From positions 1 to 24,662 of IMG/VR virus record IMGVR_UViG_3300009027_000033: DNA of 24,662 nt, one strand, 5' to 3'. Each line of letters opens with the position of its first letter. Positions within the stretch are counted from its first letter, which is position 1. A model generated the notes under the pieces. The model did no database searches. It saw nothing but the letters and a program-made list of their open reading frames with translations, and had not been told where the DNA came from. The DNA comes from a virus. The translations under genes and the position numbers were made by a program. Below are positions 1-24,662 of the stretch, piece after piece.

Positions 1-108
1 GTATATACTGGGGAATATTCCGTGAATGATTAATATTCCTGCAATTTTCCAAGCGTGGACTAGGTGTACCATATAGGACATTCCGACTTCTTTTAGATGT
101 TTATTCAT
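1..108 (-). CDS. DUF6356-like small protein, 5' end only (partial)
   Basis: An open minus-strand frame starts with ATG at 108-106 and runs off the left edge with 36 codons and no stop. The peptide begins MNKHLKEVGMSYM and has a hydrophobic stretch ending in IHGIFPSIY. A HLKxVxMSYxxH start followed by a hydrophobic helix and an IHxxFP motif is what I remember of DUF6356, a small phage and bacterial family of unknown function; I could not check this. It is the only convincing minus-strand gene here and is divergent from the gene at 242. No strong ribosome binding site sits just upstream; an AGGGG lies about 15 bases before the ATG. The + strand over this stretch has only very short frames. Confidence 0.5.
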   Translation of the reverse strand, partial: MNKHLKEVGMSYMVHLVHAWKIAGILIIHGIFPSIY

Positions 109-127
109 CTTTTATTTATTTTTCCCC

Positions 128-156
128 TAGACATTACACCCATTATTGTGTATAAT
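128..156 (+). promoter_or_regulatory. Sigma70-type promoter of the DUF262-HNH gene
   Basis: TAGACA (128-133) and TATAAT (151-156) are separated by 17 bases, a near-perfect -35/-10 pair matching the host housekeeping sigma factor. Transcription would start near 163, leaving a leader of about 77 bases before the ATG at 242. The TAGACA box recurs in the promoter at 11186. The region lies between divergent genes, where a promoter is expected. Confidence 0.75.
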
Positions 157-185
157 GAATATAATTAATAACGAATATGTTAAAT

Positions 186-202
186 TTAAGAAAGGTTCTT
201 AA
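186..202 (+). repeat. Perfect inverted repeat in the 5' leader
   Basis: TTAAGAA (186-192) and TTCTTAA (196-202) form a 7-bp perfect inverted repeat around a 3-base AGG centre. It lies between the predicted start site (about 163) and the GGAGG ribosome binding site (230-234) of the DUF262-HNH gene. It could be a small RNA hairpin or a repressor half-site pair. The stem is A/T-rich, so stability is modest. Confidence 0.4.
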
Positions 203-241
203 GACAACAACATATTTAAAAACGTCCATGGAGGACTGCTT

Positions 242-1813
242 ATGACAAAACATAACTATGTACTAGACCCTGACAAAGAAAACTTTGTCACGGAATTTCA
301 ACCAACCTTCGATGAGGGGACTTCGACTTTTATTAAGGGTGGAGTGACTATCGATTGGTTATTCGACTCTTGTTTCAAAGAGAAAAACTTCTTCACAGGT
401 GTACGTACCTACCAGCGTGAAAAGGTGGCTTCGGTACCGTGGAAACAGGAAGTCCTTAAAACTATTTTAGAGGAAGGATACAAGTCCATTCCTGAAATTC
501 ACATTCGAGTGATGAGTCCACTGAGGTTTGAACTCACCGATGGGCAACAGAGAACCTCTGCACCCCTAGACTATATGCAGGATGGGTTTCCTCTTGCACC
601 TAAAACTATTTTTAGAAACACAGACTATGGTGGTCTCTTGTATTCTCAACTTCCTGATGAAGTCAAGGATGCAATTCGCAACTATGAGATATCTTGTAAG
701 TGGTATGTTAATTTAGACGACCAAGAAACGTCTAACTTGTTTATTAAAATTCTGAACAATGTCAATACCATGAATCATCAAGAAATGCGAAACGCCGTGT
801 TGGGTGTGTATTCTGACTTTGTTCGTAACACTGCAAGAGACGATGGTCTTGCACAGTATTCACAATTTGTGCATCCTCTGTTTCAGAGAACCACCGATAG
901 AAACGGCAAACAAACACTCAACTATTTCTCTAAAGGGTTTAAACTCAACGGTAGAATGGAAGTGGACGAATGGTTACAGAACTTGTGTTACTTGTTTTCA
1001 TACGGTAAAGATTGGAAAAAAGGTATATCCTCACAAGCAATGCAAACCAAGTGGGTAAAGGAAATTCAAAAAAGTGGTGGTATCTTTGCAGTAAACTATA
1101 CCGATGAAAAACTTATCAGACAGATTCTTAACCTTGCACTCAATATTATTTCGAACTATCCTAACAGACAACGTTTGTCGCCTATGGTTTCGTTGATAAT
1201 GGTGTGTTATGCAGTGTCACTGATTGACATCACAGGTAAAGGCACTGGAAGAAAACTCACTCCAACAGTTTCGTTAGACCCTGTTAAGTTTGGTCTTCAA
1301 TTCGACAAGATTTATACCGACTGGAGTTGCATGACGAAAAGACTTTTTGAAAAAGAAACCATGTGGACTGCAGAGAAGGCAGAGAATTCCGATGATGCAC
1401 CCCCAGCTGCTGTCATGCAACCCTTCAAACAATTGTTTGGTGGTAAGAATGCAGTTGCAATTGGGACGATTAAAAAAGTACTAGATACCTGCACTCCTAA
1501 AGAGTGGGGTATCACAAAAAAAGATGGTAAGCGTGCCTTTACTGACGAAGAGAAAAGTCAAAGACTGACTGAACAAGGTGGTAAGTGTTTTTGGACTGGA
1601 GTGCCTTTGACACTTGACCGTGCAGTAGGAGACCACTATGTGTTACATTCACTTGGTGGTGAAACTACCATGGACAACCTAGTCGTAACATCAAAACAAA
1701 TAAACGGTAAACGTTTAAATATGAGAGCAGACCACTTTGCAGAATATATTCAAGAGAATTATGACTTGGATTATGACCATGACACTTACTTTAAGGAGTT
1801 GACTGGTGCTTGA
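242..1813 (+). CDS. DUF262-HNH fusion nuclease (GmrSD-like)
   Basis: This 523-residue protein has two recognisable parts. The N-terminal part looks like DUF262, a ParB/Srx-like nucleotide-binding domain: YQRE at 57-60 and the signature DGQQR at 100-104, preceded by the typical IPEIHIR strand. The last 80 residues form an HNH domain: GKCFWTG at 447-453, D464-H465, H469, N479 and N488. In GmrSD type IV restriction enzymes, DUF262 and HNH (DUF1524) act together to cut modified DNA; fused forms occur. Only one cysteine lies near the HNH core, so a zinc-binding version is unlikely. GGAGG at 230-234 fixes the ATG. In a phage this could exclude rival phages or act on host DNA; that role is inferred. 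It has its own promoter. Confidence 0.75.
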   Translation: MTKHNYVLDPDKENFVTEFQPTFDEGTSTFIKGGVTIDWLFDSCFKEKNFFTGVRTYQREKVASVPWKQEVLKTILEEGYKSIPEIHIRVMSPLRFELTDGQQRTSAPLDYMQDGFPLAPKTIFRNTDYGGLLYSQLPDEVKDAIRNYEISCKWYVNLDDQETSNLFIKILNNVNTMNHQEMRNAVLGVYSDFVRNTARDDGLAQYSQFVHPLFQRTTDRNGKQTLNYFSKGFKLNGRMEVDEWLQNLCYLFSYGKDWKKGISSQAMQTKWVKEIQKSGGIFAVNYTDEKLIRQILNLALNIISNYPNRQRLSPMVSLIMVCYAVSLIDITGKGTGRKLTPTVSLDPVKFGLQFDKIYTDWSCMTKRLFEKETMWTAEKAENSDDAPPAAVMQPFKQLFGGKNAVAIGTIKKVLDTCTPKEWGITKKDGKRAFTDEEKSQRLTEQGGKCFWTGVPLTLDRAVGDHYVLHSLGGETTMDNLVVTSKQINGKRLNMRADHFAEYIQENYDLDYDHDTYFKELTGA

Positions 1814-1964
1814 TTTTGCATGGAAAGGTTTTACGAATATCGTAGCAATCCTATGGTTCTTTCTAAACATGGTGACACTCGTCACCATGTTTATTTTAAT
1901 AATTGCATTTGCGATTGACCCTAGTTGGTTAGCAAAGACGTTGGAGGTAACGTGCCAAAAATAG
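1806..1964 (+). CDS. Small single-pass membrane protein
   Basis: This 52-residue frame starts at GTG 1806, overlapping the end of the nuclease gene by 8 bases. AAGGAG at 1793-1798, seven bases upstream, is a good ribosome binding site and supports the unusual start. Residues 11-37 are strongly hydrophobic (AILWFFLNM then TLVTMFILIIAFAI), predicting one membrane helix with short ends. It overlaps the next gene by 13 bases. No family is recognised. It opens a run of tiny, translationally coupled genes, most predicted to be membrane proteins. Confidence 0.6.
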   Translation: MLDFAWKGFTNIVAILWFFLNMVTLVTMFILIIAFAIDPSWLAKTLEVTCQK

Positions 1965-2263
1965 AATTTACAGAAGAACAAAAAGAACAGATTGGGAAAT
2001 TAAAATCCCCACGAATATTTAAATCTGCAACTCCTAAGTATACCTTAGACTGGTATCTTAAATGGGTTGCATCTGCATTTGTTTTGGTTGCAATGTCGAT
2101 GCGAGGAGTCGAAGGGTTTCAACTCTATGACCTAGTCATGTCCATCATCGGCATCGTCCTATGGTTAGTAGTGTCCGTCTTATGGAATGACCGTGCATTG
2201 ATTATTTTAAACGGTGCAGGGTTATTCTTTTTATTAAGGAATTTATTTAATACAATATCATGA
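1952..2263 (+). CDS. Small multi-pass membrane protein (DUF6552-like)
   Basis: I start this at GTG 1952 because GGAGG at 1943-1947 precedes it; an upstream TTG at 1925 has no such site. The 103-residue product has a charged N-terminus (PKIEFTEEQKEQ), then three hydrophobic segments around residues 37-50, 60-76 and 83-101. It carries conserved-looking YLKWVAS and LWNDRALIILN stretches. The KW...W.DRA.I.LN pattern resembles DUF6552, a small phage/bacterial membrane family without known function; this is from memory. It overlaps neighbours on both sides, so it is probably translated as part of the same message. Confidence 0.65.
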   Translation: MPKIEFTEEQKEQIGKLKSPRIFKSATPKYTLDWYLKWVASAFVLVAMSMRGVEGFQLYDLVMSIIGIVLWLVVSVLWNDRALIILNGAGLFFLLRNLFNTIS

Positions 2264-2439
2264 GAGTATTAGTAGAAAGTTATGGGGATGTTCGTATTTT
2301 TTATGAACGTCCTTATGGGTATAAACGATACATCGTTGAATGGCCTGATTCCACACAAATGTTTAGTGGACTTTGGTACAAAGAAAAAGATGTTCGTGAA
2401 ATAGTAGAACGAAGGTTACACTTCGCTAAAGGAGAATAG
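2260..2439 (+). CDS. Small hypothetical protein, 59 aa
   Basis: ATG at 2260 overlaps the previous stop (ATGA), implying coupled translation. The product is soluble-looking, basic and aromatic-rich, with RIFYERPYGYKRYIVEW near the start and a helical KEKDVREIVERRL end. No family is recognised. Its tight packing and complete frame support a real gene. The end of the gene (AAAGGAG at 2429-2435) supplies the ribosome binding site of the next one. Confidence 0.6.
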   Translation: MRVLVESYGDVRIFYERPYGYKRYIVEWPDSTQMFSGLWYKEKDVREIVERRLHFAKGE

Positions 2440-2440
2440 T

Positions 2441-2629
2441 ATGTGGGATGTGTTTTGGAACTTTCCTCTTTTCATGTATCATTTAATATTTACACTTTTA
2501 TTTTGGGTGATGATACTTACTGGGTTGTATGCAGTGGTAACATTCTACTGGGATAAATACAAAGATAAGTTGTCGTTTCCTAAACGTAATAAGGATGACG
2601 ATGACATCGATTGGGAGAATGGTATATGA
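2441..2629 (+). CDS. Small single-pass membrane protein, 62 aa
   Basis: The gene begins one base after the previous stop, with AAAGGAG just upstream. Residues 8-37 form one long hydrophobic segment (MYHLIFTLLFWVMILTGLY at its core), followed by a basic stretch (KYKDKLSFPKRNK) and an acidic tail (DDDDIDWE). A positive flank after the helix suggests the C-terminus is cytoplasmic. No family is recognised. It overlaps the next gene by ATGA. Confidence 0.6.
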   Translation: MWDVFWNFPLFMYHLIFTLLFWVMILTGLYAVVTFYWDKYKDKLSFPKRNKDDDDIDWENGI

Positions 2630-2790
2630 CCACAGATTTAATTTTAATTCACGCTGTTTTTATTCTTGCATGTGCAGGAGGTTCTTGGTTTGCAGGATGG
2701 AAACAAGGTAAACGAGACATCATTAATATGTTTATTGACGATGACTTGGTAACAATAGAGCAACTGGAAAGAAAATATTCGGACTCCTAA
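2626..2790 (+). CDS. Small membrane-anchored protein, 54 aa
   Basis: ATG at 2626 overlaps the previous stop by ATGA. The N-terminal 25 residues are hydrophobic (LILIHAVFILACAGGSWFAG), then the chain turns basic (WKQGKRD) and ends acidic and helical (DDDLVTIEQLERK). This is the layout of a single N-terminal membrane anchor with a short cytoplasmic tail. Function unknown. It is the last gene of the small-gene run; the stop at 2788 overlaps a CTAAATA sequence that may be a late promoter. Confidence 0.6.
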   Translation: MTTDLILIHAVFILACAGGSWFAGWKQGKRDIINMFIDDDLVTIEQLERKYSDS

Positions 2791-2808
2791 ATAACTATAT
2801 AAAATAAA
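2787..2808 (+). promoter_or_regulatory. Possible T4-type late promoter before the carbamoyltransferase
   Basis: CTAAATA (2787-2793), overlapping the previous stop, is followed by TATAAAATA (2798-2806). Both resemble the single-element late promoter of T4-like phages (TATAAATA and variants). A start 6-8 bases downstream of either would leave a short leader before ATG 2824. In AT-rich DNA such matches are easy to find by chance, so this is a weak call. Confidence 0.3.
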
Positions 2809-2823
2809 ACAGGAAAATATATT

Positions 2824-4017
2824 ATGGAAATTCTTGCGATTAATTCTTCACACGATACTTCGATTGTTACCTTTAAAGACGGTGAGATTACGAATGTGTG
2901 GGAAGAAGAAAGACACAGACGTGACAAGTATTGGTCACCTTCAGAGAGTGAAGCAGAACTCTTAACCATTGTTCAACGTGGTATTGAAACACCTGAACAC
3001 CTTGCATTTGCATCCTTTGACCGTAGAGTTCTTCTCTTAGGTTTCTCTGAAGAAGTTAAACAAGACCGTAGACTACAAATCGATATTGCAAATGCCTTTG
3101 CACACGAACAAGTAACTCGTAGTCGTCTTGAACTTATCATGGAAGAGTTCAATGTTAAAGGTGCAAAACCTCGTATTACGATTAAGGAAGAACTACTAGA
3201 CGGTGATAACACTATCCATGACAAGATGGCACAACAACTTGGAGTGGACAAATATCATTTTGAAACTGAACATCATTTGTATCATGCAGAGTGTGGATAT
3301 TATTTCTCACCTTGGTATGCAGACGATGAACCAGTGATTGCAATCGCATGGGACGGTGGTGGTGCCATGAGACACTATGAACGTTATCCTAATTATCAAG
3401 AAATTGAATCCATCTATCGTATCGATTCTAAACACACAGAACCCAAGTTACAATGGCAAAGACTCTCTAATCATAGAGGATTAAGTGAGTGGAAAGCTGA
3501 TGGGTTTGTTAACATGTTAGAAAATTGTTTGGATTGTCCTGACGATTTAGAAGTTGAGATTGAAGGTGTACCAACAGTGTTCACTTCCCTACCCTCATGT
3601 GGTATGAACTTTAGTAATCTGTCCTATGCATTAGGATGTGATACAAAAGGTCGTGCAGCAGGTAAGGTTATGGGTATGGCATCTTATGCACCTCAACCGA
3701 TTACAGACAATGTGTTTTCTAGACATACAGTAGCACAACAATGTGAACTGGAGTCCTTAGAACACTCCTGTGCAATTATTCAACGTGCATTAGACCTAAA
3801 CCCTGACCTTAAGAAAATCGTCCTCTCAGGCGGTTACTCGTTGAACTGTACAAACAATTATAAGTACATGCAACGATTCCCTGATGTAGAATTCTTCGTT
3901 GACCCTATTGCACACGATGGTGGAACTGCAGTTGGAGTTACATTAAATCTTGCAAGACACTTAGAGGATAAAATCGTTGAGGAAGTAACTGAAACATTAA
4001 ATGGAGAAGAAGAATGA
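2824..4017 (+). CDS. Carbamoyltransferase, N-terminal (Kae1-like) half
   Basis: The 397-residue product matches the ASKHA/Kae1-like half of the NodU/CmcH/TobZ carbamoyltransferases, which make carbamoyl-adenylate and pass the carbamoyl group to a hydroxyl on a sugar or antibiotic. Visible motifs are NSSHDTS at 7-13, the metal-site block EHHLYHAE (H150, H151, H154), WDGGGA around 176-181, LSGGYSLNC at 334-342 and HDGGTAVG at 364-371. Family members usually have about 500-600 residues in one chain. Here the chain stops just after the Kae1-like domain and the remainder is encoded by the next gene, which overlaps by ATGA. The two products presumably assemble. Marine T4-like phages are known to carry carbamoyltransferases; the substrate is unknown. 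Confidence 0.85.
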   Translation: MEILAINSSHDTSIVTFKDGEITNVWEEERHRRDKYWSPSESEAELLTIVQRGIETPEHLAFASFDRRVLLLGFSEEVKQDRRLQIDIANAFAHEQVTRSRLELIMEEFNVKGAKPRITIKEELLDGDNTIHDKMAQQLGVDKYHFETEHHLYHAECGYYFSPWYADDEPVIAIAWDGGGAMRHYERYPNYQEIESIYRIDSKHTEPKLQWQRLSNHRGLSEWKADGFVNMLENCLDCPDDLEVEIEGVPTVFTSLPSCGMNFSNLSYALGCDTKGRAAGKVMGMASYAPQPITDNVFSRHTVAQQCELESLEHSCAIIQRALDLNPDLKKIVLSGGYSLNCTNNYKYMQRFPDVEFFVDPIAHDGGTAVGVTLNLARHLEDKIVEEVTETLNGEEE

Positions 4018-4649
4018 TTGTAACAAATATTATTCGTGATATGGATGAGGTCTTAGACCAACTCATTGATGACCAACAAATCGTTGCAATCTATCAAGGT
4101 CAGTCTGAATGGGGCCCACGTGCATTAGGAAATCGTTCCATCATATTTGACCCACGTCATCCTGAAGCAAAACAAATTGTCAACGAGGTCAAACAGAGAG
4201 AAGACTACAGACCTTTTGCATGTAGTGTTCTTAAAGAACATGCAAGTGAATACTTTGATATGTTGCAATTAGAAGAACACGGTTCACCTTACATGTCTTT
4301 TGCAATTCAAGCTAAAGACAAAGCATACGAAGAGATTCCTTCTCTCGTTCATGCAGATGGTACGTGTCGAATTCAAACCGTAACCGAAGAAGGCAATCCA
4401 GTCTACTACAATCTAATTAAAAAGTTTGGAGAAAGAACTGGGACTCCTATTATTTTCAACACCTCGTTTAACTTGGGTGGAGAAAGTTTAGTGGAGAGTG
4501 TCTACGATGCAATCGACACTTGTAACCGTTCAATGATTAATCACCTTTACATTCCTGAAGAAGAAGGTGACCTCTACATTCCTTACGAATGTCTAAGACA
4601 AAAATCACCCAACCCTGAAGATTATGAAAACAAGTTCAGCGAAAGCTAA
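4014..4649 (+). CDS. Carbamoyltransferase, C-terminal (YrdC-like) half
   Basis: The 211-residue product matches the C-terminal domain of NodU-type carbamoyltransferases. Diagnostic segments are GQSEWGPRALGNRSI at 29-43, REDYRPFACSVL at 62-73, HADGTCRIQTV at 113-123 and FNTSFNLGGESLV at 148-160. It starts at ATG 4014, overlapping the stop of the N-terminal half by four bases, so the two halves are likely made in equal amounts by re-initiation. All hallmark motifs seem present in the pair, which argues for a functional split enzyme rather than a broken gene. The C-terminus overlaps the next gene by 26 bases. Confidence 0.85.
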   Translation: MIVTNIIRDMDEVLDQLIDDQQIVAIYQGQSEWGPRALGNRSIIFDPRHPEAKQIVNEVKQREDYRPFACSVLKEHASEYFDMLQLEEHGSPYMSFAIQAKDKAYEEIPSLVHADGTCRIQTVTEEGNPVYYNLIKKFGERTGTPIIFNTSFNLGGESLVESVYDAIDTCNRSMINHLYIPEEEGDLYIPYECLRQKSPNPEDYENKFSES

Positions 4650-4956
4650 GGGACGAAAACTACAACAATGGTTTGCGAGTCTTTTAGTTGAAACACTAGG
4701 TGCAGACGAAGAAGATATAGAGTCACGTCCAATGGGTTCTCAAGGTGAGGACATCATTATGGGAAAACAGACTAGACAAATCTTCCCTTATAGTGTAGAA
4801 TGTAAGAATCAAGAAGCAGTAAATGTTTGGAAAGCATACGAACAGGCAACTGAGAATTGCAAAGGGTATGAACCTCTTGTAGTTATCAAACGTAATCGTA
4901 CCAAACCTTTAGTACTTGTTGATGCAGAATATTTTGTTAAACTACATAAGAATTAA
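4624..4956 (+). CDS. PD-(D/E)XK nuclease, Holliday-junction-resolvase-like
   Basis: This 110-residue protein has the compact layout of small phage PD-(D/E)XK nucleases: an N-terminal helix (KAKGRKLQQWFASLLVE), the acidic pair E42-D43 in GSQGEDI, and the ECK core at E59-C60-K61 (SVECKNQEA), then a Q74-containing helix and a final strand VVIKRNRTKPLVLV. Similar phage proteins are annotated as endonuclease or putative resolvase. It may process branched DNA during replication and packaging, or act in DNA degradation; the sequence does not decide. It begins inside the end of the carbamoyltransferase gene. Confidence 0.65.
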   Translation: MKTSSAKAKGRKLQQWFASLLVETLGADEEDIESRPMGSQGEDIIMGKQTRQIFPYSVECKNQEAVNVWKAYEQATENCKGYEPLVVIKRNRTKPLVLVDAEYFVKLHKN

Positions 4957-4958
4957 TT

Positions 4959-5627
4959 ATGAATACAGGAATGCCAGAAGATTGGACTAAAACACAAGGT
5001 CATGTATTTGCACCTTTTGGGCCACCAATATATGTGGGTCAATTAGATGTAAATATTTTACATGAACTTCAAACACATGTTGATACTGTTAGGAATGATG
5101 AGTCACGTGATATGGGTGACCGTCTTGCAGGACGTATCATTCAACAATACAATATTTCAGACCTCTGCTCTGATAGAGTCTATGCTCATCTACATCAACA
5201 CTTAAGTAATATGTGTGATGGAATAGAAAAGGTTACTGGTTATGAATTCGGAAATTTTGATATCAATCAATGTCTAGTTGATGCACTATGGGTTAACATT
5301 CAAAAAGCAAACGAGTACAACCCCCCTCACCTACATGATGGAATGTGGTCATTTGTAATGTACACTAAGAATGATATCTCTTATGAAGAAGCATTGGATA
5401 ATCATTTCGACAGACAAAAAGGTCAGTCACTAGGTGGTTCACTTGAACTAAAATACGGTGAAATGAACTGGATGAACTTTTCACAATATCAACACTACCC
5501 TCAAGTAGGTGATATTATTATGTTCCCATCATGGTTGCAACATTGTGTTCACTCTTTCTATAAAGAAGGTGCAGAACGAATTAGTATTGCAGGTAACTTC
5601 CAATTTGCAGGGAGTCAAGGTGGTTAA
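4959..5627 (+). CDS. 2-oxoglutarate/Fe(II)-dependent oxygenase family protein
   Basis: The 222-residue chain ends in a double-stranded beta-helix pattern typical of phage 2OG-Fe(II) oxygenases. PPHLHDGMWSFVMY (122-135) holds the first metal-ligand histidines, GDIIMFPSWLQHCVHSF (184-200) holds the distal histidine H195, and ERISIAGN (206-213) holds R207, which would bind 2-oxoglutarate. Such enzymes hydroxylate proteins, nucleobases or small molecules; many are present in marine T4-like phages without known substrate. It follows the nuclease by two bases and lies in the same transcription unit as the carbamoyltransferase, so action on a shared substrate is possible but unproven. Confidence 0.75.
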   Translation: MNTGMPEDWTKTQGHVFAPFGPPIYVGQLDVNILHELQTHVDTVRNDESRDMGDRLAGRIIQQYNISDLCSDRVYAHLHQHLSNMCDGIEKVTGYEFGNFDINQCLVDALWVNIQKANEYNPPHLHDGMWSFVMYTKNDISYEEALDNHFDRQKGQSLGGSLELKYGEMNWMNFSQYQHYPQVGDIIMFPSWLQHCVHSFYKEGAERISIAGNFQFAGSQGG

Positions 5628-6321
5628 TATTCAAGAAAGAATGCGACAGAAAGCACTGGATGCTTATGTTGAAGTCGATGCACAAATTGATAAGTTTGTA
5701 GATAACGACTGTAAGAATTCTTTCTCCATGTCCAAGTATTTAAAACAACTAGAATACAGTGGTAAGGTTGTTGCATACATGCGAGGACTATTAAACGAAC
5801 AGATAAAGGAACTGGAAAACAAAGAAGGGTGTGAACAAATAGAAGAGGCATACAACTTCCTCACCAAACCTCAACGTAAACGATTCATCAAATTTTTACA
5901 AGACATCGAAAAAGATGTGGATGCATACGTTGAAGAATACAAACCTGTACGTAAGGTTCGTATCAAAACACCTAAACAGATGGTTCGTAAATTACCTTAC
6001 CAACAGAAGTTTACCAAGTACGAATCGATTAACCCTGAAGAAATTATTCGTGCAAGGATGCTTTACACTTACAACACTTCATCTAAAAAACTTACACAGT
6101 TTGATGCAGGTAACGGAGGATTGTCAGTTAAGGGTTCTCGTATTACAGGATATAATACTTGTAAAGAAAAGACCTTGACAGATTTGCAATTACTTGATAG
6201 ACTGGTAGTGGGTGGTAATATTATTGCTAAAGGTTTCTTAGATGAGATACCAAGGTCAAAAGAAAAGGACGGAAACAATTTGATTACCAAAAATACATTA
6301 TTAGTAAAAGTGATAAAATGA
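5620..6321 (+). CDS. Conserved phage hypothetical protein, 233 aa
   Basis: I start this at GTG 5620, preceded by AGGGAG, overlapping the oxygenase gene by 8 bases; ATG 5641 is an alternative. The N-terminal half is helical and charged (YLKQLEYSGKVVAYMRGLL, then KPQRKRFIKFLQDIEKDVDAYVEEY). The C-terminal half is basic and more beta-like, including RARMLYTYNTSSKKLTQFDA. Basic composition suggests contact with nucleic acid or another acidic partner. No domain is recognised. It overlaps the RNase H gene by ATGA, so co-expression with it is likely. Confidence 0.6.
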   Translation: MVNIQERMRQKALDAYVEVDAQIDKFVDNDCKNSFSMSKYLKQLEYSGKVVAYMRGLLNEQIKELENKEGCEQIEEAYNFLTKPQRKRFIKFLQDIEKDVDAYVEEYKPVRKVRIKTPKQMVRKLPYQQKFTKYESINPEEIIRARMLYTYNTSSKKLTQFDAGNGGLSVKGSRITGYNTCKEKTLTDLQLLDRLVVGGNIIAKGFLDEIPRSKEKDGNNLITKNTLLVKVIK

Positions 6322-7160
6322 TTTTAATAGACTTTACTCAAACCATTATTGCTGGTTTGATGGCACAACTTAAAATGAACGATGGTGAAATCTCTGAAGA
6401 TTTACTTCGTCATATGATTATTAACTCTGTTCGTAACTACCAAAAAAGACACGGTGGTGACTACGGACAAATTGTACTATGTACCGATGCTGCAAATCCA
6501 TGGAGACGTGACTTCTATCCTCAGTACAAAGCAAACAGAAAGAAAGCACGTGAAGCATCTGATATGGATTGGAAGATGATATTCGATACACTCCAAACAG
6601 TCAAAGAAGAAATCAGAGACAACTTTCCGTACAAGTATATGTACGTAGAACAAGCAGAAGCAGATGACATTATTGCAGTCATCACTAAACACTACAGTGA
6701 TAAGGAAGACATTCTTATTGTGAGTGGTGATAAAGACTTTCAACAGTTACACAAATACAGGGGTGTACAACAGTTCTCACCTAACCTGAACAAAATGATT
6801 CGGTGTGATGACCCTAATGCATTCCTAAAAGAACATATCCTTAGAGGTGATAAGTCAGACGGTATACCAAACATCCTATCCAATGACAATTGTTTGGATG
6901 AAGGTATCAGGCAAACTCCACTTCGTAAACCAATGGTTGATAAGTATATGAGAATCACCATTGAAAATGACGATAAATACTATCGTAATTACTTACGAAA
7001 CCAAACTCTTATTGATTTGGATTTCATTCCTAGTGACATGGAAGACAAAATTCTAAGTGAGTTTGATAATGTGGATGTACCAAGTGGAAAAGTATTTGAC
7101 TACTTGAGAACACATCGTCTGAATGAATTGCTAAATAATATCGAGGATTTTAAATTATGA
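6318..7160 (+). CDS. rnh: RNase H, T4 Rnh-type 5'-nuclease
   Basis: The 280-residue protein belongs to the FEN-1/T4 RNase H family, which removes RNA primers and trims Okazaki fragments on the lagging strand. Acidic metal-site residues are visible in order: D5 (LIDFTQ), D57 (LCTDAANPWRR), E114, D116 and D117 (EQAEADDI), D138 and D140 (VSGDKDF), and the pair in LRGDKSDGIPNI. A helical-arch segment follows WRRDFYPQYKANRKK. Length is close to T4 Rnh (305). It overlaps both neighbours by ATGA. In T4, rnh sits just upstream of 33-59-32; here about 10 kb of other genes separates them. Confidence 0.9.
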   Translation: MILIDFTQTIIAGLMAQLKMNDGEISEDLLRHMIINSVRNYQKRHGGDYGQIVLCTDAANPWRRDFYPQYKANRKKAREASDMDWKMIFDTLQTVKEEIRDNFPYKYMYVEQAEADDIIAVITKHYSDKEDILIVSGDKDFQQLHKYRGVQQFSPNLNKMIRCDDPNAFLKEHILRGDKSDGIPNILSNDNCLDEGIRQTPLRKPMVDKYMRITIENDDKYYRNYLRNQTLIDLDFIPSDMEDKILSEFDNVDVPSGKVFDYLRTHRLNELLNNIEDFKL

Positions 7161-7678
7161 CAGAAGAGAAAAAACGAGGTAGAGGAAGACCTAAGGGTGC
7201 TCCTAACAAACCTAAAATGGAACTCATCGAAAAGAGAGTTCGACTAACTAACAATGCAGATGTCTACGAGATTCTATGTCAAACAGACTTGGTTCTTGCA
7301 GAGTCAGAAGAAAATGCAATCACTGGATTACAAGTATTCAGTGACCGTAACGGTGCAGTAAAACCTGTATTACAATGGTTGTTTGATGATAAGATTGTAT
7401 CACAACTACCTGAAGGTAAAACACCATACGGTGAAAACTCAGCACCAGGCCCTGACTTAACTGAGACTGCATTACGATTTGAATTTAAGAAGTTCAAATA
7501 TTTTGTAACGGAACAGGTACCACCTGTACGAAGAGAAGCAATGTGGATTCAACTCCTAGAAGGTGTTACTGCTAAGGAAGCAGAGTTGATTGACCTAGTC
7601 AAAGACAAGGTAAATCCATTCAAAAACATTGATAAGAAGTTCGTACAAAAGACATTTCCGAACACAGTTTTTAACTAA
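7157..7678 (+). CDS. DUF6433-like phage protein with AT-hook-like N-terminus
   Basis: The 173-residue protein begins with a strongly basic AT-hook-like stretch (RGRGRPKGAPNKPK, residues 7-20), which in other proteins binds the minor groove of A/T-rich DNA. The rest resembles a T4-like phage family I remember as DUF6433, with a VLQWLFDDKIVSQLP core and an EFKKFKYFV strand. It directly follows RNase H with an ATGA overlap, and a DNA-linked role would fit; T4 has the DNA-binding protein DsbA next to rnh. I cannot show homology to DsbA. The stop overlaps CTAAATAC, a possible late promoter. Confidence 0.6.
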   Translation: MTEEKKRGRGRPKGAPNKPKMELIEKRVRLTNNADVYEILCQTDLVLAESEENAITGLQVFSDRNGAVKPVLQWLFDDKIVSQLPEGKTPYGENSAPGPDLTETALRFEFKKFKYFVTEQVPPVRREAMWIQLLEGVTAKEAELIDLVKDKVNPFKNIDKKFVQKTFPNTVFN

Positions 7679-7796
7679 ATACTTTTGTCCTCAGAGACTA
7701 TACATATGATAAAAGGGAAAGTTATGTATATACATTTCCTAGTGTGTAGAACTTTCTAGTCGAGTAGGACTCCATGGATTTTAATTGGGATATATT
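7675..7796 (+). promoter_or_regulatory. Noncoding leader: possible late promoter and hairpin
   Basis: This is one of the longer gaps in the window and has no convincing gene. CTAAATAC (7675-7682) resembles the late promoter reported for some T4-like phages. TATACATA (7699-7706) and TATGTATA (7723-7730) form an 8-bp perfect inverted repeat with a 16-base loop, and AGTC (7758-7761) with GACT (7768-7771) can form a smaller one. No clear ribosome binding site precedes ATG 7797 beyond a weak GGGA. It may be a structured 5' leader of about 110 bases for the next gene. Confidence 0.35.
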
Positions 7797-9011
7797 ATGG
7801 CAGATGAAATAAACAAACCTTCGGAGTTTAGTCAAACTCCACCTGAACTTTCCGAAAAGGAAAGAATTCAAAAACGTATTCAAGACTTTCGTATTGGTCT
7901 GAAACCTCAGACAGCACAAGTTGTAAATGCATTACTAGAGACTCACCTTAAAAATGGTGGTGCAAAACTCAATGAACTAGAAGCAATGATTCTAGTACGT
8001 GATGATATTGGTAATGGATTAGGAGAGTACAATCTTGCAGTAGAAACTGCAACGAAAAGACTCAATGAGATTGTTGCAATAGAAGAACTTGAGAAACAAG
8101 AAGAGATTGCAAAACGAATTGATTTGGAAAAAACCAAACTCAATGAAGAACGACTTCGAAGAAAAGAACTTGAGAAGAGAGTTGAAGAACTGATTGCTCA
8201 AGTCAACGGTCAAGATATAAGACAGTCACCTGATTGGACACCTTATACTCCACCTGAGTTAACACCTCAAGAAGTTCAAGAACCTGAACCAACTCCTGCA
8301 CCTAAACCCAAATCAAAAGCATGGGATATGGTACGTGCATTAAATCCTGCAACAGAAGAAGAAACAAAATCACTTGATGATGTAACACCTGAAGAATGGG
8401 ATAATGCATCAAAAGGTTTGAAGTCTTTCTCAGAAGTTACACAAGAAGACGTAATCACTGAAGACGAAGAACTGCAAGAGAAGATTGACGAAACCAAACA
8501 AGCAGTCGAACAATGGAAGGAAGATAATGTTGATACACTTCCTGACTTAGAAGACCTTTCTGAATTTGATAAAGAGGTCATTCAAGACGTAGAAGACGAA
8601 GACGTAGATATTGATGATGCATTCCAAGTACAAGAAGAAGACACTGAAACTCAACCTGACTTTGCACCAACAATAACTGCTGGTAATGCACCCAATCTAA
8701 GATTAGTGGATGACTACAAAGACCTTGAATCTGCAAAAGAAGAAGAAGGTGAAGAAGAGTATGATGAGATTGTTATTCCAAATAAATCAGAATTACAATC
8801 ATTAACCAAGTCTAAAATCAAAGAGACTGCAGATGTACTAGGTTTTGAAGTAGACTTAACTCAAACTAAAGCAAAAATGATTGACTCATTTGTCGAACAG
8901 TCAGAAGCATACATTAAAGAATTAACAGAAGATAGTGGTTTTATCTCTGCGAGTGAAACCGATGAGGATGACAATGACAACGACAATTCGAGGGACGGTG
9001 GTTACTTCTAG
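7797..9011 (+). CDS. Long acidic coiled-coil protein with SAP/HeH-like C-terminus
   Basis: ATG 7797 gives a 404-residue protein. Residues about 20-150 are helical and charged, with heptad-like stretches (EELEKQEEIAKRIDLEK, RRKELEKRVEELIAQ), predicting a coiled coil. A proline-rich linker follows (PEPTPAPKPKSK), then a very acidic, low-complexity region of about 170 residues. Near the end, LTKSKIKETADVLGFEVD then TKAKMIDSF has the helix-extended loop-helix look of SAP or HeH/LEM motifs, which bind DNA or proteins. No full-length family is recognised. It may be a scaffold or DNA-associated factor; that is a guess from composition. Confidence 0.6.
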   Translation: MADEINKPSEFSQTPPELSEKERIQKRIQDFRIGLKPQTAQVVNALLETHLKNGGAKLNELEAMILVRDDIGNGLGEYNLAVETATKRLNEIVAIEELEKQEEIAKRIDLEKTKLNEERLRRKELEKRVEELIAQVNGQDIRQSPDWTPYTPPELTPQEVQEPEPTPAPKPKSKAWDMVRALNPATEEETKSLDDVTPEEWDNASKGLKSFSEVTQEDVITEDEELQEKIDETKQAVEQWKEDNVDTLPDLEDLSEFDKEVIQDVEDEDVDIDDAFQVQEEDTETQPDFAPTITAGNAPNLRLVDDYKDLESAKEEEGEEEYDEIVIPNKSELQSLTKSKIKETADVLGFEVDLTQTKAKMIDSFVEQSEAYIKELTEDSGFISASETDEDDNDNDNSRDGGYF

Positions 9012-9423
9012 TAACTCAACTGTAAGAGAACTAAAACCAAACGAAGTATCTCCAATTTATTCAGAGTTCCAGCAGGAAGTCTGTGAGGATTTACTTCGTT
9101 TTAACTTTCCAAAAGATTATACCATAAAACTAGGATGTCAATATGACATCGATAAAGTATGCCTTTATAAAGATGGTGACACTCTAGTGTTCTCTGTATT
9201 AGAACAACCACTAGGTGACCATATTTTTCTCAGACCTTTTTTGTGGAACCCAAATAAAAATCCTCTAACAAAAATACTAGACGAATATGAAGATGAACAG
9301 TTCTACTGTGTTCCAAAATATTATGCAGAACCCTTTACCGTTGGTTCAGACATAGTGTACAGATATGTGCATGAAACAGAAGATAGGGAGAGACACGTAA
9401 CATGTCAGATAGAATCCCTGTAA
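8974..9423 (+). CDS. Hypothetical protein, 149 aa
   Basis: I choose ATG 8974 because GAGG at 8964-8967 lies six bases upstream; ATG 8962 and 8968 and GTG 8998 are alternatives in frame. The gene overlaps the previous one by 38 bases in another frame. The product is a mixed alpha/beta, soluble-looking protein with TIKLGCQYDIDKVCLYKDG and DTLVFSVLEQPLGDHIFLRP segments that read like beta strands. No family is recognised. It overlaps the radical SAM gene by 22 bases, so it may be coupled to it. Confidence 0.5.
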   Translation: MTTTIRGTVVTSSNSTVRELKPNEVSPIYSEFQQEVCEDLLRFNFPKDYTIKLGCQYDIDKVCLYKDGDTLVFSVLEQPLGDHIFLRPFLWNPNKNPLTKILDEYEDEQFYCVPKYYAEPFTVGSDIVYRYVHETEDRERHVTCQIESL

Positions 9424-10325
9424 CTGCTGTCGACCAATACGACTTCTTAGAACATCGTAGAGAACAAGAAACCAAACATTGGGAAAGAAACACTGGTGAT
9501 AATCCTCTCGACTCTATTCTTACCGTTGAAGTAAACACTACTGAACTCTGTAATAGAACTTGTGTCTTTTGTCCTAGACATGACCCTAAAGTATTCCCAA
9601 ATAGAAATCTACACATGACTGTTAAAGGTGCAAACACTATTGCAGAAGAGTTAGGTGACAATAATTTTCAAGGTAAAATATCTTTTAGTGGATTTGGTGA
9701 GAACTTACTGAATCCTAATTTTATCGAAATTGTAAGAGAGTTTAGATTTAGTTTACCACAAGCAACACTTGAGTGTAACACTAACGGTGATAAGTTAGAT
9801 ATTGAATATGCTAAAAAGTTATTTAAAAATGGATTAGATTTACTTTACATTAATCTTTACGATGGCATTCATCAAATGGAACATTTTGATAAAATGATGT
9901 CAGATGCAAGAATAAGAGAAGACAATTATAGATACAGAATGCATTGGGGTGATTTTGAAAAACATGGACTCATTCTAAATAATAGAAGTGGTGTTATCGA
10001 TTGGGTTGGCATAGAAGACGACAGTGTAGAGAATCTAAAAGGCAAACCTTGTCATTATCCATTCTACAAAATGTTTGTTGATTGGAACGGAGACGTATTG
10101 TTCTGTTCTAACGATTGGGGAAGAGAACACGTTGTAGGTAATCTTCTACAAGATTCTTTGCATGATGTATGGTTCAGCAAACCCATGACAAAGATTCGTA
10201 AGAGATTGATGAAAGGAGATAGAAGTCATTCGCCTTGTAACAAGTGTAGTGTTGACGGTTCATTATTTGGCAAACCGTCATTTGATATAGTGAGAGAGTA
10301 TTATGAAAATAGCAATAACAGGTAG
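9402..10325 (+). CDS. Radical SAM enzyme with SPASM-like domain
   Basis: The 307-residue protein carries the radical SAM motif C50-x3-C54-x2-C57 (ELCNRTCVFCPR), which holds a [4Fe-4S] cluster and cleaves S-adenosylmethionine. GFGE at 97-100 fits the SAM-binding glycine motif, and ECNTNGD the next strand. C-terminal cysteines C217, C235, C279 and C282 (KPCHYPF, VLFCSND, SPCNKCS) look like a SPASM-type auxiliary cluster site. SPASM enzymes typically modify peptides or act as dehydrogenases on sugars and cyclitols. The substrate here is unknown. The gene overlaps the dehydrogenase-like gene by 23 bases, suggesting a two-step pathway. Confidence 0.85.
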   Translation: MSDRIPVTAVDQYDFLEHRREQETKHWERNTGDNPLDSILTVEVNTTELCNRTCVFCPRHDPKVFPNRNLHMTVKGANTIAEELGDNNFQGKISFSGFGENLLNPNFIEIVREFRFSLPQATLECNTNGDKLDIEYAKKLFKNGLDLLYINLYDGIHQMEHFDKMMSDARIREDNYRYRMHWGDFEKHGLILNNRSGVIDWVGIEDDSVENLKGKPCHYPFYKMFVDWNGDVLFCSNDWGREHVVGNLLQDSLHDVWFSKPMTKIRKRLMKGDRSHSPCNKCSVDGSLFGKPSFDIVREYYENSNNR

Positions 10326-10917
10326 TACAGGACTTGCAGAGTTAATCAAACGAACATTTGAGTCAACACCCAATGCAGGTAAAACATTTACAGTCAAGTC
10401 TCTACGAATAGAAGACATTACAGCCAATGACACCAAGTGTTGGATATTTGACAAAGAGAATAAAAACCACATTGATGTTCTTATCAACTTTGCACATCAG
10501 GACTTTGACCAAGTAAAGGTTTTAGATATTGCACACAAAGCGTGGTGCGATGATAGTACAAAGTATATTATCAACATATCGTCACGTGCATCACAACCTA
10601 ACATCTCAAAAGGATACATGTACTCTGCACAAAAGAATGCATTGAATCATCTTGCAAATAATCTAACTTATAATTCTAATAGAAAATATAAGATGACCAC
10701 TGTCAACTTAGGTTTACTAAACCATGAGTTACCATCTGTACAGCATCAAGAGGTTGCATCTTTACTTTACAAGTTGGTTACAATCTATCCACACTTAGAG
10801 ATTACTGACTTGACACTTCAAGCACATGCAAACTATCTTGAAGTTCAGGATGATAAATCCACTTTACAGGATGTAGATAAAATGGTAAAATCACTATATC
10901 CACAGAACGGAATGTAA
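10303..10917 (+). CDS. Short-chain dehydrogenase/epimerase-like protein
   Basis: The 204-residue chain has an N-terminal Rossmann start (MKIAITGSTGLAE, glycine motif at 7-10), INFAH at 61-65 in place of the NNAG motif, serines at NISS (91-94), and Y107-x3-K111 (YSAQK) as the catalytic pair. These mark the SDR superfamily of NAD(P)-dependent oxidoreductases and sugar-nucleotide epimerases. It is shorter than usual (about 250 residues), and the region after the active site is reduced. It starts inside the end of the radical SAM gene. Acting on the same compound as that enzyme is a reasonable inference. Confidence 0.7.
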   Translation: MKIAITGSTGLAELIKRTFESTPNAGKTFTVKSLRIEDITANDTKCWIFDKENKNHIDVLINFAHQDFDQVKVLDIAHKAWCDDSTKYIINISSRASQPNISKGYMYSAQKNALNHLANNLTYNSNRKYKMTTVNLGLLNHELPSVQHQEVASLLYKLVTIYPHLEITDLTLQAHANYLEVQDDKSTLQDVDKMVKSLYPQNGM

Positions 10918-10928
10918 TAAATAACATT

Positions 10929-11177
10929 ATGAGTATAGAATATAACGACTTTGGTTTCACTGCAATGGATGCTGATGAACTTGCATCAGTAGATACTAAG
11001 ATTGTAGAAAAGACCACCAGTGCAACAGAAGTCATCAACAAATTAGACAACTTTATCAGACCTCTCCTTGAGAATCTTGCCAAGGATTCTGACAAAGACT
11101 ACATCTACTGGCCCAATCGTGTCGAGATTATCACTAAGAAAATCAACGAATTAAACGAAATCCAAAAAAACATATAA
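10929..11177 (+). CDS. Conserved T4-like phage hypothetical, 82 aa
   Basis: The product starts with YNDFGFTAMDADEL and contains the motif DKDYIYWPNRVEII near residues 57-70, followed by a short helix. Small proteins with an FGFTAVDE start and a YIYWPNR motif are common in T4-like cyanophages; that is from memory. Function unknown. ATAAATA at 10917-10923 precedes the start but is too close to the ATG to serve it as a late promoter. The gene ends just before the first terminator-promoter element. Confidence 0.65.
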   Translation: MSIEYNDFGFTAMDADELASVDTKIVEKTTSATEVINKLDNFIRPLLENLAKDSDKDYIYWPNRVEIITKKINELNEIQKNI

Positions 11178-11181
11178 AAAA

Positions 11182-11207
11182 GGGGTAGACAATGCCCCAC
11201 CACTTTT
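11182..11207 (+). terminator. Weak hairpin terminator containing the promoter -35 box
   Basis: GGGG (11182-11185) pairs with CCCC (11195-11198) around a 9-base loop TAGACAATG, followed after a few bases by TTTT (11204-11207). The stem is short and the T-run weak, so termination alone would be doubtful. The same layout occurs in stronger form at 12240 and 12640, which supports this copy. The loop contains the -35 box of the promoter at 11186. Confidence 0.4.
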
Positions 11208-11215
11208 GTTACTAT
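11186..11215 (+). promoter_or_regulatory. Sigma70-type promoter, copy 1 of 3
   Basis: TAGACA (11186-11191) and TACTAT (11210-11215) are 18 bases apart, the same geometry as in the copies at 12246 and 12646. The -35 box lies in the loop of a G4/C4 hairpin. A start near 11222 would give a short leader before ATG 11240. Confidence 0.6.
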
Positions 11216-11239
11216 AGACTTCTTAACTTGGAGTACATT

Positions 11240-11488
11240 ATGAATGCAGAAGAATACTACGTAAAACTCGGTCAGAAACTGATTAGAGATTGCGAAGACA
11301 ATAAAATATATGCATCTAATTCAAAACAACCGTTGAATAAACAACGTGAATTAGATGAGAAGTGGAATGCAGCTGTGACTGCAGGAAACAAACTAGTGAC
11401 TTATGGTACAACTTGGTCTCGGTTTGAATCTATCAATGACCTCACACCACTAGAGAAACTTGTAATCAAAGAACAAATTCAACTTTAA
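11240..11488 (+). CDS. Small hypothetical protein, 82 aa
   Basis: I start this at ATG 11240, preceded by GGAG (11230-11233) with a six-base spacer; earlier in-frame codons lie inside the promoter. The protein is helical and charged at the N-terminus (EEYYVKLGQKLIRDCED) and ends in TPLEKLVIKEQIQL. No family is recognised. It is the first gene after promoter copy 1 and is followed eight bases later by tRNA-Arg, so both are probably on one transcript. Confidence 0.6.
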   Translation: MNAEEYYVKLGQKLIRDCEDNKIYASNSKQPLNKQRELDEKWNAAVTAGNKLVTYGTTWSRFESINDLTPLEKLVIKEQIQL

Positions 11489-11495
11489 TCTTTCC

Positions 11496-11572
11496 GTCCT
11501 TGTAGCTCAATCGGATAGAGCAACGGTCTTCTAAACCGTAGGTTACAGGTTCGACTCCTGTCAGGGACGCCA
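11496..11572 (+). tRNA. tRNA-Arg (anticodon UCU)
   Basis: A complete cloverleaf can be drawn. The acceptor GTCCTTG pairs with CAGGGAC with one G-U pair; the D arm is in GCTCAATCGGATAGAGC; the anticodon stem ACGGT/ACCGT encloses CTTCTAA with anticodon TCT; the T arm is ACAGG-TTCGACT-CCTGT. The gene encodes its own 3' GCCA. It reads AGA (and AGG), a codon frequent in AT-rich phage genes. Confidence 0.95.
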
Positions 11573-11589
11573 AATACAGAGGGTAAGTT

Positions 11590-11727
11590 ATGGAACTTAC
11601 ACTAACAATCTTTTTGTGGTTAATAATAATTATCACAATAACCGTAGTAGGAGTATCCTTTTGGTTGACCTATGATTTAATTAAGTTCGATTTATTTCCT
11701 AAGGAGGAAGAAGAAGATGAACTATGA
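11590..11727 (+). CDS. Small single-pass membrane protein, 45 aa
   Basis: ATG 11590 is preceded by GAGGG (11579-11583). Residues 3-28 are almost wholly hydrophobic (LTIFLWLIIIITITVVGVSF), followed by a short acidic tail (PKEEEEDEL). One membrane helix is predicted. It lies between tRNA-Arg and the next gene, which it overlaps by 11 bases, and its tail codons supply that gene's AAGGAGG site. No family is recognised. Confidence 0.6.
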   Translation: MELTLTIFLWLIIIITITVVGVSFWLTYDLIKFDLFPKEEEEDEL

Positions 11728-12061
11728 CCGTTTTGATTTAGAAGAACAAATCATGAAGTGTTGGAGTGTGGTTGATGATGTGAATGATTTGTATGAACAC
11801 ATTGGAGACAGTGGTGAGTTTGTTGACATGCCACCCAAGTACGTTGACAAAGTAATGAACAAATTGTTGGGAGTCAAAGAACTCTATGACATGCGATTCC
11901 AAAAACTATGGGATGTCTTTGACTATATGATTAAGGATGGTCAGTTTCAAAATGATTTTTATAACGATGAGTTCGTACAATTAGAATTAGAAGGTATTGA
12001 CGATATTCCACTGAGAGACCTAACTGATACGGAGATTATAGACCTAAAATACGGAGATTAG
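11717..12061 (+). CDS. Acidic hypothetical protein, 114 aa
   Basis: AAGGAGG at 11701-11707 supports ATG 11717. The product is acidic and helical, with EEQIMKCWSVVDDVNDLYEH near the start and KVMNKLLGVKELYDMRFQ in the middle, and ends in TDTEIIDLKYGD. No domain is recognised, though proteins of this type occur in marine T4-like phages. The last ten bases, including the TAG stop, are inside tRNA-Pro, so this message and the mature tRNA cannot come intact from the same transcript copy. Confidence 0.65.
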   Translation: MNYDRFDLEEQIMKCWSVVDDVNDLYEHIGDSGEFVDMPPKYVDKVMNKLLGVKELYDMRFQKLWDVFDYMIKDGQFQNDFYNDEFVQLELEGIDDIPLRDLTDTEIIDLKYGD

Positions 12062-12128
12062 CGCAGTCAGGTAGCGCACTCGTTTTGGGGACGAGTGGTC
12101 ACAGGTTCAAATCCTGTATCTCCGACCA
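12052..12128 (+). tRNA. tRNA-Pro (anticodon UGG)
   Basis: The acceptor CGGAGAT pairs with ATCTCCG; the D arm is in AGCGCAGTCAGGTAGCGC; the anticodon stem CTCGT/ACGAG encloses TTTGGGG with anticodon TGG; the T arm is ACAGG-TTCAAAT-CCTGT. A 3' ACCA is encoded. Its first ten bases are also the end of the preceding coding region. It decodes CCA and other CCN codons. Confidence 0.95.
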
Positions 12129-12129
12129 T

Positions 12130-12214
12130 GCCTGAGTGGTGGAATTGGTATACACAAGGGACTTAAAATCCCTCGTCTTCGGACATGCGAGTTCAAGTCT
12201 CGCCTCAGGCACCA
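12130..12214 (+). tRNA. tRNA-Leu (anticodon UAA)
   Basis: The acceptor GCCTGAG pairs with CTCAGGC; the anticodon stem AGGGA/TCCCT encloses CTTAAAA with anticodon TAA. A long variable arm (CGTCTTCGGACATG) marks it as a class II leucine tRNA, and the T arm is GCGAG-TTCAAGT-CTCGC. A 3' ACCA is encoded. It lies one base after tRNA-Pro, so both are likely cut from one precursor. It decodes TTA, a frequent codon in this window. Confidence 0.95.
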
Positions 12215-12239
12215 TTTTACGAGACAATTCAATGACTTA

Positions 12240-12267
12240 GAGGGGTTGACAAAGCCCCTCATTTTTT
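12240..12267 (+). terminator. Rho-independent terminator with -35 box in its loop
   Basis: GAGGGG (12240-12245) pairs perfectly with CCCCTC (12255-12260), with a 9-base loop TTGACAAAG, followed by A and six T residues (12262-12267). This is a standard intrinsic terminator for the tRNA transcript. Its loop is the -35 element of the promoter for the next gene. Confidence 0.75.
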
Positions 12268-12275
12268 GTTATTAT
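12246..12275 (+). promoter_or_regulatory. Sigma70-type promoter, copy 2 of 3
   Basis: Consensus TTGACA (12246-12251) is 18 bases from TATTAT (12270-12275). Five bases after the -10 box begins CATGATGA (12281-12288), then AATAAGGAGA; the copy at 12646 has the same arrangement. The start would be near 12282. Confidence 0.8.
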
Positions 12276-12305
12276 ATACACATGATGACAAATAAGGAGA
12301 CTGAA

Positions 12306-12632
12306 ATGGAACGTAATCTAGAAAACTTAATCCCTCTTGTGCAAAAGTTGTGTGATGACATCAATGAACTGCATATCAAAGAATACCCTACTCTTACTGA
12401 GTATCATACCTATTTTGAGGTTGCACGTAAGTACATCAAAGTAATTACCAACACTGGTAATCAACTTACTGTGTGGGGTTTCATTAATAAAACCAACTCT
12501 AAATTTGAAACTGGTACTGTTCTGAAGGCTGCAGGTTGGTCAACTCCAACTCTGAATGCAGGACGTGGTAACCTGTTTGATGGATATGAGATATTTGGAA
12601 TGAGAAAGTATGGGCCTGATTATCTTATATAA
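12306..12632 (+). CDS. Conserved phage hypothetical protein, 108 aa
   Basis: I start this at ATG 12306, six bases after AAGGAG; upstream in-frame ATGs at 12282 and 12285 are at the transcription start and lack a binding site. The protein begins with a helical acidic region and continues with a compact domain containing KVITNTGNQLTVWGFI, VLKAAGWSTPTLNAGRGN and YEIFGMRKYGPDYL. The WGFIxK...LKAAGW..P..N..RGN pattern occurs in small marine phage proteins of unknown function, as I remember them. It is the only gene between promoter copies 2 and 3. Confidence 0.65.
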   Translation: MERNLENLIPLVQKLCDDINELHIKEYPTLTEYHTYFEVARKYIKVITNTGNQLTVWGFINKTNSKFETGTVLKAAGWSTPTLNAGRGNLFDGYEIFGMRKYGPDYLI

Positions 12633-12639
12633 TCTTCTT

Positions 12640-12668
12640 GGGGGGTTGACAATGCCCCCCATTTTTTT
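12640..12668 (+). terminator. Rho-independent terminator with -35 box in its loop
   Basis: GGGGGG (12640-12645) pairs with CCCCCC (12655-12660) around the 9-base loop TTGACAATG, followed by A and seven T residues (12662-12668). It would end the transcript of the gene at 12306. As at 12240, the loop is the -35 box of the following promoter. Confidence 0.8.
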
Positions 12669-12675
12669 ATATAAT
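12646..12675 (+). promoter_or_regulatory. Sigma70-type promoter, copy 3 of 3
   Basis: TTGACA (12646-12651) and TATAAT (12670-12675) are both consensus, 18 bases apart. CATGATGA begins at 12681, as in copy 2, followed by AATAAAGGAGA. This is the best promoter by sequence in the window, placed to drive the small genes from 12705 onward. Confidence 0.85.
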
Positions 12676-12704
12676 GGTTACATGATGATTAATAAAGGAG
12701 ACAA

Positions 12705-12989
12705 ATGAACATAGGATACTTAAACGAATACGATGACATCAGATACAAACAAAGTGGTAAGTTTTACGAAGGTACAATTACCAAAGTTGTCAACAATGAC
12801 TTTCCATTTATCGAAGCTGAGGTTTACGAAACAACCAGTTATAGTCAAAGACTGGATAAAAAACCTTTCACAGGTATCATCTATGCTGAATCATTCGAAG
12901 GTTTAGATATGGAATTTTGGTTTTACGGACAAGGATGTGACAACTCTGCAATAGGTGTGAGTGGTCATTGGGATAAACTAGTAGCATAG
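12705..12989 (+). CDS. Hypothetical protein, 94 aa
   Basis: AAAGGAG (12694-12700) precedes ATG 12705. The product has an even mix of charged and aromatic residues; strands are suggested by KFYEGTITKVVNNDFPFIEAEVY and a glycine-rich end (FYGQGCDNSAIGVSGHW). It looks like a small beta-rich protein. No family is recognised. A strong promoter and good binding site suggest high early expression. Confidence 0.6.
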   Translation: MNIGYLNEYDDIRYKQSGKFYEGTITKVVNNDFPFIEAEVYETTSYSQRLDKKPFTGIIYAESFEGLDMEFWFYGQGCDNSAIGVSGHWDKLVA

Positions 12990-12997
12990 GAGACAAA

Positions 12998-13177
12998 ATG
13001 ATAAACAATCCAATATACCCAAAACCTGAAATTAAAGTTCTTGATGATGACAAGTTAGAAAATTACAATATCACATCAAAGAGGTCTAAAGCTGTTTTGA
13101 ATTTTGAATTCGATTTTTGTGATAATAATGAGTTGAACGATATAGTTGAGAATGGTCTCGCTATTGCAGTTCACTAA
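12998..13177 (+). CDS. Small hypothetical protein, 59 aa
   Basis: AGGAGAC sits just before ATG 12998, the same binding-site type used by neighbours. The product has a proline-rich start (NNPIYPKPEIKVL), a central basic ITSKRSKAVLNFEF, then an acidic stretch (DNNELNDIVENG). No family is recognised. Its clean frame, binding site and position nine bases from both neighbours support a real gene. Confidence 0.55.
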   Translation: MINNPIYPKPEIKVLDDDKLENYNITSKRSKAVLNFEFDFCDNNELNDIVENGLAIAVH

Positions 13178-13186
13178 GGAGACGAT

Positions 13187-13534
13187 ATGAATATATTAGA
13201 ATACGATGTAAATGAATATGGTAAGAATGGTTCCCACTTACAAGGGTACATTAATACTGACTACGACACTCTAGTGTCTGTGTTGGGTAAACCTTCTTAC
13301 ACTGATGCAGACCCATATGCAAAAGTGAATTGTGAATGGGCGTTAACTGTTAAAGTTCCTGATGGTGATGACGATTGGGATTATGTACATGCAACAATCT
13401 ACAATTGGAAGGATGGTTATATCCCTCTAGGCGAATGTCAATGGCATGTTGGTGGTTTCAATTACTCTGCTGTAGAAGTTGTTGATGCAATTGTGAGTGG
13501 TAATATCACTCCTGCTTATAGTGAGGTTGCATAA
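13187..13534 (+). CDS. Conserved phage hypothetical protein, 115 aa
   Basis: AAGGAGA precedes ATG 13187. The product contains SHLQGYINTDYDTLVSVLG, DPYAKVNCEWAL, ATIYNWKDGYIP and ECQWHVGGFN in that order. This set (SHLQGYI, DPYxKV, TIYNWK, WHIGG) matches a small family I have seen in many marine and halophilic phages, function unknown. It probably folds as a small beta sheet. TAATG links its stop to the next start, so the two are coupled. Confidence 0.7.
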   Translation: MNILEYDVNEYGKNGSHLQGYINTDYDTLVSVLGKPSYTDADPYAKVNCEWALTVKVPDGDDDWDYVHATIYNWKDGYIPLGECQWHVGGFNYSAVEVVDAIVSGNITPAYSEVA

Positions 13535-13701
13535 TGATACGATTTATGTTAGGATTTATTTTGGTGTTAGGTGGTGTAGGTGGTATTGAACACAATACAG
13601 AAACCCTCTTACCACTTGACAGTTTATGTGTTATAATAGTAGGATTCCTACTAATGTTTTGGTTCATTATCGAACTGGAGGAGAATGATTATGACTATTG
13701 A
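13534..13701 (+). CDS. Small two-helix membrane protein, 55 aa
   Basis: The start at 13534 overlaps the previous stop (TAATG). Two hydrophobic segments are visible: residues 4-17 (FMLGFILVLGGVGG) and 31-46 (LCVIIVGFLLMFWFII), joined by a short polar loop (EHNTETLLPLDS), with an acidic tail. Two close membrane helices in a 55-residue chain resemble small holins or antiholins, but that alone is weak evidence. No family is recognised. It ends inside the next gene. Confidence 0.55.
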   Translation: MIRFMLGFILVLGGVGGIEHNTETLLPLDSLCVIIVGFLLMFWFIIELEENDYDY

Positions 13702-13897
13702 AAAACGACACCACATTCTTGCTGAGACTAGTGGTGGTAAGTACACTGCAGAAGATGTGTACAATCTAGAGAAGTACGGTGCAACACATCCACGTGACCT
13801 TGCACCTAACGATGACATTGACACTGATAATGGTCAATGTGTTTGTGGTGAATACAACTGTCCTGATGGATATGTTCATACAACAAGTGGGTATTAA
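13691..13897 (+). CDS. Small hypothetical protein, 68 aa
   Basis: GGAGGAG (13677-13683) lies seven bases before ATG 13691, which I prefer to ATG 13685. The product begins KRHHILAETSGGKYTAEDVYNLEKYG and has three cysteines in QCVCGEYNCPDG (the last third). The cysteines may form a small metal site together with nearby histidines, but the spacing matches no ribbon I know. Function unknown. Confidence 0.55.
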   Translation: MTIEKRHHILAETSGGKYTAEDVYNLEKYGATHPRDLAPNDDIDTDNGQCVCGEYNCPDGYVHTTSGY

Positions 13898-13898
13898 T

Positions 13899-14012
13899 AT
13901 GGAGATTGGATTTTTAGGTGGAACCCTACTATGTATTATTATGGCAAGTATGGTTTTTGTAGGTTTGCATATCAACAAACCTTTTCCGTGGGAGAAAGAA
14001 GATGATTCATAA
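13899..14012 (+). CDS. Tiny membrane protein, 37 aa
   Basis: ATG 13899 is one base after the previous stop, giving a 37-residue protein with one hydrophobic helix at residues 4-23 (GFLGGTLLCIIMASMVFVGL) and a charged end (PWEKEDDS). It overlaps the cell-wall hydrolase start by 11 bases. A tiny membrane protein coupled to a hydrolase suggests a lysis role, such as a pinholin or an anchor. The binding site is weak, so the gene itself is less certain. Confidence 0.45.
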   Translation: MEIGFLGGTLLCIIMASMVFVGLHINKPFPWEKEDDS

Positions 14013-14571
14013 ACACAAATATGGAATAGACGGAGCTGCAAAGGAAAGAGAAACACTTCGTGTTTTACTTGCAGGTGCAGGTGGTACAACAATAGGATTT
14101 ATTGTTGGTATGTTAGTTATGTTTGCAACAATGCAACAAGCACATGCATCTGATGAAAACGGTGATGTCTTTTGTCTTGCACAAAACATTTACTTTGAGA
14201 GTGGTAACCAACCTATGGTTGGTAAAATAGCAGTGTCACACGTAGTGTTAAATCGAGTTAAATCTGACTTGTATCCTGACACTATCTGTGACGTTGTTTA
14301 TGATTCAAAGACTCGTATCAACTGGAAGGGTAACGAAGTGCCAATAAGAAATCAGTGTCAGTTTAGTTGGTATTGTGATGGCAAGTCTGATGACCCTGTA
14401 GACAGTAAGACTTGGATTGCATCTATGCAACTTGCACGTAGGATTGTAAACGGTGAGTGGACTGATATCACTGAGGGTGCAACCCACTATCATGCAGATT
14501 TTGTCTATCCCTTTTGGGCAGACAGTCTCAACAGAACAACAACCATTGATAATCATTTATTTTATAAGTAG
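14002..14571 (+). CDS. SleB-like cell-wall hydrolase with signal/anchor sequence
   Basis: The 189-residue protein has a basic N-terminus, a hydrophobic helix at 21-43 and QQAHAS at 45-50, which looks like a signal peptidase site. The rest matches the SleB/Hydrolase_2 family of peptidoglycan hydrolases (lytic transglycosylases): LAQNIYFESGNQP with E66 as the likely catalytic acid, VVLNRVKSDLYPDTICDVVY, CQFSWYCDG and GATHYHADFVYPFW. As a secreted or membrane-anchored hydrolase it could serve as endolysin or help DNA entry. The tiny membrane gene just upstream supports lysis. Whether the helix is cleaved or acts as a releasable anchor cannot be told. Confidence 0.8.
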   Translation: MIHKHKYGIDGAAKERETLRVLLAGAGGTTIGFIVGMLVMFATMQQAHASDENGDVFCLAQNIYFESGNQPMVGKIAVSHVVLNRVKSDLYPDTICDVVYDSKTRINWKGNEVPIRNQCQFSWYCDGKSDDPVDSKTWIASMQLARRIVNGEWTDITEGATHYHADFVYPFWADSLNRTTTIDNHLFYK

Positions 14572-14579
14572 AGGAAATT

Positions 14580-14864
14580 ATGTATGATACAGTAGAAAGG
14601 TTTAGAGAGTATCTTAAGAATACTAATTATGTTAACAATGGAGTGCAACATAAGTATGCATTTCCAAATGGTTATGGTGCAAGTGTAGTTAAACATGATT
14701 TCTCATACGGTGGTAAAAATGGTTTATGGGAACTAGCAGTTTTAGATTTTACCATAGACGAAGACGGTGACTTATGTTATACTAGTGGTATCACTGATGA
14801 TGTGATAGGACATCTTTCATGGAAAAACGTTGAAGAGTTCTTATCGGAGATTAAACAATTATGA
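14580..14864 (+). CDS. Conserved phage hypothetical protein, 94 aa
   Basis: GAGGAAATT precedes ATG 14580. The product contains YAFPNGYGASVVKHDFSYGG, GLWELAVLDF and a C-terminal SWKNVEEFLSEIKQL helix. The FPNGYGASV...GGxxGLWELAVL pattern recurs in phage proteins of unknown function (from memory). It looks like a small beta-sheet domain plus one helix. It overlaps the next gene by ATGA. Confidence 0.65.
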   Translation: MYDTVERFREYLKNTNYVNNGVQHKYAFPNGYGASVVKHDFSYGGKNGLWELAVLDFTIDEDGDLCYTSGITDDVIGHLSWKNVEEFLSEIKQL

Positions 14865-15400
14865 ATTTATTTTACTTACACAGGAAACCAAAGAAGTGTG
14901 CAGAGTTGCACTGCGATAAACACGTAGTCAAAATGATTATTGAGTATGCTCAATTGATGTCTACTGCTCATCGTATGTTAGACGGTAATGAGTGGATGGA
15001 CAAGACTGCAAACGGTAGAAACATTCGTAGGTGGGAACACCCTAGTGCATACATGGATGCATTGTTATACAAAGCATCACACATCAATCACCCTACTGCA
15101 ATATGGACACGTCAGAAGACTGGTAACTATGAATACCTTTACAAACTGTTCTGTGCATTGTGTGACGAATACACATATCGATATGGTAAAGTCCACAAGA
15201 CTGACTCTCTACTCAGAGACGTATTAGAACGTCTTCCTAAGAACATGGACAAGGGTTTATTCTCTGCACCTCCATGTGCAATGCCTGACGATGTTAAGAA
15301 TGTTAACGTCATTGAAGCATATCAAAATTACTACAATAAATACAAAAAAGACTTTGCGAAGTGGACTAATCGAAACGTCCCTTCATTTATGGGAACGTGA
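14861..15400 (+). CDS. Conserved phage protein, DKHVVKM family
   Basis: The 179-residue protein begins MNLFYLHRKPKKCAELHCDK followed by HVVKMIIEYAQLMSTAHRML. It continues with INHPTAIWTRQKTGNYEYLY, EYTYRYGKVHKT, PPCAMPDD and an AYQNYYNKYKKDFAKW end. This ordered set is widespread in T4-like phages and is sometimes named pyrimidine dimer DNA glycosylase-like, sometimes hypothetical. Conserved histidines and the DKHVVKM helix suggest an enzyme or a metal site. I do not claim a repair activity. It overlaps its upstream neighbour by ATGA. Confidence 0.65.
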   Translation: MNLFYLHRKPKKCAELHCDKHVVKMIIEYAQLMSTAHRMLDGNEWMDKTANGRNIRRWEHPSAYMDALLYKASHINHPTAIWTRQKTGNYEYLYKLFCALCDEYTYRYGKVHKTDSLLRDVLERLPKNMDKGLFSAPPCAMPDDVKNVNVIEAYQNYYNKYKKDFAKWTNRNVPSFMGT

Positions 15401-15401
15401 T

Positions 15402-15710
15402 ATGCCAACATATGTATTTCTGAATACAGAAACAAATGAACTTGAAGAACACTTCATGTCTTACACTAAGTTAGATGAGTTCAAAGAATCCAACCCACAT
15501 CTTGAATCACGAGTCACTGCACCTAGTATTGTCAGTGGTGTATCAGTAAAAGATAAACGTGATGGTGGATTCAAAGAGGTAATGTCAAAGATAGGTGATG
15601 CACATCCAGGCTCTAATGTTTACAATGAGTATGGAACCAAAGATATCAAACGAGAAAAAACTGTAGGTATTATCAAAAAACACCGTGACATCCAGTCAAA
15701 AAAGAAGTAA
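15402..15710 (+). CDS. FmdB-like small protein lacking zinc ligands
   Basis: I start this at ATG 15402, one base after the previous stop. MPTYVFLNTETNELEEHFMS resembles the start of the FmdB zinc-ribbon family (MPxYEYxC..C), but the cysteines are replaced and the chain has none. Then come YTKLDEFKESNPHLESR, SGVSVKDKRDGGFKEVMSKI and a basic end (IIKKHRDIQSKKK). Cyanophages carry similar proteins, as I remember them, often annotated as FmdB-type regulators. Without metal ligands, function is probably different from bacterial FmdB. It precedes the exonuclease gene by eight bases. Confidence 0.65.
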   Translation: MPTYVFLNTETNELEEHFMSYTKLDEFKESNPHLESRVTAPSIVSGVSVKDKRDGGFKEVMSKIGDAHPGSNVYNEYGTKDIKREKTVGIIKKHRDIQSKKK

Positions 15711-15718
15711 AATAGATT

Positions 15719-16393
15719 ATGGAAATTAAAACGAGTACACTGGAGATTACTGATTTAGAACATCTTGACCTTCACACAGAAACAATAGACGGCAAAAGAT
15801 TCTATGTAGATTCAGTAGGAAACAAATATCCTAGTGTCACTACTGTTACCAGTCTCTTAACTAGAGACCAAATTAAACTATGGAGAGAACGTGTAGGTGA
15901 AGAAGAAGCAAACCGTGTGTCAACTAAAGCTGCATCACGTGGTACTCGTATTCACCAACACATTGAAGACTATCTTCGAAAAGATAAACCATACATTGAA
16001 TTTAAAAACATTTTAGAAGAGGCAATGTTTAAAGGTGTGAAACCAGTGTTAGATGAGATAACACCCCTTGCACTAGAAGCACCCCTTTATTCAAGACACT
16101 TAAAGATGGCTGGTCGTGTTGACTGTGTGGGTCTATATGATGATTCATTATGCATCATTGACTTCAAGACATCAAACAAATTTAAACAAGAGAAGTATGC
16201 AAAACCTTGGTATGTCCAAATGACTGCATATGCATTAATGGTCGAAGAACTCACAGGAGTTCCAGTCGATGAGTGTATGGCATTAGTCTGTTTACCTGAT
16301 GGTAATTTTCAAATGTTCTTTTGTAATCCAGTGGATTATGTGGACGAGTTGGTCGGATTACGTAATCAATATCAAAATCTTTACGGAGTATAA
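15719..16393 (+). CDS. PD-(D/E)XK exonuclease, RecB/MGME1-like
   Basis: The 224-residue protein has the motif order of the single-strand exonuclease family that includes mitochondrial MGME1 and phage RecB-like nucleases: YPSVTTVTSLL at 37-47, RGTRIHQHIEDYL at 74-86 (H79), E120 in LEAPLYS, GRVDCVG with D135, the core IIDFKTS with D148 and K150, and WYVQMTAYALMVEE (Q167, Y171). These enzymes trim DNA ends in recombination or degrade host DNA. Close neighbours do not fix the role. The stop is two bases before the next start, and GGAGT near its end serves that gene. Confidence 0.8.
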   Translation: MEIKTSTLEITDLEHLDLHTETIDGKRFYVDSVGNKYPSVTTVTSLLTRDQIKLWRERVGEEEANRVSTKAASRGTRIHQHIEDYLRKDKPYIEFKNILEEAMFKGVKPVLDEITPLALEAPLYSRHLKMAGRVDCVGLYDDSLCIIDFKTSNKFKQEKYAKPWYVQMTAYALMVEELTGVPVDECMALVCLPDGNFQMFFCNPVDYVDELVGLRNQYQNLYGV

Positions 16394-16395
16394 TT

Positions 16396-17016
16396 ATGGC
16401 AAATCATGTAACCTTTAGTTTTGACATTGAAAATGTCAACGAAGAAGGACAAAAATTCCTCGGAAATGTATTTGAGGGAAAGGATGACCTACATCAAACT
16501 GAGTTTGAAGGTCAGAATCTAAGTGAATGTGGGCCCAAGTGGGCAACAATCGATGACACGGATAGTTACGATACTACCTTTACAGTGTATGGTGAAAGTG
16601 CATGGAGTCCACCTACGGACTACTTGGAAGCATTGCATGGTGCATTATTGAAAGTGTCACCTGATGCAACTGCAACAATCCACTATACAGATGAAGCACC
16701 TAACTTTGCAGGTGTCTACTTTTTTGAACCAGTAGATGATGGCAATGGTGGAAAGGATACTTGCATCGATGGTGTTGAATTAGATAACGAAGAAATCTTT
16801 GAACGATGGTCAGAAGAGTATAGTGAAGACTTCAACAATGCATTAGAAATAGTTGCAGAACAAGAAGGAATTGCTAAATCAGAACTTCTCGAACAACAAG
16901 AAGACTTCTATGACCTAATTGATTATGATGCAATACAAGAACCATACTATGATAATGTATGGGACGTTATTTCTAACTATCAATCAGAACAACTTAATAT
17001 TCTAAAAGGGGGATAA
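16396..17016 (+). CDS. Acidic phage protein with ferredoxin-like (YubB/DUF1281-like) domain
   Basis: The 206-residue protein is very acidic. The N-terminal 110 residues look like the YubB/DUF1281 ferredoxin-like domain found in many phages and plasmids: NHVTFSFDIENV, a central ESAWSPPTDYLEALHGALL, then ATIHYTDEAPNFAGVYFFE. The second half is helical and acidic without known domain. Family function is unknown. Acidity could mean DNA mimicry, but no other evidence supports that. The next start follows after one base. Confidence 0.6.
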   Translation: MANHVTFSFDIENVNEEGQKFLGNVFEGKDDLHQTEFEGQNLSECGPKWATIDDTDSYDTTFTVYGESAWSPPTDYLEALHGALLKVSPDATATIHYTDEAPNFAGVYFFEPVDDGNGGKDTCIDGVELDNEEIFERWSEEYSEDFNNALEIVAEQEGIAKSELLEQQEDFYDLIDYDAIQEPYYDNVWDVISNYQSEQLNILKGG

Positions 17017-17017
17017 A

Positions 17018-17356
17018 ATGGCAGATTTTTATGATGAAAATAAATTCAATCTAAAACAAGATTGGAATTGGGGTAAGATATTTCACAAAGCAGATGATTG
17101 GATTCATCAAGAAGCATACGATAATGCATATAATAATATGTTAGAGTATCTTGAAATAGGAAGTGCAGACGAACTTACCGAAGTTCACTTAGATGAATGT
17201 CAAGCACTGCTTGACTACTTAGAGACCCCTTATGCTGAAGGTGGTGAAGGTATGGATATGAATGGACATAGTCCAACATATTATGCCTACTATAGAGTTA
17301 TGATGGACTGGATTGAGAACTTCGATTTAGAACATGAAGGCGCCCCATTATCATGA
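17018..17356 (+). CDS. Hypothetical protein, 112 aa
   Basis: A GGGGG run precedes ATG 17018. The product is rich in aromatic and acidic residues: LKQDWNWGKIFHKADDWIHQ, AYDNAYNNMLEYLEIG and YYAYYRVMMDWIENFD are helical-looking segments. No family is recognised. It overlaps the gp33 gene by ATGA. Confidence 0.6.
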   Translation: MADFYDENKFNLKQDWNWGKIFHKADDWIHQEAYDNAYNNMLEYLEIGSADELTEVHLDECQALLDYLETPYAEGGEGMDMNGHSPTYYAYYRVMMDWIENFDLEHEGAPLS

Positions 17357-17589
17357 TTAGTAAGAAAGACTTCACAGAACAAGTGGAAAAACTTATTAGA
17401 AATGGTAAGGCAGGTGTAATGGATGCGATATGTCGTGTATGCGAACTGAACAACATTGAACCTGAAAGTACTAAGAGGTTACTAAGTGACCCTCTTAGAG
17501 AAAAGTTAGAGGCTGAAGCACAGTCTCTAAAGTTAATTAATCGAGGTAAAGGTTCACAAGGGACAATTACTTCATTCTTTAGTAATTAG
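17353..17589 (+). CDS. 33: Late transcription coactivator gp33-like
   Basis: The 78-residue protein has the size and look of gp33 of marine T4-like phages: a helical ISKKDFTEQVEKLIRNGKAG start, then VMDAICRVCELNNIEPESTKRL, an SDPLREKLEAEAQSLKLI helix, and a short hydrophobic tail (TITSFF). T4 gp33 binds the RNA polymerase flap and connects it with the sliding clamp, which turns replication into late transcription; the C-terminal hydrophobic end is the clamp-contact region in T4. Position supports the call: T4 has the order rnh-dsbA-33-59-32, and gp59 and gp32 follow here. Sequence similarity is judged by eye. Confidence 0.65.
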   Translation: MISKKDFTEQVEKLIRNGKAGVMDAICRVCELNNIEPESTKRLLSDPLREKLEAEAQSLKLINRGKGSQGTITSFFSN

Positions 17590-17598
17590 GAGTATACT

Positions 17599-17883
17599 AT
17601 GAATAAAGGTGATACAGTAAGTGTCGTTGCTACAAGTGGTGAGTACGTTGGTGTACTTGAAACATTTGAACCGTTGACACTCAATAAACCACGTATGATT
17701 GTTGCCAACCCTGAGGGTGGTATGGGATTTGCACGTGGTGTTGCAGTAACAGGTGAAGAGAACCCTGACAATATGGTGTTTGGTTCTTATGTGTTCATTG
17801 CAAAATCAAACGATAAAGTTACAGAAGCACATGCAACTGCAACTAGTTCAATCGTTAAACCTGACTCTAAGATTGTCACTTAA
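17599..17883 (+). CDS. Conserved T4-like phage protein, LSm-like, 94 aa
   Basis: AGGAG precedes ATG 17599. The sequence starts NKGDTVSVVATSGEYVGVLE, followed by LNKPRMIVANPEGGMGFARG and VAVTGEENPDNMVFGSYVFI. The early strands and the PRM(I/L)V strand resemble an Sm/LSm-like barrel. Proteins with the EGGMGFARGIAVTGxENP motif are common in marine T4-like phages, function unknown. It lies between gp33 and gp59, so a link to replication or transcription is plausible. Confidence 0.65.
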   Translation: MNKGDTVSVVATSGEYVGVLETFEPLTLNKPRMIVANPEGGMGFARGVAVTGEENPDNMVFGSYVFIAKSNDKVTEAHATATSSIVKPDSKIVT

Positions 17884-18477
17884 ATGACAAGTAGAGAAGG
17901 ATATGATGCATATACATTGTACCTTGGGATTAAGTTACACTTCAATTCCAAGGACTACAATTTTATCAAATACAATGGTAAAGTGAAAGCAGACATTCAT
18001 TCTTTTCTAAAGAGAAAGGACAAATACCATTTCGGTAAACTCTATAAAACATACAAACAAGATTTACAGGATTTCTATATTGCAAATCTATCGTTTAAAG
18101 ACCAGTGGGCAGGTGACCTGTTAACGGAAGAAGCAGATAGAGTGTATAGAGATTGGAAGAAGAGAAACCAAAAACTATCTTACATGTTTGACACAGAAGT
18201 GTCAGACCAACTTAGAAAGTTTAAGATAGACACTCTTCTCAAAGTTATGAATGGTCAACATCCTCGTTTACTAAAAGCTTATATGAGTAAACAGGTGTCA
18301 CTAGAAACCATCTGTATTATGGATGAGATTATTGGATTTACAAAAGACTGGGATAAACTAATCTCAGAAAAGGTAGTGTATCCTGATATCTCAGTGAAGA
18401 TAAACAAATACAAATCATTCGTGTCTTTTGACCACGATAAGTATAAGAAGAGACTTATAGAACTATGCTCACAATAG
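17884..18477 (+). CDS. 59: Helicase loader gp59
   Basis: The 197-residue protein aligns by eye with T4 gp59 (217 residues), which loads the gp41 replicative helicase onto gp32-coated single-stranded DNA at forks. Matching features are YDAYTLYLGIKLHFN near the start, NFIKYNGKVK, FLKRKDKYHFGKLYKTYK, the FYIANLSFKDQWAGDL block, and the C-terminal SVKINKYKSFVSFD region. The chain is mostly helical and basic, as in T4. The ATG follows the previous stop directly, without a good binding site, so translation is probably coupled. It lies upstream of gp32 as in T4. Confidence 0.85.
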   Translation: MTSREGYDAYTLYLGIKLHFNSKDYNFIKYNGKVKADIHSFLKRKDKYHFGKLYKTYKQDLQDFYIANLSFKDQWAGDLLTEEADRVYRDWKKRNQKLSYMFDTEVSDQLRKFKIDTLLKVMNGQHPRLLKAYMSKQVSLETICIMDEIIGFTKDWDKLISEKVVYPDISVKINKYKSFVSFDHDKYKKRLIELCSQ

Positions 18478-19178
18478 TAGGTAACGGCCCAAGTCGTTTA
18501 CAATATGATTTAAATGACATTGGAGAATGGTGGGGGTGTAATCGAATCTACAAAGATGCAACACCTGACATTCTCTTTTGTATGGATATACCTCAACAGG
18601 TAGATATCATTACAAGTGGATATCACAAAGAACATAAGGTTGCTGTCGGTGGTTGGGAACCCTTGGAAATGGAATACTATTATGGTATGAAGATAGGGTT
18701 ACAATTTGGTGAACAAAAAATTGTCGACAATGTAAATCAAGAAGACGATTGGTTTGTGGTTATGGGTGACCGTCAATGTATGGATTTACTTAGCTATAGC
18801 AATTCCCAAAAGGATAACATAGTTATATATAATTTTTTAAATCTCAAGAACCTCTTTACTGGAATGTCTGCATTAGGATATGCCATGGAACAAGGAAGAG
18901 AAGAGATTACACTAATAGGTTTTGATGCATTACAACATGGTGATGTGTCGAATGTGTATGAAGGTGAAGATTTTTATTTACCTAAATATACTACTGAGGA
19001 CAGAGTGTTTGATGCACAACGTTCTCAATTCATTGCACTGTTAAAGCAGTATCCGAATAGTCGAGTTTATTTCAAAAACTCACTAGACGAACTGGAGTTG
19101 ACAGTGTATAATGAACTTAATTACTATGAAAGTAGTGATGAATGGATTCTTGGAGAAGGGTTTCTTCAAGAGTCTTAA
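18465..19178 (+). CDS. Sialyltransferase/DUF115-like protein
   Basis: The 237-residue protein starts TIVGNGPSRLQYDL (GNGPS at 6-10), then WWGCNRIYKDATPDILFCMD with CNR at 25-27, and later LFTGMSALGYAMEQGREEIT and LIGFDALQHG (GFD at 152-154). The GNGPS start, CNxxY, TSG/TGM-helix and GFD strand match the GT-A-like fold of GT42/GT29 sialyltransferases and the related DUF115/MptE proteins. Transferase activity on a sugar or lipid is possible; not all DUF115 proteins are transferases. It overlaps gp59 by 13 bases and sits before gp32, an insertion relative to T4 order. Confidence 0.65.
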   Translation: MLTIVGNGPSRLQYDLNDIGEWWGCNRIYKDATPDILFCMDIPQQVDIITSGYHKEHKVAVGGWEPLEMEYYYGMKIGLQFGEQKIVDNVNQEDDWFVVMGDRQCMDLLSYSNSQKDNIVIYNFLNLKNLFTGMSALGYAMEQGREEITLIGFDALQHGDVSNVYEGEDFYLPKYTTEDRVFDAQRSQFIALLKQYPNSRVYFKNSLDELELTVYNELNYYESSDEWILGEGFLQES

Positions 19179-19215
19179 TATAATAAGATACAATGCAATA
19201 CAATAGGAGAATACA

Positions 19216-20118
19216 ATGTCATCTTTAGATAAACTTAGACAGGCCATGGAGTCTGCAACTCCCCAATCTGGCGGAGAAAAAAAATCTTACGGCGATGATC
19301 GCTTTTGGAAACCTGAACTCGACAAGAGTGGTAATGGGTTTGCTGTGATTCGCTTCTTACCTACCCCTGAAGGGGAAGAAATGCCTTGGGCATCCTACTG
19401 GGATCATGGATTCCAAGGGCCTGGTGGTTGGTATATCGAGAAGTCTCTAACGACTATCGGTAAACAAGACCCTGTGTCAGAATACAACACTCAGTTGTGG
19501 AACACTGGGATTGAGGCAAACAAAGAACAGGCACGTAAACAGAAAAGACGTTTACACTATGTGTCTAATATTTTTGTTGTATCAGACCCTAAAAATCCTG
19601 ACAACGAAGGTAAAGTCTTCCTTTATCGTTATGGTAAAAAAATCTTCGAACAACTTAAGGAGGCAATCTCACCTGCATTTGAGGACGAGAAAGCAATCAA
19701 TCCTTTTGACTTGAGAGAAGAAGGTGCAAACTTCAAAATCAAAATTAGAAAAGTTGATGGTTATTGGAACTACGACAAATCTGAGTTTGAAACACCTGCA
19801 CCACTTTTTGATGATGAAACTAAGTTGAATACTATAAATAGTTCAACTTTCTCATTGTCAGAAATCGTTGCACCAAATGAGTTCAAGTCTTACGAAGAAC
19901 TCAAAGAGAAACTAGACAGAGTACTAGGTCTCTCAGGTGGTGTGAGTACATCAACTGCAGAATCAGTTGCAGAAGACCTAGATGAAGTGCCTTGGTCAAA
20001 TGTAAATACTGCATCTGTAGCAGATGAACCTGTAGTCCCATCAGTGGAAACATCTTCAGAAAGTGTCGAAGAGGATGATGATGCGATGGACTACTTCAAA
20101 AGACTTGCTACAGAGTAG
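19216..20118 (+). CDS. 32: Single-stranded-DNA-binding protein gp32
   Basis: The 300-residue protein matches T4 gp32 (301). The basic N-terminal cooperativity segment (SSLDKLRQAMES) is followed by the OB-fold core: DDRFWKPELDKSGNGFAVIR, YWDHGFQGPGGWYIEKSLTT and LHYVSNIFVVSDPKNPDNEG, then GKVFLYRYGKKIFEQL. The C-terminus is acidic (VETSSESVEEDDDAMDYF), used to recruit partners. T4 gp32 holds zinc through cysteines and a histidine; this one has no cysteine, as in marine relatives. AGGAG precedes ATG 19216. It coats DNA at forks and in recombination and works with gp59. A noncoding structured region follows. Confidence 0.92.
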   Translation: MSSLDKLRQAMESATPQSGGEKKSYGDDRFWKPELDKSGNGFAVIRFLPTPEGEEMPWASYWDHGFQGPGGWYIEKSLTTIGKQDPVSEYNTQLWNTGIEANKEQARKQKRRLHYVSNIFVVSDPKNPDNEGKVFLYRYGKKIFEQLKEAISPAFEDEKAINPFDLREEGANFKIKIRKVDGYWNYDKSEFETPAPLFDDETKLNTINSSTFSLSEIVAPNEFKSYEELKEKLDRVLGLSGGVSTSTAESVAEDLDEVPWSNVNTASVADEPVVPSVETSSESVEEDDDAMDYFKRLATE

Positions 20119-20135
20119 TAAGTCTTAGTATAGGG

Positions 20136-20272
20136 GATGGAAGATTACATTATGTGTGTCCGTGATAAGTCTTCCATTTCACTGAGACCGTGGATTATAA
20201 ATGGGGGTACTCAGTAAGGGCAAGATGATGTGTGTAAAAGCGGTGTCATCGGTATGTAGCGGGAATGCTGTA
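20136..20272 (+). ncRNA. Candidate structured RNA with four stem-loops, upstream of S21
   Basis: The 197 bases between gp32 and S21 hold no gene but can fold into four consecutive hairpins. Stem 1: 20137-20146 with 20168-20177, ten pairs including one G-U. Stem 2: ACTGAG (20181-20186) with CTCAGT (20210-20215), extended by ACC/GGT around one bulged A. Stem 3: GATGA (20224-20228) with TCATC (20246-20250), plus G-U pairs. Stem 4: 20255-20260 with 20267-20272, six pairs including two G-U. The stretch is more G-rich than its surroundings. TAAGTCTT occurs twice (20119-20126, 20166-20173) and both copies could compete for the AAGATT segment. It could be a small RNA or a 5' leader controlling S21. 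No known RNA family is recognised. Confidence 0.55.
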
Positions 20273-20315
20273 AGGCGTGGGGCGAACATACACTTTTTAA
20301 GAGAAATAAATTAAT

Positions 20316-20549
20316 ATGCCAAGTATAACACCAAGGAAAAATCCGAAGACTAATAATGTCGAACCTTTTGACAGAATGCTTCGTAGGTTTAAGAAATCAT
20401 GTGAACGTGCAGGTATTGTACAAGAAGTCCGTGAACGAGAATATTTTGAAAAACCTGCATCGATTCGTAATCAAAAGAATCAAGACATTAAGAGACGTAA
20501 GAAATTACAAGCAAAAAGAGATGCAATTAAAAATTATCGCAGGAAATAA
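20316..20549 (+). CDS. rpsU: Ribosomal protein bS21 homologue
   Basis: The 77-residue basic protein matches bacterial bS21 (71 in E. coli): [19 protein letters not shown] at 16-34, then [13 protein letters not shown] at 35-47 and a lysine/arginine-rich helical tail. bS21 sits on the small subunit near the anti-Shine-Dalgarno end of 16S rRNA and helps initiation. Phage copies are known in pelagiphages and other aquatic phages and are thought to replace the host protein and favour phage messages. Its own binding site is weak (AAGAGA about ten bases upstream), and a structured noncoding stretch precedes it, suggesting controlled translation. Confidence 0.88.
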
Positions 20550-20551
20550 AC

Positions 20552-20722
20552 ATGAACGGCAAAGGTTCAAAGAGACGACCACAAGTTATCTCTCAATCAC
20601 AATTCGAAGAAGCATGGGATAAAATCTTTGTAAGAAAGGTTACACCTGAGCATGGAATAACTCACGTGCATAAAGATAAAACTAAGGTCATTCCAAGAAA
20701 ACAAAAGTACAATGATATATAA
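20552..20722 (+). CDS. Small phage protein, MNGKGSKRRP type, 56 aa
   Basis: ATG 20552 is two bases after the S21 stop, with AGGA about eight bases upstream. The product starts MNGKGSKRRPQVISQSQFEE and contains AWDKIF and a basic end. Small phage proteins starting MNGKGSKPRP with a WDxIF motif are widespread, function unknown. It probably belongs to the S21 transcript. It overlaps the next gene by 11 bases. Confidence 0.65.
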   Translation: MNGKGSKRRPQVISQSQFEEAWDKIFVRKVTPEHGITHVHKDKTKVIPRKQKYNDI

Positions 20723-21539
20723 TATCACTAATCCTGACTATAGTCTTAATCAAGATGCTATAGAAAGACTTAGAGGAGATTTCGAAACCGTATCAAAGGT
20801 TGCACCTCCTAAGATTGTTAAACTAGGTGATGCAATGCATCGTTATAACCTAATAGAAGATATCAATCCTTCACTTCCATACGTTAAACACTTACTGAAT
20901 AATTTACATCGTGAACCTGTAACCAAAGAAACCTTTGGTGTTAAGATGTCAAATCCTGATGATAACAATAACTTTCATGCAATCAAACTCATGTATCTTA
21001 TTCATACAGCTATAACAACAGGATTCTATTCATATTGTCAAGCATGTATTCATACAAAACGTCAGAATCCTAAGTGGTTTGTACATCCAGGCCAGTTCAG
21101 AGAGAAAGCATTAATTCATTGTGGTAAAGAGGATGCAGAGTTCATCGTGTGGGACAGTCAGAATATGATTGATGCACCTGTACTATCATTCGATGATTGG
21201 AGTTCTAAGTTCTTACACAATGCAGAACACGAAAGAGATTTACACATTGCAGTCCACAACGAAGAACATAAAAAAATTGTTGAGTTTCATGTAGGTGAAG
21301 ACAGACCTGCATTCTATGATTTAGGACAACAAGTTTTCGAAATGTATGGTGGTAAGAAACCATACCTCATTGGTGAATGTAATGATTCCATTGCAGAGTA
21401 CTTCAGTAATGATGAATCAAGTAACGTTCATGTCCATGCTCATCAAAAACTGCAAGAATCAGATTTGATGATTCTATTAACTGCCCATCCAAATATAGGA
21501 GATATTCGTACAGATAGTCTGACCATTTCTCGTAAATAA
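20712..21539 (+). CDS. Hypothetical protein, 275 aa
   Basis: The protein is not recognised. It is rich in histidine: YLIHTAITTGFYSYCQACIH, HPGQFREKALIHCGKED, FLHNAEHERDLHIAVHNEEH and NVHVHAHQKL. Clustered histidines may bind metal, but no known motif is complete. GKKPYLIGECNDSIAEYF reads like a strand-helix unit of an alpha/beta fold, so an enzyme is possible. It overlaps the preceding gene and ends 16 bases before the next; ATAAATA (21542-21548) sits in that gap but too close to the next ATG to be a clear promoter for it. Confidence 0.6.
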   Translation: MIYNITNPDYSLNQDAIERLRGDFETVSKVAPPKIVKLGDAMHRYNLIEDINPSLPYVKHLLNNLHREPVTKETFGVKMSNPDDNNNFHAIKLMYLIHTAITTGFYSYCQACIHTKRQNPKWFVHPGQFREKALIHCGKEDAEFIVWDSQNMIDAPVLSFDDWSSKFLHNAEHERDLHIAVHNEEHKKIVEFHVGEDRPAFYDLGQQVFEMYGGKKPYLIGECNDSIAEYFSNDESSNVHVHAHQKLQESDLMILLTAHPNIGDIRTDSLTISRK

Positions 21540-21555
21540 ACATAAATAAGAGACA

Positions 21556-22137
21556 ATGTCAGGTTTATTTGAGCAATACGATAATCTTCTACCAGCAGAA
21601 ATACAAGAAAAGACTAGTGAAAGTCTAGACTGGTTTAGAAAGAATCTAAGAAAGATAACTTTGAGAGAAGACCAAGTGTCACGTTCTCAAGGTGAAACGG
21701 CGTCTCCGTCTAATATGAGGACAGGAGAAATGTTCATGTATATGTACGATGCAAAGTATAAAGACTTACTTCCATGGTATGACCGTTTCCCTCTTATGAT
21801 TTTGTTAGAGAAATCACCTAAGGGATTCTTAGGACTTAACCTACATTACATAGCACCTAGATATCGTGCAGTATTATTAGAGGAGTTATATAAGTACTCC
21901 ACTGATGAAGATTTAGAAGAAGGTGCAAGATTTAAACTGACTTATGAACTATTAAAGTCAGTCAGTAAATTGAAGTACGGCATTCCATGTGTAAAACGTT
22001 ATCTATGGCCACACATCGATAGTAGGATACAAAGAGTATTACCTGAACACTGGGATGTGGTAAGTATGTTACCACTTCAAAGATTTAACACGAATGCAAA
22101 CACAGTGTATGCAGATAGTAGAAGGAAATTTGGATGA
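21556..22137 (+). CDS. Conserved T4-like phage protein near tail genes, 193 aa
   Basis: The product begins SGLFEQYDNLLPAEIQ, has a GEMFMYMYDAKYKDLLPWYD segment, then RFPLMILLEKSPKGFLGLNL, HYIAPRYRAVLLEELYKY and a VKRYLWPHIDSRI end. The YDxKxKDxLPxYDxFPL...GLNLHYLxPxxRxxLL pattern is typical of an uncharacterised family I remember from marine T4-like phages. A virion or packaging role is suggested by its position, overlapping the tail-tube-like gene by ATGA. I do not assign a T4 gene number. Confidence 0.65.
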   Translation: MSGLFEQYDNLLPAEIQEKTSESLDWFRKNLRKITLREDQVSRSQGETASPSNMRTGEMFMYMYDAKYKDLLPWYDRFPLMILLEKSPKGFLGLNLHYIAPRYRAVLLEELYKYSTDEDLEEGARFKLTYELLKSVSKLKYGIPCVKRYLWPHIDSRIQRVLPEHWDVVSMLPLQRFNTNANTVYADSRRKFG

Positions 22138-22883
22138 GTCATTTAGATATAGATAAATTTAAAAGTAATTTTGATAATGGTGCTAGAACCAATAGATTTG
22201 AAGTAGATTTTTATTGTACTAATCTAGGACTTAATTGGGAAGGACTAAGAGTTGAATCTTGCAGTTTGCCAGGCAGACAGTTAGAAACTTCTCAGTTTTC
22301 AGAATACGGGCCTATTAGAAACTTACCATTTCAAACTGCATACGATGGTGGTCAGGTTGACTTCACTTTCTTATGTGATTCATCTTTTGCAGATAGATTT
22401 CTAATCGAAGCATGGATGGATGAAATCATAAGTGGTGGTGCATCAACCACCACAGAAGGTGATACTGAAGATGGCCCATCAAACAATATTGTTGCATCAG
22501 GTAATCGTGCAAAACCCACTTATTCATACTATAACAATTACATTGGTGAAGTGATAATTAAACAATTAAGACAAAATGGTAAGGGTGCATTAGAGTATAG
22601 ATTATTCGAAGCATATCCAGTTGCATTTGCACCTATGGAACTAAATTCAACATCAACCGATAGTATTATGAGATTTACTTGCACAATTGCATTTAGAACA
22701 TTCTCAACAAGATATGTGGAAGATCCATCTGCAGGAAGTCTTATAAATAAAGGAAGAAAGATTCTCGATATTCTTTTGGAAGGTGGAAAGATTGCAGACA
22801 GGTTTGGTAAAGGTAATTCTTTCAATGACCGTCTGAATAAACTGGATGAAAGATTAAGTCGAATTGGTTCTATCTTCGGATAG
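22134..22883 (+). CDS. Tail-tube-fold protein, gp54/gp19-like
   Basis: The 249-residue protein carries features of the T4 tail tube fold: ARTNRFEVDFYCTNLGLNWE near the start, VESCSLPGRQLETSQFSEYG and RNLPFQTAYDGGQVDFTFLC, then IEAWMDEI and, after a loop, YRLFEAYPVAFAPMELN and MRFTCTIAFRTFS. gp19, gp48 and gp54 of T4 share this fold. At 249 residues, with a helical C-terminal extension (residues about 205-245), it is longer than gp19 (163) and nearer to the baseplate tube initiator gp54. Position next to gp26 fits a baseplate protein. The exact T4 equivalent is uncertain. Confidence 0.65.
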   Translation: MSHLDIDKFKSNFDNGARTNRFEVDFYCTNLGLNWEGLRVESCSLPGRQLETSQFSEYGPIRNLPFQTAYDGGQVDFTFLCDSSFADRFLIEAWMDEIISGGASTTTEGDTEDGPSNNIVASGNRAKPTYSYYNNYIGEVIIKQLRQNGKGALEYRLFEAYPVAFAPMELNSTSTDSIMRFTCTIAFRTFSTRYVEDPSAGSLINKGRKILDILLEGGKIADRFGKGNSFNDRLNKLDERLSRIGSIFG

Positions 22884-22904
22884 ATTATAATAATGGAGTA
22901 GATT

Positions 22905-23609
22905 ATGGGATTACCAATCCAAACAACGCCAACTTACACATGTGAGTTACCTAGTGATGGTCGTACTGTAAAGTATAGACCGTTCTTAGTTAAAGAACAG
23001 AAAGTTTTAATGTTGGCAAGAGAGAGTGAAAGCAATGCACAGATTTTAGATGCAGTGAAGACACTTATTAGTAATGTGACATTTGACTCATTGGATGTGG
23101 ATGCATTAATGATGATTGACCTTGAATATCTTTTCTTAAAGATTAGGTCAGTATCAGTTGGTGAATCTGCAGACGTTGTAGTTGGATGTGGTGAAACAGA
23201 TTGTCAAGGGTCAGGACAAGTCAAGATTAAACTTGATGATGTTGAAGTAAAAGGTTCTATACCTGAAGACAATAAAGTTATGTTAAATGACACAACTGGT
23301 TTGACACTTAAAGTTCCCTCAGTTGGAGCAATGAGTACAATGGGTGATATTGCAGAAGATGAAATGACAATGGAAGTGTTGAAAAAGAGTATAGACACAA
23401 TCTTCGATGAAGAAAATGTTTATGAATCTTCTGATGTTTCAAAAGAAGACTTGGATGAGTTTGTTGAAAGTTTAACCATGCAACAGGTTCAATTAATTTC
23501 TGAGTTCTTTGAAGACATGCCTAGACTTGAAAAAGAAGTCGAGTTCCAGTGTAATTTATGTAACAAAGAGCAAAGTAGACTATTACAAGGACTACAAAGT
23601 TTTTTTTAA
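22905..23609 (+). CDS. 26: Baseplate hub assembly protein gp26-like
   Basis: The 234-residue protein starts PIQTTPTYTCELPSDGRTVK and then YRPFLVKEQKVLMLARE, matching the start of T4 gp26 (208 residues; TPTY...LP..G..v..RPF.VKEEK). gp26 acts in assembly of the baseplate hub. Two cysteine pairs, GCGETDC in the middle and FQCNLCN near the end, could bind a zinc ion together. The gene stops at 23607-23609 directly after a T_TTT_TTT heptamer in frame, with a -1-frame ORF continuing beyond, so a longer frameshifted product is likely. GGAGT precedes ATG 22905. Confidence 0.8.
   Translation: MGLPIQTTPTYTCELPSDGRTVKYRPFLVKEQKVLMLARESESNAQILDAVKTLISNVTFDSLDVDALMMIDLEYLFLKIRSVSVGESADVVVGCGETDCQGSGQVKIKLDDVEVKGSIPEDNKVMLNDTTGLTLKVPSVGAMSTMGDIAEDEMTMEVLKKSIDTIFDEENVYESSDVSKEDLDEFVESLTMQQVQLISEFFEDMPRLEKEVEFQCNLCNKEQSRLLQGLQSFF
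23600..23607 (+). other. Candidate -1 ribosomal frameshift site
   Basis: Eight T residues (23600-23607) end the gp26 gene. In the gp26 frame the first seven read T_TTT_TTT, a perfect X_XXY_YYZ slippery heptamer, followed at once by the TAA stop (23607-23609). A one-base slip back would read TTA at 23606 and continue in an open -1 frame to 23797. A stop next to the slip site usually helps by pausing the ribosome. Confidence 0.65.
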
Positions 23610-23629
23610 TAGCTCTTTCTCATGAGAAT

Positions 23630-23797
23630 ATGGTCAATTATTATGAGACCAATTTTCAGTTAATGCAACACCACAAGTATTCGTTAACTGAATTAGATGG
23701 AATGATGCCGTGGGAAAGAGAGGTTTACATTAGACTTCTCCTTGCACATCTTGAAGAAGAAAAGATGAAGCAGGAGAAACAAAAAATGAGACGATAA
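23630..23797 (+). CDS. Downstream partner of gp26, possibly a frameshift extension
   Basis: This frame is open from the gp26 slip site; its first ATG is at 23630, giving 55 residues. As a frameshift product it would add about 63 residues to gp26, starting LIALSHENM. The segment YSLTELDGMMPWEREVYIRL is followed by a charged helix (AHLEEEKMKQEKQKMRR). This matches the style of the second halves of tail assembly chaperones (lambda G/GT, Mu-like pairs), with a MPWxER motif. In T4, gene 51 lies directly after 26; this ORF holds the same place but is far shorter than gp51 (249). ATG 23630 has no good binding site, which favours frameshifting. Confidence 0.6.
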   Translation: MVNYYETNFQLMQHHKYSLTELDGMMPWEREVYIRLLLAHLEEEKMKQEKQKMRR

Positions 23798-23839
23798 TTT
23801 TTATATTATGTGTACGTGATTTAATTTAGAGGACACATA

Positions 23840-24232
23840 ATGACAACAGAAACAGTAGACACAGGCAGAAATGAAGTCGAGATTGATCTTGATAAGTACA
23901 CTAATCTAGTGTTAAAACTAGATGAGGCAAACGACAAGATTAAAGAGATGGAAAAAATGTCAAAGGAACTGAAGATTGCAACTATGGCTGCAAAACCCCA
24001 AACGAAGTTTTCGTTTGGTGCATTGTTTAGAGATGAGAACGATATCAATGAGAAATCAATCATTGGTTTCGCATCTTTCTTAATGATGCTTGCATTCGGT
24101 ATTGTAGATTTAGTAACAGGATTTTGGGGACAAGACCTACAAATCTCTGACACTATCTACACTTCATTCGTAGTAGTAACCTTAGGTTCATTTGGTATTG
24201 CTGAAGCTGGTAAAGCATTCAGTAAACAATAG
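23840..24232 (+). CDS. Two-helix membrane protein with coiled coil, holin-like
   Basis: AGAGGA precedes ATG 23840. The N-terminal half of this 130-residue protein is soluble and helical (TNLVLKLDEANDKIKEMEKM, a coiled coil). The C-terminal half has two hydrophobic segments, about 74-95 (IGFASFLMMLAFGIVDLVTG) and 104-122 (IYTSFVVVTLGSFGIAEAG), joined by a short loop. Two close membrane helices suit a holin or a tail-associated membrane protein. The position among tail genes favours a virion or DNA-injection role as an alternative. No family is recognised. Confidence 0.6.
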   Translation: MTTETVDTGRNEVEIDLDKYTNLVLKLDEANDKIKEMEKMSKELKIATMAAKPQTKFSFGALFRDENDINEKSIIGFASFLMMLAFGIVDLVTGFWGQDLQISDTIYTSFVVVTLGSFGIAEAGKAFSKQ

Positions 24233-24244
24233 GAATTTAAATAA

Positions 24245-24662
24245 ATGGCAGATAACAACACAGACTTGTTGATAGACCCCCTTAAAAAACTTGGGACTGC
24301 ATTCTCTAATGCAACTCAAGGATTCATGAAGGCATCAAGTCCACTCTATGCAGCACGTGCTACATTGCAATCCTACAATGCAAGTCTAAAGAGTGCAAAA
24401 GACCAATTTGACAGTCAACAAGTTGAACTTGCACGACAACGTGATGCAGAGTTATCCATGTTGAAAGAAGGTTCTGCCGAACATTCTGCAGTTCTCTCTG
24501 ACTATACTTCTAAACTAGAAAGCCTTACAGATACTTTTGAAGAGAAAGAAAAGGTTCTCAAGAAGAGTGTAGAGAATCAAGAGAAAATTGTAGAGAAAGA
24601 AAAAGATATCAACCGTCAATCCTTTGGTGTTGCACGTGGATTTGAACGTGTATCACAAGGTA
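24245..24662 (+). CDS. Long coiled-coil protein, 5' part only (possible tape measure)
   Basis: AGGAA precedes ATG 24245; the frame stays open for 139 codons to the right edge. The sequence starts ADNNTDLLIDPLKKLGTAFS, followed by a long alanine- and charge-rich helical region (ARATLQSYNASLKSAKDQFD, then VLKKSVENQEKIVEKEKD) and GVARGFERVSQG at the edge. Position after gp26 and its partner, and helical composition, suggest a tape-measure or baseplate hub protein (the gp29 place in T4 order). Only the beginning is visible, so this is tentative. Confidence 0.55.
   Translation, partial: MADNNTDLLIDPLKKLGTAFSNATQGFMKASSPLYAARATLQSYNASLKSAKDQFDSQQVELARQRDAELSMLKEGSAEHSAVLSDYTSKLESLTDTFEEKEKVLKKSVENQEKIVEKEKDINRQSFGVARGFERVSQG

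Follow-up and report, generated by a model that had tools for sequence, protein, structure and literature searches.

GOLLD and ROOL are structured noncoding RNAs of phages and prophages, of unknown function, and GOLLD is described in the same source as rising during lysis (PMC12286853). The RNA reported here is likewise a structured phage RNA; however, GOLLD and ROOL are much larger (GOLLD often >800 nt) and often lie near tRNA islands, whereas the present RNA measures ~160 nt and lies behind gp32. Neither family has an Rfam match at gathering score in the window, by which we mean the whole stretch of 24,662 nucleotides analysed. OLE, another structured noncoding RNA, is tied to ribosomal protein bS21, which is reported to bind it (PMC12054373), and the present RNA always has an S21 gene nearby where enough DNA is available. 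As described there, OLE is bacterial, ~600 nt long and carries a bS21 site that copies the anti-Shine-Dalgarno sequence, whereas no 16S-like stretch was detected in the present RNA.

The rpsB and rpsL leader motifs (Pelagibacter and others) are also structured RNAs of marine genomes that neighbour a ribosomal protein gene (PMC2704228). These leaders precede their own gene, whereas the present RNA stays behind gp32 even where S21 lies elsewhere. Structured RNAs described from marine T4-like phages include the glnA riboswitch, manA, wcaG and PhotoRC-II (PMC9004378, PMC2864571), which are Rfam families and cis-elements placed before genes; none of them reaches gathering score on the present RNA. 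A noncoding RNA of ~225 nt, the CfrI antisense RNA, is described from the T4-like marine cyanophage S-PM2 (PMC2984593); it lies antisense at psbA, and our two covariance models (R1 and R2, below) find no copy of the present RNA in S-PM2. A riboswitch scan of pelagimyophages is reported to have found nothing (PMC7029224). Our search of the open PMC literature listed no paper on such an RNA and none combining 'ribosomal protein S21', gp32 and marine. The locus adds a well-supported RNA family to the marine T4-like phages, where few noncoding RNAs have been described.

A four-hairpin RNA in the gap behind gp32

The window is a 24.7-kb piece of a T4-like marine phage, held as a virus record. Its gp32 gene ends at 20118 and its S21 gene starts at 20316, leaving a gap of 197 bases, as an earlier note on this DNA had correctly counted. 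That note's other observations on the gap are borne out: it is richer in G than its surroundings (28.9% versus 20.5% in the whole window, with 0.33% of 197-nt windows as G-rich), it folds into four stem-loops in series (P1–P4; Table 1) and the S21 gene that follows has a weak ribosome binding site, with only AAGAG 12 nt before the ATG. The + strand of the gap has a folding energy of -55.5 kcal/mol (z -3.24), matched by none of 200 shuffles, and the opposite strand gives z -2.66, with one of 200 shuffles as low. On its own, the 162-nt RNA reaches -52.4 kcal/mol, a value equalled by 1 of 409 sliding contig windows, which may itself overlap the RNA. Its G-runs lie mostly outside the helices of the four hairpins.

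Table 1. Coordinates of the RNA, its elements and its flanking genes in the window.
Feature	Position	Strand	Evidence or remark
gp32, T4-type single-stranded DNA binding protein	19216..20118	+	PF08804 1e-38, PHROG 224
Structured RNA	~20133..20294	+	Probable extent, from conservation; covariation
First TAAGTCTT copy	20119..20126	+	No supported helix contains the first copy; end-pairing test negative
G-run, P1 foot	20133..20136	+	GGG there in 89/98 distinct relatives among the matches listed (simple rule)
Hairpin P1	20137..20177	+	Arms 20137-20144 / 20170-20177
Hairpin P2	20181..20215	+	Arms 20181-20186 / 20210-20215; inner CC 20188-20189 with GG 20206-20207; G-run 20203-20207
P2-P3 junction AAGGGCAA	20216..20223	+	GGG and AA invariant in 41 distinct sequences
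Hairpin P3	20224..20250	+	Arms 20224-20230 / 20244-20250; GCGG at 20240-20243
Hairpin P4	20252..20291	+	Arms 20252-20257 / 20286-20291; core GCGGG 20259-20263, GGGGC 20279-20283
Small hairpin within P4, GUAA loop	20267..20276	+	87% of cells paired; no pair with two-sided changes
Weak Shine-Dalgarno-like AAGAG of S21	20299..20303	+	Sequence; 12 nt ahead of ATG
Phage ribosomal protein bS21	20316..20549	+	PF01165 4.2e-14, PHROG 21469

Relatives of the gap were collected in two ways. An S21 protein search of IMG/VR gave 80 loci that we kept, and gp32 lies upstream of S21 in 78 of them; the two others are contigs without gp32. A scan of viral contigs with a DNA pattern of the RNA core returned at least 119 stretches, and the counts drawn from it describe a sample, among the matches listed. 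The two collections together hold 196 pattern loci, which comprise 183 with gp32 before and S21 after the RNA, placing the spacer RNA upstream of S21 in relatives as the earlier note had required, together with 8 with gp32 only, 2 with S21 only and 3 chance matches with neither; gp32 is upstream of the RNA in 191 of the 196. Dropping those with no nearby gp32 stop or with an incomplete tail left 190 loci, which yielded 98 distinct RNAs among the matches listed.

For the covariation analysis, we thinned the relatives at 92% identity to 41 distinct cores (alignment A2), leaving out four with long insertions or deletions (L089, L102, L107 and L170). In this alignment, 95.1% of the cells of P2–P4 are paired, and sliding the partners by 1 to 3 columns lowers the pairing to 30-42%. 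Double-changed cells number 201 against a shuffled mean of 53.8 (0 of 500 shuffles as high), an effect far larger than the advantage that the structure draws from having been built on the same sequences on which it is tested. Two-sided changes occur in 16 of 28 pairs, a count that 4 of 500 shuffles reach, and the covariation score is 0.531 versus 0.176 for shuffled alignments. The compensatory changes that the earlier note had called for are thus found in all three hairpins: in 4 of 8 pairs of P2 (98.2% of cells paired), 6 of 9 pairs of P3 (93.2%) and 6 of 8 pairs of P4 (97.3%). P1 was poorly aligned by MAFFT and was tested separately; a helix of 7-15 bp is present in 97 of the 98 distinct relatives among the matches listed, with 50 different 5' arms, the exception being L102. 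We conclude that the gap holds a real structured RNA with four hairpins.

A covariance model of the branch to which the window belongs (R1) scores the window's core at 20181-20294 with 113.6 bits, the window's own row having been used in building it. Among the best 80 gp32 loci nearest the window's, 49 are at 72-90% identity and all of these carry the RNA, at 67-122 bits. Six long carrier contigs hold one RNA copy each. In six relatives (L107, L128, L140, L170, L174 and L184), extra hairpins interrupt the tip of P2 between its GUGGA and GGGG segments, identifying the two as an internal loop. In L102:7393-7523 (also L423), P1 is absent, P2 is shortened and both G-runs are lost together; this copy may be decaying.

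Comparison with Rfam, which the earlier note had recommended, gave no match at gathering score. Rfam 15 reports only three tRNAs in the window, outside the RNA (Arg (TCT), Pro (TGG) and Leu (TAA), at 11496-12214), and it reports no family at gathering score on seven relatives. With E values up to 10, the gap and two RNAs of the second branch (below) gave only sub-threshold matches, the best at 20.2 bits against a cut-off of 39. Likeness to RNase P, tmRNA or a ribozyme was rejected on this basis, these being families in Rfam without a match. Several other identities were tried and discarded. Mimicry of 16S rRNA by P4 failed in alignments of eight RNAs to E. coli 16S, which scored no higher than alignments to shuffled 16S (for example, 72 of 100 as high); a profile HMM had no hit in 16S, whereas 87 of 300 shuffles yielded one, and the best covariance-model scores were 3.8 bits for 16S and 7.3 for 23S. 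A conserved small ORF is not supported, as a + frame is fully open in 25 of the 98 distinct relatives among the matches listed and the lengths of the core, taken modulo 3, are spread over all three classes. Judged by eye, kissing between the P1 loop and P2 lacks its loop partner in some relatives, and a G-quadruplex of the G-runs is at odds with one G-run being shorter in the second branch.

A second branch and the distribution of the RNA

At the next gp32 loci, with 58-62% identity, model R1 gives weak matches directly behind gp32 (L457, 19.3 bits; L466, 18.0 bits; L465, 12.1 bits); a further weak match of 15.0 bits falls on the opposite strand of L449. These loci led to a second branch, whose RNA comprises a G-run, P1, P2 with a GGGG loop, GAGGAAAG, P3 with GCGGCAG and P4 with GGC-GGG...GGG-GCC. 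In an alignment of 15 branch-2 sequences, 93.0% of cells are paired, 10 of 26 pairs have two-sided changes and double-changed cells number 24 versus 6.9 in shuffled alignments (0 of 500 as high). The pairings of both branches beat all slid controls. The shortest form of the RNA, ~95 nt with only a G-run, GAGGAAA, P3 and P4, occurs in L523:2215-2314 and L525:3290-3384 and may show a minimal core.

Model R2, built from this alignment, was run on 81 gp32 loci outside branch 1 and matched 10, in each case behind gp32. Of another 100 loci, it matched 44 at E up to 1, the last six scoring 17.7-18.8 bits. Each model locates the other branch at the right spot, albeit by weak single scores, which count against our preferred reading: R1 finds three branch-2 loci at 12-19 bits, and R2 gives six matches of 16.5-19.6 bits, each exactly on the RNA, in 25 branch-1 sources. 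In the window itself, R2 gives only a chance match of 9.7 bits and leaves the RNA unmatched. In a joint alignment (A4), which misaligns P3 between the branches, the GCGGG...GGGGC of P4 is nearly unbroken across both, and the GUAA-loop hairpin inside P4 is shrunken or missing in branch 2. The homology of the branches therefore rests on place, shared elements and intermediate forms (the L125-type P4 and L638) and not on one strong score.

We placed the carriers on a quick gp32 tree with 81 rows, made up of the window, seven named phages and 73 rows left after thinning 257. All 47 RNA carriers on this tree group in a single clade with SH-aLRT 99, and one change explains their distribution; the RNA therefore had a single origin. 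Its retention by every testable member of this clade suggests that it is important to infection. Outside the clade, model R1 gave no convincing match in 80 Melnitz-like gp32 loci, and neither model gave one in the whole genomes of Melnitz-3, HTVC008M, AG-345-L05, P-SSM4, S-RIM2, S-SCSM2R, S-RSM4, ACG-2014a, S-B68, T4, KVP40, S-PM2 and P-SSM2. Weak matches of R2 in T4 (34853-34935, 13.9 bits, E 0.44) and S-RSM4 (12.8 bits, E 0.89) and of R1 in L273 (10.8 bits) were taken as chance. A scan of genome contigs with a short P4 motif listed matches over unrelated taxa; the motif is too loose, and the scan therefore says nothing about bacterial hosts. An annotated tmRNA lies near gp32 in the RNA-negative Melnitz-3 (L200:205-657).

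Position of the S21 gene and its control

In branch 1, the 98 distinct relatives among the matches listed fall into three classes by their RNA-S21 spacing. Class A, with S21 no more than 45 nt after the RNA, comprises 58 of the 98, including the window, and class B, with a spacing of 52-78 nt, comprises 16. The remaining 24 form class C, in which S21 lies ~0.8-0.9 kb off in 20 and is absent from the available DNA in 4; an extra gene of ~0.85 kb separates RNA and S21 in those 20, and in L042 (963-1838), the sole case tested, it encodes a DNA methyltransferase (PF01555). In the basal L638 group, a late promoter is followed by the RNA and then S21.

The earlier note had proposed that the gap is a leader through which S21 controls its own synthesis, with a free small RNA as the alternative. 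The window alone cannot separate the two, whereas the comparison can. S21 stands directly after the RNA in class A and the L638 group, an order that fits a leader as well and to that extent weighs against our preferred reading as a free RNA; the weak ribosome-binding site and the reported binding of bS21 to OLE (PMC12054373) point the same way. The spacers of class B do not: 15 of these 16 wide-gap loci have a TATAAT-like -10 element (13 exact) and 14 have at least four of six matches at -35, which puts a sigma70-like promoter between the RNA and S21. The same loose rule is also passed by eight of the 58 spacers in class A and eight of the 24 in class C, none with both hexamers perfect, whereas at least three class B spacers have both hexamers near or fully perfect (L005, L134 and L006, 12/12). 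The extra gene in 20 of the 98 relatives among the matches listed likewise speaks against a leader. A sigma70-like promoter, TTGACA-18-TATAAT, lies between RNA and S21 at L005:2965-2994; the window has none there, and the two gp32s are 98% identical.

The position of S21 across both branches bears on the same question. We located S21 with seven S21 queries, those of Melnitz and HTVC008M included. It is downstream of gp32 in 48 of 50 R1-like loci (33 of 33 with both flanks) and ~2.5 kb upstream of gp32 in 38 of 47 R2-like loci (38 of 38 where 1.9 kb or more of upstream DNA is available). It is near gp32 in 0 of 161 RNA-negative loci (76 with both flanks), and it lies far from gp32 in Melnitz (13 kb) and HTVC008M (86 kb), both without the RNA. 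Wherever a carrier locus offers enough DNA, S21 is thus less than 3 kb from the RNA (33/33 and 38/38), an association that favours a leader; however, it is confined to one clade and therefore counts as one event, and S21 lies upstream of gp32 in all branch-2 loci with sufficient upstream DNA. Within the carrier clade, S21 has changed sides while the RNA stayed behind gp32. This constancy of place while the downstream neighbours change indicates that the RNA is probably not an S21 leader.

Nor did the ends of the RNA behave as parts of a switch. The TAAGTCTT repeat at 20119 and 20166 that the earlier note reported is real, but its proposed role as two rival partners of one segment did not hold, the P1 arm with the second copy being unconserved in sequence and the end-pairing test negative. 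An outer helix of the RNA ends, which appears when the sequence is folded singly, was no more stable than chance in class A (own ends -3.41 versus swapped -3.38 kcal/mol; 89 of 200 swaps as low), and in classes B and C own ends were worse than swapped ones. Capture of the S21 ribosome-binding site by such a helix was rejected on the same test, a phage's own ends doing no better than swapped ones. The lack of any helix linking RNA ends and ribosome-binding site, together with that of a 16S-like site, counts further against self-control by S21, which we regard as very unlikely; the 38 branch-2 loci with S21 upstream and the 15 class B promoters show that the RNA does not lie in the S21 5' untranslated region in all carriers.

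The downstream neighbours in branch 2 also bear on whether the RNA heads late transcripts as a general leader, acting on RNA polymerase or on downstream translation in an antiterminator-like or standby-like manner. Such a leader would allow the downstream genes to differ, and the RNA would be the first structured element after a late promoter in both branch 2 and the L638 group. In type c2 of branch 2, however, a convergent frame abuts the RNA in 21 of 27 sequences (3 are too short; in L460 it is a 522-aa ORF), which leaves nothing on the strand of the RNA to control, and the closest branch has no late promoter. In type c3, the RNA is followed on its own strand by a small ORF in 13 of 15 sequences, a point against a free RNA, and in type c4 the neighbours are mixed. 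On balance, we consider a general late leader highly improbable. A riboswitch was rejected on the convergent frame of type c2 and on the unsupported rival outer pairing.

Late promoters, terminators and mode of action

We sorted 258 distinct gp32-downstream sequences by simple sequence rules into 47 R2-like, 45 R1-like and 166 with neither pattern, five of which proved to be RNA carriers (L427, L456, L638, L639 and L654). The motif TATAAATA is described as the late promoter of T4 and KVP40, with NATAAATA in S-PM2 (PMC2984593). Scored as a motif only, TATAAATA lies no more than 70 nt from the gp32 stop in all 47 R2-like, in 0 of 45 R1-like and in 17 of 166 other sequences. Three of those 17 are L638, L639 and L654; in the remaining 14, the motif mostly stands after a terminator and before a gene. 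In branch 1, it is absent from the 60 nt ahead of the RNA (0 of 98 distinct relatives among the matches listed). The reversed control motif also occurs in 21 of the 47 branch-2 sequences, which weakens the case for a promoter-borne free RNA, although this arises because TATAAATAT contains the reversed motif. In one long carrier contig from each branch, the motif stands before genes in 9 of 21 and 10 of 19 occurrences; its reversed form does so in 2 of 10 and 1 of 6.

These promoters bear in turn on the possibility that the RNA is a cis-acting 3'-UTR element of gp32, serving the stability, autocontrol or 3'-end formation of the gp32 message in the place of a terminator. Consistent with such an element, the RNA lies constantly and directly behind gp32 through one clade, and its RNA-negative relatives mostly show a terminator-like T-run at that place: a T-run of at least five within 160 nt of gp32 is present in 118 of 166 RNA-negative, 6 of 45 R1-like and 3 of 47 R2-like sequences. 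In branch 1, moreover, the RNA has to come from the gp32 transcript if there is no further promoter. Against it, the late promoter of all 47 branch-2 sequences stands between gp32 and the RNA, so that the branch-2 RNA can be made without gp32. The terminator scan also passed over P4 and its U tract, finding no terminator in the window at 19000-20800 or in L005 at 2500-3300, and the U-runs after P4 are short in many branch-1 relatives. An intrinsic terminator of gp32, understood as a G+C-rich stem with an immediate T-run, was accordingly rejected, with the scan negative and T-runs rare in carriers. We consider a gp32 3'-UTR element unlikely.

The evidence points instead to a stand-alone RNA, originally late, and not to an S21 switch; the free small RNA that the earlier note had held as its alternative fits best, with a late-promoter motif of its own in 47 of 47 branch-2 sequences. 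We think it probable that the locus represents a new family of phage noncoding RNA, anchored to gp32, ancestrally a late transcription unit and acting in trans. The ancestral RNA would have had its own T4-type late promoter, TATAAATA, and would have been transcribed separately, at a late stage of infection. In the window's branch, where the promoter has gone, the RNA is presumably co-transcribed with gp32 (and S21); a conserved CAC/CAUC directly after P4 may be where processing or partial termination frees it. No TATAAATA stands near the RNA there, and a separate transcript in branch 1 is therefore something that we infer. The folded RNA would work in trans, most likely as an RNA-protein particle, and its binding surface may be formed by the invariant G-rich internal loops of P2 and P4 together with the GCGG loop of P3. 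We likewise infer from these patterns that the RNA accumulates, is processed in branch 1, acts in trans and has a protein partner.

By analogy with OLE, that partner could be the phage bS21, with the RNA at the core of a phage ribonucleoprotein that would act on ribosomes or translation late in infection. Although we hold this specific version to be quite unlikely, such a particle would explain why the S21 gene is never more than 3 kb from the RNA in carrier loci that have enough DNA, be it before or after gp32, and why in Melnitz and HTVC008M S21 is elsewhere and the RNA is missing. The closeness of the S21 gene in carriers makes a particle of this kind directly testable, and the RNA bears on what phage-encoded ribosomal proteins are for.

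The upstream regions of gp32 (243 loci) show a further difference between the groups: of 154 RNA-negative loci, 63 have TATAAATA in the 160 nt ahead of gp32, as against one of 46 in branch 2. In branch 2, whose RNA has a late promoter, gp32 itself thus seems to be without one.
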